Origin: Halorubrum trapanicum
GTDB lineage: Archaea; Halobacteriota; Halobacteria; Halobacteriales; Haloferacaceae
Direction of reading: 5' to 3'
Assembly: GCF_002355655.1 (NCBI RefSeq)
Contig: NZ_AP017569.1
Location: 868,001 to 932,000, forward strand
Length of the DNA stretch: 64,000 nucleotides
Shown here: positions 1-64,000 of the stretch, one piece after another
How the letters are laid out: every line of letters starts with the position of its first letter
How positions within the stretch are numbered: position 1 is the first letter of the stretch
Made by a program: the position numbers and the translations under genes
The notes under the pieces: generated by a model
Database searches by the model: none
What the model was told of the DNA's origin: nothing
Seen by the model: the letters and a program-made list of their open reading frames with translations, nothing else

Positions 1-299
1 AGCATCGCCGCGGCGTCGTCGGCGTCGTACGTGGCGTCGGCGTCCGCCATCAGCACGTACGGGGCCTCGACGTGGTCCCGGACGGCCTCCCTGACCGCCT
101 GCCCCTTCCCGCGGCCCGACTGCTCGACGACGCGCGCGCCGGCCTCGCGGGCGATCGACCGCGTCTCGTCGGTCGAGCCGCCGTCGATCACCAAGACCTC
201 CTCGAACCCGGCGTCGCGGAAGTCCGTGACGACGCGTGCGACCGTCTCGGCCTCGTTCATCGTCGGCAACAGGACGCAGACGTCGTCGTGGTCGCTCAT
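1..299 (-). CDS. aglJ: Glycosyltransferase family 2, AglJ-like (partial, C-terminus outside window)
   Basis: The reverse strand reads from an ATG at 299 to the window edge with no stop, giving the first ~99 residues of a GT-A fold glycosyltransferase. Visible features are the N-terminal strand VCVLLPTMNEAETV, the nucleotide-binding segment VLVIDGGSTDETRSIA, and MADADATYDADDA at the window edge, the DxD-type metal/nucleotide-sugar site. This arrangement matches the haloarchaeal AglJ family, which transfers the first hexose onto dolichyl phosphate for S-layer N-glycosylation at the membrane. The AglJ assignment relies on the N-terminus alone; another family-2 transferase is possible. It is divergent from the gene at 405. 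Confidence 0.75.
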   Translation of the reverse strand, partial: MSDHDDVCVLLPTMNEAETVARVVTDFRDAGFEEVLVIDGGSTDETRSIAREAGARVVEQSGRGKGQAVREAVRDHVEAPYVLMADADATYDADDAAAM

Positions 300-404
300 C
301 AGGCGAGCGATCACGGGGGAGTCGGTAAACTCTGTCCCTCCCGGTCGCCGGCCGACGCTGCGGCCACCCACACGCTCATGTATGTGAGCATTGATCGTGG
401 TCGT

Positions 405-785
405 ATGTCCCAACCACCGGACGAGCGCGCCGACGAACTACTGAGCGCGGCCCGCACGGCGACGGGCGACGAGCTGCGGAGCCTCACGTACTTCACGGAG
501 GAAGACGTCGAGCAGCTGTACCTCCGCAGCGATCTGAGCCGGACCGCCGACCTGGTCGGTTTCGCCGAGAACGAGCGACAGGGGTTCCACGCGCAGTCGA
601 TGTACGCCAACACGCAGCTCGGCGACTACCAGTTCACGGTCCGCGTGTTCGAGAACGGCTACCTCACGCGGGTGATCGCTAACGACCACGGCGTCTGGGT
701 GACGACCGACTCGATGGAGATGGACCGCTTCGAGGAGCTGGCGAGCGCGCTCGCGTCCATCCTCCGGTTGTTCGATCCCGCCTGA
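405..785 (+). CDS. Conserved haloarchaeal protein of unknown function, 126 aa
   Basis: A 126-aa acidic soluble protein. I chose the ATG at 405 (MSQPPDERAD) because upstream in-frame codons look like shadow sequence and a TATA-like TATGTGAG lies just upstream. The middle part (LRSDLSRTADLVGFAENE) and the pattern YQFTVRVFENGYLTRVI followed by GVWVTTD suggest a small alpha/beta domain that recurs in haloarchaeal genomes, but I know of no function. There is no signal peptide or membrane segment. It is transcribed divergently from aglJ and convergently with the CheY-like gene at 813. Confidence 0.8.
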   Translation: MSQPPDERADELLSAARTATGDELRSLTYFTEEDVEQLYLRSDLSRTADLVGFAENERQGFHAQSMYANTQLGDYQFTVRVFENGYLTRVIANDHGVWVTTDSMEMDRFEELASALASILRLFDPA

Positions 786-812
786 CCACTGGGAGTTATT
801 TAAAAGGGCTCT

Positions 813-1172
813 TCACCCGAGATGGCTCTCGAACTCGCCGACCAGCTCGTCGGCGTCGACGGGCTTGGTCACGTACCCGTCGGCGCCCGCCTTCACCGCC
901 TCCATCATCTTCTCCTGCTGGTCGACGCTCGTACACATCACGATCACCGCGTCGGGCCAGCGCTCCTTGATCGCCGCGGTCGCCTCGATCCCGGTCATCT
1001 CCGGCATCACGACGTCCATCGACACCGCGTCCGGCTCGTACGCTTCGAAGAGCTCGACCGCCTCTGCGCCGTGTTCCGCCTCGTCGACGACCTCGAACCG
1101 GCCTTCCAGCGCGTCCCGGACGACGGTCCGCTGGAACGAGGAGTCGTCGACGACGAGCACCCGCTCGGTCAT
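813..1172 (-). CDS. CheY-like single-domain response regulator
   Basis: A 119-aa stand-alone receiver domain. The acidic pocket is D9/D10, the phospho-acceptor is D53 in SMDVVMPEMTG, the switch Thr is T81 (MCTS) and the conserved Lys is K103 (VTKPVD), so all residues needed for phosphotransfer are present. Start ATG at 1172 gives MTERVLVVDDSS with no extension. Single-domain receivers carry signals to the archaellum motor or to other regulators. No chemotaxis genes are adjacent, so calling it the chemotaxis CheY would be an inference. It is divergent from the PhoU-type regulator, with a ~200-bp shared intergenic region. Confidence 0.9.
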   Translation of the reverse strand: MTERVLVVDDSSFQRTVVRDALEGRFEVVDEAEHGAEAVELFEAYEPDAVSMDVVMPEMTGIEATAAIKERWPDAVIVMCTSVDQQEKMMEAVKAGADGYVTKPVDADELVGEFESHLG

Positions 1173-1315
1173 ACGCGTTCTCCCCGCCAGACCGACATAA
1201 GCGCGCGGATCGCTCGGCACGATACGGGCTGGGACACGCGGGCCGGCGCGGGGGACGAGCTCGGCGTCGGTATGTGACGCCCTCGCAACCGCCATCCCTT
1301 GTATATTCGATGAAG

Positions 1316-1325
1316 CATATAATGA
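1316..1325 (+). promoter_or_regulatory. Putative TATA box of the AbrB/PhoU regulator
   Basis: An AT-rich island, GCATATAATGA, lies in an otherwise GC-rich intergenic region about 45 bp before the ATG at 1369. The spacing suits a TATA element with a transcript start near 1345. Called from sequence only. Confidence 0.5.
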
Positions 1326-1368
1326 ACATGGGAACAACGTTAAGGTGTATCCCGCGATACGGTCGCGT

Positions 1369-2400
1369 ATGGAAACGCGGAAGGTCCAGCGGTTGGGGCC
1401 GTCGACGCTGGCGATGACCCTCCCGGCCGAGTGGGCACAGGAACACGGCGTGAACAAAGGCGACGAGGTGTCGCTGCGGATGGGCGGCAAGGGGACGCTC
1501 ACGGTGCTCCCCGAGTCGGTGAGCACCGAGGAGTCGGAGGCGGTGATCAACGCGGACGGGCTCGACGCGCGCTCGCTCGAACGCGCGATCGTCGCGCAGT
1601 ACGTGCTGGGGCGGCGCGTGATCCACGTCCGCAGCGAGGGGACGCTCGACAGCGAGCACATCAACGCGGTGTACAAAGCCGAGACCCAGCTGATGGGGCT
1701 CGGCGTCATCGAAGAGACCCCGGAGGACATCTCGATTCGCTGTTCGGTCGACCCGGAGGACTTCACCCTCGACAACCTGCTCGAACGGCTGGAGAACACG
1801 GGCTCGACGATGCGCGGCGAGGGCGTGAAGGCGCTCGCGCACGGCAACCCCGACCTCGCGCAGCGCGCGCTCAACCGCGAGCGGCAGGCGAACAAGATCT
1901 TCGTCCTCCTGCTCCGGCTCATCTTCACGGCGTATCAGAACCCGAACCTCGCTCGCGCAGTGGGTCTCGAGGAGGGGTTCCCCCTGATCGGCTACCGCTC
2001 CGTCGCGAAGAACCTCGAACTCACCGCGGACAACGCGGAGGACATCGCCGAGATCGTGATGGAGGCCGACGGACACACCCTCGACGTCGACAGCGCGACG
2101 ATGCGGCAGATCCGCGAGTTCACCGACCAGGTGGACGAGCTGACCGCGCTCGCGGTGCGGGCCGTCGTCGAGCGCGACTACGACCTCACCGTCGAGTGCC
2201 GCGACCTGTTCTCCCGCTTGGAGGACCGCGAACAGGAGATCCTCGCCGAGCTGCCGGACGACCTGGACAACGAGACGCTGCTGATGACCCGCGAGGTGCT
2301 GGTCAGCCTCCAGCACACCGCGGAGTACGCCATGCGGAACGCGGAGATCGCGGCGAACCTCGCGCTCAACGAGGCGTCCGACCACGTCGAGATAATCTGA
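1369..2400 (+). CDS. PhoU-domain regulator with N-terminal AbrB/SpoVT DNA-binding domain
   Basis: A 343-aa protein. Residues ~1-48 (METRKVQRLGPSTLAMTLPA...GDEVSLRM) form a swapped-hairpin AbrB/SpoVT-type DNA-binding domain. Residues ~110-330 are helical PhoU repeats with acidic metal-binding patches. In archaea this fusion is usually annotated as a phosphate-uptake regulator, thought to couple phosphate transport state to transcription. No pst transporter genes are nearby, so the signal it senses is not shown by context. The start is the METRK methionine; eight upstream in-frame codons are not homologous in style. The upstream CATATAATG is a likely promoter. Confidence 0.88.
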   Translation: METRKVQRLGPSTLAMTLPAEWAQEHGVNKGDEVSLRMGGKGTLTVLPESVSTEESEAVINADGLDARSLERAIVAQYVLGRRVIHVRSEGTLDSEHINAVYKAETQLMGLGVIEETPEDISIRCSVDPEDFTLDNLLERLENTGSTMRGEGVKALAHGNPDLAQRALNRERQANKIFVLLLRLIFTAYQNPNLARAVGLEEGFPLIGYRSVAKNLELTADNAEDIAEIVMEADGHTLDVDSATMRQIREFTDQVDELTALAVRAVVERDYDLTVECRDLFSRLEDREQEILAELPDDLDNETLLMTREVLVSLQHTAEYAMRNAEIAANLALNEASDHVEII

Positions 2401-2501
2401 CCGCGGCGCGTCGCCCGCGGCACGGGCCGTCGCGCGGGTTCCTCCCCGGCCCGTGTCGCGCGGTTCGCATGAACTAAGTGGCCCCCCGCGAAGCGGTTCG
2501 T

Positions 2502-2684
2502 ATGAGCGAGGGTTCCATCGAATCGGACAAGGAGGTCGGCGTCGCGCTCGCGCTCGGCGCCATCGCGGTCGTCGGCGCCGTGGTGATGCTAGCGTACCCG
2601 GGACAGCTCGGGAAGGCGTGGGGATTCGCGGGCGCGTTCGTCTTCGCGACGCTCGCCGTCGGCGCGGCCCAACTGTTCGACTGA
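2502..2684 (+). CDS. Small two-helix membrane protein, 60 aa
   Basis: A 60-aa protein with a charged N-terminus (MSEGSIESDKEVG) followed by two hydrophobic segments, ~14-31 (LALGAIAVVGAVVML) and ~41-57 (WGFAGAFVFATLAVGAA), separated by a short loop. Codon usage matches the chromosome. Similar tiny membrane proteins recur in haloarchaea (I believe the DUF7525 type, not verified); function unknown. The start at 2502 is preferred over the in-frame ATG/GTG at 2478, which would add a non-hydrophobic MAPREAVR. Confidence 0.75.
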   Translation: MSEGSIESDKEVGVALALGAIAVVGAVVMLAYPGQLGKAWGFAGAFVFATLAVGAAQLFD

Positions 2685-2765
2685 GCGACCGATCCGCGGC
2701 GCGGACCGGTCGCCCGGTCCGAACAACGAGAAACCGTTAAGGACGTCAGACGCGTAGGTCTGATA

Positions 2766-2993
2766 ATGAGCGAGTACACCGAGGAGGAACAGCGGATCCT
2801 CGCGTACCTCACGGACAGCGTTACCCGTGGCGAGCGGTACGTTCGCTCGAAGACGATCGCCGACGCGATCGGACTCACCGCGAAGCAGGTGGGCTCGCGG
2901 CTCCCCAGACTCGCCGAGAAGTCGGACGACGTCGATATCGAGAAGTGGGGCCGCGCCAAGTCGACCACCTGGCGCGTGACGCCGGACGGCTGA
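2766..2993 (+). CDS. Winged-helix-like small protein (DUF7123 type)
   Basis: A 75-aa protein, MSEYTEEEQRILAYL at the N-terminus. The pattern of three helices with a recognition-helix-like KTIADAIGLTAKQVGSRLPRL and a C-terminal beta wing (IEKWGRAKSTTWRVT) fits a winged helix-turn-helix, so it probably binds DNA or RNA. I recall this as a widely conserved haloarchaeal family (DUF7123) with no assigned function. A purine-rich AAACCGTTAAGGACGT precedes the ATG. It stands alone on this strand, with ~80-110 bp to either neighbour. Confidence 0.82.
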   Translation: MSEYTEEEQRILAYLTDSVTRGERYVRSKTIADAIGLTAKQVGSRLPRLAEKSDDVDIEKWGRAKSTTWRVTPDG

Positions 2994-3106
2994 GAGGGGA
3001 GAGTCGCGGTCGCGTCCCGACGCGCTCGCCGGCTCCGTCGACGCGTTCCCCGAATCCGACTCCGTCGACGCGCATTTTTAACCCCCGTCGCCCCAAACGG
3101 GATCGT

Positions 3107-3538
3107 ATGACCGTTCGAGTCTCCCGGACGTTCGAGTTCGACGCGCCGCCGGCCGACGTGTGGGCGTTCATCTCGGACGCGGAGCAGCGCGCGGGCGCCA
3201 TCAGCGTGGTGGACTCCTTCGAGGTTCACGACGACCGGAACGCGACCTGGCACGTCGCGCTCCCGATACCGATGATCCGCTCGACGATCGACGTCGAGAC
3301 GGAGGAAGTCGAGCGCGACCCCCCGAACCGAGTGAAGTTCGTCGGGAAGTCGCGGGCGTTCCGCGTCACCGGCGAACACGAGATCACGGAGACCGACGAC
3401 GGCGGCTGCCGGCTCGCCAACGAGTTCGTCGTCGACGGGAGCCTCCCCGGCGTCGAGTCCTTCTTCAAGCGCAACTTCGACGCCGAGCTGGACAACTTAG
3501 AGGACGCGCTCCGCGCCTCGCTCGCCTCGCCGGCATGA
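3107..3538 (+). CDS. SRPBCC (START-like) family protein, CoxG-like
   Basis: A 143-aa single SRPBCC domain. It begins with the strand VRVSRTFEFDAPPADVWAFISD, typical of the family, and ends with the long C-terminal helix FFKRNFDAELDNLEDALRASL that closes the hydrophobic cavity. Such proteins bind hydrophobic ligands; the closest named group is CoxG/polyketide-cyclase-like, but the ligand cannot be read from sequence. The ATG at 3107 sits right after a TTTTTAACC promoter-like tract. Its stop overlaps the ATG of the downstream nitrilase (ATGA), so the two are almost certainly co-transcribed and translationally coupled. Confidence 0.87.
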   Translation: MTVRVSRTFEFDAPPADVWAFISDAEQRAGAISVVDSFEVHDDRNATWHVALPIPMIRSTIDVETEEVERDPPNRVKFVGKSRAFRVTGEHEITETDDGGCRLANEFVVDGSLPGVESFFKRNFDAELDNLEDALRASLASPA

Positions 3539-4341
3539 AACTCGCCGGCGTCCAGCTGGCGGTCGAGGGCGGCGACGTCGAGGAGAACGTCGAGCGGGCG
3601 CTCGACCGCGTCCGGGCGACCGCCGACGAGGGCGCCGACCTCGTCGTCCTCCCCGAGCTGTTCGACGTCGGCTACTTCGCGTTCGACTCGTACGGCCGCG
3701 CGGCGGAGAGCCTCGCCGGCGACCGCCTCGCCCGGTTCGCGGCCGCGGCCGACGACCACGACGTCGCGGTGCTGGCCGGGACGGTCGTCGAGGACCTGTC
3801 CGCGTCGGCCGCGGACGGCCTCGACGTGCCGGCCGAGTCCGGCCTCGCCAACGCAGCGGTGCTGTTCGACGCCGACGGCGAGCGCCGGCTCGTCTACCGG
3901 AAGCACCACCTGTTCGGGTACGGCTCCGAGGAGACGGACCGAATGGTGCCCGGCGAGCGGACGCCTGTGATCGATCTCGCGGGCGTCACGGTCGGGGTGA
4001 CGACCTGCTACGACCTCCGGTTTCCGGAGCAGTTCCGCGCGATGGTCGACGCGGGCGTCGAGTGCGTGCTGGTGCCGAGCGCGTGGCCGTACCCGCGGAT
4101 CGAACACTGGCGGACGCTCGGCCGCGCGCGGGCCATCGAGAACCTCGCGTACGTCGCCGCGATCAACGGGAGCGGCCGGTTCGGCGACGACGCGCTCTGC
4201 GGCCGGAGCGCGGTGTACGACCCCTGGGGCACCGCGCTCGCGTCGGTCGGCGACGAACCCGGGGTCGTCACCGCGACCGTCGATCCCGAGCGGGTCGCGG
4301 CGGTCCGCGAAGACTTTCCCGCGCTCCGCGACCGCCGCTGA
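3535..4341 (+). CDS. Carbon-nitrogen hydrolase (nitrilase superfamily)
   Basis: A 268-aa protein with the nitrilase-superfamily catalytic set: E41 (VVLPELF), K123 (YRKHHLFGYG) and nucleophile C158 (TTCYDLRFPE). The length fits an amidase/omega-amidase-type single domain. These cytosolic enzymes hydrolyse C-N bonds (amides, N-carbamoyl compounds or nitriles); the substrate is not predictable here. The start ATG at 3535 overlaps the stop of the SRPBCC gene by 4 nt (ATGA). The C-terminus (VDPERVAAVREDFPALRDRR) is the normal family end. Confidence 0.92.
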   Translation: MKLAGVQLAVEGGDVEENVERALDRVRATADEGADLVVLPELFDVGYFAFDSYGRAAESLAGDRLARFAAAADDHDVAVLAGTVVEDLSASAADGLDVPAESGLANAAVLFDADGERRLVYRKHHLFGYGSEETDRMVPGERTPVIDLAGVTVGVTTCYDLRFPEQFRAMVDAGVECVLVPSAWPYPRIEHWRTLGRARAIENLAYVAAINGSGRFGDDALCGRSAVYDPWGTALASVGDEPGVVTATVDPERVAAVREDFPALRDRR

Positions 4342-5042
4342 GTGCGTCCGCGGGCGCCCGCCGATCGACACGGGGTTGAGGGCATTCGGATCGCACACGT
4401 CCGGATTCCACAGATCCGAATCTTACACATTTATACCTATGAGGCACGTACCCTGTCTTGCCGAAGACCGACGCTTTTCTCGTTGGGATTCGGCGTTAAT
4501 CGATCCGCGCGCCCGTCCCGACCACTGGGCGGCGTCGCCGACGACAGCCCGGGGGTCCGCTGTCCGGCCGCCGCCCGTCCGCCTCCCGCCGCTTCGCCTT
4601 TCGCCCGCCTCCCCTTCCCACTTCCACCCCTTTCCCCCCTTCTACCGACGCCCAGTCACATCCGCATTCGACGCGCTCAGCCGTCGCCCTCTCCACGTCG
4701 CACTAACGAACCTCGGAGCGATTCGGGGACGACGCCGCGGGACTCGCTTCGTCCGGAGCCGAGTATCTGTACTGATAACTTGGCCGGTAGGTTCTTACGT
4801 CGCTCGGAGGAGCAAGCAAACGCCGCGGACGAATCCGGCCGGCCCCATCCCGTTCCGGGCGGGCCGGTCGGCCACTCGCTTCCACCGTCCGTCGTCCGTC
4901 GGCTTGGGTTCGGGTCCACCCGCTCCCACACCGAGCCCGAACCCCTTTCGGTACGCGCCTCGCTTCACCGGACAGCGGCGAGTATCGGAGCGCGGCGTCG
5001 AAGCGCAAGGCCGAAACCCTCGGCCGACGAACCGGCGGTCGA
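4342..5042. other. 700-bp gene-free stretch with an inverted repeat, a TATA box and a pyrimidine-rich tract
   Basis: No convincing ORF: the open frames here show no conserved features and run into the next gene out of frame. It holds a perfect 9-bp inverted repeat ATTCGGATC (4384-4392) / GATCCGAAT (4413-4421), with a third related half (TCCGGATT) between them, directly followed by a strong TATA-like ATTTATACC at 4429-4437. A strongly pyrimidine-biased tract follows at about 4575-4650. If the TATA is used, a transcript would start near 4460, nearly 600 nt before the presenilin-like gene: a long leader, a small RNA, or an unrecognised short gene. Confidence 0.5.
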
Positions 5043-6083
5043 ATGTTCCCCCGCGAGTACCGCGGCGTCGCCTTCGTCGTCGGGCTGTTCCTCGTCGTTC
5101 AGGTGGGCGCGCTGGCGCTGGTCCCCGAGTTCGCCGAGAGCGGCTATCAGGCGGTCGAGAACCCCGAGAATCCGGTGAACAGCGTGGTGTACGTCGCCGC
5201 CATCGTCGCGATGACCGGGCTGATGCTGGCGGCGTTCCGGTACGACTTCGACTGGGCGATCCGCCTGCTGATCGTCGGCACCTCCGCGTGGCTCTCGTGG
5301 TACGTGTTCTCCGCGCTCGTCTCGCCGCTCGCGGCCGCCATTCCCGCGATCGCGGTCGCCGTCGGCCTGCTCGTCCACCCCGAGTGGTACGTGATCGACA
5401 CCGCCGGGGTGTTGATGGGCGCGGGCGCGGCCGGGCTGTTCGGCATCTCCTTCGGGCTGCTGCCCGCGCTGATACTGCTCGCCGTCCTCGCCGTCTACGA
5501 CGCGGTCTCCGTCTACGGCACCGAGCACATGCTGTCGCTCGCGGAGGGCGTGATGGACCTGAACATCCCCGTCGTGTTAGTGATCCCGCTGTCGGTGTCG
5601 TACTCGCTGCTCGACGGCGAGTCGGCTAGCGACGAGGCCGCGGGGGTCGGTGAGAAGGCGGAAGCGGCGGCGGAGACGGACGCCGAGCGCGCTTCCGCCG
5701 ACGAGGGCGACGAGGACGCGGCCGACACGGAGTCCACCGACGGAGACAACGGGCCCGTCGAATCCACGGAGGGCGGCGACCGCGACGCCTTCTTCATCGG
5801 CCTCGGCGACGCCGTCATCCCGACGGTGCTGATAGCGAGCGCGGCGACGTTCTCGCCGGCGGCCGACCTCGCGGTCCCGCTCCTCGGCGTCAACCTCCCC
5901 GCGCTGCTCGCGATGGTCGGGACGCTCGCGGGGCTGCTCGTCCTCATGCGATGGGTGATACAGGGCCGCCCGCACGCGGGGCTGCCACTTTTAAATGGCG
6001 GCGCGATCGGCGGCTACCTGATCGGCTCGCTCGTCGCCGGCGTCCCGCTGATCGAGGCGCTGGGGCTCGCGGGCTTCTTTTAA
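5043..6083 (+). CDS. Presenilin/signal-peptide-peptidase family A22 intramembrane aspartyl protease
   Basis: A 346-aa polytopic membrane protein with about nine hydrophobic segments. The catalytic aspartates are D153 in AVYDAVSVY (the YD motif) and D256 in IGLGDAVIP (the GxGD motif). The C-terminal substrate-recognition motif PAL appears as P315-L-L. Between the two catalytic helices lies a ~60-residue acidic low-complexity insert (residues ~191-247), presumably a cytoplasmic loop equivalent to the presenilin large loop. Archaeal homologues cleave transmembrane peptides within the membrane; the natural substrate is unknown. The ATG at 5043 starts directly with a short cytoplasmic head and the first helix. 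Confidence 0.9.
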   Translation: MFPREYRGVAFVVGLFLVVQVGALALVPEFAESGYQAVENPENPVNSVVYVAAIVAMTGLMLAAFRYDFDWAIRLLIVGTSAWLSWYVFSALVSPLAAAIPAIAVAVGLLVHPEWYVIDTAGVLMGAGAAGLFGISFGLLPALILLAVLAVYDAVSVYGTEHMLSLAEGVMDLNIPVVLVIPLSVSYSLLDGESASDEAAGVGEKAEAAAETDAERASADEGDEDAADTESTDGDNGPVESTEGGDRDAFFIGLGDAVIPTVLIASAATFSPAADLAVPLLGVNLPALLAMVGTLAGLLVLMRWVIQGRPHAGLPLLNGGAIGGYLIGSLVAGVPLIEALGLAGFF

Positions 6084-6108
6084 ATAGATTCGGGCGTCCG
6101 ATAATTTC

Positions 6109-6459
6109 TTTATAAACTGCTGACTGACGCGGACACCCCCGAAGCCCCAGCCCCTCGGCACTACGGCGATGTTATTTATAAACCACCGATCGCCACGAAC
6201 ACCGCCGAAGCCCCAGCCGCGAGGACTCGCGCGGCTCGCTGCGCTCCTCGGTCGCTCGTTTCACTCGCTTCCTGCGGTGCTTGCTTCGCCGTGCTTCGCC
6301 CTCGCGGCTGCCCCTTCGAGTCCCGCCCGACCGCAACAGCGACCGCACCTCACGCCTCCCCAGCCTCGTCGGTGGCCCTCCGCTTCGCTCCGGACCACCG
6401 ACTCCCTCGCGCGGTGCTGCTCGCGGCCTGTCGGCCGCTCGCAGGCACGCGCCACCGCA
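6109..6459. repeat. Structured repeat element, copy 1 (two TATA-like units + folded body)
   Basis: Two TTTATAAA boxes (6109-6116, 6175-6182), each followed by a CCGAAGCCCCAGCC block, then a body that folds into three stems. Stem 1: CAGCCGCGAGG 6214-6224 with CCTCGCGGCTG 6300-6310. Stem 2: 6368-6378 with 6392-6402 (10 of 11 pairs). Stem 3: GCGGCC 6423-6428 with GGCCGC 6433-6438, enclosed by a CGCG.GTGC / GCACGCGC outer pairing. The same architecture occurs at 27506-28200 and 60401-60830. The body ends 9 bp from the stop codon of the PUA gene on the opposite strand. Not coding: frames differ between copies. Transcribed strand unknown. Confidence 0.8.
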
Positions 6460-6468
6460 GAAAATCCG

Positions 6469-6978
6469 CTATTCGTTGTCTGCGGGGTTCCCGTCGCGCG
6501 TCTTCACGGCGACGCCTGAGCCGAGCGCCTCGGCCTCCGCGCCGGAGAGCTCGGCGCGGCCGACCCCGAATATCGCTCCGCCCTCGTCGACGACGAGGAC
6601 CTCGTCGCCCGGGCGGATCCCCTCGTCGGCCGCGGTGACGAACTTCGCGAACGCGTTGCGCCCCTCGCGCACGAACGGCTCGCTCTCCTCGCCGACGACC
6701 ATCCGGTGTCGCGGTTCGGGGAACGCCTCGGCGATCCGCTTCCCCCCCGCGAGCCCGAGCGTGAACCGGCCGTCGGTGCCGTACGAGACGAGCCGGTCCC
6801 CCTCGCTGCTACCCGGCGTGTCGTCGACGTCGCCGTCGATCACCTGCCGCGGGCGGCCGCCGCTCGACCGGCGCACGGTGAGGGCGTCGTCCGGCGGGAA
6901 CAGGGCGTCGCCCGCGCCGGCCCCGAACTGGTAGTCGGCGGCGGTCCGCAGGTCCGCGAGCGTGTCGGCGTCGGTCAT
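6469..6978 (-). CDS. PUA-domain RNA-binding protein
   Basis: A 169-aa protein. The C-terminal ~85 residues (from RHRMVVGEESEPFVREGRN through GDEVLVVDEGGAIFGVGRAELSG) are a PUA domain, the RNA-binding fold shared with archaeosine tRNA-ribosyltransferases and pseudouridine synthases. The N-terminal half (LRTAADYQFGAGAGDALFP) resembles the domain that precedes PUA in archaeosine-TGT-related proteins. It has no catalytic domain of its own, so a role as an accessory subunit in tRNA or rRNA modification is an inference. I chose the ATG at 6978 over the upstream 7038 start, which would add a basic shadow-like extension. Its stop lies 9 bp from structured repeat copy 1. Confidence 0.85.
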   Translation of the reverse strand: MTDADTLADLRTAADYQFGAGAGDALFPPDDALTVRRSSGGRPRQVIDGDVDDTPGSSEGDRLVSYGTDGRFTLGLAGGKRIAEAFPEPRHRMVVGEESEPFVREGRNAFAKFVTAADEGIRPGDEVLVVDEGGAIFGVGRAELSGAEAEALGSGVAVKTRDGNPADNE

Positions 6979-7128
6979 GGCCGCGGTTCTCCGCGCGCGC
7001 TGAAAGCGATTGCGACACCGTCGGGCCGCGTGCGACACCGACCGGCCGCGGTGCGGTCGCTCGCGCCCGTCCGGCCTCGATATTCCCCCCTGCTCCCGCG
7101 CCCCCCGTTCGCGTCGCGGCCGTTCCCC

Positions 7129-10100
7129 TCAGCCGAGCGCGGGGTACGCCGCGGCGACGCCGTCGCCGTCGACGCGCCAGCGGTCGGCGATCTCCCGGTA
7201 CGCGGCCGGGTCCGCGGCCGAGTCGTCCGGGACCGGTCCGGGCGACGACTCCCGCAGGGCCTCGGTCAGCACCTCCCGGTCGATCGAATCCGACCCGGCG
7301 GCCGTCCCCGCGAGCAGGTCGGCGAGCCGGTCGGCCGCCGAAACGACGGCCCGCGCGCCCTCGATCCGGTGAGCCAGATCGAGGGCCGCGGTCAGCCGGT
7401 CGGCCGCCGCGGCGGCGTCGCCGCGCTCGGCCTCCGCGGCGCCCAGCGCCGCCAACGCCTGCGCTTCGACCTGCGTGAACCCGCCCTCCCTCGCGGCGTC
7501 GACCGCGTCCGTCAGCGCCGCCGCAGCGGCGTCCCCGTCGCCGCGAGCGAGCGCCAGCCGCCCCCGGACGCGGTCCAGTTCCGCGAGGCGCTTCCGCCCC
7601 GCGTGGTCGTCGAGCAGCGACGCGGTCCGCTCGGTCCGCCGCTCCGCCTCCGGCGGGTCGCCGCGGTCGAGCGCCACCTCGGCGAGGATCGCGGTCACCA
7701 TCGCGCACCGCGTGTCGGCGCCGAGGCGGTCGAGGCGGTCGAGCGCGGCCGTCAGGAACCGCTCCGCCCGGTCGAGGTCGCCGGCGAGGTGCGCCGCGCT
7801 GCCGAGGTGGCTCAGCGCGAACGCCTCGTACATGTCCGAGCCGATCCGCTCGGCGATGTCCCGCGCCTCGGACGCGCGGGCGACCGCCTCGCCGACGGCG
7901 CCGCGCTGCTCTGCGACCGCCGCGAGGTTCAAAAGCGAGATGGCCTCGCGGTGTTCGTCGCCGACCGTCCGGTAGCCGTCGAGCGCGCGTCTCGCCGTCC
8001 GCTCGGCCGCGTCGAGGTCGCCGCGCCGCCGCAGCGCGACCGCGAGGTTCGCCCGGACGTTCGCCTCCCCGTGCGTGTCGTCGTAAGCGCGGAACAGATC
8101 GCCGGCCACTCGGTAGTGGTCGAGGACGGCGTCGGTCCCGTCGAGCCCGTCGAGCGCGTTCCCGACGTCCATCAGCGCCTTCGCCCGCGCGATGGGGTCG
8201 CCGGTCCGCGCGGCGATGGCGTACGCTCGCGAACCCGCCTCGTAGGCCTCCTCGTAGTCGCCGTCGAAGTGCGCCGCCTGTGCCCGGCCCCGGACCGCCG
8301 CCGCGAGCCCGCCGCGGTCGCCCGCGGCCGCGAACAGCTCCTCGGCCCGCTCGTACCGCTCGCGCGCCGCGTCGTACTCGCCGCGCCGCCGCGCCACGTC
8401 GCCGTACCCGCGCTGCCGCTCGGCGGCGCCCGCCTCGTCGACCGGCCGCCACGCGTCCAGCGCCGCCGTCGCGCCGTCGAGGTCGCCGGCCTCGACGTAC
8501 ATCCGCGCCACCCACTCCGGCGGCCGGTCGCGCAGGTCGTCCGGGCACGCGTCCGGGAGGTCGATCCACGCGTACCGGACGCGCCCGTACAGCGGCGCGA
8601 GACGGGGGTAACGGCGCCCGACGCCGTACACCGCACGGACCGTCTCGGCCGCCCACGCGCCCGGGGCGCGCTCGATTCGGGCCACCGTCGGCGCGTCCCC
8701 GCCGACGGCGCGGCGGATCCGCGAGCGGCGCGCGGGGTCGTCCGCGAGCGCGAGCACCCGCGAGACGGCCCGCCCCACGCGTCTGGCGACGACCGGCGCC
8801 GGCTCCCGCTCGACGAGCCGCTCCAAGAACAGCACCGACCACTCGTCGTGGACCGCGCGGTACTCCCCGTCGCCCGAGCGAACGAGGGCCGTCCCGACGA
8901 GGCGGTCGAGCGCACGGCGAACGCCGTCGACGGTCGGCGACGGGTCGCGGTCCGCCCCCTCGGCGTCGGTCCCCGCTCCCCCGGTCTCCGATCCGGCGAC
9001 CCCGTCCGGGCCGTCGACGAGCGCGTACGCCAGCGTGCGGACGTCGCCCACGCCGGCGACGTTGAGGAGGTTCACCAGCACCGCGACGTCCGCGGTCGGC
9101 GGCGGGCGGTTCCGGACCTCCCGGACCGCCTCCGCGACCGCCGCCTCCAGTCCGGACTCGGGGCCCGCGTCGTCGCGGCCGGCCGGGGCGTCGCTCGCGT
9201 CGGCCTCCGTCCCCGACGCGCCGCCGGCGCTCTCGCCCGCTTCGCCGACGACGCTCGCGCCGTCGCCGGTCGCGCGGACGAGGCGATGGACGAGCGCGAG
9301 CAGTTCGCCGACGCGCTCGTCGTCGGCGCGCCGCACGTCGTCGAGCAGCGCCGCCGGATCGGCCGCCGGCGCGGACCCCGTACAGTCGGCGACGTGGTCG
9401 ACGAACCGCTCCACCTCGCGCCCGTCGAGCCGCGGCATCCGCGCGGTCGCTATCTCCCGGCGGTAGCGGAGGTCGGCGGGCGAGAGCGGCAGTCCGTCGG
9501 GGTCGTCGTACGGCTCCTCGCGGGCGTCGAACAGGAAGGACACGTCGTCGCGGTCGGCCAGTTCGCGGGCGACGCCGAACGCCTCCGCGACCCCCGGATC
9601 GACGGCGTCCTCCACGACGACGAGGTGGTGGCCGTCGCCCTCGGTGACGCGCTCGCGGAGCCGCTCCGTCGCCGAAAACGGGTCGCCGCCGTCGCCCGGT
9701 CGGTACGTCACCGGGCCGCGTCCCGACCGGTACCACTCGACCGCGACGCTCCGGCAGACGGTGCTCTTCCCGCTCCCCGGCGGGCCGACCAGCGCGTGGT
9801 CCGTCCCCTCGGCGAGTCCGTCGACGAGCAGCCCGGCGATCGAGCGTCGGTCGCCGTCGCGCACCGTCGTCCTGTCGAGGACGTACCCCGCGTCGACCTC
9901 CGGGAACGACGCCGTGGCGCGGAGCGGTCCGTACGGGTCCGGGTCGCCGGAGAGTCGCTCCTCGTCGACCGCGTGGAACCCCTGCGCCGAGAGCGCGCTC
10001 CGACCGCCGCCGCCCGAACCGATCCGCCCGAAGAGCTCGCCCGCGGCGCTCGATCCCCTCCCGGCCGCCTCGCCGTCGCGACCCGCCCGGTCGGACGCGT

Positions 10101-10908
10101 CCGCGTCGCCCTCCGTGCGCTTCGTCTCGGAGCGGTCCATCGCCGCGAGCGCCTCGTCCGCGTCGCGCCCGCGCTCGACCAGCTCGCGCACCTCCGTCTC
10201 CGCCCACGCGACCGCCTCCGGTTCGGTCGACGCCGCCGCGCCGCGGAGCGTCCCGTCGTCGTCGAAGGTGAGGAGCAGCGCGGTCCCGTCGGCCGCGACG
10301 ACCCCCGCGTCGACGGCGTCGACGGCGGCGACCCGGCAGCCGTCCCGGCGCGCGACTGCGCCGAGGTCGTCCGCGAAGCGCTCGGCCGCGTGCCGGTACG
10401 CGCGGTCCGCCAGCGCCAGGTCGACGGTCCCTCCCCCGGCGGCCGCGTGCCGGAGCCGCTCCGCGACCCGGGGATAGGGGAACGCGGGCAGCGCGGCGGC
10501 AACCGCGTCCGCGTCGGCGAGCGCCTCGTCGAGGACCTCCAGCGGTCGGTAGGGGTCGGGGGCCGCGGCCCGGTACGTCTCCGCCTCGCGGAGGATCGCC
10601 GGGTCGACGTCGGCGTCCGGGCCGAGCGGGTCGAGCACGTCGCCGGCGGCCGCGAGGTCGTCGGCGACCGTCAGGAACTCGCGGTACTCGCCCGCGAGGA
10701 GCCGCCCCGAGAGCGTCGTCCGGTAGCCGTCGGTCTCGCCGGTGACGAGCCCCGCGGCCTCCAGCTCGTCTATCGCGCGGTTCACCGTCGACCGGGAGTG
10801 GCCGAGCGCGTCGACGAGCTCGTGTTTGCGAAGCGGTCCCGCGGTGAGCCGTTCGAGGAAGTCGAGGCGACGCTCGACGACGCCCACGAGTTCCGACGGC
10901 TCCGTCAT
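7129..10908 (-). CDS. Very large regulator: winged HTH + P-loop NTPase + TPR array (STAND-like)
   Basis: A 1259-aa protein. Residues ~8-70 are a winged HTH (HSRSTVNRAIDELEAAGLV). Residues ~75-260 are a linker domain in the style of haloarchaeal HTH regulators, then an acidic low-complexity spacer. A P-loop NTPase follows, with Walker A GPPGSGKST at 375-383 and Walker B LVVVED at ~429-434. Residues ~640-830 look like a winged-helix/helical region. Residues ~830-1180 hold at least eight tetratricopeptide-like repeats (for example RRGEYDAARERYERAEELF). This is the layout of STAND-type signalling ATPases: TPRs sense, the NTPase switches, the HTH acts. Target genes are unknown; the ALDH-like gene is divergent with a ~115-bp shared promoter region. 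Confidence 0.85.
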   Translation of the reverse strand: MTEPSELVGVVERRLDFLERLTAGPLRKHELVDALGHSRSTVNRAIDELEAAGLVTGETDGYRTTLSGRLLAGEYREFLTVADDLAAAGDVLDPLGPDADVDPAILREAETYRAAAPDPYRPLEVLDEALADADAVAAALPAFPYPRVAERLRHAAAGGGTVDLALADRAYRHAAERFADDLGAVARRDGCRVAAVDAVDAGVVAADGTALLLTFDDDGTLRGAAASTEPEAVAWAETEVRELVERGRDADEALAAMDRSETKRTEGDADASDRAGRDGEAAGRGSSAAGELFGRIGSGGGGRSALSAQGFHAVDEERLSGDPDPYGPLRATASFPEVDAGYVLDRTTVRDGDRRSIAGLLVDGLAEGTDHALVGPPGSGKSTVCRSVAVEWYRSGRGPVTYRPGDGGDPFSATERLRERVTEGDGHHLVVVEDAVDPGVAEAFGVARELADRDDVSFLFDAREEPYDDPDGLPLSPADLRYRREIATARMPRLDGREVERFVDHVADCTGSAPAADPAALLDDVRRADDERVGELLALVHRLVRATGDGASVVGEAGESAGGASGTEADASDAPAGRDDAGPESGLEAAVAEAVREVRNRPPPTADVAVLVNLLNVAGVGDVRTLAYALVDGPDGVAGSETGGAGTDAEGADRDPSPTVDGVRRALDRLVGTALVRSGDGEYRAVHDEWSVLFLERLVEREPAPVVARRVGRAVSRVLALADDPARRSRIRRAVGGDAPTVARIERAPGAWAAETVRAVYGVGRRYPRLAPLYGRVRYAWIDLPDACPDDLRDRPPEWVARMYVEAGDLDGATAALDAWRPVDEAGAAERQRGYGDVARRRGEYDAARERYERAEELFAAAGDRGGLAAAVRGRAQAAHFDGDYEEAYEAGSRAYAIAARTGDPIARAKALMDVGNALDGLDGTDAVLDHYRVAGDLFRAYDDTHGEANVRANLAVALRRRGDLDAAERTARRALDGYRTVGDEHREAISLLNLAAVAEQRGAVGEAVARASEARDIAERIGSDMYEAFALSHLGSAAHLAGDLDRAERFLTAALDRLDRLGADTRCAMVTAILAEVALDRGDPPEAERRTERTASLLDDHAGRKRLAELDRVRGRLALARGDGDAAAAALTDAVDAAREGGFTQVEAQALAALGAAEAERGDAAAAADRLTAALDLAHRIEGARAVVSAADRLADLLAGTAAGSDSIDREVLTEALRESSPGPVPDDSAADPAAYREIADRWRVDGDGVAAAYPALG

Positions 10909-11024
10909 ACGTCCGTCCGCACCGCCCCGACCGACATAACTATTTCCTCAGTGACGACTCTCGCGCGCGGTGACACAGTGTTCCACGGGGTGAGAATAAA
11001 CCGGATACCGACGCAGTTGGATCC

Positions 11025-12617
11025 ATGGACGGGGACCGAGCGGGCGACGGCGACGAGCCGGGCACGGCGGCCGGGCTCGGCGAGGGCGAATCGACCGGAC
11101 GAAACGGAGCGGCTGCGGCCGAGGGCGACGAAGCGACGCCGGAGGCGGAGGCGGACGCGACCGCCGACCGAGCCGATACCGACCCCGCGGCGGAGGGGAA
11201 CTCGCGCGAACCGGCCGCCGGCCGGTCCGCGACGAGCGCCGCGGACCAGCCGAGCCGCGCGTCGCGGGCCGTCGCGACCGCGCGGACGGCGGCGGACGAA
11301 CTGGCGGCGTGGGACCCCGACGACGTCGACGCCCTCGTCCGGTCGGTCGGCGAGCGGCTGGCCGACAGGGAGACGGTCAGCCGCCTCGCGCGGTCGGCGG
11401 CCAACGAGACCGGGCGGGGGCACCCGGGAACGAAGGCCGAGAAGGCGGCGACCGCGCTCGACGCCGCCCGGCGGACGCTGCGGGACGCGCCGACCGCCGG
11501 CGTGGTCGACCGCGACGGGGCGGCGGGCACGGTGACTGTCGCCGGGCCGACGGGCGTCGTCGGCGCGGCGGTCCCCGCGACGCACGCGGTGGTGATGCCC
11601 GCAGTCCTCTCGCTGTACGGGCTCGCCGCCCGGAACGCGGTCGTCTTTGCGCCCTCGCCGTCGACCGTGGAGACGTGTGACGTCGTCGTCGAGACCGTCC
11701 GCCGCGCGCTCGCCGACGCGGGCGCGCCGACCGGCGCGGTGTCGATGCTGCCCGCGCCGGCGGCGAAGCCCGAGACCGACGCGCTGTTCGAGCGGGCCGA
11801 CCTCGTCGTCGCGGCCGGCTCCGAGGCGACGGTCGCCGCGGGGCAGCGCTGCGGGACGCCGAACGTCGCCACCAGCGCCGACGGCGTCGTCTCCGTCGCG
11901 GACGGCTCGGTCCCGGCCGAGGCCGTGGCGACGCGGGTGGCGGTCGGGGCGACCTACGACTTCGGCGCCCACCCCGCGGGCGACGCCGCGGTCGTCACGG
12001 TGTCCCCGGCGGTCGACCGGCTGCGTTCCGCGCTCGAATCGGAGGGCGGGTACGTCCTCGACGCGGCCGAGCGCGACCGGCTCCGCGCGCTCCTCGACGA
12101 GGACGAAACGGACGAAAACGCCGAGGCGGACCCCCGCGGGAACTCGCCGCGCTGGCTGGCGGCCGCGCTCGACCTCCCGAGCGCGGCCCGCGAGGCGGCG
12201 TTCCTCGTCGCCGAGCCCGACGGCGCCGACGACCGGCTCGCCGCGCTGCCGGGGATCCCCGCGGTCGCGGTCCACGGGCGGAGCGGGTTCGACGCCGCGA
12301 CCGCGCTCGCGGCCGAGATCGGCTCGCCCCACGCCGCGGCGGTCCACACCACCCAACAGCGCCGCGCCCGCAGGGTCGCGGAGCGCCTCGCTCCCGGCCG
12401 GTTGGTCGTCAATCAGCCGGGGATCGCGGCGACGGGCGCGCGTTCGAACGGGTTCGAGGCGGCGCCGGTGCTGGGCGGCGGGACCGCCGAGGGGAGCCAG
12501 CTCTGTGGGGGGCTCACGCCGGGCCGCCTCGCGCAGACGACGACCGTCGCCGCGACGAGCGTCGTCGACGAGGAGCCCCACCGGAACGGCGCGGGCGACA
12601 CGCTTCGGGGTCCCTGA
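11025..12617 (+). CDS. Aldehyde-dehydrogenase-superfamily protein lacking the catalytic cysteine
   Basis: A 530-aa protein. The first ~75 residues are acidic low complexity. The rest aligns by motif with the acylating ALDH branch (AdhE/EutE type): the Rossmann part VAGPTGVVGAAVPATHAVVMPAVLSL and AARNAVVFAPSPST, and the catalytic-domain segment ATYDFGAHPAGDAAVV. In AdhE this last segment holds the nucleophilic Cys; here the position is P317 and no nearby Cys replaces it. Dehydrogenase activity is therefore doubtful; it may bind NAD(P) or CoA without catalysis. It is divergent from the STAND-like regulator. The ATG at 11025 is the only good start; GTGAGAATAAACCGG upstream is TATA-like. Confidence 0.8.
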   Translation: MDGDRAGDGDEPGTAAGLGEGESTGRNGAAAAEGDEATPEAEADATADRADTDPAAEGNSREPAAGRSATSAADQPSRASRAVATARTAADELAAWDPDDVDALVRSVGERLADRETVSRLARSAANETGRGHPGTKAEKAATALDAARRTLRDAPTAGVVDRDGAAGTVTVAGPTGVVGAAVPATHAVVMPAVLSLYGLAARNAVVFAPSPSTVETCDVVVETVRRALADAGAPTGAVSMLPAPAAKPETDALFERADLVVAAGSEATVAAGQRCGTPNVATSADGVVSVADGSVPAEAVATRVAVGATYDFGAHPAGDAAVVTVSPAVDRLRSALESEGGYVLDAAERDRLRALLDEDETDENAEADPRGNSPRWLAAALDLPSAAREAAFLVAEPDGADDRLAALPGIPAVAVHGRSGFDAATALAAEIGSPHAAAVHTTQQRRARRVAERLAPGRLVVNQPGIAATGARSNGFEAAPVLGGGTAEGSQLCGGLTPGRLAQTTTVAATSVVDEEPHRNGAGDTLRGP

Positions 12618-12647
12618 ATCTGGACGTTCGGGCCCGAACCCGAGCGA

Positions 12648-13586
12648 TCAGAGTTCGATCCGGTCGACGATCGAGCCGTTCCCGTCGTTCCCGTCGCTGT
12701 GGGTGTTGATCGCGACGGTGCGGATCCGGTCTTCGAGCAGCGACCCCTCGATCTTCGCCTTCAGCAGCGAGTCGACCTGGTAGACGCCGGCGGCGTTGTT
12801 CATCCGGATCACGACCTGAACCGGCGTCTCGTCGCCCTCGCGGAGCGAGACGCGCTCTATCGCCTGCGAGGAGACGGTGTTGATCCCGCGGCCGCCCTCC
12901 TCGTAGGGGACGCGCGAGCGCCCGCGTTCCATGTCGAGGCCGTCCGCGATCCGGACGACGCCGGCCTCCAGCGTGAGCGGCTGCTCCTCCGTGTGATGGC
13001 ATAAGATCGCGTGGAGCACCTCGGCCTTGATCCGGACCTGATCGGCCACGCCGTAGAAGGAGGGCAGCAGGTCGTCTAGGAGGTCCGCCGCCAGGGGGAT
13101 CGAGTAGTACGGGTGGTCGTGGCGGTGGACGACGTGGCCGATGTCGTGGAGCGTCGCGGCCAGCGCGACGATCACCGGCTCGTCGGCCTCCTCTAACCCC
13201 TGCTGGCGGGCGCCGTTGAACTCGACGCCGCCGGACTTGAGCAGGTCGTACAGCCGGAGCGCGCGGTCGCGGACGATCTCGACGTGCTTGGACCCGTGGT
13301 CGTTGTACCCCTTCCGCGCGACCGGGTTGACGTTCTGCGCCTCCAGGTAGGCGACGACCTCCTCGTCGGATTCGAGCCGCGCGAGGACTTCGTTGAGCCG
13401 CTCGTCGGGAAACGCGTGGTCGGCGTCCGGGTCGTACTCGTGGCGGCCGGCGTCGGTGTCGGCACCGAGGTCGACGTCCGCGTCCTCGACCGCTCCCGCG
13501 GTCGGGTCGGGCGCGTCTTCCGCGGTCGGGTCGGGGACTTCATCGTCGTCCGTCGGATCGGGCGCGTCCTCGGCAGGGTCGCTCAT
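12648..13586 (-). CDS. HD-domain phosphohydrolase
   Basis: A 312-aa protein. Residues 1-58 are an acidic, DPTAEDAPDPT-like low-complexity tail typical of haloarchaea. Residues ~60-300 are an HD-superfamily metal-dependent phosphohydrolase with the signature HDIGH at 147-151, an upstream HG..HVEIV and a downstream HHTEEQ plus RIADGLDMERGR. Such proteins hydrolyse phosphomonoesters or nucleotides; no substrate can be named. The gene is convergent with the ALDH-like gene (31 bp between stops) and divergent from the HAD gene. Start ATG at 13586. Confidence 0.88.
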   Translation of the reverse strand: MSDPAEDAPDPTDDDEVPDPTAEDAPDPTAGAVEDADVDLGADTDAGRHEYDPDADHAFPDERLNEVLARLESDEEVVAYLEAQNVNPVARKGYNDHGSKHVEIVRDRALRLYDLLKSGGVEFNGARQQGLEEADEPVIVALAATLHDIGHVVHRHDHPYYSIPLAADLLDDLLPSFYGVADQVRIKAEVLHAILCHHTEEQPLTLEAGVVRIADGLDMERGRSRVPYEEGGRGINTVSSQAIERVSLREGDETPVQVVIRMNNAAGVYQVDSLLKAKIEGSLLEDRIRTVAINTHSDGNDGNGSIVDRIEL

Positions 13587-13730
13587 GCGTCCTCCAGAGT
13601 CGCCCGCCGGGGATAAATGTGCGAGCCGCGCGGTTCCGGTGTCCGGACCGCCGCGGTCTCGTCGGCCGAACCGCGACGGAGCCTGCCGGCGCCCCGACCG
13701 CTTATCCGGCCGCCCGCTGTGGCATCGCGC

Positions 13731-14414
13731 ATGGCGTTCGATCCCGACCGCGTCTCGACGGTGACGTTCGACTCGTACAGCACGCTCGTGGACGTGGAGG
13801 CCGCCGAGGCGGCGCTCGCGGACCGAGTCGCCGACCCCGAACCGGTGTCGCGGCTCTGGCGGTCGCGGTCGCTGGCGTACACGTTCGTGGCGAACGCGGT
13901 CGACGCGTACCAGCCGTTCTACGAGATGAACCGCGACGCGCTGACGTACGCGCTCGACGCGCACGGCGTCGACCTCCCGGACGCGGAGCGCGACGAAATC
14001 CTCGCGGTGTACCACGAGCTGGAGGTGTTCGACGACGTGCGCGACGCGATCGGTCGGCTCCGCGACGCCGGGTACGACTGTTACGTCCTCTCGAACGGCG
14101 ACCCCGAGATGCTCGCCTCGCTCGTCGACCACGCCGACATCGCGGACCTCGTCGAGGACGCGATCAGCGCCGACGAGGTGGAGACGTTCAAGCCGGCCGC
14201 CGAGCTCTACCGCCACGGCGCGGCCCGGACCGGGACGCCGGTCGACGAGGTGGTCCACGCGACCGCCGGCTGGTTCGACGTGTTGGGCGCGCGCCACGCC
14301 GGGATGCAGGCCGCGTGGGTCGACCGGAAGGGGACGCCGTGGGAGCCGTTCGGCGGCGACCCGGACCTCACGGTCGAGACGCTCCACGAGCTCGCGGACC
14401 GGCTCGGGGCGTGA
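13731..14414 (+). CDS. HAD-superfamily hydrolase, haloacid dehalogenase type II-like
   Basis: A 227-aa protein with HAD motif I TFDSYSTLVD (nucleophile D14), a helical cap domain (LAYTFVANAVDAYQPFYEMNRDALTYAL), motif II VLSNGDPEM and motif III ETFKPAAELY followed by HATAGWFDVLGARHAGM. The motif set is that of L-2-haloacid dehalogenase type II and its haloarchaeal relatives. Dehalogenase or phosphatase activity cannot be told apart by sequence alone. The ATG at 13731 follows a CTTATCC promoter-like element. Upstream in-frame codons have no family features. Confidence 0.88.
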   Translation: MAFDPDRVSTVTFDSYSTLVDVEAAEAALADRVADPEPVSRLWRSRSLAYTFVANAVDAYQPFYEMNRDALTYALDAHGVDLPDAERDEILAVYHELEVFDDVRDAIGRLRDAGYDCYVLSNGDPEMLASLVDHADIADLVEDAISADEVETFKPAAELYRHGAARTGTPVDEVVHATAGWFDVLGARHAGMQAAWVDRKGTPWEPFGGDPDLTVETLHELADRLGA

Positions 14415-14489
14415 CTGCGCCGCACACGCGAGGACCCCGCGTGGCGGCCCGGCGACCGATCGCCGCGGCAGTTTCGACCCGAGGCACAA

Positions 14490-14497
14490 CGTATAAG
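14490..14497 (+). promoter_or_regulatory. Putative TATA box of the lysine (dap) operon
   Basis: CGTATAAG in a GC-rich context, ~200 bp before dapA. If used, the operon mRNA begins near 14520, giving a leader of about 170 nt that starts at or just before the GTG of the mini-ORF at 14522. Confidence 0.5.
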
Positions 14498-14521
14498 CGC
14501 GCGTCGGTTCCATATGCCGGT

Positions 14522-14596
14522 GTGATTCGCTCCGCGTCCGCACGCGGCCAGCAGTCGACGCCAGCGACGCGGCTCTTCTCGAAAAAACGCGCGTGA
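14522..14596 (+). other. Possible 24-codon leader peptide upstream of dapA
   Basis: A GTG-initiated mini-ORF (V-I-R-S-A-S-A-R...F-S-K-K-R-A) lies in the leader of the lysine operon and ends 93 bp before dapA. It contains Lys-Lys near its C-terminus. Together with the predicted transcript start at its first codon, it could be a leaderless regulatory peptide whose translation senses lysine. Lys-codon attenuation is classical in bacteria, but I know of no proven case for archaeal dapA. It may be chance. Confidence 0.3.
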
Positions 14597-14689
14597 ACCG
14601 TCCGCCGGCGGGAGTGGCGACCCCGTCCCGGACGACCCCCGACTCGCGCGCATCGGCCCGTTCACCGACCCGAACCCACCGCAGCACCC

Positions 14690-15688
14690 ATGACGGACAC
14701 CACCACCACGACCCCATACACGACGGAACAGCCAGACGGCGACGCGACCGACGCCCCCTTCGAGGGCGTCTACCCGGCGATGACGACCCCGTTCACCGAC
14801 GACGGCGCGGTCGACCACGACCAGCTCGCCGACAACGCCCGCTACCTCGAACGCGCCGGCGTCGACGGCGTCGTCCCCGTCGGCTCGACGGGCGAGTCGG
14901 CCACGATGAGCCACGACGAACACGTCGCGGTGATCGAGACGGTCCGCGACGCCTTGGACGACATCCCCGTCATCGCGGGCACCGGCTCGAACAACACCGC
15001 GGAGGCGCTGTCGCTGTCGCGGCGCGCGGCCGACGCCGGCGCCGACGGCCTGCTGCTCATCTCGCCGTACTACAACAAGCCCGAGCCCGCCGGCTTCCTC
15101 GAACACTATCGGACCATCGCCGACGAGGTCGACCTCCCGCAGATCGTCTACAACGTGCCGAGCCGCACGGGGCAGTCGATCCCGGTCGACGTCACCGTCG
15201 AGCTCGCCGAACACCCGAACATCCGAGGGTACAAGGCGGCCTCCGGCGACCTGAACCTGATAAGCGAGGTGATCGAGCGCACCCGAGAGGAGTCGTTCGC
15301 GGTGCTGTCGGGCGACGACGGCCTCACGCTGCCGGTCCTCTCGATCGGCGGGACGGGGACGATCAGCGTGGTCGCCAACGTCGAGCCCGAGCGGACCTGC
15401 GCGATGGTCGGCGCCGCGCTCTCGGGCGACTACGGTCGCGCGCGGACGCTCCACCACGAGCTGTCGCCGCTCGTCCGCGAGCTGTTCGCCGAGACGAACC
15501 CGATCCCGGTGAAGGAGGCGATGCACATCCGCGGGCGCGGCGGGCCCCGCGTCCGGTCGCCGCTCTCGCGGCTCTCCGAGGAGCGACGCGACGCGCTCCG
15601 CGAGCTGCTGGCCGCGTACGACGAGCGCGCGGCGGGGGCGCTCGACCCGACGGATCTCGGCTCGGCGGCGACGGAGGGCGCCGAATGA
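14690..15688 (+). CDS. dapA: 4-hydroxy-tetrahydrodipicolinate synthase
   Basis: A 332-aa class I aldolase of the DHDPS family. It condenses pyruvate with aspartate semialdehyde, the committing step of diaminopimelate/lysine synthesis. The Schiff-base lysine is K182 (RGYKAASGD), the proton-relay tyrosine Y154 is in IVYNVPSRTG, and the GSTGES pyruvate-binding motif is at ~65-70. An N-terminal Thr-rich extension of ~22 residues precedes the barrel. It is first in a six-gene operon; its stop overlaps the dapB start (ATGA). A long leader with a mini-ORF precedes it. Confidence 0.95.
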   Translation: MTDTTTTTPYTTEQPDGDATDAPFEGVYPAMTTPFTDDGAVDHDQLADNARYLERAGVDGVVPVGSTGESATMSHDEHVAVIETVRDALDDIPVIAGTGSNNTAEALSLSRRAADAGADGLLLISPYYNKPEPAGFLEHYRTIADEVDLPQIVYNVPSRTGQSIPVDVTVELAEHPNIRGYKAASGDLNLISEVIERTREESFAVLSGDDGLTLPVLSIGGTGTISVVANVEPERTCAMVGAALSGDYGRARTLHHELSPLVRELFAETNPIPVKEAMHIRGRGGPRVRSPLSRLSEERRDALRELLAAYDERAAGALDPTDLGSAATEGAE

Positions 15689-16488
15689 GCGACGCGAGCG
15701 ACTCGGCCGACGCCGACCTCCGGATCGCCGTCACCGGCGCGGGCGGCCGCATGGGCCGCGAAGTGATCGAGGCCGCGGCCGACCGCGAGGGCGTCGCCGT
15801 CGCGGTCGCGGTCAACCGCACCGCGACCGACCCCGTGGCGGGCGTCCCGGTCGCCGACGCCGACGACCTCGACGACCTGCTCGCGAGCGAGGACCCGGAC
15901 GTCCTCGTCGACTTCACCGGCCCCGAGTCGGCGGTCGCGTACGCCGAGGCGTGCGCCGACGCGGGCGTCGCGCTCGTCACCGGGACGACCGGCTTCGCGG
16001 AGTCGCAGATCGACAGTCTCCGGGCCGCGAGCGAGGCGGTGCCCGTGCTCAAGGCGTCGAACTTCGCGCGCGGCGTGGCCGCGCTGCGCCGGGCGGTCCG
16101 CGAGGCCGCCGCGGCGCTCCCCGGCTACGACGTGGAGCTGACGGAGACGCACCACAACGCGAAGCGCGACGCCCCCTCGGGCACCGCAAAGTCGATCCTC
16201 GACGACGTGGAGGACGCCCGCGACGACCTCGACGAGCGCGTCCACGGCCGCGAGGGCGACGCCCCCCGGAGCCCGGGCGAGGTCGGCGTCCACGCCCGCC
16301 GCGCGGGCGACGTGACCGGCGAGCACGAGGTCCTGCTGGCCGGGAACCGCGAGACGCTCGAACTCACGCACCGCGCCGGCGACCGCGGGGTGTTCGCCGA
16401 GGGCGCGCTCGACGCCGCCGCGTGGCTCGCCGACCGCGACCCGGGCTGGTACGGGTTCGGCGACGTGCTGGACGCGGGCGAGGAATAA
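15685..16488 (+). CDS. dapB: 4-hydroxy-tetrahydrodipicolinate reductase
   Basis: A 267-aa protein that reduces the DapA product with NAD(P)H. The Rossmann motif is VTGAGGRMGREV (~17-28), DVLVDFTGPES follows, VTGTTGF lies centrally, and the active-site signature is ETHHNAKRDAPSGTAK with the catalytic His pair and Lys. Length and motif order are normal for DapB. The start codon overlaps the dapA stop by 4 nt, indicating translational coupling. A 57-bp gap to dapD contains a TATA-like GAGTAAATACC, so dapD may also have its own promoter. Confidence 0.95.
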   Translation: MSDASDSADADLRIAVTGAGGRMGREVIEAAADREGVAVAVAVNRTATDPVAGVPVADADDLDDLLASEDPDVLVDFTGPESAVAYAEACADAGVALVTGTTGFAESQIDSLRAASEAVPVLKASNFARGVAALRRAVREAAAALPGYDVELTETHHNAKRDAPSGTAKSILDDVEDARDDLDERVHGREGDAPRSPGEVGVHARRAGDVTGEHEVLLAGNRETLELTHRAGDRGVFAEGALDAAAWLADRDPGWYGFGDVLDAGEE

Positions 16489-16545
16489 CTGCGGGGAATC
16501 AGCATATCGACGAGTAAATACCGACACTCATCCATACACTACCCA

Positions 16546-17385
16546 ATGAGCCTCGAAGCCGACGTAGCCGACCTCTGGAACCGCTATCAGGACGGACTGA
16601 CCGTCGCGGACGCGACCGACGCGGACGCGGCCGTCGTCGACGAGTTCCTCGCCGCCTTGGAGGCCGGCGAGGTCCGCGCCGCCGAGAAGACCGGCGACGA
16701 CGTCACCTCGTGGGAGGCCAACGAGTGGGTCAAGCGGGGAATCCTGCTCAACTTCGGCCTGCGCGAGACGGAGCCGCGCGAGTACGGTGGCGTCACCTAC
16801 CACGACGTGCTCCCGCTGCGCGACACGGACGACCTCGGCGAGCGCGGCACCCGGAACACCCCGGACGGGACCGCGATCCGCCGCGGCGCGTACCTCGGCA
16901 GCGACTGTATCATGATGAGCCCCTCGTTCGTCAACATGGGCGCGTACGTCGGCGACGGCACCCTCGTCGACTCCTGTGACACGGTCGGCTCCTGCGCGCA
17001 GCTCGGCGAGAACGTCAAGCTCGGCGCCAACACGCTGATCGGCGGCGTCCTCGAACCCGTCGAGGACGCGCCCGTGATCGTCGAGGACGGCGTCTCGCTC
17101 GGCGCCGGCTGCCGGGTCACGTCGGGCTTCCGCGTCGGCGAGAACTCGATCGTCGGCGAGAACACGCTCCTGACGCCGCGGATTCCGGTCTACGACCTCG
17201 TCGAGGAGGAAGTGATCTACGGCCACCTCCCGGCCGAGCGCCGCGCGTTCACCCGGATGGTCGAGTCGTCCGTCGGCGACCACGAACTCTTCGAGGGCGG
17301 CGCGTACAAGCCCGCCGTCGTGGCGACGCACGTCGAGGAGGACACCCTCGAAGCGACGCGGCGGGAGGACGCGCTCCGCGAATGA
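16546..17385 (+). CDS. dapD: Tetrahydrodipicolinate N-succinyltransferase
   Basis: A 279-aa protein of the left-handed beta-helix (hexapeptide repeat) acyltransferases. The repeats are visible from residue ~105 to ~215 (YLGSDCIMMSP, MGAYVGDGTLVD, QLGENVKLGAN, SLGAGCRVTSG, IVGENTLL). It transfers succinyl from succinyl-CoA to tetrahydrodipicolinate, so this organism uses the succinylase branch, consistent with dapE downstream. The aminotransferase (DapC/ArgD role) is not in the cluster and must come from elsewhere. The stop overlaps the lysA start (ATGA). Confidence 0.93.
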   Translation: MSLEADVADLWNRYQDGLTVADATDADAAVVDEFLAALEAGEVRAAEKTGDDVTSWEANEWVKRGILLNFGLRETEPREYGGVTYHDVLPLRDTDDLGERGTRNTPDGTAIRRGAYLGSDCIMMSPSFVNMGAYVGDGTLVDSCDTVGSCAQLGENVKLGANTLIGGVLEPVEDAPVIVEDGVSLGAGCRVTSGFRVGENSIVGENTLLTPRIPVYDLVEEEVIYGHLPAERRAFTRMVESSVGDHELFEGGAYKPAVVATHVEEDTLEATRREDALRE

Positions 17386-18764
17386 GCGACCGCGACGCGG
17401 GCGCAGCGGCCGCGCTGGAAAATCCACCGGCCCGCCGCGTGAGCGACTGGGACGCCGAGCGCCTCCGCGGGCTCGCGGACGCCCACGAGACCCCCCTGTA
17501 CGTCCAGGACCTCGACCGCGTCCGCGAGAACTGCGAACGGTTGCTCGCGGCGTTCCCCGACGCGGACGTGCGGTACGCCGTCAAGGCGCACACCGGGCGA
17601 CGCGTCCTCGAATCGGTCCGCGACGCCGGCCTCGACGCCGAGTGCGCCTCGGCGGGCGAGGTAGACCGCGCGCTCGCGGCCGGCTTCGACGGTTCGCGGC
17701 TCCACTACACCGCGGTCAACCCGCCCGCCCGCGACCTCGACTACGTCGTCGGCGTCGCCGAGGCGGAACCGGAGCTCACGGTCACCGTCGGCGCGGTCGA
17801 CACCCTCGACCGCCTCGCGGAGCGCGGCTACGACGGCCGGGTCTGCGTCCGCGTGAACCCCGGCGTCGGCGCGGGCCACCACGAGAAGGTCACCACCGGG
17901 GGCGCCGCGAAGTTCGGGATCCCGTACGACCGCGCCGCCGAGGCGGCCCGAGCGGCGGCCGAGCGGTTCGACGTGGTCGGGATCCACGCCCACGCCGGCT
18001 CCGGCATCGACCCGGACCAGCTGGACAGCCACCGCGAGCTCGTCGCGCGAATGGGGGAGCTGGCCCGCGACCTCGCGGACCCGGACGGCGAGGACTCCGA
18101 CGCGGCCGCGGACGTCGCCCCCGTCGACCTCGAATACGTCGACGTCGGCGGCGGGTTCGGCGTCCCCTACGAGGAGGACGCCCCGGCGCTCGACCTGTCG
18201 GCCGTCGCCGACGCGACGCGCGAGGCGGTCGCGCCGCTGCCAGCGGGCGTCGACCTCGCGATCGAACCCGGACGCTACGTCGTCGCCGACGCGGGCGTCC
18301 TCCTGACGCGAGTGAACACCGTGAAGGAGACGCCGGACGAGACGGTCGTCGGCGTCGACGCGGGGATGACGGACCTCCTCCGCCCGGCGATGTACGACGC
18401 CTACCACCCGGTCCGCAACCTCGGCGGCGGGCGGGAGCGCGACGGGAGCGACGCCCCGGCCCCCGACGACCGGCCGGCAACCCCTGTCACCGTCGCCGGA
18501 CCTATCTGTGAGACCGGCGATACCCTCTGTAGAGACCGAGCGCTCGCCGACCCGAACCGCGGGGACCTCCTCGCGGTCGGCGTCGCGGGCGCGTACGGAT
18601 ACGAGATGGCGAGCCAATACAACTCACGACCGCGGCCCGCGGAGGTCGCGCTCGACGACGGAACCGCGGCGGTCGCCCGACGCAGAGAGACGCTCGGCGA
18701 CCTGACGACGGTCGAGCGGGAGGCGGGTCGCGGCCGAACCGACCGACCGGAGGGCGACCGATGA
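17382..18764 (+). CDS. lysA: Diaminopimelate decarboxylase
   Basis: A 460-aa PLP-dependent fold-III decarboxylase that converts meso-diaminopimelate to lysine. The PLP lysine is K68 in VRYAVKAHTG. The phosphate-binding GGGFGVPY, the EPGRYVVADAG segment and the substrate-site CETGDTL are present. An acidic insert (GGGRERDGSDAPAPDD) sits just before the last conserved block. Overlaps on both sides (ATGA with dapD and dapF) show tight coupling. Having lysA in the middle of the cluster, not last, is typical of archaeal dap operons. Confidence 0.95.
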   Translation: MSDRDAGAAAALENPPARRVSDWDAERLRGLADAHETPLYVQDLDRVRENCERLLAAFPDADVRYAVKAHTGRRVLESVRDAGLDAECASAGEVDRALAAGFDGSRLHYTAVNPPARDLDYVVGVAEAEPELTVTVGAVDTLDRLAERGYDGRVCVRVNPGVGAGHHEKVTTGGAAKFGIPYDRAAEAARAAAERFDVVGIHAHAGSGIDPDQLDSHRELVARMGELARDLADPDGEDSDAAADVAPVDLEYVDVGGGFGVPYEEDAPALDLSAVADATREAVAPLPAGVDLAIEPGRYVVADAGVLLTRVNTVKETPDETVVGVDAGMTDLLRPAMYDAYHPVRNLGGGRERDGSDAPAPDDRPATPVTVAGPICETGDTLCRDRALADPNRGDLLAVGVAGAYGYEMASQYNSRPRPAEVALDDGTAAVARRRETLGDLTTVEREAGRGRTDRPEGDR

Positions 18765-19786
18765 GTACCCACGCCGTCCCGGTCGAGAAGTACCACGGCA
18801 CGGGCAACGACTTCCTCGTCGTCGACGCGGCCGCCGAGAACGTCGGCGACCGCGCGGCGTTCGCGCGGGCGCACTGCGACCGGGAGACGGGCGTCGACGG
18901 GCGTGACTTCGGCGTCGACGCCGCCGCGGACCGCGCCGCGCCCGCCGACGCCGCGGACCGCGCCGCGCCCGCCGACGCCGCGGACCGCGCCGCGCCCGCC
19001 GACTCCCGGGACGCGGGCGGGCGACGCGGCGCCGACGGCGTCCTCTTTGTAAGCGTCGAGGAGCGGTTCGATCCGACGCGCGTCGTGATGACGCTGGTCC
19101 AGCCGGACGGCTCGACGGCGACGATGTGCGGCAACGGCGCCCGCGTCGTCGCGCGCTGGGCCCACGACCGGACCGGCGATCACGAGTTCATGATCGACAC
19201 GCAGGCCGGCACCCGGCGCGCCACCGTGACCCCCGACGCGACCGCGGCCACCATCGAGATGGGCGAGCCGACGTTCGACCCCCGACGGGTCCCGGTCGCC
19301 CGTGACGGCGCGCTCGCGGACGAGCCGCTGGTCGACGAACTCGTGGAAGGGCTGACCGTCACGGCCGTCAACACCGGCGTCCCGCACGCGGTCGCGTTCG
19401 TCGACGGCGGCCGCGACGACCCCGACGGGATCGACGCGGTCGACCTCGACGCGGTCGCGCCACCGGTTCGCCACGCCGACGTCTTCCCCGAGGGCGCGAA
19501 CGTGAACCTCGCCGCGATCGTCGACGACGGCGCCGGCGACGGCCCCGCGGTCCTCGACCAGCGCACCTTCGAGCGCGGCGTCGAGGGCGAGACGCGCTCC
19601 TGCGGCACCGGCGCGGTCGCGGTCGTCGCGGCCGCCCGCCGACTGGGGCTAATCGACGGCGACGCCGCGGTGAGCCGCCCGCCGGGCGGCGAACTGGAGA
19701 TCACCGTCCCCGACCGCGGCCACGCCACCCTCACCGGCCCCGTCGCCCACGAGTTCTCGGGGACGCTCCCCGCAGACCCGCGATGA
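18761..19786 (+). CDS. dapF: Diaminopimelate epimerase with an in-frame repeat insert
   Basis: A 341-aa enzyme that converts LL- to meso-diaminopimelate with two thiols: C123 in MCGNGARVV and C281 in SCGTGAVAVV. The substrate motif YHGTGNDFLVVD is N-terminal. Between GRDFGVDAA and GADGVLFVS, where other DapF proteins have a short turn, there is an extra stretch made of three copies of the nonapeptide ADRAAPADA (residues 56-82) plus an RD/GGRR tail. It probably forms a surface loop and should not block catalysis. It overlaps lysA and dapE by 4 nt each. Confidence 0.93.
   Translation: MSTHAVPVEKYHGTGNDFLVVDAAAENVGDRAAFARAHCDRETGVDGRDFGVDAAADRAAPADAADRAAPADAADRAAPADSRDAGGRRGADGVLFVSVEERFDPTRVVMTLVQPDGSTATMCGNGARVVARWAHDRTGDHEFMIDTQAGTRRATVTPDATAATIEMGEPTFDPRRVPVARDGALADEPLVDELVEGLTVTAVNTGVPHAVAFVDGGRDDPDGIDAVDLDAVAPPVRHADVFPEGANVNLAAIVDDGAGDGPAVLDQRTFERGVEGETRSCGTGAVAVVAAARRLGLIDGDAAVSRPPGGELEITVPDRGHATLTGPVAHEFSGTLPADPR
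18926..19006 (+). repeat. 27-bp in-frame tandem repeat (x3) inside dapF
   Basis: Three adjacent 27-bp units beginning GCGGACCGCGCCGCG encode ADRAAPADA three times; only the last residue of the third unit differs (Ser). The nucleotide units are essentially identical, which indicates recent slippage or unequal crossover. Expansion or contraction would change protein length by 9 residues without a frameshift. Confidence 0.9.
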
Positions 19787-21045
19787 GCGGGGAGCGCGAA
19801 CCCGAACCGGGGCGCGGCTCCGACTTCGATCCGGTCTCGTTCCTCGAAGAGGCGGTCCGGATCCCCTCCCACGAGTCGGTCGACGAGACCCGCGAGTTCG
19901 TCGTCGATCTGCTGGACGACCGCGGCGCCGACCCCGCGGTCGCCGACGGCTGCGTCGTCGCGGAGAAGCGCTCGCCGGCGCCCGAGGCGGGCCCGCACCT
20001 CGTGTTGAACACGCACCTCGACACGGTGACGCCGCACGTCCCGTTCGAGCGGGGCGCGGCGACCGAGGACGAGCGGGGAACCTCGGCGTCGACCGTCGAC
20101 GGCCCGGAGGAAGTGATCCGCGGACGCGGCGCCTGCGACGCGAAGGGGCCGCTCGCGGCGCTGCTGTCGGGATTCCTCACCGCCGACCCCGACCGCGGGC
20201 GGCTCACGCTCGTGCTCACCCCCGACGAGGAGGAGCTCTCGCTCGGCGCGGCGGCGCTGACGGGGCGGCTCCCGGGGACGGAGGACCGGCTCGACGGCGA
20301 CCTGTACCTGGTCGGAGAGCCGACCGGCCTCGACGCGTGTACCGCGGCGAAGGGGCGGTTTCAGGCGACGGTGGAGCTGTCGGGGACCGCCGCGCACGCC
20401 GCGGAGTTCGCCGGCGCGAACGCGGTCGCGGCCGCCGAGGACGCGCTCGGGGCGATCCGGACGTTCGACGACGGGGGCGACGCCCACCCGCAGCTGGGCC
20501 CGCCGAAGCTCACGCCCACCGTCATCGAGGGCGGCGCGGCGACGAACCAGGTGCCGGCGGACTGCGCGATCACCGTCGACCGGCGGAGCGTCCCGCCGGA
20601 GACGGCCGAGGGGTTCCGGTCGTCGCTCGCGGACGCGGTGCGGGCGTCGCTCTCCGGCGGCACGGACGACGTCGGCGACGTCGGCGAGGGTCGCGACGGC
20701 GTCGACGGCGCTGTCTCGCTCACCGACCGCGAGTCGCCGTTCCTGGAGGCGTTCGCGACGGACCCTGACCACGAACTCGTCCGGACCGTGGCGGCCGCGG
20801 CGCGCGAGGCGGGTGACGCGGTCGGCCTTCCGGGCGGACGCGGCGGCGACGCCCGCCCGTTCGGCGCCGCGACGGAGGCCTCCTACTTCGCGCCGGCGCC
20901 GACGGTCGTCTTCGGACCCGGCGACCTCGCCGACGAGGCGGGCGCGGTCGCGCACGCCGAGCGGGAGTACGTGCGGGTGCGCGAGGTCGAGGCGGCCGCG
21001 ACGGCGGTCGAGCGAACCGTCGCTTCGCTGCTCGGCGACGAGTAG
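19783..21045 (+). CDS. dapE: Succinyl-diaminopimelate desuccinylase (M20 peptidase family)
   Basis: A 420-aa M20-family metallohydrolase. The zinc ligand motifs are NTHLDTV and RGRGACDAKGPLAAL, the catalytic/ligand Glu pair is in TPDEEELSLGA, and GEPTG follows. The dimerisation lid (~180-300) contains the HAAEF segment. It removes succinate from N-succinyl-LL-diaminopimelate. Its position last in the operon, overlapping dapF by 4 nt, supports DapE over other M20 peptidases. Acidic, Gly-rich inserts (DDVGDVGEGRDGVDG) are in haloarchaeal style. Confidence 0.92.
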   Translation: MSGEREPEPGRGSDFDPVSFLEEAVRIPSHESVDETREFVVDLLDDRGADPAVADGCVVAEKRSPAPEAGPHLVLNTHLDTVTPHVPFERGAATEDERGTSASTVDGPEEVIRGRGACDAKGPLAALLSGFLTADPDRGRLTLVLTPDEEELSLGAAALTGRLPGTEDRLDGDLYLVGEPTGLDACTAAKGRFQATVELSGTAAHAAEFAGANAVAAAEDALGAIRTFDDGGDAHPQLGPPKLTPTVIEGGAATNQVPADCAITVDRRSVPPETAEGFRSSLADAVRASLSGGTDDVGDVGEGRDGVDGAVSLTDRESPFLEAFATDPDHELVRTVAAAAREAGDAVGLPGGRGGDARPFGAATEASYFAPAPTVVFGPGDLADEAGAVAHAEREYVRVREVEAAATAVERTVASLLGDE

Positions 21046-21070
21046 CGGGACGCCGCAGACGCGCGACCGA

Positions 21071-21568
21071 CTACAGCAGGAAGGTGTCCTCCTCCTCGGC
21101 GAGGTCGACGAAGTCGTCGGCGGCCTCGATCAGCTCGTCGGCGGCCGAGTTGCCGAACCCCATCGCCTCCACGCGGACCCCCTCGTGGCGGAGGTGCGAG
21201 CAGAGCCGGGCGAAGTCGCCGTCGCCGGTGCAGAGGACGACGGTGTCGACGTGGCTCGCCAAGGAGACGGCGTCGAGGCTCATCCCGAGGTCCCAGTCGG
21301 CCTTCTTCGAGCCGTCGGCGAACGTCTTGATCTCCTTGATCTTCGTCTCGAAGCCGATGTCGCGGAGCGCCTCGAAGAAGCTCTCCTCCTCGGGCGAGTC
21401 GGCGCGGATCACGTACGCGATGGCGCGGACGAGCGACCGGTCCGCGACGGCCTCGTCGAGCAGGCCGGAGTAGTCGATGTTCCGCGAGTAGACGCTCTGC
21501 GCGGAGTGGTACAGGTTCTGCGAGTCCGCCAGCACGGCGACGCGCTGGTCCGGGTGAATCTCGCTCAT
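21071..21568 (-). CDS. NYN-domain (LabA-like) putative RNase
   Basis: A 165-aa single NYN domain (PIN-like fold). Conserved acidic positions appear in VAVLADSQNLY, in the KADWDLGMSLDAV block and in LCTGDGDFARL, the expected metal-binding aspartates. The C-terminal AMGFGNSAADELIEAADDFVDL is family-typical. NYN proteins are predicted metal-dependent ribonucleases; the cellular target is unknown. The gene is convergent with dapE (25 bp between stops) and divergent from the AI-2E permease. Start ATG at 21568. Confidence 0.88.
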   Translation of the reverse strand: MSEIHPDQRVAVLADSQNLYHSAQSVYSRNIDYSGLLDEAVADRSLVRAIAYVIRADSPEEESFFEALRDIGFETKIKEIKTFADGSKKADWDLGMSLDAVSLASHVDTVVLCTGDGDFARLCSHLRHEGVRVEAMGFGNSAADELIEAADDFVDLAEEEDTFLL

Positions 21569-21695
21569 GCGTCCCCCTTCACCCCCCGCCGTTAGGGGCT
21601 TTGGGATCCGCGCGACCGCGATTACGGTGTTTGCCGCGGCCGTGGTAGCCGCGACGACCACCATGGTTTATGTCAGGCGCTGGTGACCGTGGCCC

Positions 21696-22799
21696 ATGGA
21701 CGAAAAGCGGTTCGTCGTCGCCCTCTTCGGCCTCGCGGTCGCGGTCGTCGCCGGCTACGTGGCCTATCGGTTCGTCGCCCCGCTCACCGTCGCGGTCTTC
21801 CTCTACTACTCGACGCGGCGGTTCTACCACCGGCTCGAACGCTTCCGGCTGCCGGCCCGGATCCGCGCGGTCGTGTCGCTGTCGGTCATCGGCGTCCCGC
21901 TCATCGGCCTCGTGAGCTACACGCTGGTGCTGCTGATCTTGGAGGCGCGGCGGTTCATCGAGACGTACCCGGTGGCCGACACCATCGGCGCGGAGAACTC
22001 GGTGATCGGCGACCTCGCGGAGCTGTCGAACCCGACGATGGACGAGCTGCTCGCGGCGTACCGCTCCGGCCAGTTCGACCCCCTCATCGAGCTCGTCTCC
22101 GAGCAGGCGTCGCTGCTGGCGAGCACGCTGTCGGGGCTCGCCCTGAACCTGCTCATCACCGTCGTCGTCACGTACTACCTGCTGATCGACGGCTCCAAGT
22201 TCCACGACTGGCTGCTCACCTTCGACGACGACGCGGTCGTCCGCGAGTACCTCGAGACCGCGGACGACGAGCTGGAGGCGGTGCTGTACGGTAACCTGCT
22301 CAACGTCATCGCCATCTCGATCATCGCCGTCGTCACTTACCTCGCGTACAACGCGATCGCTCCCGCCGCGGTCGAGATCCCGTATCCGACGCTCGCGGGC
22401 GCGCTCACCGGCGTCGCCAGCCTGATCCCCGTGATCGGGATGAAGATCGTCTACATCCCGATCGCGGCGGCGATGTCGATACCGATCGCGCTCGACGGTG
22501 ACCTCTCGCTGCTCGCCTACGTCGCCGGGTTCCTCGCCGTCGCGGCCGTGGTCGTCGACACCATCCCGGACATCGTCCTCCGGCCGTACTTCAGCGGCAA
22601 GACGACCCACGTCGGCCTGCTCATGCTGGCGTACATCTTCGGTCCGGTCGTGTTCGGCTTCCACGGGCTGTTCCTCGCGCCGATCATCCTCGTGCTGGCG
22701 CTGACGTTCGCGGACACCGCGCTGTTGCGCCTGCTCGGCGTCGAGCCGGATCCGGGGCCGGAGATCCCCGCAGATCAGCGCCGGATCGACGAGTTCTGA
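21696..22799 (+). CDS. AI-2E family (TqsA/PerM-like) membrane transporter
   Basis: A 367-aa membrane protein with roughly seven hydrophobic helices. Two N-terminal helices are followed by a long amphipathic region (~85-135), then the conserved C-terminal block with the family signature VASLIPVIGMKIVYIP, PDIVLRPYFSGKTTHVGLLML and FGPVVFGFHGLFLAPII. The family includes autoinducer-2 exporters and sodium/proton antiporters, so the substrate here is not known. The start at 21696 (MDEKRFVVALFG) puts a short cytoplasmic head before helix 1. Confidence 0.9.
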   Translation: MDEKRFVVALFGLAVAVVAGYVAYRFVAPLTVAVFLYYSTRRFYHRLERFRLPARIRAVVSLSVIGVPLIGLVSYTLVLLILEARRFIETYPVADTIGAENSVIGDLAELSNPTMDELLAAYRSGQFDPLIELVSEQASLLASTLSGLALNLLITVVVTYYLLIDGSKFHDWLLTFDDDAVVREYLETADDELEAVLYGNLLNVIAISIIAVVTYLAYNAIAPAAVEIPYPTLAGALTGVASLIPVIGMKIVYIPIAAAMSIPIALDGDLSLLAYVAGFLAVAAVVVDTIPDIVLRPYFSGKTTHVGLLMLAYIFGPVVFGFHGLFLAPIILVLALTFADTALLRLLGVEPDPGPEIPADQRRIDEF

Positions 22800-22905
22800 G
22801 CCGTCGCGGGCACCCGGTTCCGTTCGCAGGCGGAGCGCCCGACGGCTCGGCCGCAATTCGCGCCGAGCCGAAGTCATATATCCCCGGTCGACGACCGCCC
22901 CACGT

Positions 22906-24093
22906 ATGCGACTACACGTTATCGGCCTCGGCGGGGCCGGGGGGAGGATCGCCGACCGCCTCGCCGCCGACCACGGCGACGACCCGTTCCTCGCGGGCGT
23001 CCACGCCTTCGACACCGATATGGACGCGCTCGGGGAACTGGACGCGCTCGGCGAGGAGCGTCGGTACCGGTTCGGCGACGCCGCGGGCGGGGACGGGCTC
23101 GAAGGCGACCTCCACGCTGGCCGCCGCCTCGGCGACGCGCACGCGAGCGAGCTCGGCCGGGCCATGGACGACCAGGCGCCGTCGATCGCCGAGGCGTTCC
23201 TTCTCGTCGTCGGCCTCGGCGGCGCGGCCGGCGCGGGCGCGGCCCCGGCGCTCGCCGCGGAGCTCTCGCGGCTCTACGACGCCCCCGTCTACGCCTTCGG
23301 GTTTCTCCCCACCCGCGACGAGGCGGAGGAACCGGACGACGACGGGCCGCGAAGCGCGTCCTCCGGGGGGGCGGGCGGCGCGGGGTCGGGCGCAGGAGCC
23401 GGCGACGAACCGGCGCCGCCGACGCCCCACCGCCCGCTGGCCGAGCGGAACGCCGCGCGGACCCTCGACGCGCTCTCGGACGAGTGCGCGGCGGTCTTCC
23501 CGTTCGACAACGGGGCGTGGCTCCGCCCGAGCGAGACGCTCGTCGGGGCCCGCGACCGGCTCAACGAGGTCGCCGTCGAGCGGGTCGCGGCGCTGTTCGG
23601 CGCCGGCGAAACGCCCGAGGGGACGGCGACGCCCCAGCAGGTGCTCGACGCGAGCGACGTCGCCCGCGCGGCGGGGGGCGACGGCGAGATCGCGGCGATC
23701 GGGCACGCGACGCAGGCGGTGGAGCCCCCCGATTCGGGCTCGAAGTTCGGACTCGGGCTGTTCGGGTCCTCGGAGCCGGCCGAGATCGACACGAGCGCGG
23801 CCGTGTCGGCGATAGAGACGGTCATCCGGAAGGCGGCCCGCGGGAAGAACACGGTCGCGGTCCCCGAGGGGCGCGCCGATCGGACCCTGCTCGTGGTCGG
23901 CGGCCCGCCCGCGTGGCTCAACCGGGAGGCGATCGCCGACGGGCGGCGCTGGCTCGCCGAGGAGACCGGCTCGGACGCGATTTTAAGCGGCGACGCGCCG
24001 GTTCCCGACGGCGAGGCGGTGTTCGCGGTCGTGGTCCGCTCAGGGATCGACGAGCCGGAGCGGATCCGCGAGATCCGCGAGACGATCGGGTGA
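22906..24093 (+). CDS. Divergent tubulin/FtsZ-superfamily protein, CetZ-like
   Basis: A 395-aa protein with the tubulin-fold GTPase layout: N-terminal MRLHVIGLGGAGGRIADRL, then the signature loop region FLLVVGLGGAAGAGAAPAL (~98-116). In CetZ/FtsZ the signature is GGGTGSG/GGGTGTG; here the Thr is Ala, giving GGAAGAG. A Gly/Ala-rich low-complexity insert (residues ~139-176) interrupts the domain. The CetZ-type FPFDNGAWLRPSETLVGARDRLNEV and ALFGAGE are recognisable. It may be a non-polymerising or altered-nucleotide paralogue related to cell-shape control, which is an inference. It lies alone, ~105 bp after the transporter, with a CATATATCCC TATA-like element upstream. Confidence 0.8.
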   Translation: MRLHVIGLGGAGGRIADRLAADHGDDPFLAGVHAFDTDMDALGELDALGEERRYRFGDAAGGDGLEGDLHAGRRLGDAHASELGRAMDDQAPSIAEAFLLVVGLGGAAGAGAAPALAAELSRLYDAPVYAFGFLPTRDEAEEPDDDGPRSASSGGAGGAGSGAGAGDEPAPPTPHRPLAERNAARTLDALSDECAAVFPFDNGAWLRPSETLVGARDRLNEVAVERVAALFGAGETPEGTATPQQVLDASDVARAAGGDGEIAAIGHATQAVEPPDSGSKFGLGLFGSSEPAEIDTSAAVSAIETVIRKAARGKNTVAVPEGRADRTLLVVGGPPAWLNREAIADGRRWLAEETGSDAILSGDAPVPDGEAVFAVVVRSGIDEPERIREIRETIG

Positions 24094-24177
24094 CTGGCGC
24101 GTTGCCGCTGCGAGCCGGCGGTCGATCCCCGCTCGCCGACCCGAACCGGTTAACCGGATGGCGCGCCCACTGAGACC

Positions 24178-24912
24178 GTGACGACGCAGGCAGACCTCGG
24201 GATCAACGTCGACGTGCGCGACGCCGCGGCGGTCGCGGAGCAGCGCGACGAGCTCGTCGCCGCCGTGCGCGACCACGCGGGGCGGATCGCCTACCAGCTC
24301 GCGCGGCTCCAGGGCGGCGACTACGGCCGCGAGACGCTGTCGACGCCCGGCGGGGAGTGGACGGTGAAACACGAGGCGGGCGAGCTGGAGTTCCTGCTGT
24401 TCTCGCCGAAATCGGGCTCCGACACGTACGTCATCTCGACGAAGCAGCCGCCGGAGCCGGCGGCGCTCGCGACCGCGCTCGACGACTACGCGGCGTTCGT
24501 GGCAGCGTGGAACGACCACGTCGACTCGCTGTCCGGCGTCCTCGACGGCGTGAGCGCCGAGTTCCCCGACCCGGCGACCACGGAGGGGGTGGTGGCCGAG
24601 CGCGACCGCGTCCTCGATGGGATCCGCGACACCTGCGCGGTCATCGCCGGCGAGATCCACCGGTACGAGGGGGACGACTACGGGACGTTCACCGCGCGCG
24701 TCGAGGGCGACCGCTGGGAGCTGAAGTACGACGAGGGGGCGGTGTCGTACCTCCGTGTCGGCGGCTCCGGCGGCCTCTACCTCCTCTCGCAGTACGGCGC
24801 CCCCTCCGCGGCCGACGTCCGGGAGTACGCCGACCGGTTCCGCGGGTTCGTGGAGGCGTACAACGAGTTCGTCGAGGAGTTGGAGAGCGACCTCGAACGG
24901 ATATCGGTCTGA
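24178..24912 (+). CDS. Haloarchaeal protein with two tandem copies of one domain
   Basis: A 244-aa protein starting at GTG 24178. It contains an internal duplication. Residues ~38-120 (GRIAYQLARLQGGDYGRET...WTVKHEAGELEFLLF) and ~160-240 (AVIAGEIHRYEGDDYGTFT...WELKYDEGAVSYLRV) share the pattern helix, GGDYG/GDDYG turn, W-x-(V/L)-K strand, then a hydrophobic strand ending in YVIST/YLLSQ and a final helix with a F(V)xAWN/AYN motif. No known enzyme motif or membrane segment is seen. Function unknown. The upstream GGTTAACCGG could belong to its promoter. Confidence 0.78.
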   Translation: MTTQADLGINVDVRDAAAVAEQRDELVAAVRDHAGRIAYQLARLQGGDYGRETLSTPGGEWTVKHEAGELEFLLFSPKSGSDTYVISTKQPPEPAALATALDDYAAFVAAWNDHVDSLSGVLDGVSAEFPDPATTEGVVAERDRVLDGIRDTCAVIAGEIHRYEGDDYGTFTARVEGDRWELKYDEGAVSYLRVGGSGGLYLLSQYGAPSAADVREYADRFRGFVEAYNEFVEELESDLERISV

Positions 24913-25009
24913 CTCGCCGGCGCGCGCTCGGCAGATCGATCCGTGTCCGTGCGTATTCGCCGGCTCGTTTGGCAATACTTATTCACTCCTGTCCAGTACC
25001 GACGCGTAC

Positions 25010-26191
25010 ATGTCGATCACCCTTCCGGGACCGACGCTCGGCGTCGTCGGCGGCGGGCAGCTGGGTCGGATGCTGTGCGAGGCGGCCGCGCCGCTCGGCG
25101 TCGACCTCGTCGTGTTGGACCCGACGCCCGACTGTCCGGCGGCGCCCGTCGCGGCCGACCAGATCGTCGCGGAGTTCGACGACGCCGACGCGATCGACGA
25201 GCTCGCGGCCCGCGTCGACGCCCTGACCTTCGAGATCGAACTCGCGGACCCCGAGATCCTCGCGGCCGCGAGCGCGGAGCACGGCGTGCCGGTCCACCCC
25301 GACCCGGCCACGCTGGAGACGATTCAGGACAAGCTGGTCCAGAAGGAGGCGCTCGCGGACGCCGGGATCCCCGTCCCCGAGTTCGTCGCGGTCGCGACCG
25401 CCGAGGGGCTCGAACGCGTCGTCGAGGAGTTCGGCGGCGTCATGCTGAAGGCCCGCGAGGGCGGCTACGACGGCCGCGGGAACGTCCCCATCGAGGCGCC
25501 GAACGAGGCCGCCGACGCGCTCGACGCGGTCGGCGGCGCGGCGATGGCCGAGGAGTTCCTCGACTTCGAGCGCGAGGTCGCCGTGATGGGCCTGAAGGGC
25601 GCGGACGGCGAGACGCGGACCTACCCCGTCACGGAAACGGTCCACCGCGAGGAGATCCTCCGCGAGAGCGTCAGCCCTGCCCGCGCCGGCGACGCGATCG
25701 TCGCCGAGGCGGAATCGGTCGCGCGCGACGTGCTCGACGTCCTCGACGGCCGCGGCGTCTACGGGATCGAGCTGTTCGAGACGAAGGAGGGCGAGGTGCT
25801 GGTCAACGAGATCGCGCCCCGGCCTCACAACTCGGGTCACTGGACGATCGAGGGCGCGCGCACGTCGCAGTTCGAGAACCATATTCGGGCCGTCCTCGGC
25901 TGGCCGCTCGGTCCGACCGATCTCGTCGCGCCCGCGGTCACGGCGAACCTCCTCGGCGATGTCGACGAGACGCAGTCCGCGACGCTCCGTAACGTCGAGT
26001 CGGTCCTCAACGCGCCCGACGCCGACCTCCACTGGTACGGCAAAGACGACGTGTACCCGCTCCGGAAGATGGGGCACCTGACGGTGACGGAATGGGACGC
26101 GGACTCGCCGGGCGATGGCGAAACCGACCGCGACGCGCTGCTTTCGCGGGCCCGAGAGCTCCGCGACGGGCTGACGTTCCGGGATACGTAG
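25010..26191 (+). CDS. purK: 5-(carboxyamino)imidazole ribonucleotide synthase
   Basis: A 393-aa ATP-grasp enzyme. It begins GVVGGGQLGRML (the preATP-grasp domain). The ATP-binding lobe includes MLKAREGGYDGRGN, and the metal-binding end is VLVNEIAPRPHNSGHWTIEGA, the PurK signature. It makes N5-CAIR from AIR, ATP and bicarbonate for de novo purine synthesis. Start ATG at 25010, preceded by a GCAATACTTATTC TATA-like element ~30-35 bp upstream. The partner purE lies downstream on the same strand but is separated by the antisense hicBA pair. Confidence 0.95.
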   Translation: MSITLPGPTLGVVGGGQLGRMLCEAAAPLGVDLVVLDPTPDCPAAPVAADQIVAEFDDADAIDELAARVDALTFEIELADPEILAAASAEHGVPVHPDPATLETIQDKLVQKEALADAGIPVPEFVAVATAEGLERVVEEFGGVMLKAREGGYDGRGNVPIEAPNEAADALDAVGGAAMAEEFLDFEREVAVMGLKGADGETRTYPVTETVHREEILRESVSPARAGDAIVAEAESVARDVLDVLDGRGVYGIELFETKEGEVLVNEIAPRPHNSGHWTIEGARTSQFENHIRAVLGWPLGPTDLVAPAVTANLLGDVDETQSATLRNVESVLNAPDADLHWYGKDDVYPLRKMGHLTVTEWDADSPGDGETDRDALLSRARELRDGLTFRDT

Positions 26192-26209
26192 TCGCGTCCC
26201 GGTCGGCGC

Positions 26210-26461
26210 TCACGAATTGCGGTCGATCCACGCGCAGAAGGCGTCGAAATCGTGCGCTCCCGCGTCGTCCGCGATGCCCCTGAGCGTTCCCTCCCGGAGT
26301 TCGTCGTGGAGCGGAACCGTGACGTGCCGTTTGTCCGTCTCGTTTGTCGGGTGTTCGTGGTAGAGCTGCGCGTGGTCGCCGGTAGTTCGTCGCCACTCGA
26401 ATCCGCCGCGGTTGACGAGAACCTTCACGACCTCTCGTCCGGAGAACGTGCGCCTCGCCAC
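26210..26461 (-). CDS. hicA: HicA-type mRNA interferase toxin
   Basis: An 83-aa protein starting at GTG 26461. It has the HicA double-stranded-RNA-binding-like fold: FSGREVVKVLVNRGGFEWRRTTGDHAQLYHE with the catalytic His (H30), then VTVPLHDELREGTLRGIADDAG, the usual C-terminal beta strand and helix. HicA cleaves mRNAs and is neutralised by HicB. Here the antitoxin-like gene precedes it (hicB-hicA, 1 bp apart), the reverse of the most common bacterial order. The pair is antisense to and between purK and purE. Confidence 0.9.
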   Translation of the reverse strand: MARRTFSGREVVKVLVNRGGFEWRRTTGDHAQLYHEHPTNETDKRHVTVPLHDELREGTLRGIADDAGAHDFDAFCAWIDRNS

Positions 26462-26462
26462 G

Positions 26463-26732
26463 TTATTCGAGGACGTCGGGCGGATTCTCGTTCTCGGTCG
26501 CGTTCTCCTCGGGATCGATTCCGAGTTCTCGAAGCTCTTCGTCGGTCGGCTCGCGGCCGATCTCTCCCCGATGGAGCGCGACGGCCTCGTCGAGGTTCTC
26601 CAGCGCGTCGGACCGCGACTCCCCCTGCGTCGTGACGCCCGTCCCCACGTCTCGGACGATCCACCACCCTTCCTCTCGCCAGAGGCGGATCTCGCCGTCG
26701 TGGTCCGCTCCGTCGTCCGTCGAACTCGCCAT
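26463..26732 (-). CDS. hicB: HicB-type antitoxin
   Basis: An 89-aa acidic protein: a partial RNase-H-like HicB core, IRLWREEGWWIVRDVGTGVTTQGESRSDALENLDEAVAL, then an acidic tail (DEELRELGIDPEENATENENPPD). There is no separate HTH/RHH domain, so autoregulation would need another route. The stop (TAA at 26463-26465) is 1 bp from the hicA GTG. Start ATG at 26732; the intergenic region to purE contains an AT-richer CTTATCAACCG on the minus strand that could be the promoter. Confidence 0.88.
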   Translation of the reverse strand: MASSTDDGADHDGEIRLWREEGWWIVRDVGTGVTTQGESRSDALENLDEAVALHRGEIGREPTDEELRELGIDPEENATENENPPDVLE

Positions 26733-26852
26733 TACCGTACAGTTCGGGCGATTCGGTTGATAAGGGTTGGGCAGAGAACGAACGCGACGGCCGAGCCGAT
26801 ACCGGTCGCCGCATCCGGGAGTTCCTTGTAGCCCTCCGCCGAACCATCGCCC

Positions 26853-27461
26853 ATGACCACGGTGGACGACCTGATCGAGCGGCTCGAAGCGGAAGCGGCG
26901 GCCGACGCGGACCCGGCGACCACCCCGGACGTCGGGATCATCATGGGCTCGGACTCGGACCTCCCCGTCATGGAGGACGCCTACGACGCGCTCGACGAGC
27001 TCGGCTTCGCGGAGCAGACCGACTTCGGCGAGGCGCCGGACGCGCGGTTCACCTACGAGAGCTACGTCGTCTCCGCGCACCGGACGCCGGAGCTCATGTA
27101 CGCGTACGGGGAGACGGCGACGGAGCGCGGTCTCGACGTCGTCATCGCGGGCGCCGGCGGGAAGTCCGCCGACCTGCCGAACATGACCGCGTCGATCGCC
27201 TACCCGGTGCCCGTCATCGGCGTGCCGGTCCAGGAGAAGTCGGTCGACTCCGTCATCGGGATGCCGACCGGCGCGCCGATCGTCGCCGTCGACGCCGGGA
27301 AGTCGTACAACGCGGCGCTGTCGGCGGCACAGGTGCTCGCGCGCGAACACGACGAGATCGAGGAGCGGCTGGTCGAACTCCACGACGAGCAGAAGGCGGG
27401 GGTCGCGGACGTCTCCGCCGATCTTCACGATCTGGGTCTCGACGGGTTCCGGGATCGGTAA
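26853..27461 (+). CDS. purE: 5-(carboxyamino)imidazole ribonucleotide mutase
   Basis: A 202-aa class I PurE. The N-terminal ~30 residues are an acidic extension (LIERLEAEAAADADPATT). The core has GIIMGSDSDLPVM, VVSAHRTPELMYAYGETA with the conserved His, VIAGAGGKSADLPNMTAS and GVPVQEKSVDSVIGMPTGAPI. It converts N5-CAIR to CAIR, directly after PurK in purine synthesis. The gene is separated from purK by 661 bp that hold antisense hicBA, so it needs its own promoter. Structured repeat copy 2 begins 45 bp after its stop. Confidence 0.94.
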   Translation: MTTVDDLIERLEAEAAADADPATTPDVGIIMGSDSDLPVMEDAYDALDELGFAEQTDFGEAPDARFTYESYVVSAHRTPELMYAYGETATERGLDVVIAGAGGKSADLPNMTASIAYPVPVIGVPVQEKSVDSVIGMPTGAPIVAVDAGKSYNAALSAAQVLAREHDEIEERLVELHDEQKAGVADVSADLHDLGLDGFRDR

Positions 27462-27505
27462 GGAGCGACCGGCGTGGTGGCCGCGTCCGAATACCCGACC
27501 GTTCG

Positions 27506-27894
27506 TTTATAAATAGTGCCGTACTGGGATTCGGTAGACTCTTAAAAACTCTCAGCCGCTCAGCGTTACGCCGGTGACGGTAGATCGGTCAAGAACATCT
27601 CCAAGGCCTCGGTCACTCGTTTATAAATGGTAAACCGGAGATCAACGGCGAACACCGCCAAAGCCTCAGCCGTTTGCTTATAAATGGTAAACCGAAGATC
27701 AACGGCGAACACCGCCAAAGCCTCAGCCGTTTGCTTATAAATGGTAAACCGAAGATCAACGGCGAACACCGCCAAAGCCTCAGCCGTTTGCTTATAAATG
27801 GTAAACCGAAGATCAACGGCGAACACCGCCAAAGCCTCAGCCGCTCATTTATAAATAGCTGACAGTAGATCGACGGTGAACGCCTCCAAAGCCC
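27506..27894. repeat. 57-bp TATA-bearing tandem array, structured element copy 2
   Basis: TTTATAAA or CTTATAAA boxes begin at 27506, 27620, 27677, 27734, 27791 and 27848. Successive spacings are 114 then 57 four times, and the register at 27563 is a decayed unit. The three middle units are nearly identical (TTATAAATGGTAAACCGAAG, then ATCAACGGCGAACACCGCC, then AAAGCCTCAGCCGTTTG). Because 57 is divisible by 3 the array is open in several frames, but the peptide is only a 19-residue echo. Each box resembles a haloarchaeal TATA element and is palindromic, so direction is ambiguous. Confidence 0.85.
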
Positions 27895-28200
27895 CAGCCG
27901 CGAGGACTCGCGCGGCTTGCTGTCGTTCGAAAGGCGCAGAGCGCCTTTCGTGATGACGAGAGAGCAAAGCTCTCTCGAACCACGCTCCTTACTCAGTCGC
28001 TTCGCTCCTTCGCTGCGGTGCTTACTGCGCCGTGCTTCGTCCTCGCGACTGCCCCTTTGAGTCCCGCCCCACCCAGCACCGCAACCTCACACCTCCCCAG
28101 CCTCGTCGGTGGTCCTCCGCTTCGCTCCGGACCACCGACTCCCTCGCGCGTGCTGACTCGCGGCCGCCGGTGGCGGCCGCTCGCAGGCACGCGCCACCGC
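27895..28200. repeat. Structured element copy 2, folded body with extra hairpins
   Basis: Stem 1: 27895-27907 with 28039-28051 (12 of 13 pairs). Stem 2: GTCGGTGGTCC 28105-28115 with GGACCACCGAC 28129-28139 (perfect). Stem 3: GCGGCCGCC 28160-28168 with GGCGGCCGC 28172-28180, longer than in the other copies. Two extra perfect hairpins sit in the loop of stem 1: GAAAGGCGC/GCGCCTTTC (27929-27937/27941-27949) and CGAGAGAGC/GCTCTCTCG (27957-27965/27969-27977). Conserved single-stranded blocks are CTGCCCCTT.GAGTCC and CCTCCCCAGCCTC. No coding capacity is evident. It lies between purE and the nuo operon. Confidence 0.8.
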
Positions 28201-28408
28201 GTAATTACTTATAAACGGAGACCGGCTCGTTCCCCGTCGAGTCGCTGCGCCTCCATCGACTCGCACGCGGTTTCGGATCGAGTGTTCTCACTCTCTTCGC
28301 CGGCGCTTCGACCGCGAACGGGAGATACCGGCCCGCACGCCCGCGGACGCACAAGACTCAACGCTTATGAGGGGGCGGTCCAAACCCCAGCACGTTACGG
28401 AGACCTAT
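28201..28408 (+). promoter_or_regulatory. Upstream region of the nuo operon
   Basis: No gene is seen in these ~208 bp. Two TATA-like sites stand out: ATTACTTATAAACGG at about 28206-28220, right after the structured element, and CAACGCTTATGAGG around 28357-28371, about 45 bp before the nuoA ATG. The second fits a promoter for the 11-gene operon; the first could drive a longer leader. Confidence 0.45.
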
Positions 28409-28825
28409 ATGAGCGATTGGATAGCGATTGGCGCCTTGGCGGTCGTCGGCCTGCTCATCCCGATAGCGATGATGACAGTGTCGGCGTTGCTCCGTCCGAG
28501 CGTGCCTGAGACCGGTAAAAGTACCACCTACGAGTCCGGCGAGACCCCGACGGGCGGGACGCGGATCCGGTTCAACATCCAGTACTACATGGTCGCGCTG
28601 TTGTTCGTCGTGTTCGACATCGAGACCGTGTTGCTGTTCCCGTGGGCGGTCATCTACCGCCCGGCCGTCCAGGCCGGCGTGCCGATGGCCGACCTGCTGT
28701 GGCCGATGTTGGCCTTCGTCGGGATCCTCGCGGTTGGACTCGTCTGGGCGTGGCGGTCGGGGGCGATCAGCTGGGCCCGCAGCCCCCGCGCGACCAGCAG
28801 AAAGACGACGGAGGACATCAACTAA
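28409..28825 (+). CDS. nuoA: NADH-quinone oxidoreductase-like complex subunit A
   Basis: A 138-aa subunit with three hydrophobic helices (IAIGALAVVGLLIPIAMM, YMVALLFVVFDIETVLLFPW, MLAFVGILAVGLVWAW). It carries the family hallmarks YESGETPTG and the FDIETVLLFPWA motif at the Q-site end of the membrane arm. I chose the ATG at 28409 (MSDWIAIG) because an upstream in-frame ATG at 28367 overlaps the likely promoter and adds a polar tail. First gene of the nuo operon; its TAA overlaps the nuoB ATG by one base. Confidence 0.93.
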   Translation: MSDWIAIGALAVVGLLIPIAMMTVSALLRPSVPETGKSTTYESGETPTGGTRIRFNIQYYMVALLFVVFDIETVLLFPWAVIYRPAVQAGVPMADLLWPMLAFVGILAVGLVWAWRSGAISWARSPRATSRKTTEDIN

Positions 28826-29523
28826 TGAGCAGCGATCAACCGTTTATCACCGACGATTCGCAAGTCGTAACCGAGACCAGAGACGCCCGGATGACCGGGC
28901 AGGGAGACCGGTTCAACTCCCGGCTCCGGGAGGCGTTCGGCTCCTCGCCGTTCATCCTCACCAAGTTCGACAAGTTCCTGAACTGGTGTCGGGGCTCCTC
29001 GATGTTCATGCTGCAGTTCGGCATCGCCTGCTGCAGCATCGAGATGATGCACACCTACGCGGTGAAACACGATCTCGACCGCTTCGGGTCGGGCGTCCCC
29101 CGCGCCTCGCCGCGACAGGCCGACGTGATGATCGTCCCCGGGACGATCGTCTCGAAGTTCGCCCCGCGGATGAAGCGCGTCTACGACCAGATGCCCGAGC
29201 CGAAGTTCGTCGTGGGCATGGGCTCGTGCACCATCTCCGGCGGCCCGTTCCAGGAGGGGTACAACGTCATCAAGGGCGCCGAGGAGGTCATCCCGATCGA
29301 CATCCACGTCCCCGGCTGCCCGCCCCGCCCCGAGGCGCTCGTCTACGGCGTCGTGAAGCTGCAGGAGCGCGTCGCCAACGGCGAGGCCTCGCCCGTGACG
29401 GTGAAGCCGTACGAGCTGGAGGAGTTCTCGGACCTCGAACGCGACGAACTCGTCGACAAGCTGGCCGACCAGATCGACGACGACGAGCTCGTCATGCGGT
29501 ACAACTTCGCTGATTCGCCATGA
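28825..29523 (+). CDS. nuoB: Complex I-like subunit B (N2 iron-sulfur cluster)
   Basis: A 232-aa protein that carries cluster N2, the last electron carrier before quinone. The tandem cysteines are in [10 protein letters not shown], with the other ligands in [10 protein letters not shown] and VPGCPPRPE. The C-terminal ~60 residues are an acidic tail ([20 protein letters not shown]). ATG at 28825 overlaps the nuoA stop; its own stop overlaps the nuoCD start (ATGA). Works at the junction of the peripheral and membrane arms. Confidence 0.95.
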
Positions 29524-31184
29524 GCCTCGAACGACCGGACACCGTCGACGACGGCGCCGTCGAGCAGACGCCGGACGAGCTGGAGGCGCTCCTCGGCGAC
29601 CTCGTCGTCGACCGCGACGACCACCTGAACGCGCCCGGCTTCGTCATCCGGCCGGACACCGTTCAGGAGACGCTTCGGACCCTGAAAGAGCAGGCGGGGT
29701 ACGACCACCTCTCCGTCGTCTCCGCACAGGAGTACGAGAACCGCTACGAGTCGATCTACCACCTGAAGAAGTACGACGACCCGACCCAGGAGGTCAGTAT
29801 CGTCGTCCCCGCAGACAAGGACGACCCCGTCTCCGAGTCCGCCGAGCCCGTCTTCCGCACCGCCGACTGGCACGAGCGGGAGGCGTACGATCTGATCGGG
29901 ATCGAGTACGACGACCACCCCGACCTGCGCCGGATACTGCTGCCGGAGACCTGGCAGGGCCACCCCCTGTCGATGGACTACGACAAGGACCGGCCGCAGA
30001 TCGCCACGCTGCCGGAGCACGCGAACCCGCTGGAGGACCACCACAAGGACGCGGAGTCCGACACGATGTTCCTCAACATCGGGCCGCACCACCCGGCGAC
30101 CCACGGCGTCTTACACCTGAAGACGGTCCTCGACGGCGAGCAGGTCGTCGACGTCGAGCCCGACATCGGCTACCTCCACCGCAGCGAGGAGCAGATGGCC
30201 CAGTCCGGCACGTACCGCCACCAGATCATGCCGTACCCGGACCGCTGGGACTACATCTCGGCGGGGCTGCTCAACGAGTGGGCGTACGCCCGCGCGGCCG
30301 AGGACCTCGCGGACATCGAGGTGCCGGAGTACGCACAGGTCATCCGCACGATGGGCGCGGAGATGTGCCGGATCGCCGCGCACATGCTCGCCTTGGCGAC
30401 GTTCGCGCTCGACATCAACGGCGACTTCACGGCGACGTTCATGTACGCCATCAACGACCGCGAGCGCGTCCAGAACCTCCTCGAGGATCTGACGGGCCAG
30501 CGGCTGATGTTCAACTACTTCCGGCTCGGCGGCGTCGTCTGGGACCTGCCCGAGCCCCGCGAGGAGTTCTTCTCGGACACCCGCGACTTCCTCGACCAGC
30601 TCCCCGAGTCGATCGAGGAGTACCACAACCTGATCACCTCGAACGAGGTGTTCCAGATGCGGACGATCGACACCGGAATCCTCCCGCCGGACGTCGCGAA
30701 GAACTACGGCGCGACCGGGCCCGTCGCCCGCGGCTCGGGCGTCGACTACGACCTCCGCCGCGACGACCCGTACGGCTACTACGACGAGCTCGACTGGGAC
30801 GTCGTCACCGAGGACGGCTGCGACAACTTCAGCCGCCTCCTCGTCCGGATGCGCGAGGTCGAGGAGTCCGCGAAGATCATCGAGCAGTGCGTCGACCTGC
30901 TCGAGGACTGGCCGGAAGACGAGCGGAACATTCAGGCGAACGTGCCGCGCACGCTGCGCCCGGACGACGACACGGAGATCTACCGCGCCGTCGAGGGCGC
31001 CAAGGGAGAGCTCGGCATCTACATCCGCGCGGACGGGACGGACAAGCCGGCCCGGTTCAAGATCCGATCGCCGTGCTTCTCGAACCTCCAGACGCTGCCG
31101 GAGATGGCGAACGGAGAGTACATCCCCGACGTCATCGCCGCGCTCGGTAGCCTCGACGTCGTTCTCGGGGAGGTGGACCGCTGA
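29520..31184 (+). CDS. nuoCD: Complex I-like fused subunits C and D
   Basis: A 554-aa fusion. Residues ~1-170 are NuoC (30-kDa type: VFRTADWHEREAYDLIGIEYDDHPDLRRILLP). Residues ~185-554 are NuoD (49-kDa type), starting at NIGPHHPATHGVLHLKTVLDGE and containing YLHRSEEQMAQ and the C-terminal RSPCFSNLQTLPEMANGEYIPD. NuoD forms most of the quinone pocket. The C-D fusion is normal in haloarchaea. The stop codon shares its last base with the nuoH ATG. Confidence 0.94.
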   Translation: MSLERPDTVDDGAVEQTPDELEALLGDLVVDRDDHLNAPGFVIRPDTVQETLRTLKEQAGYDHLSVVSAQEYENRYESIYHLKKYDDPTQEVSIVVPADKDDPVSESAEPVFRTADWHEREAYDLIGIEYDDHPDLRRILLPETWQGHPLSMDYDKDRPQIATLPEHANPLEDHHKDAESDTMFLNIGPHHPATHGVLHLKTVLDGEQVVDVEPDIGYLHRSEEQMAQSGTYRHQIMPYPDRWDYISAGLLNEWAYARAAEDLADIEVPEYAQVIRTMGAEMCRIAAHMLALATFALDINGDFTATFMYAINDRERVQNLLEDLTGQRLMFNYFRLGGVVWDLPEPREEFFSDTRDFLDQLPESIEEYHNLITSNEVFQMRTIDTGILPPDVAKNYGATGPVARGSGVDYDLRRDDPYGYYDELDWDVVTEDGCDNFSRLLVRMREVEESAKIIEQCVDLLEDWPEDERNIQANVPRTLRPDDDTEIYRAVEGAKGELGIYIRADGTDKPARFKIRSPCFSNLQTLPEMANGEYIPDVIAALGSLDVVLGEVDR

Positions 31185-32257
31185 TGGGCACGGCGCCCGC
31201 GCAGCTGTTCCCCGAGTTCATCGTCGACACGCTCGGGCTCGACAGCGTCATCGGCGAGGTCGCGGCCTCGCTCGTCGCCGCGTTCGTCGTCGGCAACATC
31301 ATCCTCGCGTTCACGGGCGTCGCCGGCCCGTGGGCGAAACGGAAGATCACGGCCGCGTTCACCGACCGGATCGCGGTCGACCGGATCGGCCCCTACGGAC
31401 TGTTAATCATCCCGGCCGCCGCGGTCCAGCTCCTCGCGAAGGAGCTCATCATCCCGGAGGGCGTCGACCGCCCCTCGTGGGATATCGCGCCGATCCTCCT
31501 ACCGGCGTCGGCGCTGCTCGGCTTCTCCGTCATCCCGATGGGGCAGCTCGGCCCGATCAACCTCCAGCTCGCGGACCCGGAGGTCGGGTTCGCGTTAGTG
31601 TTCGCGTTCGCGTCGATCGCGTCGATTTCGCTGGTGATGGCCGGCTACGCGTCGAACAACAAGTACTCGCTGCTCGGCGGGCTCCGCGCGGTCGCGCAGA
31701 ACCTCGCGTACGAGATCCCGCTCATCGTCACGGCGATGTCGGTCGTGATCTTCGCCGGCACGCTCCAGATGAGCGGTATCGTCGGCGCGCAGACGGAGAC
31801 GCTGGTGACGATCGCCGGGGTCTCGATCCCGTCGTGGTACGCGTTCGTGAACCCGTTCGCGTTCGTGCTGTTCCTCACGGCGAACATGGCCGAGATCGGG
31901 CGGAACCCGTTCGACATCCCCGAGGCGCCGACGGAGATCGTCGCGGGGTACCAGACGGAGTACTCCTCGGCGTACTTCGTCCTCTTCTACCTCGGAGAGT
32001 TCGTCCACATCTTCCTCGGCGGGGCGATCCTCGCCGTGACGTTCCTCGGCGGCGCCTCCGGGCCCGGTCCGGAGAGCATCGGCTTCATTTGGTTCGTGGT
32101 GAAGATCTGGGGCTTCTTCCTGTTCACGCAGTGGGCCCGCGCGGCGCTGCCGCGCGTCCGTATCGACCAGCTGATCGAGATCGGCTGGAAGGGAATGCTG
32201 GTGCTGTCGTTCGCGAACCTGGTGCTCACGGCCGTAATCGTGGGGGTGATCGCGTAA
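31184..32257 (+). CDS. nuoH: Complex I-like membrane subunit H
   Basis: A 357-aa membrane protein with about eight helices. The Q-site signature IGRNPFDIPEAPTEIVAGYQTEYSS (quoted in part: NPFDIPEAPTE) with acidic residues, and the RVRIDQLIEIGWKGMLVLS end, are diagnostic of NuoH. It links the quinone chamber to the proton channels. Translation starts at 31184, overlapping the nuoCD stop by one base. Confidence 0.94.
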   Translation: MGTAPAQLFPEFIVDTLGLDSVIGEVAASLVAAFVVGNIILAFTGVAGPWAKRKITAAFTDRIAVDRIGPYGLLIIPAAAVQLLAKELIIPEGVDRPSWDIAPILLPASALLGFSVIPMGQLGPINLQLADPEVGFALVFAFASIASISLVMAGYASNNKYSLLGGLRAVAQNLAYEIPLIVTAMSVVIFAGTLQMSGIVGAQTETLVTIAGVSIPSWYAFVNPFAFVLFLTANMAEIGRNPFDIPEAPTEIVAGYQTEYSSAYFVLFYLGEFVHIFLGGAILAVTFLGGASGPGPESIGFIWFVVKIWGFFLFTQWARAALPRVRIDQLIEIGWKGMLVLSFANLVLTAVIVGVIA

Positions 32258-32258
32258 C

Positions 32259-32720
32259 ATGATCGGACTCATGAAATCCATGGCGACGACGATGAAACAC
32301 GCGCTGGACGGGTCGACGTTCACGGTGGAATACCCGGAGGACGCGCCCGAGGTGAGCCCGCGGTTCCGCGGGGTCCACAAGTTCAGCCAAGAGCGGTGTA
32401 TCTGGTGTCGGCAGTGCGAGAACGTCTGTCCGAACGACACGATCCAGATCGTTCAGGACGACCAGCGCAACGGGGAGCAGTACAACCTCCACATCGGGCA
32501 GTGCATCTACTGCCGGCTCTGCGAGGAGGTCTGCCCCGTCGACGCCATCCTGCTGACGCAGAACTTCGAGTTCACCGCCGACACGAAGGACGACTTCGTG
32601 TTCAACAAAGAACAGCTCAAGAACGTCCCGTGGTACAAGGGAATCGACCCGCTGGAGTCCCGCAACCCCGATCGCGGCGCGTGGATCGGGGAGGGCGACG
32701 GCGAGGTCGACTACCAGTAG
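32259..32720 (+). CDS. nuoI: Complex I-like 2x[4Fe-4S] subunit I
   Basis: A 153-aa ferredoxin-like subunit. Two CxxCxxCxxxCP motifs are present: C47, C50, C53, C57 (CIWCRQCENVCP) and C82, C85, C88, C92 (CIYCRLCEEVCP). They bind clusters N6a and N6b that feed N2. With no NuoEFG in the operon, NuoI is the likely docking point for the physiological electron donor. It is one base after the nuoH stop; a 49-bp gap follows before nuoJ1. Confidence 0.95.
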   Translation: MIGLMKSMATTMKHALDGSTFTVEYPEDAPEVSPRFRGVHKFSQERCIWCRQCENVCPNDTIQIVQDDQRNGEQYNLHIGQCIYCRLCEEVCPVDAILLTQNFEFTADTKDDFVFNKEQLKNVPWYKGIDPLESRNPDRGAWIGEGDGEVDYQ

Positions 32721-32769
32721 CGGGCACGTCTCGAAATCTTCAAAGGGGTTCTCATAGGAGACAAACACA

Positions 32770-33036
32770 ATGGTTTATGCTACCATCGCGTTCGGGCTGT
32801 TCGCCGCGGTCACGCTGGCGTTCGCCCTCGGGGTCGTCCTGGCGCGCGACGTGTTCCACGCCGCGCTGCTTCTGGGCGGAGCCCTCACGAGCGTCGCGGT
32901 GCACTACGTGATGCTGCGGGCGGAGTTTATCGCCGCCATGCAGATCCTCGTCTACGTCGGCGGGGTCCTCATCCTGGTCACGTTCGCCGTGATGCTCACG
33001 CGATCGGACACGGAAACGGAGGTGAGTAGCGCGTGA
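32770..33036 (+). CDS. nuoJ1: Complex I-like subunit J, N-terminal half (split)
   Basis: An 88-aa membrane protein with three helices. It holds the NuoJ N-terminal signature DVFHAALLLGGALTSVAVHYVMLRAEFIAAMQILVYVGG (in part: AAMQILVYVGGVLIL), which includes the conserved pi-bulge helix. It corresponds to the first half of bacterial NuoJ; the second half is encoded separately next. It overlaps nuoJ2 by 4 nt (GTGA). A purine-rich GGTTCTCATAGGAGAC with a good SD lies just upstream of the ATG. Confidence 0.92.
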   Translation: MVYATIAFGLFAAVTLAFALGVVLARDVFHAALLLGGALTSVAVHYVMLRAEFIAAMQILVYVGGVLILVTFAVMLTRSDTETEVSSA

Positions 33037-33380
33037 GCAACGACGAGAGCCGCGGCTCGCGGATCGCACCCGCGATCGCCGTCGGCGGGCTTTTCGCGGT
33101 GTTGGCCGCGACGGTGAGCGGGGCGACGTTCGGCTTCGAGTCGGTCGGCTTCCCGGCCGACGCCTCGATCGTCCACAACATCGGGTACGCCCTCTTCAAC
33201 CTCGCCGAGTACGAGCTCGGCTCGGTGCCGTCCGAGGGGTTCCTCGCGGCCTTCCTGATCGCCGCGGTCGCGCTCGACGTCGCGGTCGACGGCGCCGTCT
33301 ACCTGGCGAAGCGCGAGGAGGACGACTCCATCGTCTCCGCGCTCGGCCAGGCGTTCACCGACGGGGGTGACCGCCGGTGA
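33033..33380 (+). CDS. nuoJ2: Complex I-like subunit J, C-terminal half
   Basis: A 115-aa protein starting at GTG 33033 inside the nuoJ1 stop region (GTGA). It has two helices, residues ~11-30 (APAIAVGGLFAVLAATVSGA) and ~70-90 (GFLAAFLIAAVALDVAVDGAVYLAKRE), matching the C-terminal half of NuoJ. Splitting of nuoJ is common in haloarchaea. It overlaps nuoK by 4 nt. Confidence 0.88.
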   Translation: MSNDESRGSRIAPAIAVGGLFAVLAATVSGATFGFESVGFPADASIVHNIGYALFNLAEYELGSVPSEGFLAAFLIAAVALDVAVDGAVYLAKREEDDSIVSALGQAFTDGGDRR

Positions 33381-33697
33381 CCGCCGTCGCCGCCTCGATC
33401 CCGCCGTCGTGGTACCTGCTGTTGGCGTCGGCCGTGTTCTGTATCGGGCTGTTCGGCGTCCTGACGCGGCGGAGCGCGCTCTACTTCCTCATGAGCGTCG
33501 AGCTCATGATGAACGCGGCCAACATCAACTTCGTCGCGTTCGCGCTGTACTACGGCGACCTCACGGGGCAGGTGTTCGCGCTGTTCGTCATCGCGCTCGC
33601 CGCCGCGGAGGTCGCCATCGGCATCGGCATCATACTCGTGTTATACCGCAACTTTGGCACGACAGACGTGACTGTTCCCGCGGAGATGAGGTGGTAA
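33377..33697 (+). CDS. nuoK: Complex I-like subunit K
   Basis: A 106-aa three-helix subunit starting at GTG 33377. The family core is LTRRSALYFLMSVELMMNAANINFVAF with the conserved membrane Glu (VELM) and the second Glu in ALAAAEVAIGIGII. Both lie on the proton path (E36/E72 equivalents). Overlaps nuoJ2; its TAA is one base before the nuoL ATG. Confidence 0.94.
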   Translation: MTAVAASIPPSWYLLLASAVFCIGLFGVLTRRSALYFLMSVELMMNAANINFVAFALYYGDLTGQVFALFVIALAAAEVAIGIGIILVLYRNFGTTDVTVPAEMRW

Positions 33698-33698
33698 G

Positions 33699-35747
33699 AT
33701 GGTGAACGCATTCGCATACGTTCCGGCGATCGTACTCTTACCGTTCTTCTCGTTCCTGGTCGCGCTCGGCGCGGGCAGGTACCTCCCGAAGGGCGGCGCC
33801 TTCGGCGGCATCGCGGCGACGGCCGGCTCGTTCCTGCTGTCGATCTGGGTCGCCACGACCGTCGCGGGCGGGCGGGCGTACAACGAGACGCTGTACCACT
33901 GGGCGAGCGAGGGCGGCGCCGGGATCGGTCCGACGGACATCGAGCTCACGTTCGGCGTCCTGATCGACCCGCTGTCGGCGCTCATGCTGGTCATCGTGAC
34001 GCTCGTGGCGCTGTTGGTCCACGTGTTCTCGCTCGGCTACATGAACGACGAGGGCGAGACGGGCCTGCCGCGCTACTACGCCGGGCTCGGCCTCTTCACG
34101 GCGTCGATGCTCGGCTTCGTCGTCGCCGACAACCTGCTGATGGCGTTCATGTTCTTCGAGCTGGTCGGGCTCTGCTCGTACCTGCTCATCGGCTTCCACT
34201 TCCGGGAGCCGGGACCGCCGTCGGCCGCGAAGAAGGCGTTCCTCGTCACCCGCTTCGGGGACTACTTCTTCCTCGTCGGCGTCGTCGCGGTGTTCGCCAC
34301 CTTCGGCACGGCGCAGTTCGCGGGCCCCGAGTCGTTCCCGGCGCTGGCCGACGCGGCGCTCAACGGCTCCGGCGAGGTCGCGTGGACGCCCGGCGGCCTC
34401 GACCTCGGGACGTGGCTGACGGTCGTCGGCCTGCTCGTGTTGGGCGGCGTCGTCGGCAAGTCCGCGCAGTTCCCGCTTCACACGTGGCTCCCCGACGCGA
34501 TGGAGGGCCCGACGCCCGTCTCCGCGCTCATCCACGCCGCGACGATGGTCGCGGCCGGCGTCTACCTCGTCGCGCGGATGTACGGCTTCTACGTGCTGAC
34601 GCCGACGACGATGGCGGTCATCGCCTTCGTCGGCGGCTTCACCGCGCTGTTCGCGGCGACGATGGGCGTGGTGAAAGACGAGCTGAAGCAGGTGCTCGCG
34701 TACTCCACCATCTCGCAGTACGGCTACATGATGCTCGCGCTCGGTGCGGGCGGGTACGTGGCCGCCGTCTTCCACCTCACCACCCACGCGTTCTTCAAGG
34801 CGCTGCTGTTCCTCGGCGCCGGATCGGTCATCATCGCGATGCACCACAACGAGGACATGTGGGACATGGGCGGGCTCAAGTCGCGGCTGCCCGTCACCTA
34901 CTACACGTTCCTCGCCGGCTCGCTCGCGCTCGCGGGCATCTTCCCGTTCGCCGGCTTCTGGTCGAAAGACGAGATCCTCTACGAGGCGCTCGTCCACGGC
35001 CTCAACGACCCGCTGCTGCTCGGCGGCTATCTGATGGGGCTGCTCGCGGTGCCCGTCACCGCGTTCTACACCTTCCGGATGGTGTTCTTAACGTTCCACG
35101 GCGAGCCCCGGAGCGACACCGCCCGCGACCCCGAGCCCGTCGGCTGGAACGTGAAGGGGCCGCTGACGGTCCTCGGCTCGCTCGCGGTCGTCACCGGCCT
35201 CATCAACATGGTGCCGGTTCAGAAGGTGCTCGGACTCGAGGGGATCGACCTGCTCCACCGCTGGCTCGACAACGAGTGGGGCGGCATCGAGGGGCTCTCC
35301 TCGCACCACTACGCCGACATCGGCCCGTACAGCAGCGCGTACCTCGTCGGCGGTGAGGTCGGCACCGTCCTCGTCGGCGCGGCCGTCTCGCTCGGCCTCG
35401 CGCTGCTCGGACTCGGACTCGCCTGGCGGCTCTACAACGTGGCGTCGCCGACGGAACACACCGCCAAACTCGGCGGGGTCAAAGACGTGCTGTACAACAA
35501 CTACTACCTCGACGAACTGCAGGTCTGGCTCGCGTATCGGACGGAAGACGTCGCGGGCGGCGCGAACACCTTCGACCAGGGGATCATCGACGGCGTCGTG
35601 AACGGCGTCTCGTCGGTGAGCCTGACCGGCGGCGGCCGGATCCGGAAGCTCCAGTCGGGGGTCGTCTCGCAGTACGCCGCGCTGCTCACCTTCGGACTGG
35701 TCGCGCTGTTGCTCGTACTCGGCGCGACCGGGGGGTGGTTCCTGTGA
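33699..35747 (+). CDS. nuoL: Complex I-like antiporter subunit L
   Basis: A 682-aa membrane protein, the distal antiporter-like subunit. Conserved features are VDPLSALMLVIVTLVALLVHVFS (in part: DPLSALMLVIVT), FFELVGLCSYLLIGF with the key Glu, GKSAQFPLHTWLPDAMEGPTPVSALIHAATMVAAG (in part: FPLHTWLPDAMEGPTPVS), the lysine helix KDELKQVLAYSTISQYGYM and the HAFFKALLFLGAGS segment. A long C-terminal amphipathic helix follows. Its stop overlaps a GTG that probably starts nuoM. Confidence 0.95.
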   Translation: MVNAFAYVPAIVLLPFFSFLVALGAGRYLPKGGAFGGIAATAGSFLLSIWVATTVAGGRAYNETLYHWASEGGAGIGPTDIELTFGVLIDPLSALMLVIVTLVALLVHVFSLGYMNDEGETGLPRYYAGLGLFTASMLGFVVADNLLMAFMFFELVGLCSYLLIGFHFREPGPPSAAKKAFLVTRFGDYFFLVGVVAVFATFGTAQFAGPESFPALADAALNGSGEVAWTPGGLDLGTWLTVVGLLVLGGVVGKSAQFPLHTWLPDAMEGPTPVSALIHAATMVAAGVYLVARMYGFYVLTPTTMAVIAFVGGFTALFAATMGVVKDELKQVLAYSTISQYGYMMLALGAGGYVAAVFHLTTHAFFKALLFLGAGSVIIAMHHNEDMWDMGGLKSRLPVTYYTFLAGSLALAGIFPFAGFWSKDEILYEALVHGLNDPLLLGGYLMGLLAVPVTAFYTFRMVFLTFHGEPRSDTARDPEPVGWNVKGPLTVLGSLAVVTGLINMVPVQKVLGLEGIDLLHRWLDNEWGGIEGLSSHHYADIGPYSSAYLVGGEVGTVLVGAAVSLGLALLGLGLAWRLYNVASPTEHTAKLGGVKDVLYNNYYLDELQVWLAYRTEDVAGGANTFDQGIIDGVVNGVSSVSLTGGGRIRKLQSGVVSQYAALLTFGLVALLLVLGATGGWFL

Positions 35748-37276
35748 TACTCGAAGCGCTCATGGCGGCCGCGTTCGTCGGCGCGCTGACGGTGTTCCTC
35801 GCGCCCGACGAGTGGGCCGGTCGGCTGGCGTTCGCCATCAGCCTGATCCCGTTCGTCGGCAGCCTCTACCTCTGGTCCGGCTTCGAGGCCGGCGGCAACG
35901 CGCTGCTCGGCGGCGATATCGCGTACGCGACGCGGATCGAGTGGCTGGAAGTGGGCGGTCGCAGCGTCTCGTGGTTCGTCGGGCTCGACGGGATCAGCCT
36001 CCCGCTGTTCGTGCTCACGACGTTCCTCGTGCCGCTGGCGATTCTCAGCGCGTGGACGCCCGTCGACACGCGGCAGAGCCAGTTCTACGGCCTCATGCTG
36101 TTCATGGAGGCGAACCTGCTCGGCGTGTTCGCCGCGCTCGACTTCTTCCTCTGGTTCGTCTTCTGGGAGGCCGTGCTGGTCCCGATGTACTTCCTCATCG
36201 GGATCTGGGGCGGTCCGCGCCGCAAGTACGCCGCGATCAAGTTCTTCGTCTACACGAACGCGGCGTCGCTTTTGATGTTCATCGGCTTCATGAGCCTCGT
36301 GTTCGCGCTGGGCGACTCGGTGTCGTCGTTCGCCCTGCCGGAGATCGCACAGGCGATCGCAGCGGGCGACCTGGGAACGTGGTTCGGCATCCCGCCGGAC
36401 CGGATCGCGATGGTCGCGTTCCTCGCGATGTTCCTCGGGTTCGCGGTGAAGGTCCCGATCGTCCCGTTCCACACGTGGCTGCCGGACGCCCACGTTCAGG
36501 CGCCGACGCCCGCGTCGGTGCTTTTGGCCGGCGTCCTCCTGAAGATGGGGACGTACGCGCTGCTCCGGTTCAACTTCACGATGCTCCCGGAGCAGGCGTC
36601 GATGCTCGCGGTCCCGATCGCCGCCATCGCCGTGGTTAGCGTCATCTACGGCGCGATGTTGGCGCTGGCACAGAAGGACCTCAAGCGGATCGTCGCCTAC
36701 TCCTCCGTCTCCTCGATGGGCTACGTCATCCTCGGACTGGTCGTCTTCACCGAGTACGGGGTCGGCGGCGCGACGTTCCAGATGGTCGCGCACGGCCTCA
36801 TCTCGGGGCTGATGTTCATGGCGGTCGGCGTCATCTACAACGCCACCCACACCCGGATGGTCGGCGACATGGCCGGGATGGCCGACCGGATGCCGGTCAC
36901 CGTCGGCATCCTCGTCGCCGGCGCCTTCGGCTACATGGGACTGCCGCTGATGGCCGGCTTCGCCGGCGAGTTCTTCATCTTCGTCGGCTCGCTGTCCGCG
37001 CCGGCGCTCCCGTACGCGCCGCTCTTCACCGCGGCCGCGATGTTCGGTATCGTCATCGTCGCCGGCTACCTGCTGTCGGCGATGCAGAGCACGCTGTTCG
37101 GCCCGTTCGAACTGGAGACCGACTACGACGTCGGGCCCGCGGCGTTCCACGACGTCGCCCCGCTCGCGGTGCTGCTCGTGGCGATCATCGTGCTGGGCGT
37201 CGCGCCCGACATCTTCTTCGAGATGATCCGTGACGCTGCCCTGCCGGTCGTCGAGGGGGTGACCGTCGATGGTTAA
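35744..37276 (+). CDS. nuoM: Complex I-like antiporter subunit M
   Basis: A 510-aa membrane protein. Family motifs: FVFWEAVLVPMYFLIGIWGG with the key Glu, FHTWLPDAHVQAPTPASVLLAG, the lysine helix KDLKRIVAYSSVSSMGYV and HGLISGLMFMAVG. The GTG at 35744 is preferred because it forms the usual GTGA overlap with the nuoL stop; GTG 35735 is an alternative three codons earlier. It overlaps nuoN by 8 nt. Confidence 0.94.
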   Translation: MILEALMAAAFVGALTVFLAPDEWAGRLAFAISLIPFVGSLYLWSGFEAGGNALLGGDIAYATRIEWLEVGGRSVSWFVGLDGISLPLFVLTTFLVPLAILSAWTPVDTRQSQFYGLMLFMEANLLGVFAALDFFLWFVFWEAVLVPMYFLIGIWGGPRRKYAAIKFFVYTNAASLLMFIGFMSLVFALGDSVSSFALPEIAQAIAAGDLGTWFGIPPDRIAMVAFLAMFLGFAVKVPIVPFHTWLPDAHVQAPTPASVLLAGVLLKMGTYALLRFNFTMLPEQASMLAVPIAAIAVVSVIYGAMLALAQKDLKRIVAYSSVSSMGYVILGLVVFTEYGVGGATFQMVAHGLISGLMFMAVGVIYNATHTRMVGDMAGMADRMPVTVGILVAGAFGYMGLPLMAGFAGEFFIFVGSLSAPALPYAPLFTAAAMFGIVIVAGYLLSAMQSTLFGPFELETDYDVGPAAFHDVAPLAVLLVAIIVLGVAPDIFFEMIRDAALPVVEGVTVDG

Positions 37277-38771
37277 CGGACTGCCAGCCGTGACGGCGCT
37301 GCTGCCGGCGCTGCTCCTGGCGTTCACCGGACTCGCGCTGCTGTTGGTCGACACGATTCGGCCGGACGCGCGGTCGAACACGTCGATGGCGGTCGTCGGC
37401 ACGTTCGGCTCGCTCGCCGCGCTGGCGGCCACCGTCTGGCTCACCGCGAGCGGCGGCGTGAGCCCGGACGGCGGCGCGGTGCTCCTGTTCGCCGACGCGA
37501 TCAAGGTGGACACGATGGCGTTGTTCTTCACCGCCATCTTCGCGTCGGTGACCGCGCTGGTCCTCGTCGCCGCGCACGACTACTTCCACGACCACGCCAA
37601 CCCGGCGGCGTTCTACTCGCTCGTGACGTTCGCCGCGACCGGGATGGCGCTGCTCGCGGCCGCGAACTCGCTCGCGGTCGTGTTCGTCGCCTTAGAGATG
37701 GTGTCGCTGCCGTCGTACGTGCTCGTCGCGTATCTCAAGCAGAACCGCGGGAGCGTCGAGGCGGGGCTGAAGTACTTCCTCGTCGGCGCGCTCTCGTCCG
37801 CCATCTTCCTGTTCGGCATCTCGCTCGTGTACGCCGCGACGGGCTCGCTGATCCTCGCCGACATCGCGTCGGCGTCGATCGACGGGCTGGCCGGCGTCCT
37901 CGGCGTCGGCGTCGTGATGATGATCGGCGGCGTGGCGTTCAAGACCGCCTCCGTCCCGTTCCACTTCTGGGCGCCGGAGGCGTACGAGGGCGCGCCCGCG
38001 CCGGTGAGCGCGTTCCTCTCGTCGGCCTCGAAGGCCGCCGGGTTCGTCGTCGCGTTCCGCGTGTTCACCGAGGCGTTCCCGCTGGAGCTGGCGGTGTCGG
38101 CGAACGTCGACTGGATGCTCGCCTTCGCGATTCTCGCGGCAGTCACGATGACGCTCGGTAACTTCGCGGCCGCGGTCCAAGAGGAGGTCAAGCGCATGCT
38201 CGCGTACTCCTCCATCGGGCACGCCGGGTACGCGCTCATCGGTGTCGCCGCGCTCACGGTCGACGGCCCCGCGAACGGCACCGTCATGGGCGCCGCGATG
38301 GCGCACCTGCTCGTCTACGGGTTCATGAACACCGGCGCATTCCTCTTCGTCGCGATGGCGGAGCGGTGGGGCGTCGGTCGCACCTTCGCGGACTACGCGG
38401 GGCTCTGGCGGCGCGCGCCGGTCGCCTCCGTCGCGATGGCCGTGTTCATGTTCTCGCTCGCGGGGCTCCCGCCGTTCGCCGGGTTCTTCTCGAAGTACTT
38501 CCTGTTCCAGGCGGCCATCGACAACGGCTTCCTGTGGCTCGCCGGCCTCGGCGCGATAAACAGCGTCGTGTCGCTGTACTACTACAGCCGGGTCGTGAAG
38601 GCGCTGTTCCTGGACGACCCCGAGTCGCCGAGCGCGCTCGACGCGATCGACGTGCGGCCGACGGCGCTGTACGCCGCGGTCGTCTTCGCGGCGGTCGCGA
38701 CGGTGCTGCTCTTACCCGGCTTCGGCCCCGTCATCGAGACGGCCGAGGCGGCGGCGTCCGCGCTGTTCTGA
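37269..38771 (+). CDS. nuoN: Complex I-like antiporter subunit N
   Basis: A 500-aa membrane protein, last gene of the operon. Signature segments: ALEMVSLPSYVLVAYLKQNRGSVEAGLKYFLVGALSS (in part: ALEMVSLPSYVLVAY), ASVPFHFWAPEAYEGAPAPVSAFLSS (in part: FHFWAPEAYEGAPAPVS), KRMLAYSSIGHAGYALIG and GLPPFAGFFSKYFLF. It completes the three antiporter-like proton pumps. ATG at 37269 lies within the nuoM C-terminus. Confidence 0.95.
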   Translation: MVNGLPAVTALLPALLLAFTGLALLLVDTIRPDARSNTSMAVVGTFGSLAALAATVWLTASGGVSPDGGAVLLFADAIKVDTMALFFTAIFASVTALVLVAAHDYFHDHANPAAFYSLVTFAATGMALLAAANSLAVVFVALEMVSLPSYVLVAYLKQNRGSVEAGLKYFLVGALSSAIFLFGISLVYAATGSLILADIASASIDGLAGVLGVGVVMMIGGVAFKTASVPFHFWAPEAYEGAPAPVSAFLSSASKAAGFVVAFRVFTEAFPLELAVSANVDWMLAFAILAAVTMTLGNFAAAVQEEVKRMLAYSSIGHAGYALIGVAALTVDGPANGTVMGAAMAHLLVYGFMNTGAFLFVAMAERWGVGRTFADYAGLWRRAPVASVAMAVFMFSLAGLPPFAGFFSKYFLFQAAIDNGFLWLAGLGAINSVVSLYYYSRVVKALFLDDPESPSALDAIDVRPTALYAAVVFAAVATVLLLPGFGPVIETAEAAASALF

Positions 38772-38938
38772 GCGGCCGGTTCCCTTCTCTTTCGACGCGT
38801 TCGACGCCCGCAGCGACCGCTCCGTATACGGATGGTTTCGACCGGCGGGCCGGCTCTCGCTCGACGGACCGGCTTTCGCTCCCCGAGCCGCCCGCCGGCG
38901 CCCACAGATACTCCCCCGTTCGGCCCCTCGACCCGTCC

Positions 38939-39229
38939 GTGTCTCGGACTCGCACCTACCGGTGTCTGAACTGCCTCGACGAGGTCGTCACGCGCTCGTT
39001 CGACACGTCGCACCTCTCGCGGACCTGCCCGAACTGCGGCTCGTTCGAGCGTTTCGCCAACGAGGCCGTCGTCGAGCGGTTCGAGTCGCTGGAGGCGTCG
39101 CCGCCGGGGGATCTCGACTGGGATCGACTGGAGCGGCGCGAGAAGCTGCTGGTCGCCGAGCGGCTCGCTCGCACGGACAAGGAGATCGGGGACTTCGACG
39201 TGACCGGCGGCGACGCGACGGAGGCGTAG
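38939..39229 (+). CDS. Small haloarchaeal zinc-ribbon protein
   Basis: A 96-aa protein starting at GTG 38939. A single zinc ribbon: C10-x2-C13 (YRCLNCLDE) and C30-x2-C33 (RTCPNCGSFERF), followed by a helical, charged tail (WDRLERREKLLVAERLARTDKEIGDFDV). I know this type only as a conserved haloarchaeal protein of unknown function; a nucleic-acid or protein adaptor role is inferred from the ribbon. The 167 bp between nuoN and this gene show nothing else. Confidence 0.75.
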   Translation: MSRTRTYRCLNCLDEVVTRSFDTSHLSRTCPNCGSFERFANEAVVERFESLEASPPGDLDWDRLERREKLLVAERLARTDKEIGDFDVTGGDATEA

Positions 39230-39247
39230 CCGTCGGGCGCCGCGGCG

Positions 39248-39478
39248 CTACCGCGCGTACAGCTTCCCGCCGACGAGGTCGGCGAGCCCGACGCCGTCGC
39301 CGGGCGTGACGGCCACGTAGGGGTGATCGACCGGGCCGAACACGTCGACGACGCGCCCGACCGTCGAGAGCGACTCGTCGACGACGCTCGCGCCGATCCG
39401 CGGGGGGTCCGCTCCGGCGTCGCCGCGGGCGATCGCGAGCCCACCGGCGGTCCGGACGACGGTACCGACGCGCCGCAC
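39248..39478 (-). CDS. gar1: H/ACA ribonucleoprotein subunit Gar1
   Basis: A 76-aa protein with the compact six-strand barrel of archaeal Gar1: MRRVGTVVRTAGGLAIARG, VVDESLSTVGRVVDVFGPVDHPYVAVTP and a C-terminal LVGGKLYAR. Gar1 joins Cbf5, Nop10 and L7Ae in guide-RNA-directed pseudouridylation and helps product release. It is 2 bp downstream of srp19, the usual archaeal neighbour, so both are co-transcribed. Confidence 0.92.
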   Translation of the reverse strand: MRRVGTVVRTAGGLAIARGDAGADPPRIGASVVDESLSTVGRVVDVFGPVDHPYVAVTPGDGVGLADLVGGKLYAR

Positions 39479-39480
39479 GG

Positions 39481-39759
39481 TTACTCCCGGAGCACGCCGA
39501 GGTACGCGGCGATCGCCTGAACGAGGTCGTTTTTCGCGGTGTCCTCAGTCCCCTTGACCACGACGGAGCCGCGGGGTTCGAACTCCCGGGAGTAGGTCGC
39601 GTCGCGCTCGACGACGGCGTCGTAGCCGACCTGCTGGACGGCCTTCGCGATCTCGTCGACGGTCGGCGCTTCGACCGCCAGGTCCGTCGGGACGCGGCGG
39701 CCCTCCGAGCGGGACAGCTCGGCGTCGAAGTAGGCGGGGTAGACGACGTTCTCGACCAT
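39481..39759 (-). CDS. srp19: Signal recognition particle protein SRP19
   Basis: A 92-aa protein: [20 protein letters not shown] at the N-terminus (RNA-contact region), [31 protein letters not shown] in the middle and a C-terminal [21 protein letters not shown], all typical of archaeal SRP19. It binds helices 6 and 8 of SRP RNA and promotes SRP54 binding. The SRP RNA gene itself lies 20 kb away at ~60014. Forms an operon with gar1. Confidence 0.94.
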
Positions 39760-39830
39760 ACCGGATACCCTCGCGCGCGGCGTAAGGTCGTTTCGGACCG
39801 CCGCGGGGTCGCCCTTGCGGTGACGGCCGC

Positions 39831-41708
39831 TCAGCCCGTGCGGAACTCGAACCGGGCCCCGCCGTCCTCGCCGTCGAGCGCGCGGGCGGTCCAGCCGTGC
39901 GCCTCGGCGATGCGCTCGCTGATGGCGAGCCCGAGCCCCGTGCCCGACTCCTCAGTCGTGAAGCCGCTCTCGAACACCCGGTCGGCGTCCTCCGGGAGCC
40001 CGATCCCGTCGTCTTCGACGTAGAACCCCAGGATTTCCTCCCCGTCGCCGTCCCGAAGCGTCCCCGCCCCGACGCGGACCGAGAGCGGGTCGTCGGGGGA
40101 GTCGCGGCCGTGTTCCACACTATTCCGGAAGACGTTCTCCAACAGCTCGCGCAGCCGCGTCCGGTTCGCCGCCAGCGTCCCGTCGGCCTCGATCGTTAGG
40201 CTCGCGTCGCCCGTGTCGACGCTGCCCCACGCCTCGCGCGCGACGTCGGCCAGCGAGACGGACTCCGTCTCGCCGACCGAGCGCCCCTCTCTGGCCAGCG
40301 ACAGGAGGTCGGCGACGAGCTCGTCCATCCGGTCGATCGCGTCCGCGGCCTTTTCGAGGTGGTCGACGTCGCCCGTCTCGCGAGCGAGGTCGACGTACCC
40401 CTCCGCGACCGACAGCGGGTTCCGGAGGTCGTGGGAGACGATGGAGGCGAACTCGTCGAGCCGCTCGTTCTGCCGCCGGAGGGTCTCCTCTCGCTCGCGC
40501 CGGTCGGTGACGTCGGTGTAGATGGCGTAGCCCGCCGCGTTGGCGGCGTCGAGGTGGATCGGAATGACGTGGAGGATGAAGTGGCGCGGCCCGTCGGTAG
40601 TGGTCCGCGTCACCTCCCGGCGGACGTTCTCGCCGCGCTGTAACCGCTCGTTGAGGTCGTCGGCCTCCGACTCGGCGTCCGGAGGGACGATGTAGTCGTC
40701 GATGGACTCGCCGATGACCGTCTCCGGCTCGTACCCGAACGTCGCCTCGAACGCCTCGTTCACCTGGCGGACGATCGGGTCGCCGTCGGCGTAATCGTAC
40801 GCGATGGCGGGGTCGGGAACGTTCGTGAACAGCGCGAGCAGCCGGTCCCGCTCGGCCCTGAGCGTCTCGGTGACGTCGATCCGATCGAGGGTCTCCTCGA
40901 GGTGGGACGCGAGCAGCTCCGCCGACCGGCGGTCGGCGTCGTCGAACTCGCCGCCGCTGCCGGTATCGTCGCTCGCGAGCTGGAAGACGACGTCGTCGCC
41001 CACGGGGACGGTGAGCACCGTGTCGAACCGGCTCTCGGGGTTCGGGTTCGGGGCGATCGAGGCGTCGCCGGTCCGGACGGCCCTGCCGGCCACGCCGGTC
41101 CCGACGCGGACCCGGTTGCAGTCCTCGACGGGCGTCCCGCTGGAGGCGACCACGGGTTCGACCCACTCCCCGTCGCGGACCGCGACCACGCTCTGGTATT
41201 CGGGGAACACCTGCTCGGCGACCGCGACGGTCGCCCGGTACGCCTCGTCGACCGACCTGACGGCGGCGAGCTCGGCCATCCCGGCGTTGAGCTGCTCGAT
41301 CCGCGAGGGGGTCCGCGTCGGCGCCGACCGGACGACGGACCGTCGGTTCCGACCGATCAGCCACGAGACCGTCTCCGAGAGCGCATCGGGAGAGCCCGCG
41401 ACCGCGTCCACGAGCGGGTCGGTCGCGACGCGGCCCGTCGGGTCGTCGACGTACGCGACCACGACGCCGACGCGATCGACCGCCCGGACCCGGTCGAGCC
41501 CCGCCTCGTCGACGACGACGACCGTCACGTCGGCCCCGGCGAGGCGGGAGTCGTCGACGCCGTCCGGGGCGGCGGCGTGCGTCTCGACCGCACCGCCGTC
41601 GTCGGATTCGCGGCGCTCGGCGCCGAGGAGGGACCCGAGCTCGCCGGCGAGCTCGGGGTCGTCGTCGAGCACGAGGACCGAGGCGTGCTCGCCCAACGCG
41701 GAGGTCAC
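39831..41708 (-). CDS. Sensor histidine kinase (pseudo-receiver, GAF, PAS, HisKA, HATPase)
   Basis: A 625-aa soluble kinase. Residues ~10-120 look like a degenerate receiver (VLVLDDDPE with an acidic pair, then VVVVDEAG). Residues ~140-280 are a GAF-like domain ([32 protein letters not shown]). Residues ~290-405 are a PAS domain ([13 protein letters not shown]...[13 protein letters not shown]). HisKA has the phospho-acceptor H426 ([10 protein letters not shown]), and the ATPase shows the N box [17 protein letters not shown] and GTGLGLAI. There are no membrane helices, so it senses a cytosolic signal. No cognate regulator is adjacent. Confidence 0.9.
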
Positions 41709-41942
41709 AATTGTACGTCATAGGTCCCGCCCAGCGTATAAATCTTCGTACCGATCGGCGGAACACCGGTGCCGTCGCCCGTTTCCGATCGATCGCAACG
41801 TTTCCAGTCCGCCCGTGCGACCGGTCGCCGTCGCTCCGGCCGAGAATCCCCATCGAGCCCGTCTCGCGGGGGCGAGCGGCGCCGTCACGGGCCACGAGCG
41901 ACCCCGGAACCCTTTTGGAGCAACACGGGCCACGTTCGTGTA

Positions 41943-44723
41943 ATGAGCGATCTCGAAGCGGAGTACCGTCTCGACTACTTCGAGGAAGAAGGGTTCGAGC
42001 GCAAGGAATGCACCTCCTGTGGCGCGCACTTCTGGACCCGCGACGCGGGGCGAGAACTGTGCGGCGAGCCGCCCTGCGAGGACTACAGCTTCATCGACGA
42101 CCCGGGCTTCCCGGAGGCCCGCTCGCTGTCGGAGATGCGCGAGGCGTTCCTCTCCTTCTTCGAGGACCACGGCCACGAGCGGATCGACCCGTATCCGGTC
42201 GCCGCGAACCGCTGGCGCGACGACGTCCTCCTGACGCAGGCGTCGATCTACGACTTCCAGCCGCTCGTCACCTCGGGGCAGACGCCGCCGCCGGCGAACC
42301 CGCTGACGATCTCGCAGCCCTGCATCCGGATGCAGGACATCGACAACGTCGGCAAGACGGGCCGGCACACGATGGCGTTCGAGATGATGGCCCACCACGC
42401 GTTCAACACGCGCGAGGAGGTCGACGAGGACGAGTACGCCTACCACGGCGAGGTGTACTGGAAAGACGAGACGGTACAGTACTGCGACGAGCTGTTCGAG
42501 AGCCTCGGCGCGGATCTCGAGGAGATCACCTACATCGAGGACCCGTGGGTCGGCGGCGGCAACGCCGGGCCCGCCATCGAGGTCATTTATAAGGGCGCCG
42601 AGCTGGCGACGCTCGTCTTCATGTGCATGGAGCAGGACCCCGAGGGCGACTACGAGATGAAGGACGGGAACACGTACTCGTTCATGGACACGTACATCGT
42701 CGACACCGGGTACGGGCTCGAACGGTGGACGTGGATGAGCCAGGGGACCGCGACGGTGTACGAGGCGATCTATCCCGACGCCATCGACTTTTTGAAGGAC
42801 AACGCCGGGATCGAACGCACCGAGGCGGAACGCGAGATCGTCCACCGCGCCGCGAAGCTCTCCGGCCGGCTCGACATCGACGACGTCGACGACGTGGAGG
42901 CCGCCCGCGGCGAGATCGCCGACCGACTCGACGTCGACGTCGACCGCCTGCGCGAACTGGTCGAGCCGCTCGAATCGATCTACGCGATCGCCGACCACTC
43001 GCGGACGCTCGCGTACATGTTCGGCGACGAGATCGTCCCCTCGAACGTCGGCACGGGCTACCTCGCGCGGATGGTGTTACGCCGGATGAAGCGGCTCGTC
43101 GACGAGGTGGGCGTCGACGCGCCCCTCGACGAGCTCGTCGACATGCAGGCCGAGCGGCTCGGCTACGAGAACCGCGACACGATCCGCGAGATCGTCCGCA
43201 GCGAGGAGCGGAAGTACGAGCGGACGCTGGAGCGCGGCGCCCGCAAGGTCGAGCAGCTCGCCGACGAGTACGCCGGGGCCGGCGAGCCGATCCCCACCGA
43301 GGAGCTGTTAGAGCTGTACGACTCCCACGGGATCCAGCCCGACATGGTCGCCGACATCGCCGACGAGCGCGGCGCGGCCGTCGACGTGCCCGACGACTTC
43401 TACGCGCTCGTCGCCGACCGACACGAGGAGGCCGACGCCGCGACCGGGGGCGACGAGCGCGACGAGCGGCTCGCCGACCTCCCCGAGACGGAGAAGCTGT
43501 TCTACGACGACCAGGGGCGCACGGAGTTCGAGGCGGTCGTCCTCGACGTGTTGGACGCCGAGGAGGGGTACGACGTCGTGTTGGACCAGACGATGTTCTA
43601 CCCCGAGGGCGGCGGCCAGCCGGCCGACAGGGGCCAGCTCACGGTCGGCGAGACCACCGTCGACGTCACCGACGTGCAAGAGCGTGACGGCGTCGTCCTC
43701 CACCGCACGGACGCGGACCCCGGGAAAGGCGAGTTCGTCAAGGGGCAGGTGGACGGCGACCGCCGCGAGCGGCTCCGCGCGCACCACACCGCGACCCACC
43801 TGATCGGTCACGCCGCCCGCGAGGTGCTCGGCGACCACGTCCGGCAGGCGGGCGCCCAGAAGGGGACCGACTCCGCACGGCTCGACGTGCGCCACTTCGA
43901 GCGCATCACCCGCGAGGACGTGAAGGCGATCGAGCGCGTCGCCAACGAGCTCGTCCGCGACGACGTCCCCGTCAGACAGGAGTGGCCCGACCGCAACGAG
44001 GCCGAGGCGGAACACGGCTTCGACCTGTACCAAGGGGGCGTGCCGCCGGGAACGAACGTCCGGCTGATCCACGTCGGCGACGCCGACGTCCAGGCCTGCG
44101 CGGGCACCCACGTCGACCGGACCGGCGAGATCGGCGCCGTGAAGGTGCTGAAGACGGAGCCGGTTCAGGACGGCGTCGAGCGGATCGCCTTCGCCGCGGG
44201 CGCCGCGGCGGTCGAGGCGACCCAGCGCACCGAGGACGCGCTGTACGACGCGGCCGACGTGTTGGACGTCGACCCGCTCGACGTGCCCGAGACGGCCGAG
44301 CGCTTCTTCGAGGAGTGGAAGGCGCGGGGGAAGGAGGTCGAGTCGCTGAAGGAGGAGCTGGCGGCCGCGCGCGCCGCCGGCGGCGCCGACGCCGAGGAGG
44401 TCGAGGTCGCCGGGGCGACCGCGGTGATCCAGCGGCTCGACGGCGACGCCGACGAGCTGCGCGCGACCGCGAACGCCCACGTCGACGACGGGAAGGTCGC
44501 GGTGATCGGCAGCGGCGCCGGCGGCTCCGCGAGCTTCGTCGTCGGCGTCCCCGACGGCGTCGACGTGAACGCCGGGCAGGTCGTCTCGGAGCTCGCCGGG
44601 CGCGTCGGCGGCGGCGGCGGCGGCCCGCCCGACTTCGCGCAGGGCGGCGGCCCCGACGCGGAGGCGCTCGACGACGCGCTCGACGCGGCGCCCGACGTCC
44701 TCCGCAGCCTCCAGGAGGCCTAG
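41943..44723 (+). CDS. alaS: Alanyl-tRNA synthetase (archaeal type)
   Basis: A 926-aa protein. An N-terminal archaeal-specific zinc motif ([11 protein letters not shown]...LCGEPPC) is followed by the class II core with [25 protein letters not shown] (in part: [14 protein letters not shown]) and motif 3 [10 protein letters not shown]. The editing domain has HHTATHL and the downstream CAGTH. The C-terminal DHHA1-like domain ends [15 protein letters not shown]. It charges tRNA-Ala and clears mischarged Ser/Gly. ATG at 41943 is supported by the [16 protein letters not shown] start typical of archaea. Confidence 0.97.
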
Positions 44724-44744
44724 CTCCGTCCCAGCGAGTTCCAT

Positions 44745-45548
44745 ATGCCCTACGCGACCAACGCCGGCACCGAGATCCGGTACGAGGTGGACGCGCCCGA
44801 CGCCGGTACGGACGACGAGGCGGTCGTGTTCTGCGGCGACGTCGGGCTCGGCGCGTGGCAGTTCGGCTGGCAGCACGCCGCGCTGGCCGGGCCGCACACG
44901 GTGATCACGCCCGAGACGCGCGGCGTCGGGCGGTCGGACGCGCCGCCCGGCCCGTACCGGGCCGAGACGCTCGCCGCCGACCTCGACGCGGTCTGTGCGG
45001 CCGAGGGCGTCAGGAACGCCCACCTCGTCGGGTACGGCCTCGGCGGGATGGTCGCGCTGACGGCCGCGCTGACCGGCTCGCGACCGGCGAGCCTGGCCCT
45101 GGTGGGAACGCCGCCCGCGGGCGACGCGTACAACCCCGCCGGCGTCTGGGCCGACCCGAGCGACCCGGCCACGGTCGAGGGGTCGCTCTCCGGGCTGCTC
45201 TCGCCCGACTTCCGCGAGGCGCACCCGGACGCGCTCTCGCGGATCGCGGAGTGGCGCCTCGCGGAGGACGCCGACCGGGAGGCGTACGAGGCGCACCGCG
45301 CGGCGGTCGAGGCGTTCGACCTGACCGACGACCTCTTCGAGGTCACGACGCCGGCCTTGGTCGTCCACGGGGGCGACGACACCGTCTGTCCGGTCACGGC
45401 CGGCGAGACGCTCGCGGAGGGGCTCCCGCGCGGCGAGTTCCACGCCGTCGAGGGCGCCCGGCACCTCGTCGGGGTCGAGGCGTCGGCGGCGGTCAACGAC
45501 CTGCTCACGGGCTGGCTCGCCGAACACGCGACCGACCGGTTCGCGTAG
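44745..45548 (+). CDS. Alpha/beta-fold hydrolase-like protein lacking the nucleophile serine
   Basis: A 267-aa protein similar in layout to 3-oxoadipate enol-lactonase-type alpha/beta hydrolases (VFCGDVGLGAWQFGWQ oxyanion region, ETRGVGRSD, then the nucleophile elbow). The elbow reads LVGYGLGGMVAL: the GxSxG serine is replaced by Gly. The Asp (HGGDDTVCP) and His (GARHLVG) of the triad remain. It may be a non-catalytic relative or use another residue. It follows alaS by 21 bp and may be co-transcribed. Confidence 0.82.
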   Translation: MPYATNAGTEIRYEVDAPDAGTDDEAVVFCGDVGLGAWQFGWQHAALAGPHTVITPETRGVGRSDAPPGPYRAETLAADLDAVCAAEGVRNAHLVGYGLGGMVALTAALTGSRPASLALVGTPPAGDAYNPAGVWADPSDPATVEGSLSGLLSPDFREAHPDALSRIAEWRLAEDADREAYEAHRAAVEAFDLTDDLFEVTTPALVVHGGDDTVCPVTAGETLAEGLPRGEFHAVEGARHLVGVEASAAVNDLLTGWLAEHATDRFA

Positions 45549-45665
45549 TGCCGGCGCCCTCCGGCGGGCCAACGCCGCGGTTCGAGCGGTGCCCCGTGTC
45601 CGCGTCGTCGGCCGGCACGTCCGGCGCCGCAACCGTTTTGTGACTCTCGCGTCTCCGTTCGGTCG

Positions 45666-46382
45666 ATGACTCGCCTCCGGTTCGCCCTGTTGAACGCCGC
45701 CCACGACGGCGCGAACACCCGTCGGAACTTCCGCCGGGAGCTCGACGCCGACCTCGTCGAGTTCGACGCCACCGCCGGGGACCTCCCCGACGACACCGAG
45801 TTCGACGGCGTCGTGGTGACGGGGTCGCGCTCGTCGGTGTACTGGGACGAGGCGTGGATCCCGCCGCTCGTCGACTACGTCGCCGAGGCCGCCGACGACG
45901 GCGTCCCGGTCCTCGGCGTCTGTTACGGCCACCAAGTGCTCGCGGAGGCGCTCGGCGGCCGCGTCGCGGGGATGGACGGCTTCGAGATCGGCTACAACGA
46001 GATCCGCCGCGTGCGCGACGACCCGCTGTTCGAGGGGATCGGCGAGTCGTTCACCGCCTTCACGACCCACGGCGACGCGGTCGTCGAGCTCCCGCCGTCG
46101 GCGACGCTGCTGGCCGAGAACGACCGCGGCGTCCACGCGTTCCGCGACGGCCACTGCTGGGGCGTCCAGTTCCACCCCGAGTACGACGTCGAGACCGCCC
46201 GCGACGTGACCGACGGCAAGCGCGACCAGATCGGTGACGCCCGCGTGGACGGCGTCCTCGAATCGATCACCCCCGAGGCGTACGACGCGGCCTGCGAGGC
46301 GAAGGCGCTGTTCGAGAACTTCACCGCCCACGCCGAGCGGCTGGCGGCCGAACGGGCGGAGCGGGCCGCCGCGGACGACTGA
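45666..46382 (+). CDS. Class I glutamine amidotransferase-like protein
   Basis: A 238-aa stand-alone GATase1 domain. The nucleophile Cys is in VLGVCYGHQVLAEAL and the His-Glu pair in VQFHPEYD. Stand-alone members hydrolyse glutamine or act on gamma-glutamyl compounds; they are often annotated as GMP-synthase-like. No synthase partner lies beside it. The start ATG at 45666 follows a GCAACCGTTTTGTGAC promoter-like tract. The C-terminus carries an acidic/Ala-rich helix beyond the domain. Confidence 0.88.
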   Translation: MTRLRFALLNAAHDGANTRRNFRRELDADLVEFDATAGDLPDDTEFDGVVVTGSRSSVYWDEAWIPPLVDYVAEAADDGVPVLGVCYGHQVLAEALGGRVAGMDGFEIGYNEIRRVRDDPLFEGIGESFTAFTTHGDAVVELPPSATLLAENDRGVHAFRDGHCWGVQFHPEYDVETARDVTDGKRDQIGDARVDGVLESITPEAYDAACEAKALFENFTAHAERLAAERAERAAADD

Positions 46383-46467
46383 GAGAGGAGTCAGAGCGAG
46401 CGGACGGACCCCACGGCCGAGCGCCCCGGTCGAACACCCTTATACGGTTCCCGGACCGATCCTCGGT

Positions 46468-48357
46468 ATGAACGTAGTACCGGACACGAGCGCGGTCGTC
46501 GACGGCCGCGTGTCCGAACGCGTCGCGGACGGGACCTACGAGTCGGTCACCGTGTTCGTCCCGGAGGCGGTCGTGGGCGAGCTGGAGTCGCAGGCGAACG
46601 ACGGGCTCGAATCCGGCTGGGACGGGCTGAGCGAGCTGAAGCGGCTCGCGGACTACGCCGACGACGGGACGATCGAGCTGCGGTACGTCGGCGAGCGCGC
46701 GAGCGGCGACGCCCGCTCGAACGCCCACGAGGGCGACGTGGACGCGCTTATCCGCGACCTGGCGGCCGACCACGACGCGACCCTCCTGTCGAGCGACGTG
46801 GTCCAGGCCGAGGTCGCCCGCGCGAAGGGGCTCGACGTCGAGTACGTCGAGCCCGTCGCCCGCGGCGTCGTCGACGAGCTTCCGATTCAGGACTTCTTCA
46901 CCGACGAGACGATGTCGGTCCACCTCAAGACCGGCACCGTCCCGAAGGCGAAGCGCGGGACGCTCGGCGAGATGCGCTACGTCGAGATCGCGGACGAGGA
47001 GACCGACGAGGAACAGATGCGCGAGTGGGGCAACTCGATCGTCGACCTCGCCCGCCAGTCGAACGAGGGGTTCATCGAGCTCTCCGACGACGGGATGGAC
47101 ATCGTCCAGTTCCGGAACTACCGGATCGCGGTGGCGCGGCCCCCCTTCGCCGACGGCATCGAGATCACCGCCGTCCGCCCCATCGCGAAGACGACCCTCG
47201 ACGACTACGAGTTCGCCGACGAGCTGCGCGAGCGGTTCAAAGAGCGCAAGCGCGGCGTGCTCATCTCGGGGTCGCCCGGCGCCGGCAAGTCGACGTTCGC
47301 GCAGGCGGTCGCCGAGTTCCTGAACGACAGCGACTACGCCGTGAAGACGATGGAGAAGCCGCGGGACCTCCAGGTCGGTCCGGAGATCACGCAGTACGGC
47401 GCGCTCGGCGGCGAGATGGAGAACACCGCCGACTCCCTCCTCCTCGTTCGCCCCGACTACACCATCTACGACGAGGTCCGGAAGACGAACGACTTCGAGG
47501 TGTTCTCGGACATGCGGATGGCCGGCGTCGGCATGGTCGGGGTCGTCCACGCATCTCGGGCCATCGACGCGCTCCAGCGGCTCGTCGGGCGCGTCGAGCT
47601 CGGGATGATCCCGCAGATCGTCGACACCGTCGTCTACATCGAGGCCGGCGAGGTCCACACCGTCTACGACGTGACCACCGAGGTGAAGGTGCCCGCCGGG
47701 CTCACCGCCGAGGACCTCGCCCGCCCGGTCATCCAGGTGTCGAACTTCGAGACCGGCCGGCCCGAGTACGAGATATACACCTTCAACCGGCAGGTCGTCA
47801 CGGTGCCGCTCGACGAGGACGGCGGCGAGGCCGAAAGCGAGTCCGGCGTCGGCCGCATCGCGAAAAAGGAGATCGAACGCGAGATCAAGTCGGTCGCGCA
47901 CGGCCGGGTCGACGTGACGCTCAACGGCGACGACGAGGCGGTCGTCTACGTCACCGAGGGCGACATCGGCACGGTGATCGGGAAGGGCGGCGGCCGCATC
48001 GCCGACATCGAGAACCGCCTCGGGATCGACATCGACGTGCGGACGCACGACGAGAAGCCCGGCAGGTCGGGGGGCGGCTCCGCCGGCGGCGCGGCCGAGA
48101 ACGGCCGCGGCGACGGGCAGGTCGGCGCCGAGCGCGGGACGGCCGTTGCGCCGGAGATCACCTCGCGGCACGTCGTCATCGACGTCGACGACGGGGTGGG
48201 CGAGACGGTCGAGGTGCGCGCCGACGGCGAGTACCTCTTCACCGCCACCGTCGGCCGCGGCGGCGAGGTCCAGGTCTCCCGCGGCTCCGCCATCGCCGAG
48301 GAGTTGGAGGACGCAATCGACCGGAACCGGACGGTGACGGTCGTCCCGGCGCGCTGA
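46468..48357 (+). CDS. pina: PINA: PIN + AAA-type ATPase + KH domain protein
   Basis: A 629-aa archaeal PINA-type protein. Residues 1-130 are a PIN domain (D6 in VVPDTSAVVDG, E90-equivalent acids, SSDVVQAEVA). Residues ~230-480 are a VirB11/PilT-like ATPase with P-loop GSPGAGKST (268-276) and LLLVRPDYTIYDE as Walker B region. A KH-like domain is at ~515-545 (GTVIGKGGGRIADIE). In Sulfolobus, PINA is a hexameric Holliday-junction helicase working with Hjc and Hjm. The start at 46468 is the MNVVPDTS methionine, 24-30 bp after a CTTATACGG TATA-like element. Confidence 0.92.
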   Translation: MNVVPDTSAVVDGRVSERVADGTYESVTVFVPEAVVGELESQANDGLESGWDGLSELKRLADYADDGTIELRYVGERASGDARSNAHEGDVDALIRDLAADHDATLLSSDVVQAEVARAKGLDVEYVEPVARGVVDELPIQDFFTDETMSVHLKTGTVPKAKRGTLGEMRYVEIADEETDEEQMREWGNSIVDLARQSNEGFIELSDDGMDIVQFRNYRIAVARPPFADGIEITAVRPIAKTTLDDYEFADELRERFKERKRGVLISGSPGAGKSTFAQAVAEFLNDSDYAVKTMEKPRDLQVGPEITQYGALGGEMENTADSLLLVRPDYTIYDEVRKTNDFEVFSDMRMAGVGMVGVVHASRAIDALQRLVGRVELGMIPQIVDTVVYIEAGEVHTVYDVTTEVKVPAGLTAEDLARPVIQVSNFETGRPEYEIYTFNRQVVTVPLDEDGGEAESESGVGRIAKKEIEREIKSVAHGRVDVTLNGDDEAVVYVTEGDIGTVIGKGGGRIADIENRLGIDIDVRTHDEKPGRSGGGSAGGAAENGRGDGQVGAERGTAVAPEITSRHVVIDVDDGVGETVEVRADGEYLFTATVGRGGEVQVSRGSAIAEELEDAIDRNRTVTVVPAR

Positions 48358-48536
48358 GCCGGGAGCCGTCTGGCGGCGGCGCACCGAGACGGCGGCCGTC
48401 CGGCCCGCTCGCGACCGGACGCGGACGTTTCCGAACCTTGTCACGTCGTCGTGCGACGCGGTGGCGTACCACGATCGACGTATCGTATTCCTCCTGAAAG
48501 ATAACGCTTTTTTGCCGGTGGTCGGAACGACGTAGT

Positions 48537-49685
48537 ATGGCCGATGAGTTAAAACGCGGGCTCGAGGGCGTCCTCGTCGCGGAGTCGGATCTGAGCTACG
48601 TCGACGGCGAGGTCGGGAAGCTCGTATACCGCGGGTACGACATCGAGGACCTCGCGCGCGGCGCGTCCTACGAGGAGGTGCTGTACCTGCTGTGGCACGG
48701 CTCCCTGCCCACCGCCGCGGAGCTCGACTCGTTCGCCGCCGACCTCGCGGCGGAACGCGAGGTGAACGACGACGTCATCGAGACGGTGCGCGCGCTCGCG
48801 GACGCCGGCGAGCGACCGATGGCCGCGCTCCGGACCGCGACGTCGATGCTGTCCGCGTACGACCCGGACGACGACGAGGAGGGCGACGACGGCGAGGCCG
48901 CCCTCCGCCAGGGCCGGCGGATCACGGCGAAAATCCCGACGGTCCTCGCCGCGTTCGAGCGCGTCCGGCAGGGCGAGGAGCCGGTCGCCCCCGACCCGGA
49001 GCTCTCGCACGCCGGGAACTTCCTCTACATGCTCACCGGGACGGAACCGGACGCGGTGAGCGAGGAGACGTTCGACATGGCGCTGACGCTCCACGCCGAC
49101 CACGGGCTCAACGCCTCCACGTTCACCGCGATGGTGATCGGCTCGACGATGGCCGACGTCTACTCCGGCGTCACCGGCGGCATCGGCGCGCTCTCCGGCC
49201 CGCTCCACGGCGGCGCCAACCAGGACGTGATGGAGGTGCTCCACGAGGTCGACGCGTCCTCGAAGGACCCCGTCGAGTGGGTGAAAGACGCCCGGGACGA
49301 GGGGCGGCGCATCCCCGGATTCGGCCACCGCGTCTACAAGGTGAAAGACCCCCGCGCGAAGATCCTCGAAGAGAAGCTCCGCGACCTCTCGGAGTCGTCG
49401 GGCGACACGAAGTGGCTCGACTACACCACCGCGATCGAGGAGTACCTCACCGACCAAGGGCTCGTCGAGAAGGGGATCGCCCCGAACGTCGACTTCTACT
49501 CCGGCTCCGTCTACGACTCGCTCGGTATCCCGGTCGACATGTACACGCCCATCTTCGCGATGAGCCGCGTCGGCGGGTGGATCGCCCACGTCGCCGAGTA
49601 CCAGGAGGACAACCGCCTCATCCGCCCGCGCGCCCGCTACACCGGCCCCGAGGACGTCGAGTTCGTCCCCGTCGACGAGCGGTAG
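48537..49685 (+). CDS. citZ: Citrate synthase
   Basis: A 382-aa type I citrate synthase. Substrate and catalytic motifs: LHADHGLNASTFTAMVIGSTMAD (in part: HADHGLNASTF), GPLHGGANQDVM (catalytic His), GFGHRVYKVKDPRAK (second His) and PNVDFYSGSVYDSLG with the catalytic Asp. An acidic insertion DPDDDEEGDDGE is in haloarchaeal style. It condenses oxaloacetate and acetyl-CoA at entry to the TCA cycle. The 179-bp upstream gap has a CTGAAAGATAACGCTTTTTTGC stretch likely to hold the promoter. Confidence 0.95.
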   Translation: MADELKRGLEGVLVAESDLSYVDGEVGKLVYRGYDIEDLARGASYEEVLYLLWHGSLPTAAELDSFAADLAAEREVNDDVIETVRALADAGERPMAALRTATSMLSAYDPDDDEEGDDGEAALRQGRRITAKIPTVLAAFERVRQGEEPVAPDPELSHAGNFLYMLTGTEPDAVSEETFDMALTLHADHGLNASTFTAMVIGSTMADVYSGVTGGIGALSGPLHGGANQDVMEVLHEVDASSKDPVEWVKDARDEGRRIPGFGHRVYKVKDPRAKILEEKLRDLSESSGDTKWLDYTTAIEEYLTDQGLVEKGIAPNVDFYSGSVYDSLGIPVDMYTPIFAMSRVGGWIAHVAEYQEDNRLIRPRARYTGPEDVEFVPVDER

Positions 49686-49743
49686 GCGACACGTTCCCCC
49701 GTTCCGTTTCTCTCCCGGTCGTCGCCGTTCCCCAGCCGCGGCC

Positions 49744-50979
49744 TCAGACCCCGAGCCGCTCGCGGGCGTATTTCGCGAGCAGCGGGACGTCGTCGAGGTG
49801 GAGCAGCCGAGCCATCCCCGCCTTCTCGCCGCGGTTCGCCTTCGCCAAGATGTCGTCGTCGGTCTCTTGGAGGTCGCGCATCAACCGGTCGTACCGCTCG
49901 TTCGGCGCGAGGTACAGCAGCTCCGTGAGCGCCAGCCGCGACTCCGCGCGCGGCGCCACGTCGCGGTGCCACAGCGTCTCGTACACCGCGAGGCTCTCCG
50001 CGTCGATGCGCCGCTCAGAGTCGGTGAGACAGCGGTCGACGGTCGCCGCGGCGGCGCGGGCAGACTTCATCCCCTTGTGGATCCCCTCGCCCCACAGCGG
50101 GTCGATGGAGGGGACCGTATCGCCGATCGCGATGAACCGGTCCGTGTGCATCTGCCCCGGGCGCTGGATATGCGCGGAGCCGCGGTGGACCTTCTCGTCG
50201 ATCTGTTCGGCGTCGGAGAACCGCGGGTCGCGACTCACCCAGTCGTCGAGGTAGCCGTCGACGGTCTTCCCCGCCTCGGCGAACTCGCGGTGGCGGTCGT
50301 TCTGGATGTAACAGAGGCCGACCTTCGCGGTGTCCTCGCCGGTCGCGAAGATCCACGAGTAGCCGCCCGGCGCGATGTTGTGGTCCAGCCGCAGCATCAT
50401 CGCGCGCCGGAGGTCCGCGTAGTCGGGGTGGTTCATCTCGACGCCCTCCATCTCGTACTCGATGCCGATCGCCTGGTTCTCGCGTTCGAGGTCGACGACG
50501 TCGAGCGCGCTCGCGAGCGGCGCGGCCGGGCCGGTGGCGTCGATCACCACGTCGGCGTACACCTCCTCGTCGCCGTTGTACCGAACCCCTTCGATGACGC
50601 CGTCGTCGTCGAGAATCGGCCGCGAGACGCGCGCGTCGAAGCGGTACTCCGCGCCGTTCTCGCGGCCGTCCGCCACGAGGAACCGCTTGAACTCCGCGAA
50701 CTCCAACACCGCCCCCGGCTGGTAGCTCTCGTAGTACTCGTTGGGCGACTCCAACACGACGTCGTCGGTGTACGACATCACGACGTCGTCGGGGATCCCG
50801 AAGGAGGACATCATCGACGGGAACGTGCCCGCCGTCGACTTGTTGCTCTGTCGCGGGAACTCGGCTTCCGACTCCGTCTCCAAGACGACGACGTCGTAGT
50901 CGCGCGTCGCTAGGTCGCGGGCGCACTGCGCGCCCGCCGGACCGGCCCCGGCGATAGCGACGTCGTAGCGGTCAACCAT
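49744..50979 (-). CDS. Geranylgeranyl reductase-family flavoprotein
   Basis: A 411-aa FAD-dependent oxidoreductase. N-terminal dinucleotide motif VAIAGAGPAGAQCA, the family motif region VVIDATGPAAPLAS, and the second FAD contact FIAIGDTVPSIDPLWGEGIHKGMKSA (in part: GDTVPSIDPLWGEGI). This is the geranylgeranyl/digeranylgeranylglycerophospholipid reductase family that saturates archaeal isoprenoid chains or menaquinone tails. Haloarchaea hold several paralogues, so the exact substrate is not settled. Divergence from the lipid-making paralogue cannot be judged by eye. Confidence 0.85.
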   Translation of the reverse strand: MVDRYDVAIAGAGPAGAQCARDLATRDYDVVVLETESEAEFPRQSNKSTAGTFPSMMSSFGIPDDVVMSYTDDVVLESPNEYYESYQPGAVLEFAEFKRFLVADGRENGAEYRFDARVSRPILDDDGVIEGVRYNGDEEVYADVVIDATGPAAPLASALDVVDLERENQAIGIEYEMEGVEMNHPDYADLRRAMMLRLDHNIAPGGYSWIFATGEDTAKVGLCYIQNDRHREFAEAGKTVDGYLDDWVSRDPRFSDAEQIDEKVHRGSAHIQRPGQMHTDRFIAIGDTVPSIDPLWGEGIHKGMKSARAAAATVDRCLTDSERRIDAESLAVYETLWHRDVAPRAESRLALTELLYLAPNERYDRLMRDLQETDDDILAKANRGEKAGMARLLHLDDVPLLAKYARERLGV

Positions 50980-51106
50980 ACACGCCAGTTGCGGACCCTC
51001 CTAATTAGGCTTGCTGAAACTCCCCGAAAAATCCGCGTGAACCCGCCCGTTCGGCCGGTTTTGGCCGTCGAGAGAGGTCGGAATCCCCCGGCTTCGTCCG
51101 GCGGTC

Positions 51107-51970
51107 TCAGTAGAACTCGCGGACGAGGTCGGTCGCCCCCTCGGGGGCGCCGTCCGGGATGACGGACATGTCCTCGTCGACGCCGTGCTGTTCGTGGTAC
51201 GGCACCGACGACTCGTCCTTGTAGATGACGCCCTGATGTTCCTTCTCGTTGTCGAGGATGACGTCCTTCGCGTCCTCGCGGTCGGTCGGGTCGTGGTCCT
51301 CCTCCTTGAGGTCGACCAGCGAGTCGCGGAAGTAGTCGTACGTGTCGACGTCGTTGAAGGTGACGCAGGGGGAATAGACGTTGACGAAGCCGAACCCGTC
51401 GTGCTCGATGGCCTCCTGGATGATCTCCTGGTGGCGGAGCGCGTCCGAAGAGAACGACTGGGCGATGAACGTCGCGCCGGAGGCGAGCGCCAGCGCGTGC
51501 GGGTTCACCGGGGGCTGTTTGGGGCCCTCGGGGCTCGTCGAGGTCTCGAAGTCCTCGCGCGAGGTGGGCGAGGCCTGCCCCTTCGTCAGTCCGTAGATGC
51601 GGTTGTCCATCACGACGTACGTCATGTCGACGTTGCGTCGGACGGCGTGGACGAAGTGGCCCGCGCCGATGGAGTAGCCGTCGCCGTCGCCGCCGGCGAC
51701 CATCACTTCGATGTCGGGCCGGGCCATCTTGACGCCGGTCCCGACTGGGAGCGCGCGCCCGTGAACGCCGTGGAGCGCGTAGCTGTGCATGTACGTGCCG
51801 ATCTTGCCGGAACAGCCGATGCCGGCGACGACGAAGGTGTTGTCGGGGTCGTTGCCCGTCTCCGCCAGCGCCTTCATCATGCCGTTCATCGTCCCGAAGT
51901 CGCCGCATCCCGGGCACCACGTCGGCTGCTTGTCGGACTTGAAGTCGGTGAATCGAATCTCTGAGCTCAT
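51107..51970 (-). CDS. korB: 2-oxoacid:ferredoxin oxidoreductase beta subunit
   Basis: A 287-aa TPP-binding subunit. WCPGCGDFG carries two cluster-binding cysteines, and the TPP/Mg motif is GGDGDGYSIGAGH with downstream VVMDNRIYGLTKGQASPTS (in part: MDNRIYGLTKGQ). Length and pairing with a 585-aa alpha partner match the haloarchaeal 2-oxoglutarate-type (Kor) enzyme better than the pyruvate-type one. It decarboxylates 2-oxoglutarate to succinyl-CoA and reduces ferredoxin. It starts 3 bp after korA. Confidence 0.9.
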   Translation of the reverse strand: MSSEIRFTDFKSDKQPTWCPGCGDFGTMNGMMKALAETGNDPDNTFVVAGIGCSGKIGTYMHSYALHGVHGRALPVGTGVKMARPDIEVMVAGGDGDGYSIGAGHFVHAVRRNVDMTYVVMDNRIYGLTKGQASPTSREDFETSTSPEGPKQPPVNPHALALASGATFIAQSFSSDALRHQEIIQEAIEHDGFGFVNVYSPCVTFNDVDTYDYFRDSLVDLKEEDHDPTDREDAKDVILDNEKEHQGVIYKDESSVPYHEQHGVDEDMSVIPDGAPEGATDLVREFY

Positions 51971-51973
51971 TGG

Positions 51974-53731
51974 TTACGCCTCCACCCCCGCTTCGAGGGT
52001 CGACTTGATCTCCGCTGCGAGTTCGTCGGCCTTGAACCGCACGCCGTTGTACTTGTTCACGCGGTCGACCCGTTCGAGCACGTCGTGCTCGACGAGGTCC
52101 GCGAACTGCCCCTGTTCGTTACACTCGACGACGACCGTTCGCTCGGCCGCCGCGACGTCCTCGGAGAGGTCCGGCCGCGGGAAGACGTACGGGACCGAGA
52201 GGACCCGTACGTCCAGTCCGTCCTCTTCGAGGAACTCGACCGCCTCGGCGAGCGCGCCCTCGTTCGACCCCCACGTGACCACGAGGGTGTCGGCGTCCTC
52301 GGCGCCGAACTCGCGCGGGCTCCAGTCCTCGCGCTCGCGGGCCGTCTCCACCTTCCGGTTTCGCTTGTCGACCTGCGCGACGCGCATGTCGGTGTCCTCG
52401 GTCCGGCGCCCCTGCTCGTCGTGTTCGAGGCCGGTGGACATGTGCGCGCCGTCGGCCGTGCCGGGGAACGCCCGCGGCGAGATCCCGTCGTCGGTGATCT
52501 CGTGGGGCTGAAAGCCGCCCGACTCGCTGGTGTGGTCGTCGATCGTCGTCTCGTCGACGACGTTGCCGCGGTCGACCTCCACCTCGTCCATGTCGAAGGT
52601 CTCCGGGGAGAACGTCTGCTCGGTGACCGCCATCGAGAGGTCGGCGGTGAGGTAGACGGGGAGCTGGTACTTCTCGGCGAGGTTGAACGCCTCGACCGTC
52701 TTCCAGAAGCACTCGTCGATCGTCGTCGGCGCGAGGACGAACCGCGGGACCTCGCCGTGGCCGCCGTACAGCATCTGGTTCAGGTCGCCCTGCTCCTGTT
52801 TCGTCGGCATCCCCGTCGAGGGGCCCGAGCGCATCACGTTACAGATGACGAGGGGCGTCTCCGAGGTGGCGATGAGCCCGAACGTCTCCGTCATCAGGTC
52901 GATCCCCGGCCCGGAGGTCGCCGTCATCGCGCGGGCGCCGCCGCGGGCCGCGCCCAGCGCCATGTTGATCGCCGACAGCTCGTCTTCCGCCTGAACGACG
53001 TGACCGCCGTACCGCTCGATGCGGCCGGTGAGGTACGTCATCACGTCGGTCGCGGGCGTAATCGGGTAGCCGGCGTAGAAGCGGCAGCCGGCCGCGATGG
53101 CGCCCATACCGATCGCCTCGTCGCCGTTGAGGAGGACGTAGTCCTCGTCGGTGGTCTCCAGCGAGTAGTCGAACTCGTGGTCGTACTCGTCGGCGACGTG
53201 CGACTGGCCCGCGCGGGCCGCCTCCTTGTTGTTGTCGACGAGCTTCTGTCCCTTGTCCTTGAACCGCTTCTCCAGCGCCGAATCGAGGTTCTCGATGGGG
53301 AAATCCGCCACCTCGCAGGCGGCGCCGAGCGCGACGACGTTCCGCATGATCGCCCCGCCGGCCTCCTCGGCGAGGCTCTTGAGGGGCACATCGAGCCCGA
53401 TCATCCCCTCGGGGATTTCGACGTCCTGCATCGTGGTCCGCTCGCCGTCGTAGATGATCACCGACCCCTCGTGGAGCTCGTCGAGGTTCTCCTCGATCGT
53501 CCGGGGGGTCAACGCGATGAGCACGTCGAGTCGGTCAACGACGCTCTGTACCTTGTCGACGGAGGTCCGCACCTTGTAGGCGGTGTACCCGCCTCGGATC
53601 CGCGATGCGAAGTCCTTCGACGTGAACACGTGCCGACCCGCGCGGGAAAGCGCCTGTGCGAAGATCTTCCCCGTCGAGTCGATGCCGTCGCCGGCCTCTC
53701 CGCCGACAGCCCAGTTGAAATCCGCGGCCAT
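51974..53731 (-). CDS. korA: 2-oxoacid:ferredoxin oxidoreductase gamma-alpha fusion subunit
   Basis: A 585-aa fusion. Residues ~1-190 are the gamma domain (FNWAVGGEAGDGIDSTGKIFAQ, FASRIRGGYTAYKVR). Residues ~205-585 are the alpha domain (GDEAIGMGAIAAGCRFYAGYPITPATDVM in part, then TATSGPGIDLMTETFGLIATSETP in part, and VVTWGSNEGALAEAVEFL). The fused gamma-alpha layout is the haloarchaeal type. It forms an alpha2beta2-like enzyme with KorB in the cytosol. A minus-strand TATATAAG lies ~120 bp upstream. Confidence 0.92.
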   Translation of the reverse strand: MAADFNWAVGGEAGDGIDSTGKIFAQALSRAGRHVFTSKDFASRIRGGYTAYKVRTSVDKVQSVVDRLDVLIALTPRTIEENLDELHEGSVIIYDGERTTMQDVEIPEGMIGLDVPLKSLAEEAGGAIMRNVVALGAACEVADFPIENLDSALEKRFKDKGQKLVDNNKEAARAGQSHVADEYDHEFDYSLETTDEDYVLLNGDEAIGMGAIAAGCRFYAGYPITPATDVMTYLTGRIERYGGHVVQAEDELSAINMALGAARGGARAMTATSGPGIDLMTETFGLIATSETPLVICNVMRSGPSTGMPTKQEQGDLNQMLYGGHGEVPRFVLAPTTIDECFWKTVEAFNLAEKYQLPVYLTADLSMAVTEQTFSPETFDMDEVEVDRGNVVDETTIDDHTSESGGFQPHEITDDGISPRAFPGTADGAHMSTGLEHDEQGRRTEDTDMRVAQVDKRNRKVETAREREDWSPREFGAEDADTLVVTWGSNEGALAEAVEFLEEDGLDVRVLSVPYVFPRPDLSEDVAAAERTVVVECNEQGQFADLVEHDVLERVDRVNKYNGVRFKADELAAEIKSTLEAGVEA

Positions 53732-53849
53732 GTGCTATGGGCAAGGTTCCGGCGGACTCATCAAAAGGCTTCTGGAAGGAGCCACCGAGGTGTTTCTGGA
53801 CGAACGTGTTCGCTCTCGCGAATACTGTCGGCTCTAAGCGCTGTATTCG

Positions 53850-53862
53850 GCTTATATACGAA
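53850..53862 (-). promoter_or_regulatory. Putative TATA box of korAB
   Basis: On the minus strand, ATTCGTATATAAGCC is the most AT-rich point in the 384-bp gap between korA and the gene at 54116. It lies ~120 bp before the korA ATG, implying a ~90-nt leader. The plus-strand half of this gap shows no clear TATA box or gene. Confidence 0.55.
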
Positions 53863-54115
53863 TATAATTGAACATACATCCACCGTATTCCTCACGATCG
53901 ACCCCTCGCGTCGGACCCGTTTTCGACGATTATCGAACATTCTCGGCCGGGAGCGTACCTCCCGGACGCGTCGGCGAAGGCGGCGGTGTGACGAGAGCGT
54001 GGGCGTCGCCGAGTGCGCGCGTTTCGACTCGGGGCGCGCCGCGGGAAGCGGTTTCGGCACGGGCAGGACCGACCCCGACGGGAAGGGGTTTGTGTCTCCC
54101 CCGCCGATCCGTCGT

Positions 54116-54760
54116 ATGGACACGACAGCGACGGTCGAGGCGGTCGAGGCGGTCGGCCCCGACACGTACGCCCTCCGCTTCCGCGCGCCCGAGGGGTTCG
54201 CGGCCGAACCCGGACAGTTCGTGAAGCTCGGCACCGAGATCGAGGGGGAGTCGGTCGCGCGCTTCTACACCCTCTCGTCGCCGCGCGTGGGCGAGACGTT
54301 CGAGGTCACGGTCGGCATCGACCCCGAGGAGGGCGGGGAGTTCTCGGCGTTCCTCTCGGACGCCGAGGCCGGCACCGAGATGACCCTCTCCGGCCCGTAC
54401 GGCGACCAGCACTACGACGGCGAGCCCCGCGCGGTCGTGATCGCGGGGGGTCCCGGGATCGGCCCCGCGGTCGCCATCGCGGAGCGCGCGCTCGACGAGG
54501 GCGCCGAGGCCGCGGTCGTCTACCGCGACGACGACGTCGCGCACGCCGACCGGATCGACGCACTCCGCGAGCGCGGCGCCGATATTCGGCTCCTCGACGC
54601 GGGCGACCCCCTGACCGACGCCGTCGCCGAGGTCATCATCGGCGCGGACGGCGAGACCGTGTTCGTCTACGGGTTCGCCGACCTCGTCGCCGACGCGGAG
54701 GCCGCGGTCGACGCGGCCGGGGGCGACGCGGACGCCGCGAAGGTCGAGAACTTCGGATAG
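54116..54760 (+). CDS. Ferredoxin-NAD(P) reductase-like FAD protein
   Basis: A 214-aa two-domain reductase. The FAD-binding barrel has FYTLSSPR (RxYSxx-like flavin motif) and AFLSDAEAGTEMTLSGPYG. The pyridine-nucleotide domain has VVIAGGPGIGPAVAIA and ends in a shortened FVYGFADLVADAEAAV without the terminal Cys-Gly block of classic FNRs. It probably passes electrons between NAD(P)H and a ferredoxin-like partner. Being next to korAB on the other strand is suggestive, but not proof, of a shared ferredoxin. Confidence 0.85.
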   Translation: MDTTATVEAVEAVGPDTYALRFRAPEGFAAEPGQFVKLGTEIEGESVARFYTLSSPRVGETFEVTVGIDPEEGGEFSAFLSDAEAGTEMTLSGPYGDQHYDGEPRAVVIAGGPGIGPAVAIAERALDEGAEAAVVYRDDDVAHADRIDALRERGADIRLLDAGDPLTDAVAEVIIGADGETVFVYGFADLVADAEAAVDAAGGDADAAKVENFG

Positions 54761-54844
54761 CGGGCGTCCGGACGGCCGACATCGCCCCGCGGCCTCGCCC
54801 GCCGGTGCCGCCACGCTTTACGTACTCCCCCGAGAGGTGTGGGT

Positions 54845-55870
54845 ATGGACTACCGACGACTCGGCGACACCGGGCTCAGCGTCTCGGAGCTCTGCTTCGG
54901 GACGTGGCGGTTCGGGCGCGAGACGAACGGCGTCGTGGAGACGGGCCGCGAGGAGTCGCACGAACTGCTCGACGCGGCCGCGGACCGCGGGATCAACTTC
55001 ATCGACACGGCCAACGTGTACGGGAACCCGAACGGGACGAGCGAGGAGTACATCGGCGAGTGGCTCGCGGACCGCGACCGCGAGGACTACGTGATCGCCT
55101 CGAAGGTGTACTTCCCGTTCGACGGGCGCGGCGAGCCCGGCCCGAACGACTCGGGGCTCGGTCGGAAGCACGTCCGCGCGCAGATCGAGGGCACCCTCGA
55201 CCGGCTCGGCACCGACTACCTCGACGTCTACTACATCCACCGCTGGGACGAGGAGACGCCGATCGAGGAGACGATGCGCGCGCTCGACGAGCTGGTCGCG
55301 GAGGGGAAAGTGCACCACCTCGGCGCGTCGACGATGGCGGCCTGGCAGCTGACCAAAGCGCAGTGGACGGCGGACGTCAACGACTACGCGAGCTTCGACG
55401 CCGTCCAGCCGCTCCACCACGCCGGCTACTACGAGGACGTGAGCGAGTACCTCGACGTCTGTATCGATCAGGACCTCGCGGTCTGCCCGTACTCCCCGCT
55501 CGCGGGCGGGTTCCTCACCGGGAAGTACGAGCGCGCCGACCCGGACGACCCCGAGAAAGTGATCGCGCCGGACGGCTCGCGCGCGAGCTTCGACGACCGG
55601 TTCGAGCGCTTCTACCTCTCGGAGCGCGGCTGGAAGGTGCTCGACGCGGTCCGCGAGGTCGCCGACGAGCTGGACGCCACGCCCGCGCAGGTCGCGCTCG
55701 CGTGGCTCACCGAGTGGGACGAGTTCACCTGCGTCCCCATCGTCGGCGCGCGGACGGTCGACCAGCTCGACGAGAACGTCGCGGCCGCCGACCTCGACCT
55801 CTCCGACGAGCAGTGGGACCGGATCATGGACGCGCGGTACGCCCCCGACGGGACGCTCTGGGGACACTGA
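54845..55870 (+). CDS. Aldo/keto reductase
   Basis: A 341-aa NADPH-dependent TIM-barrel reductase. The catalytic tetrad is visible: Asp in [11 protein letters not shown], Tyr in the same motif (VYG), Lys in YVIASKVYF and His in VYYIHRWD. The cofactor end includes [17 protein letters not shown]. It resembles the Kv-beta/YajO-type AKR branch. The start ATG at 54845 ([16 protein letters not shown]) is the canonical AKR N-terminus; GTG at 54839 would add two residues. Substrate unknown. Confidence 0.9.
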
Positions 55871-55918
55871 GCGCGGGGACCAGCGACGGGCGGCCGCGTC
55901 CGAATCGGAGCGCGGCCG

Positions 55919-56140
55919 CTACTCGTCGAAGTCGGGGAGGTCGTCCGGCGCCTCGAAGTCGGCCTCCCAGTCGATGTACTCCTCCTTCAGCGTCTCGCAG
56001 ACGATCTGTCCGAGTTCGGTCAGGCCGGCGTTGATCGCGGAGACGGTCCCCCACGAATCGAGGTCCGGGTGGAGGTCGCGCTCCTTCCAGTCCTCGGGGA
56101 GCCCCGGCGCGTGGTAGCCGACGCGGTCGGCGAAGTCGTC
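55919..56140 (-). pseudogene. C-terminal 73 codons of a host gene split by the integrated element
   Basis: The minus strand encodes DDFADRVGYHAPGLPEDWKE through APDDLPDFDE and a TAG stop at 55919-55921. It has no start of its own. The missing N-terminal half lies 3 kb away at 59214-59449 in the same orientation. The two pieces together hold 458 nt, one short of the 459 nt of an intact 152-codon gene. The residue lost at the junction is a Trp that is present in the element-borne copy (FDFFW). Protein family of unknown function. Confidence 0.9.
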
Positions 56141-56155
56141 GTTTCTTAACTAGAC

Positions 56156-56171
56156 GACTCGTTGGTTATTC
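56156..56171. repeat. Left inverted repeat of the integrative element
   Basis: GACTCGTTGGTTATTC, 15 bp inside the left junction, matches the reverse complement of 59186-59201 at 15 of 16 positions. It is a probable recombinase-binding arm. Confidence 0.8.
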
Positions 56172-56178
56172 ACTGAAT

Positions 56179-56237
56179 CTATAAGTGCTACTCGACGTAT
56201 GATATGACAAGCACCCACTGATACGCGAAAGTGGGTG
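56179..56237 (+). promoter_or_regulatory. Integrase promoter with inverted repeat
   Basis: TCTATAAGT (56179-56187) is a TATA-like box. Downstream lies a perfect 8-bp inverted repeat CACCCACT (56212-56219) / AGTGGGTG (56230-56237) with a 10-bp spacer, just before the Shine-Dalgarno GGAGG at 56242-56246 and the ATG at 56256. It could be an operator or a leader hairpin that limits integrase expression. Confidence 0.55.
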
Positions 56238-56255
56238 TGGCGGAGGCTCCAACCT

Positions 56256-57653
56256 ATGACCGACACACCCGAAGAAAAGTACGCATCGATACAGCAAACC
56301 GTTTGGGGTGATGAGGACACCTTTGAGATTGACGGCTACGTTGATACTGGAAAATTAACCCAAGCCGAAGCCGAGCGGATCCAAGAGCTGTGTGACGCCT
56401 TTGACGGCGAGAAGCTTGACCGTCAGAACCACACCGAAAAGAAACAGTCCTTCGAGCCCGACAAGCGGAAGGACAAGAGCTATTCGACATTGTGGGGATG
56501 GATGTATCGCCTTTCGCGGATGGGGAGAGATCTAAAGAACGCTGATTTCACTGTGGACACGTTGACCGAAGCCGAAGCGGCGGATCTCAACGATTTGATG
56601 GAACGGGGCTACTACAAAGCAGAGGTGCCGAACTGTAACGGCATGAGCAAGGGGACTATCCGGACCTATCAGTTTGCTCTCCGCATTTTCTACCGATATC
56701 ACTCCGATCTCGGCGTTGACCCGGAGCACATAGCGATTTACAGCGAAGATGGTGATAGCTCCGTGGACCCCGACGATATGCTCACACGGGACGAAATAGA
56801 ACGGCTCAAAGACGCTGCGGACCACCCGCGTGACAAGATGATCCTGACGTTGCTCCTGTACACCGGGATGCGGAGCAACGCGCTCCGTACGCTCCGTGTG
56901 AAGGACGTAAAACACCTCAACGACGAGAATAAGACGGGCCGCTATCGCTTCAATCCCAGCGTGGACCACGGCCTGAAAGGTGCCGACGACAGGAACGGGT
57001 GGCGGCCACTCCTATTGGCCGAGGGGGCGGTTCGGCAGTGGGTGAATAATTACCACCCCGCAAGAGGAGATGCTGATTTTGAAGAGTGTTTCCTGATTAC
57101 TGGAAAACCGAACTACGGGAAGTCGAACCCAAGAAGCCCGGTCGGGAATAACTGTCTTCGGTACGTGTTGAACACGCTCCAAAATGAGACGGGCATCGAG
57201 AAGCCACTCAACCCGCACTCACTGCGTCACAACTTCGTGACGATCTGTAAGCGCGATTACGATATGGATAATGACACGATCAAGTGGTTGATTGGACACA
57301 CCAAAGACAGTCAGGTGATGGAAACAACCTACAGCCACCTGTCAGACATGGACTTTCGGGAGAAGGCCGAAGAAAAGGCCGGATTGATTGACGAAACCAG
57401 CCGGAGCACACTCACACCCAAGCAGTGTAGTTGTGGCGAGAAAGTCGCACCGACCGCGAAGGCGTGCCCAAACTGTGGGATGCTGTTCAGCCCCGACGCG
57501 CGGGCGGTTGAAGAGGAAACGGAACAGCAAGTCAAAGACACTTATAAAGAAGCAGGGAAGGCCGGCGATGTTCAAGCCATTGACGACGTTGACGAACTAC
57601 TCGAAAATCCCGCTGTCAAACAAGCACTAATTGAGAAGCTCCAAGAAGATTAG
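56256..57653 (+). CDS. Tyrosine recombinase/integrase with C-terminal zinc ribbon
   Basis: A 465-aa site-specific recombinase. The N-terminal ~170 residues are the core-binding helical domain (SYSTLWGWMYRLSRMGRDL). The catalytic residues are R206 (TGMRSNAL), H321-x2-R324 (HSLRHNF), H348 (IGHTKDS) and Y359 (TTYSHL). Residues 391-407 form a CxC/CxxC zinc ribbon (CSCGEK, ACPNCGM), an unusual tail that may contact DNA or a partner. Start ATG at 56256 has a good SD (GGAGG); an upstream in-frame ATG at 56235 lies in the hairpin. Base composition is AT-richer than the surrounding chromosome, showing foreign origin. All catalytic residues are intact. Confidence 0.94.
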   Translation: MTDTPEEKYASIQQTVWGDEDTFEIDGYVDTGKLTQAEAERIQELCDAFDGEKLDRQNHTEKKQSFEPDKRKDKSYSTLWGWMYRLSRMGRDLKNADFTVDTLTEAEAADLNDLMERGYYKAEVPNCNGMSKGTIRTYQFALRIFYRYHSDLGVDPEHIAIYSEDGDSSVDPDDMLTRDEIERLKDAADHPRDKMILTLLLYTGMRSNALRTLRVKDVKHLNDENKTGRYRFNPSVDHGLKGADDRNGWRPLLLAEGAVRQWVNNYHPARGDADFEECFLITGKPNYGKSNPRSPVGNNCLRYVLNTLQNETGIEKPLNPHSLRHNFVTICKRDYDMDNDTIKWLIGHTKDSQVMETTYSHLSDMDFREKAEEKAGLIDETSRSTLTPKQCSCGEKVAPTAKACPNCGMLFSPDARAVEEETEQQVKDTYKEAGKAGDVQAIDDVDELLENPAVKQALIEKLQED

Positions 57654-57666
57654 TCGGGCCAGTCAC

Positions 57667-57672
57667 TTTTTT
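57667..57672 (+). terminator. Oligo-T tract after the integrase
   Basis: TTTTTT begins 14 bp after the integrase stop in a low-GC setting, the form of an archaeal U-tract terminator. No stem is needed in archaea, and none is evident. Confidence 0.45.
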
Positions 57673-57722
57673 AGCGTCGTACAGGCTCTGTTCTCTCTGT
57701 TCGTGTAGTTACTCATACTTAG

Positions 57723-57730
57723 ACATATTT
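57723..57730. repeat. 8-bp target-site duplication, left (ACATATTT)
   Basis: ACATATTT directly precedes the GG of the left terminal inverted repeat and is repeated exactly at 58500-58507 after the right one. Confidence 0.88.
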
Positions 57731-57878
57731 GGCTCTGTTGAAATCCTATTCTTCAGACATATAATCAAATGAAACGACTGGTCGCTGAGGGTGCGTACAA
57801 ACACCTCCGTGAGGGCCCTCTTCGCCACAGCATTTACGTCGGACGGGAGCGTAACAGGTCCCCGATTCGTTAAGAACC

Positions 57879-58187
57879 ATGAAGATTCAAGAGCTCCCTG
57901 AGTGGACCGAAACAGAATTCGCGTTCCCGATCACGAGAGAATCGATCATCGATCAGGCTGGTGACACCGAGATTCACGCACCTGACGAAGAGGATTCAGA
58001 GACACTCTCTGCCATTCTTGAACGGAGTGGTAAAGAGACGTATCAGTCTCCAGATCACTTGCTTACTGCCATTCGTGGTAATGTGAGTGACGAGTATATC
58101 GGCCGGAAATACTACGATGACCGATCTGGAGATCGGAGCGGCCCTGAAAGCGACACGAGACAAGAAACGATTGATAGGTCGTTTTAA
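57879..58187 (+). CDS. DUF5789-family small protein (cargo of the IS6-like insertion)
   Basis: A 102-aa protein: MKIQELPEWTETEFAFPITRESIIDQAGDTEI at the N-terminus, then GKETYQSPDHLLTAIRGNVSDEYIGRKYYDDRSG, the pattern of the haloarchaeal DUF5789 family (function unknown). The last ~20 residues (SGPESDTRQETIDRSF) look non-homologous and may come from fusion to flanking DNA. It has its own ATG after CGTTAAGAACC. A 34-codon open frame just upstream (57769-57873) ends 5 bp before it and is probably a fragment. Its place inside a transposable unit implies horizontal movement. Confidence 0.75.
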   Translation: MKIQELPEWTETEFAFPITRESIIDQAGDTEIHAPDEEDSETLSAILERSGKETYQSPDHLLTAIRGNVSDEYIGRKYYDDRSGDRSGPESDTRQETIDRSF

Positions 58188-58200
58188 CTGGAATTAGGCG

Positions 58201-58358
58201 CTAAATCCCCTTCCTCAAGGAGCAACACAGGGAGCAAAGCGACCGAGTAGCGTTAACGAGAGCAAGCTCTCGTTCGCACATCAGAAATCTGCGATTTCTG
58301 AGGACACCCTCAAGGAGCGAACGGCTTCAGCCGTGAGCGAGTAGGGTGGGGTAGTTCA
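58201..58358 (+). mobile_element. Orphan IS200/IS605 (TnpB-type) right end, possible omega-RNA remnant
   Basis: CTAAATCCCCTTCCTCAAGGAGC, later followed by GAACGGCTTCAGCCGTGAGC with a perfect 6-bp hairpin (58321-58326/58329-58334) and a terminal GAGTAGGGTGGGGTAGTTCAC (in two parts: GAGTAGGGTGG, GGTAGTTCAC), looks like the 3' end of haloarchaeal IS1341/TnpB elements, where the omega-RNA is encoded. No tnpB or tnpA is present. CCTCAAGGAGC occurs twice (58213-58223, 58308-58318). The 95-bp stretch between holds two perfect hairpins: AACGAGAGC/GCTCTCGTT (58255-58274) and CAGAAATC/GATTTCTG (58282-58300). The identification is from memory of such ends, not from a search. Confidence 0.55.
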
Positions 58359-58499
58359 CTACTTCTTGAGATATCACAGCGAGAGCGAGGGGGCGAACCC
58401 AGAGTCGCAGATTCTACAGATCCGCACCGGTACGTGAGTCCCCTGTATTGACCGCAACCGGGTCAGAATATATCACCTGCTGAGGATTTCAACAGAACC

Positions 58500-58507
58500 A
58501 CATATTT
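58500..58507. repeat. 8-bp target-site duplication, right (ACATATTT)
   Basis: Exact copy of 57723-57730, directly after the right terminal inverted repeat of the 769-bp insertion. Confidence 0.88.
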
Positions 58508-58727
58508 GTGAATACAGTCGTAGCGGGATTGGTGGTAGGTGGGCTTACCGATGTAGTCGCTGTTGTTTACTTTGAGCTGATTTATTTTGGAATAAAAACT
58601 CCATGCGCAGTCCGACAGATACACCGGTATTTGATTCAAACTAAGAGTATCGTTGTGTCAAAGAAAGGTTTGGGCCTTGCTGTCGCTATGGTAGTGAAGT
58701 TATGTCGCCGCCGGTCAAACCTTAGGT

Positions 58728-59186
58728 ATGACGTTGAACGTACCAACACCCGATCCGCCCGAGCTTGAAGAGATTGACCCGAATGAATACGACGATGCCG
58801 ATGTAGTAGGCGATACGGACTATAAGCGCGAAGAGATAGAGGAATTACTTCGACAGGGCGCGTGGGAAGACGCGTTCACGGAGTGGGCGGAGGACACGGA
58901 TCTTGATGAGGAAGAATTTGAGATCCTGACCGACTTGGACATGATACAGCAGTTTGACTTTTTTTGGGATGCCTTCGCCGAGCGCGTCGGCTACCACGCG
59001 CCGGGAATCCCGGAGGACTGGAAGGAACGAAACTACCACCCGGACTTGGATAGTTGGGGAACCACTTCAGGAATCAATGCTGCGCTCACAGAACTGGGGC
59101 AAACCGCGTGTGATGTACTAAAAAACGAGTATATTGACTGGGAGAGCGAATATGAAGCGCCGGACGATCTCCCCGACTTCGATTAG
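58728..59186 (+). CDS. Element-borne full-length homologue of the interrupted host gene, 152 aa
   Basis: A 152-aa acidic protein: PPELEEIDPNEYDDADVVGD at the N-terminus, LLRQGAWEDAFTEWAEDTDLDEE, FDFFWDAFAERVGYHAPGIPEDWKE and HPDLDSWGT..INA.LTELGQ at the C-terminal half. By eye about three quarters of the C-terminal 72 residues equal those of the split host gene (55919-56140), and the intact lengths are the same. Its coding DNA is AT-richer than the host copy, so it has evolved elsewhere. It is on the opposite strand to the host gene and its stop overlaps the right inverted repeat. It probably restores the function lost on integration. Biochemical function unknown. Confidence 0.88.
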   Translation: MTLNVPTPDPPELEEIDPNEYDDADVVGDTDYKREEIEELLRQGAWEDAFTEWAEDTDLDEEEFEILTDLDMIQQFDFFWDAFAERVGYHAPGIPEDWKERNYHPDLDSWGTTSGINAALTELGQTACDVLKNEYIDWESEYEAPDDLPDFD

Positions 59187-59201
59187 AATAACAAACGAGT
59201 C
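59186..59201. repeat. Right inverted repeat of the integrative element
   Basis: GAATAACAAACGAGTC, starting in the stop codon of the gene-copy. It is part of a larger imperfect palindrome, AATAACAAA-CGAGTCA-TTTGGTTATT (59187-59212): two inverted arms around a 7-bp centre, the shape of a tyrosine-recombinase core site. Confidence 0.78.
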
Positions 59202-59213
59202 ATTTGGTTATTA

Positions 59214-59449
59214 CAAAAGAAGTCGAAGCGGGAGACGAGGTCCAGATCGACCGCGATCGCCCAGTCGGACTCGTCCATGTCGGTCGCGTCGGCCCACTCG
59301 GAGAACGCGTCCTCCCACGCCCCCTCGCGGAGGAGCGCCTCCAGGTCGTCGCGGCGGTACTCCCCGCCCGCCACCTCGGCGTCCTCGTACTCGTTCGGGT
59401 CGACGGCGGCGAGTTCGGGGGGCTCCGGCGGCTCGACGTCGAGTGACAT
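59214..59449 (-). pseudogene. N-terminal 78 codons of the split host gene
   Basis: From the ATG at 59449 the minus strand reads MSLDVEPPEPPELAAVDP... through GAWEDAFSEWADATDMDESD to RFDFF. It then runs into element DNA after two bases of codon 79 and terminates a few codons on (CNNQMTRLLF-stop). The start and its upstream region remain, so a truncated 88-aa product could still be made. Its C-terminal half is at 55919-56140. An in-frame upstream ATG (59476) would add a basic MARRRPPPG and is less likely. Confidence 0.9.
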
Positions 59450-59546
59450 GCCCGGTGGTGGGCGCCGCCGGGCCAAAACCCTACGGGACGGGAGTCGGCC
59501 GCGGCCGATCCGGTCCTTTTACCGCGGCGCCGTCCCGAGGGCGGGT

Positions 59547-59960
59547 ATGGACCTCCGCGCCGTCTCGCGTCGCGTCGGGATCGCCGCCGCCGTCGTCACC
59601 GTCGTCGCGCTCGTCGCGCCGTACGCGGTCATCACGGGGCCGGAGTACGCGACCCAGCTGGCGGCGTACTACGCGTCCGGCGTCGTCGGCTGGGGCGGGA
59701 TCGCGCTGTTCGCGCTGCTGTCCGCGGTCGTCATCGCCTCCGTCGAACAAGGGAACGTCGACCCCGGGACGCTCGCCGGCGTGGCGGTCGTCCTCGGGCT
59801 CGCGACGACCGTCAGCGCGGCGACGTGGGCGCTGGCGGTCGAGCCGAGCCCGGTGTTCCGCGACCACCTCTGGCTCGTGTGGCACGCGCGCGCCGTCGTC
59901 GCGCTGTCGGTCCCCGTGCCGCTCGCCGCCGCGGTGTACGCTCGGGCGGTGCTGTCGTAG
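59547..59960 (+). CDS. Four-helix membrane protein of unknown function
   Basis: A 137-aa protein with four hydrophobic segments: ~10-30 (GIAAAVVTVVALVAPYAV), ~47-65 (VVGWGGIALFALLSAVVI), ~75-93 (LAGVAVVLGLATTVSAAT) and ~113-135 (AVVALSVPVPLAAAVYARAVL). It belongs to a group of haloarchaeal small membrane proteins (I believe DUF7548-like, unverified). Start ATG at 59547. It is the first intact gene right of the integrated element and is divergent from the truncated host gene. Confidence 0.78.
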   Translation: MDLRAVSRRVGIAAAVVTVVALVAPYAVITGPEYATQLAAYYASGVVGWGGIALFALLSAVVIASVEQGNVDPGTLAGVAVVLGLATTVSAATWALAVEPSPVFRDHLWLVWHARAVVALSVPVPLAAAVYARAVLS

Positions 59961-59982
59961 GACCGGTCGCCGAACGAAAGGC

Positions 59983-59990
59983 CCTTATGC
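59983..59990 (+). promoter_or_regulatory. Putative promoter of the SRP RNA gene
   Basis: AAAGGCCCTTATGC: a TATA-like CTTATG with a purine BRE-like stretch upstream, about 25-30 bp before the inferred 5' end of the SRP RNA. Confidence 0.55.
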
Positions 59991-60013
59991 CGCACCCGAA
60001 TATCGTCGAACGG

Positions 60014-60316
60014 ACTAGGTCGGGCGGTTAGGCCCCGCTCGTTACCCGTGAGGCAGTCTTCAGCGGGGACCGAACAGCGGGCACGTCCGGTCAGACCGGC
60101 GCGGGCCCCGAGAGCCAACGTGGAAGCCTCGTCCGCCGGGGACAGCGGTCCGCGGCGCCCGCTCGCAGGAGCGGTCCGTCGCGGTTCGTCGGCGGCACTG
60201 GGTCAGGCGCGGAAGCGAGCAGCCCACCGCCGGACGCCAGTCGCTCGTCGGGTCGCGGGGTGGAGGAGGCAATCGGGATACCCCGTGCCGGAACGCCGGG
60301 CTACCCCGCCTGTCCG
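60014..60316 (+). ncRNA. ffs: Signal recognition particle (7S) RNA
   Basis: About 303 nt. The 5' Alu-type part (AGGTCGGGCGGTTAGGCC, then CGTTACCCGTGAGGCAG) pairs with the 3' end CCCCGCCTGTCC. The S-domain helix 8 carries the invariant SRP54 site: GGTCAGG (60201-60207), GGAA tetraloop (60211-60214) and AGCAGCC (60218-60224). The GTGGAAGCC-type tetraloop stretch near 60121 fits helix 6, the SRP19 contact. There is no coding potential and a promoter lies just upstream. Ends are judged from pairing and may shift by a few bases. It acts with SRP54 and SRP19 in targeting membrane proteins. Confidence 0.88.
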
Positions 60317-60400
60317 CCATTCATACCGATTCTCGTTGGCTGAGTGGTGACGCTGTGACGCTGCGGTCGCCGGCGTGAGCGTCGACACCGCGAGCGTTTG

Positions 60401-60594
60401 TTTATAAATGGATGCTGTCTGCTCGGGAGCCTACTTATAAATAATCGATGACGGATCGGCGACGGACGCCACCGAAGCCCCAGCCGCTCGTTTATAAGCT
60501 CTTGCTGCCGGATCGGCGACGGACGCCACCGAAGCCCCAGCCGCTCGTTTATAAGCTCTTGCTGCCGGATCGGCGACGGACGCCACCGAAGCCC
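60401..60594. repeat. TATA-bearing array, structured element copy 3
   Basis: Boxes TTTATAAA 60401, CTTATAAA 60434, TTTATAAG 60491 and TTTATAAG 60548. The last three are exactly 57 bp apart. Units carry GCTCTTGCTGCCGGATCGGC, GACGGACGCC and ACCGAAGCCCCAGCCGCTCG, different from copy 2 except for the box and the GCCcCAGCCG block, so period and box are conserved while the filler is not. Confidence 0.83.
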
Positions 60595-60830
60595 CAGCCG
60601 CGAGGCCGGCGTACGCTCGCTGCGCTCCTCGTCACTCGCTCCGCTCGTTCCTGCGGTGCTTGCGTCGCCTACGCCGGCCTCGCGGCTGCCCCTTCAAGTC
60701 CTCCCCGCACGGCGACCGCACCTCACGCCTCCCCAGCCTCGTCGCTGGCGGCTGACGCCGCCAGCGACTCCCTCGCGCGTGCTGCTCGCGGCCTACCGGC
60801 CGCCCGCAGGCACGCGCCACGGCGACCGCA
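60595..60830. repeat. Structured element copy 3, folded body
   Basis: Stem 1 is a perfect 19-bp pairing of 60595-60613 with 60670-60688 (core CAGCCGCGAGG plus CCGGCGTA, absent from the other copies). Stem 2: GTCGCTGGCGGC 60741-60752 with GCCGCCAGCGAC 60757-60768, loop TGAC. Stem 3: GCGGCC 60788-60793 with GGCCGC 60798-60803, loop TACC, inside GCGCGTGC 60775-60782 / GCACGCGC 60810-60817. Conserved linkers: CTGCCCCTTCAAGTCC and CCTCCCCAGCCTC. It ends about 20 bp from the stop codon of the convergent GNAT gene. Confidence 0.8.
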
Positions 60831-60851
60831 GAAAAGAGTCGGTCTCGCGGC

Positions 60852-61436
60852 TCAGCGGCCGGTGTCGTATTTATAAGTCGCCGAGTCCGGGTCGATCCCG
60901 AAGTCCTCGGCGGACTCCTCCGGCTCGTCGTCGCCGGTCGGCTCGGCGTCCTTGAACGCCTTTCGGAGGCTGCTCGGCATCTCGAACTCGTCGACGGCGA
61001 GCGCGAGGCCGACCACGTCGCCGCCGAGGAACTCCCGCTTCTCGGTGAGGCGGTCCGAGAGCGCGGGCGGGAGGTCGTCGGTGTCGACGCGCTCGAAGCC
61101 GAACTGCGCGAGGTAGTCGGGCTGGTCGGTGAGTACGTACACCGTCTCGAACCCGTCCGCGGCCGCGGTGTCGACGAGGCGCTCGACGACGTGCGCGCCG
61201 ACCCCGCGGTGCCGCCACTCGGGGAGGACGCCGATCCCGGTGAGCTCGATCCGGTTGGCCTCGTCCTCGTCGCCCCGGTGGAGCCGGAGCCGGCCGAACC
61301 CGGCCCGGTCGCCGGACTCCTCGTCGACCGCGATCACGTAGTCCCGTGACCGGAAGGCGACGTCGTCGAGCCCCAGCTGCTCGATCGCGTCCAACAACCA
61401 CGCCTCGTCACGGTTCTTGGCGTCGCGGACGTACAT
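60852..61436 (-). CDS. GNAT-family N-acetyltransferase
   Basis: A 194-aa protein. The GNAT core runs through FGRLRLHRGDEDEANRIELTGIGVLPEWRHRGVGAHVVERLVDTA (in part: GVLPEWRHRGVGAHVVERL, the acetyl-CoA pyrophosphate-binding signature R/Q-x-x-G-x-G/A), followed by YVLTDQPDYLAQFGFERVD. The C-terminal ~50 residues are an acidic tail (EPTGDDEPEESAEDFGIDPD). The substrate is not predictable. The ATG at 61436 (MYVRDAKNRDEAWLL) is preferred over longer shadow-like extensions. The stop lies ~20 bp from structured element copy 3. Confidence 0.88.
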   Translation of the reverse strand: MYVRDAKNRDEAWLLDAIEQLGLDDVAFRSRDYVIAVDEESGDRAGFGRLRLHRGDEDEANRIELTGIGVLPEWRHRGVGAHVVERLVDTAAADGFETVYVLTDQPDYLAQFGFERVDTDDLPPALSDRLTEKREFLGGDVVGLALAVDEFEMPSSLRKAFKDAEPTGDDEPEESAEDFGIDPDSATYKYDTGR

Positions 61437-61584
61437 AGAGAACCGTACGAGACCGGAGGTAAAAAGCGGTTCCCCGGCGGCTCCTCCCGCGTCTCCCGGC
61501 CGTGACGCCAGCCTCCTCGTCTCGTGCCCGCTCCCCCGGCGCGCATCGGACCGCTTTTGCGTAGCGGCAGCCGACCGGACGCGT

Positions 61585-63504
61585 ATGGAGTTCGCCGCGC
61601 TGGCGGAACGGGCGGAACGGGTGGCCGCGAACGACGGCGACATCGAGACGACGCTCGCGGTCGCCGACCTGCTCGCGGACGCCGGCGCCGGAGGCGACGC
61701 CGACGGGGACGAGGAGGGCGGCGGCGAGGGCGACGGGTCCGCCGACGACCTCCCAGTCGTCGTCCGGTTCCTCCTCGGGCGCGTCTTCCCCGCCCACGAC
61801 ACCCGCACCCTCGACGTCGGTCCCGCGCTCTGCCGCGAGGCGATCGCCCGCGCCGCGGGCCCGAACGTCGCCGCCGCCGACGTCGAGGACCGGCTCGCGG
61901 AGCGCGGCGAGATCGGCGCCGTCGCGGCCGCCTACGACTTCGGCGGCCAGCGGGGGCTCGCCGCGTTCGGCGGCGGCCGCGACGCGCTCACGGTCGCCGC
62001 GCTCGACGAGGAGCTGCGCGGCCTCGCGGCCGAGAGCGGCGACGGCAGCGAGTCGCGCAAGCGGGACGCCCTGTTCGGGCTGTTCACCCGGTGTTCGCCG
62101 AGCGAGTCCGCGTTCCTCGCCCGACTCGTCCTCGGTGAGATGCGGCTCGGCGTCGGCGAGGGGACGGTCCGCGACGCGGTCGCCGAGGCGTTCCTCGCGC
62201 CGCCCGGGGCGTCAGGAGAAGCGGACGAAGAGGGATCGAGCGAGGACGACCCCGAACTCTACGCGCCCGAGGACGCCGTCGCGGCCGTCGAGCGCGCGCT
62301 TCAGGTGACGAACGACTACGGCCGGGTCGCGGTCCGCGCCCGCGACGAGGGGCTCGCGGGGCTCCGCGAGGAGTCGCTGCGCGTCGGCCGGCCGGTCCAG
62401 GCGATGCTCGCGCAGGCGGGCACCGCGACGGACGCGCTCGACGCGTTCGGCGAGGTCGCCGTCGAGACGAAGTTCGACGGCGCCCGCGTTCAGGTTCACT
62501 ACGACCCCGGAGCCGACGGCGGGTCCGAGGGCGGCGGCGGCGACGCCACCGACGGTGAGGCTCCGGAAGACGACGGCGACGCGGCGATCGGCCCGCGGCT
62601 CTACTCGCGGAACATGGACGACGTGACCGAGGCGCTCCCCGAGATCGTCGAGTACGTCGCCGAGCGCGTCGACGCCCCGGTTATCCTCGACGGCGAGGTC
62701 GTCGCGGTCGGCGACGACGGCGACCCGCTCCCGTTCCAGGAGGTGCTTCGGCGGTTCCGCCGGAAGCACGACGTCGACCGCATGCGAGAGACCGTCTCCC
62801 TGCGGCTCCACGCGTTCGACTGCCTCCACGCCGACGGTGACGACCTGCTCGACGAGCCTCTCCGCGTCCGCCACGACCGGCTCCGGGAGGTCCTCCCCGA
62901 CGCGGCGGCGGACCTCACGCTGGCCGACGACGCCGAGGCGATCGCGGCCGCGGAACGGGCCGCGCTCGACGCGGGCCACGAGGGCGTCATGCTGAAGAAC
63001 CCCGACGCGGCGTACACGCCCGGCGACCGCGGCCGCGACTGGCTGAAGCGCAAGCCGGACGTGGAGACGCTCGACGCCGTCGTCGTCGGCGCCGAGTGGG
63101 GCGAAGGGCGCCGCGCGGAGCTGTTCGGCACCTTCCTGCTCGCAGTCCGGGAAGAGGGCGACGCGAGCGAGGCCCCCGACCGCAGCGCGGGCGACCGCGA
63201 CGCCGACGACCCCGCGCCCGCGGGGTACGCCACGGTCGGCAAGGTGGCCACGGGGATCACGGACGAGGCGCTCGCGGATCTCACCGAGCGGCTGGAGCCG
63301 CACGTCGTCCGCGAGGAGGGGACCACGGTCGCGTTCGACCCGGAACTGGTGGTCGAGGTCGGCTACGAGGAGATCCAGGCCTCGCCGACGTACTCCGCCG
63401 GCTACGCCCTCCGGTTCCCCCGGTTCGTCGGCGTCCGCGAGGACAAGGGGGTCGACGACGCCGACTCGCTCGCGCGGGTCCGCCGGCTCGCCGGCGACGA
63501 CTGA
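61585..63504 (+). CDS. lig: ATP-dependent DNA ligase
   Basis: A 639-aa archaeal/eukaryal-type replicative DNA ligase. The N-terminal helical DNA-binding domain spans ~1-260 with acidic inserts (GGDADGDEEGGGEGDG, EADEEGSSEDD). The nucleotidyltransferase core has the adenylated lysine K296 in VETKFDGARVQ, motif III-like SRNMDDVTEALPE, DGEVVAV and motif IV EGVMLKN, with motif V DWLKRKPD. The C-terminal OB domain ends EEIQASPTYSAGYALRFPRF (in part: SPTYSAGYALRFPRF). It seals Okazaki fragments and repair nicks. The 148-bp region shared with the divergent GNAT gene holds both promoters. Confidence 0.95.
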   Translation: MEFAALAERAERVAANDGDIETTLAVADLLADAGAGGDADGDEEGGGEGDGSADDLPVVVRFLLGRVFPAHDTRTLDVGPALCREAIARAAGPNVAAADVEDRLAERGEIGAVAAAYDFGGQRGLAAFGGGRDALTVAALDEELRGLAAESGDGSESRKRDALFGLFTRCSPSESAFLARLVLGEMRLGVGEGTVRDAVAEAFLAPPGASGEADEEGSSEDDPELYAPEDAVAAVERALQVTNDYGRVAVRARDEGLAGLREESLRVGRPVQAMLAQAGTATDALDAFGEVAVETKFDGARVQVHYDPGADGGSEGGGGDATDGEAPEDDGDAAIGPRLYSRNMDDVTEALPEIVEYVAERVDAPVILDGEVVAVGDDGDPLPFQEVLRRFRRKHDVDRMRETVSLRLHAFDCLHADGDDLLDEPLRVRHDRLREVLPDAAADLTLADDAEAIAAAERAALDAGHEGVMLKNPDAAYTPGDRGRDWLKRKPDVETLDAVVVGAEWGEGRRAELFGTFLLAVREEGDASEAPDRSAGDRDADDPAPAGYATVGKVATGITDEALADLTERLEPHVVREEGTTVAFDPELVVEVGYEEIQASPTYSAGYALRFPRFVGVREDKGVDDADSLARVRRLAGDD

Positions 63505-63591
63505 GCCGACGCGAGAGGGCGACGAGCGACGCGGCCCCCGCGGCGTTCCGCCACGCGAAACCCCTTCACGGTCCGGCTCGTAGGCGCTCGC

Positions 63592-64000
63592 ATGCCAGGC
63601 CCGCTCGGCGACGCGACGCGGCGCGACCTCACCGACGCGGCCGCGGACCGGCTCGCGGCCGAGGGGTTCGAGGTCGCCCGCCCGGAGAGCGGCGCCGAGC
63701 CGCCGGCGGTCGCGACCCGCGGCGACGACCGGATCGCGGTGGAGCCGCTCGCTACGGGCGACGCCACGCCTACCGTGATAATCTCGCGGCTCGGCCACGC
63801 GCTCGACCGCGACCGCCGCGTCCTGTTCGTCGCCAGGGACGCCGACACCGCGACCGCCGTGCGCGACCTCCTCGCCGATCCGCCGCTGCTCGCCGCCCGG
63901 ACCGACGGCCGCCGAACCTTCCACCTCGGCCCGGACCGGGTCCCGGTCTCGGGCGGCGGCTACGCCTGCGTCCGCGCCGAGGGGCTCGGCGACCCGACGT
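63592..64000 (+). CDS. Haloarchaeal hypothetical protein (partial, 3' end outside window)
   Basis: An open frame from ATG 63592 (MPGPLGDATRRDLTDAAADRL) runs to the window edge with no stop, giving 136 residues. Features: an N-terminal helix AADRLAAEGFEVARP, GDDRIAVEPLATGDATPTVIISRLGHALDRDRRVLFVARDADTA (in part: VIISRLGHALDRDRRVLFV) and TFHLGPDRVPVSGG, a mixed alpha/beta pattern. I do not recognise a function. A CCCCTTCACGG stretch upstream is the only promoter-like feature. Confidence 0.65.
   Translation, partial: MPGPLGDATRRDLTDAAADRLAAEGFEVARPESGAEPPAVATRGDDRIAVEPLATGDATPTVIISRLGHALDRDRRVLFVARDADTATAVRDLLADPPLLAARTDGRRTFHLGPDRVPVSGGGYACVRAEGLGDPT

Follow-up and report, generated by a model that had tools for sequence, protein, structure and literature searches.

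An integrative element of Halorubrum trapanicum that splits a conserved protein-coding gene and probably replaces it with a complete copy

Integrative elements are thought to be harmless to their hosts through choosing sites whose ends can be restored. A locus of Halorubrum trapanicum raises the question of what happens when an element lies in the middle of a conserved protein-coding gene instead. The window analyzed here is a stretch of 64,000 nt (GCF_002355655.1, NZ_AP017569.1, 868,001-932,000, forward strand). A first-pass annotation of the window had described a tyrosine-recombinase element of 3073 bp splitting a 152-codon gene after codon 78, two host fragments that belong to one gene, and an intact 152-aa homologue on the opposite strand at the right end of the element, with AT-richer codons and about three-quarters identity in the C-terminal half. 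Each of these points was borne out by the present analysis (Table 1).

Table 1. Positions of the element, its parts and the two host gene halves in the window.
Feature	Position	Strand	Remark
Host gene 3' half (74 codons including stop)	55919..56140	-	100% aa identity to G022
Integrated element, 3073 bp	56141..59213	.	empty site in G022
Left terminal inverted repeat TAACTAGACGACTCGTTGGTTATTC	56147..56171	.	21/25 match to right end; conserved in H. yunnanense
Tyrosine recombinase (integrase), 465 aa	56256..57653	+	PF00589 E=1.5e-15; phrog_1 integrase 4e-30
Nested IS-like insertion, 769 bp, terminal inverted repeat GGYTCTGTTGAAATCCT	57731..58499	.	without transposase
DUF5789 gene, inside nested insertion	57879..58187	+	PF19102 E=4e-13
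Predicted promoter of copy	58690..58727	+	GTAGTGAAGTTATG conserved with H. yunnanense; TATA-like AAGTTATG
Replacement copy of interrupted gene, 152 aa	58728..59186	+	sole full-length homologue in genome
Right terminal inverted repeat, complement of TAACCAAATGACTCGTTTGTTATTC	59186..59210	.	first base is last base of copy's stop codon
Host gene 5' half (codons 1-78)	59214..59449	-	94% aa identity to intact G022 gene (L018)

The interrupted gene lies on the minus strand, and several frame-consistent joins of its two halves give about 152 codons in a single reading frame. The joined gene was found in a sister genome (G022, locus L018), where an intact 152-codon gene with both flanks contiguous around it represents the empty site. 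Window position 56140 maps to position 1716 of L018 and 59214 to 1718, and the two flanks are 95% and 84% identical. In the window, the host 5' half reads on into element sequence and reaches a stop soon after. The break lies in the FDFFWD codons, and an alignment of 21 sequences shows no variation at D77-F78-F79-W80-D81.

The element encodes an integrase with a phage-integrase catalytic domain, in whose translation the R, HxxR, H and Y motifs are readable together with a C-terminal zinc-ribbon-like Cys cluster. With an insertion defined against the empty site of a relative, the locus has two of the properties of a tyrosine-recombinase element. This enzyme probably made the insertion. In contrast to SSV-type suicidal integrase elements, whose integrase gene is split on integration, the integrase gene is intact within the element. 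The 25-bp terminal repeats are imperfect, and none of 2000 shuffles produced an equally good match. They are inverted only, and no clear direct repeat (attL/attR core) common to both junctions and the empty site was detected; possible reasons are a very short, a decayed or a heterologous attachment core. The nested IS-like insertion, with 17-bp terminal repeats and an 8-bp target duplication (ACATATTT, at 57723-57730 and 58500-58507), came later than the element, and the DUF5789 gene that it contains is outside the basic element. Subtracting the nested insertion together with one copy of the duplicated octamer leaves 2296 bp, consisting of the integrase and the replacement gene. This basic element contains no structural or replication virus genes. 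Scans of viral contigs with the copy and the integrase returned no relatives, and the copy was not found in phage records; the integrase of the tailed virus HRTV-27 is 45% identical to the window integrase over 72% of the protein.

We then turn to the copy. It is inverted relative to the host gene, 78% identical to it in the C-terminal half and 52-55% in the N-terminal half, and its GC3 is 0.61 versus 0.94 for the native gene of G022. In a tree of 54 sequences the copy was nested among native Haloplanus/Halobellus genes (support 98/96), and the G022 orthologue of the broken host gene grouped with Halorubrum; the copy is, as judged from this phylogeny, of foreign origin. Between this element and that of Halorubrum yunnanense, the copies differ with a dN of 0.034 and a dS of 0.68 (dN/dS about 0.05), values which indicate that the copy has been kept functional under strong purifying selection. 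At positions that never vary among the aligned native homologues, the copy has the same residues. The stretch before the copy is probably its own promoter: it is conserved in both elements, and its TATA-like motif lies about 27 bp upstream of the start codon, a spacing that fits leaderless haloarchaeal genes. The window copy is predicted to be expressed and functional. An intact, selected copy suggests that the function of the target is preserved, and a complete, diverged, inverted gene as the only full-length version in the genome agrees with the earlier proposal that the damage is compensated, or the host allele swapped for that of the element, here a foreign one.

The target is a class-wide core gene of housekeeping type. 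Homologues were found in 370 of 391 haloarchaeal genomes sampled across the class. Among 52 genomes of the genus searched, the gene was single-copy in 49, missing from one incomplete genome, and split and copied in the window genome and in H. yunnanense (G051). It matched no family in Pfam, NCBIfam, PHROG or PADLOC, a sequence search of solved structures gave no hit, and no solved structure resembles its predicted fold (AF2, pLDDT 81.5).

In H. yunnanense Q85 this element also interrupts the gene, at identical codons; there it is spread over two contigs, and a 0.5-kb insertion disrupts its integrase. The host-element junctions of the two insertions are different: the left bases are GTTTC in the window versus TCAGT in H. 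yunnanense, and the trimming differs at the right. The dS values between the two genomes are about 0.24 for flanking genes, 0.68 for the copy and 0.12 for the first part of the integrase, neither element value matching that of the flanks. By the dS of flanking genes, G022 (0.14-0.18) is closer to the window than H. yunnanense (0.24), yet it has the empty site. The differing junctions and the empty site in the closer relative favour separate insertions, although one ancestral insertion may have been inherited vertically and then lost precisely in G022. Given the disrupted integrase in H. yunnanense and the IS-like insertion in the window, both elements may no longer be mobile.

To define how far the arrangement extends, 58 neighbourhoods of related integrases were screened for a nearby homologue of the flanking gene. 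Four of them (L084, L113, L118 and L141) displayed the same arrangement with a second target, DUF309 (PF03745; structure 2ijq), which is present in 389 of the 391 sampled haloarchaeal genomes. Two more DUF309 loci, L210 and L211+L212, represent 19- and 28-kb versions, and the six loci span four genera and two families. The order is constant: across each locus, a reversed host 3' half is followed by the forward integrase, any cargo, the forward full copy and the reversed host 5' half. The break falls at the same place or within a few codons (HD/CFEDEWYNYG), the 3' half abuts the integrase in all seven loci of the group examined, and none of the six genomes has a full-length orthologue other than the element copy. 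Three of the elements, of 1975-2301 bp, consist of integrase and copy and nothing else; the integrase of L118 is a pseudogene. The DUF309 clade is well separated from the window integrase in the integrase tree. In one further genome (G285), an interruption of about 1.4 kb splits DUF309 and no full-length copy was found, so DUF309 may not be strictly essential.

Recurrence of the pattern in H. yunnanense, and in six more genomes where DUF309 is the target, argues against chance; breaking a gene and supplying a spare looks, from these loci, like a repeated strategy and not an accident. The same evidence bears on a rival reading, in which ordinary cargo or a paralogue happened to sit in an element that hit the homologous gene by coincidence, in a pairing without function. 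Homologues of the target do move, as a second paralogue family in haloarchaea (35-47% identical) is partly plasmid-borne; in plasmid records, matches to the target were 35-46% paralogues only, and matches to DUF309 amounted to two genes. However, the integrase was present beside none of the six paralogue loci checked, and the basic elements contain nothing but integrase and copy. Because each of two integrase clades is accompanied by a copy of the very gene it interrupts, we consider coincidence extremely improbable. Two observations that would have spoken against the first-pass reading, gene pieces never joined in relatives and a routine paralogue occurring apart from this integrase, did not materialize: G022 has the joined gene, and the copy accompanies this integrase in a second species (H. 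yunnanense) and related integrases at DUF309.

The two large DUF309 elements (19-28 kb) encode homologues of defence proteins, including DrmD-like and PbeA-like proteins, a GajB-like UvrD helicase, PD-(D/E)XK nucleases and an AAA ATPase, and thus carry candidate antiviral genes. They give no direct support to a hostile takeover, in which the target would be antiviral or regulatory, as the first-pass annotation had speculated, and a defective or altered copy would disarm the host. We give this almost no credence: neither target nor copy matched the defence library (PADLOC), nor did the target match Pfam, NCBIfam or a solved fold; both targets are core genes across the class; and the copy shows strong purifying selection with its invariant residues kept.

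Remnants of DUF309 elements were also identified. Three genomes, G382, G124 (Haloplanus ruber) and G154, retain an inverted full DUF309 copy with no integrase nearby, and their host DUF309 halves are reduced, stop-bearing or missing. In G404, G278 and G318, a truncated DUF309 5' half is followed by a full copy in the same orientation. The three remnants without integrase speak against a reversible switch, in which precise conditional excision would restore the host gene as in developmental intervening elements or active lysogeny, since host halves have decayed or vanished there and the copy is intact. The intact integrase of the window, and split halves still highly identical to the intact gene, would suit a switch, but an intact substitute is always present, the H. 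yunnanense integrase is broken, and the 2-kb elements showed no gene resembling an excisionase. A switch is accordingly rated as very unlikely.

At the insertion site, most synonymous positions differ between the copy and the native gene (TTTGACTTTTTTTGGGAT vs TTCGACTTCTTCTGGGAC), and the DUF309 copies likewise differ from their native counterparts. Such changes could point to immunity, with the copy acting as a version of the attachment site that the integrase cannot cut, re-integration or competitors being blocked and gene function being secondary. Within the copy, however, the divergence of the site ranks 93/143 and 38/143 among ten-codon windows and does not exceed the AT-rich background of the gene overall, and recoding of the site beyond AT bias was rejected as indistinguishable from copy-wide AT richness. 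Any insertion, moreover, already destroys the site. Immunity as the primary role is very unlikely in our judgement.

The reading that we hold with considerable confidence is that of a site-specific insert-and-replace element, whose basic form would be a tyrosine integrase plus a complete substitute for the targeted core gene. The integrase would put the element into a highly conserved stretch of the target, here the FDFFWD codons, and destroy the host allele; the inverted copy, read from the element's own promoter, would take over the function. We propose that insertion is tolerated because the copy and its promoter supply this function, that the substitute becomes the sole copy in the cell because the resident gene is broken, and that imprecise loss of the element should therefore be costly. 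Loss of the copy or of the element is expected to be deleterious, which would offer a way for an element to become indispensable. The copy can outlast the integrase, leaving a permanent allele replacement. This gives a directly testable way for foreign alleles to take the place of core genes with no need of homologous recombination. The chances seem to us about even that these loci exemplify 'insert-and-rescue' selfish elements as a general natural class: two-gene minimal units that are the sole provider of a core gene, are hard to lose (entrenchment or addiction) and spread foreign core alleles across genera, with larger versions anchoring defence islands. In the DUF309 elements, the same anchor carries the candidate antiviral gene clusters. 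The two targets are unrelated, and in both cases the elements break a conserved gene mid-way and bring a whole spare, which singles out two uncharacterised proteins, present throughout the haloarchaeal class, whose functions are worth preserving.

Bacterial elements are known that restore the 3' (or 5') end of a protein-coding target, as at icd, guaA and prfC. The window element resembles them in its tyrosine recombinase, in site-specific insertion into a conserved protein gene and, as far as can be read from the locus, in a function preserved by element sequence. In contrast to them, it is inserted mid-gene and no element sequence is fused to a host half to complete the reading frame; the copy is separate and inverted, a whole gene with its own predicted promoter. 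As nothing is stitched and a whole inverted gene is carried instead, both host halves are abandoned. The insert-and-replace arrangement is best read as classical target restoration extended to an entire gene. In synthetic 'cleave and rescue' gene drives, disruption of a core gene and a diverged rescue copy are combined in one unit. By analogy, the window element would likewise pair damage to a core gene with a diverged rescue gene, but it is natural, uses site-specific insertion with no trans-acting nuclease, and has no sexual inheritance bias. The skin element in sigK, the nifD element and the Listeria comK prophage lack a substitute, and their excision restores the gene. The window element is also a recombinase element splitting a protein-coding gene, but unlike these it carries a substitute gene.

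Among archaeal elements, thaumarchaeal integrative elements in protein genes occupy 3'-distal positions (PMC6563490), and for archaeal tyrosine recombinases a review covers mostly tRNA targets, along with integrase families restricted to Halobacteria, the pR1SE, HSTV2 and SNJ2 groups (PMC8371274). The window enzyme is, like these, a haloarchaeal tyrosine recombinase, and its element lies in a protein gene, in contrast to the tRNA targets that the review stresses (PMC8371274). In the literature searched, mostly open-access papers, we found no description of mid-gene insertion with a whole inverted substitute. The first-pass annotation had called a copy of a protein target much less usual; this stands for whole copies but not for restoration of 3' ends, which is known and occurs within the same integrase family.

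Classical 3' restoration by that family is seen at L081, where only a new 3' end is supplied for the target, a GFO/IDH-type dehydrogenase. A GST-like target was considered as another case of an inverted full copy and rejected, as the second 3' part is on the same strand, 9-17 kb away; it is probably a classical 3' replacement. For a FAD-protein target, a second copy was not found on a contig that ends nearby. Other clades of the integrase family abut sdhA, RPA, BolA and pop5 genes, named by reading their translations. Together with L081 and the GST-like case, these indicate that the family uses protein-coding genes as targets, and whole-gene replacement is one of its solutions.

Both the window element and its sister element, which occupies the same gene in H. 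yunnanense, carry nested insertions. The insertion in the window element is IS6-like and non-autonomous, flanked by an 8-bp duplication, with a DUF5789 gene as cargo and no transposase within its bounds. In the sister element, the integrase is interrupted by a 0.5-kb insertion whose ends are IS200/IS605-like hairpins. The tandem repeat beyond the element locus has TTTATAA promoter-like motifs.

Coordinates of nested insertions, flanking features and the second integrase
Feature	Position	Remark
IS6-like insertion	window 57731-58499	within element
0.5-kb insertion	L097, about 7580-8067 (G051:C73)	within sister integrase
Archaeal SRP RNA gene	window 60008-60319	just past element locus; RF01857
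Perfect tandem repeat, 57 bp x 2.6 copies	window 60452-60601	downstream of SRP RNA
Second same-family integrase	G000:C1:2293174-2294130 (L087)	window genome

The second integrase adjoins a succinate dehydrogenase flavoprotein gene at that gene's 5' end, an adjacency shared by three relatives (L085, L117 and L119).

At L005 (Halorubrum laminariae, G018) and L006 (G041), the target gene lies at or next to its native aldo/keto-reductase locus, but its alleles fall outside the main Halorubrum clade, which suggests that the target allele was replaced there without an element. Paralogues of the target, 35-46% identical, are found on 21 haloarchaeal plasmids, all of them typed as non-mobilizable.

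At DUF309, the second core gene split by related integrases, ~1.4 kb of sequence (L216, G285:C34) divides the gene, and a full-length DUF309 copy was not found in the draft genome G285. DUF309 appears to be a hotspot for defence islands in haloarchaea; the 19-28 kb elements anchored in it (L210, L211 and L212) carry defence-like genes as cargo.
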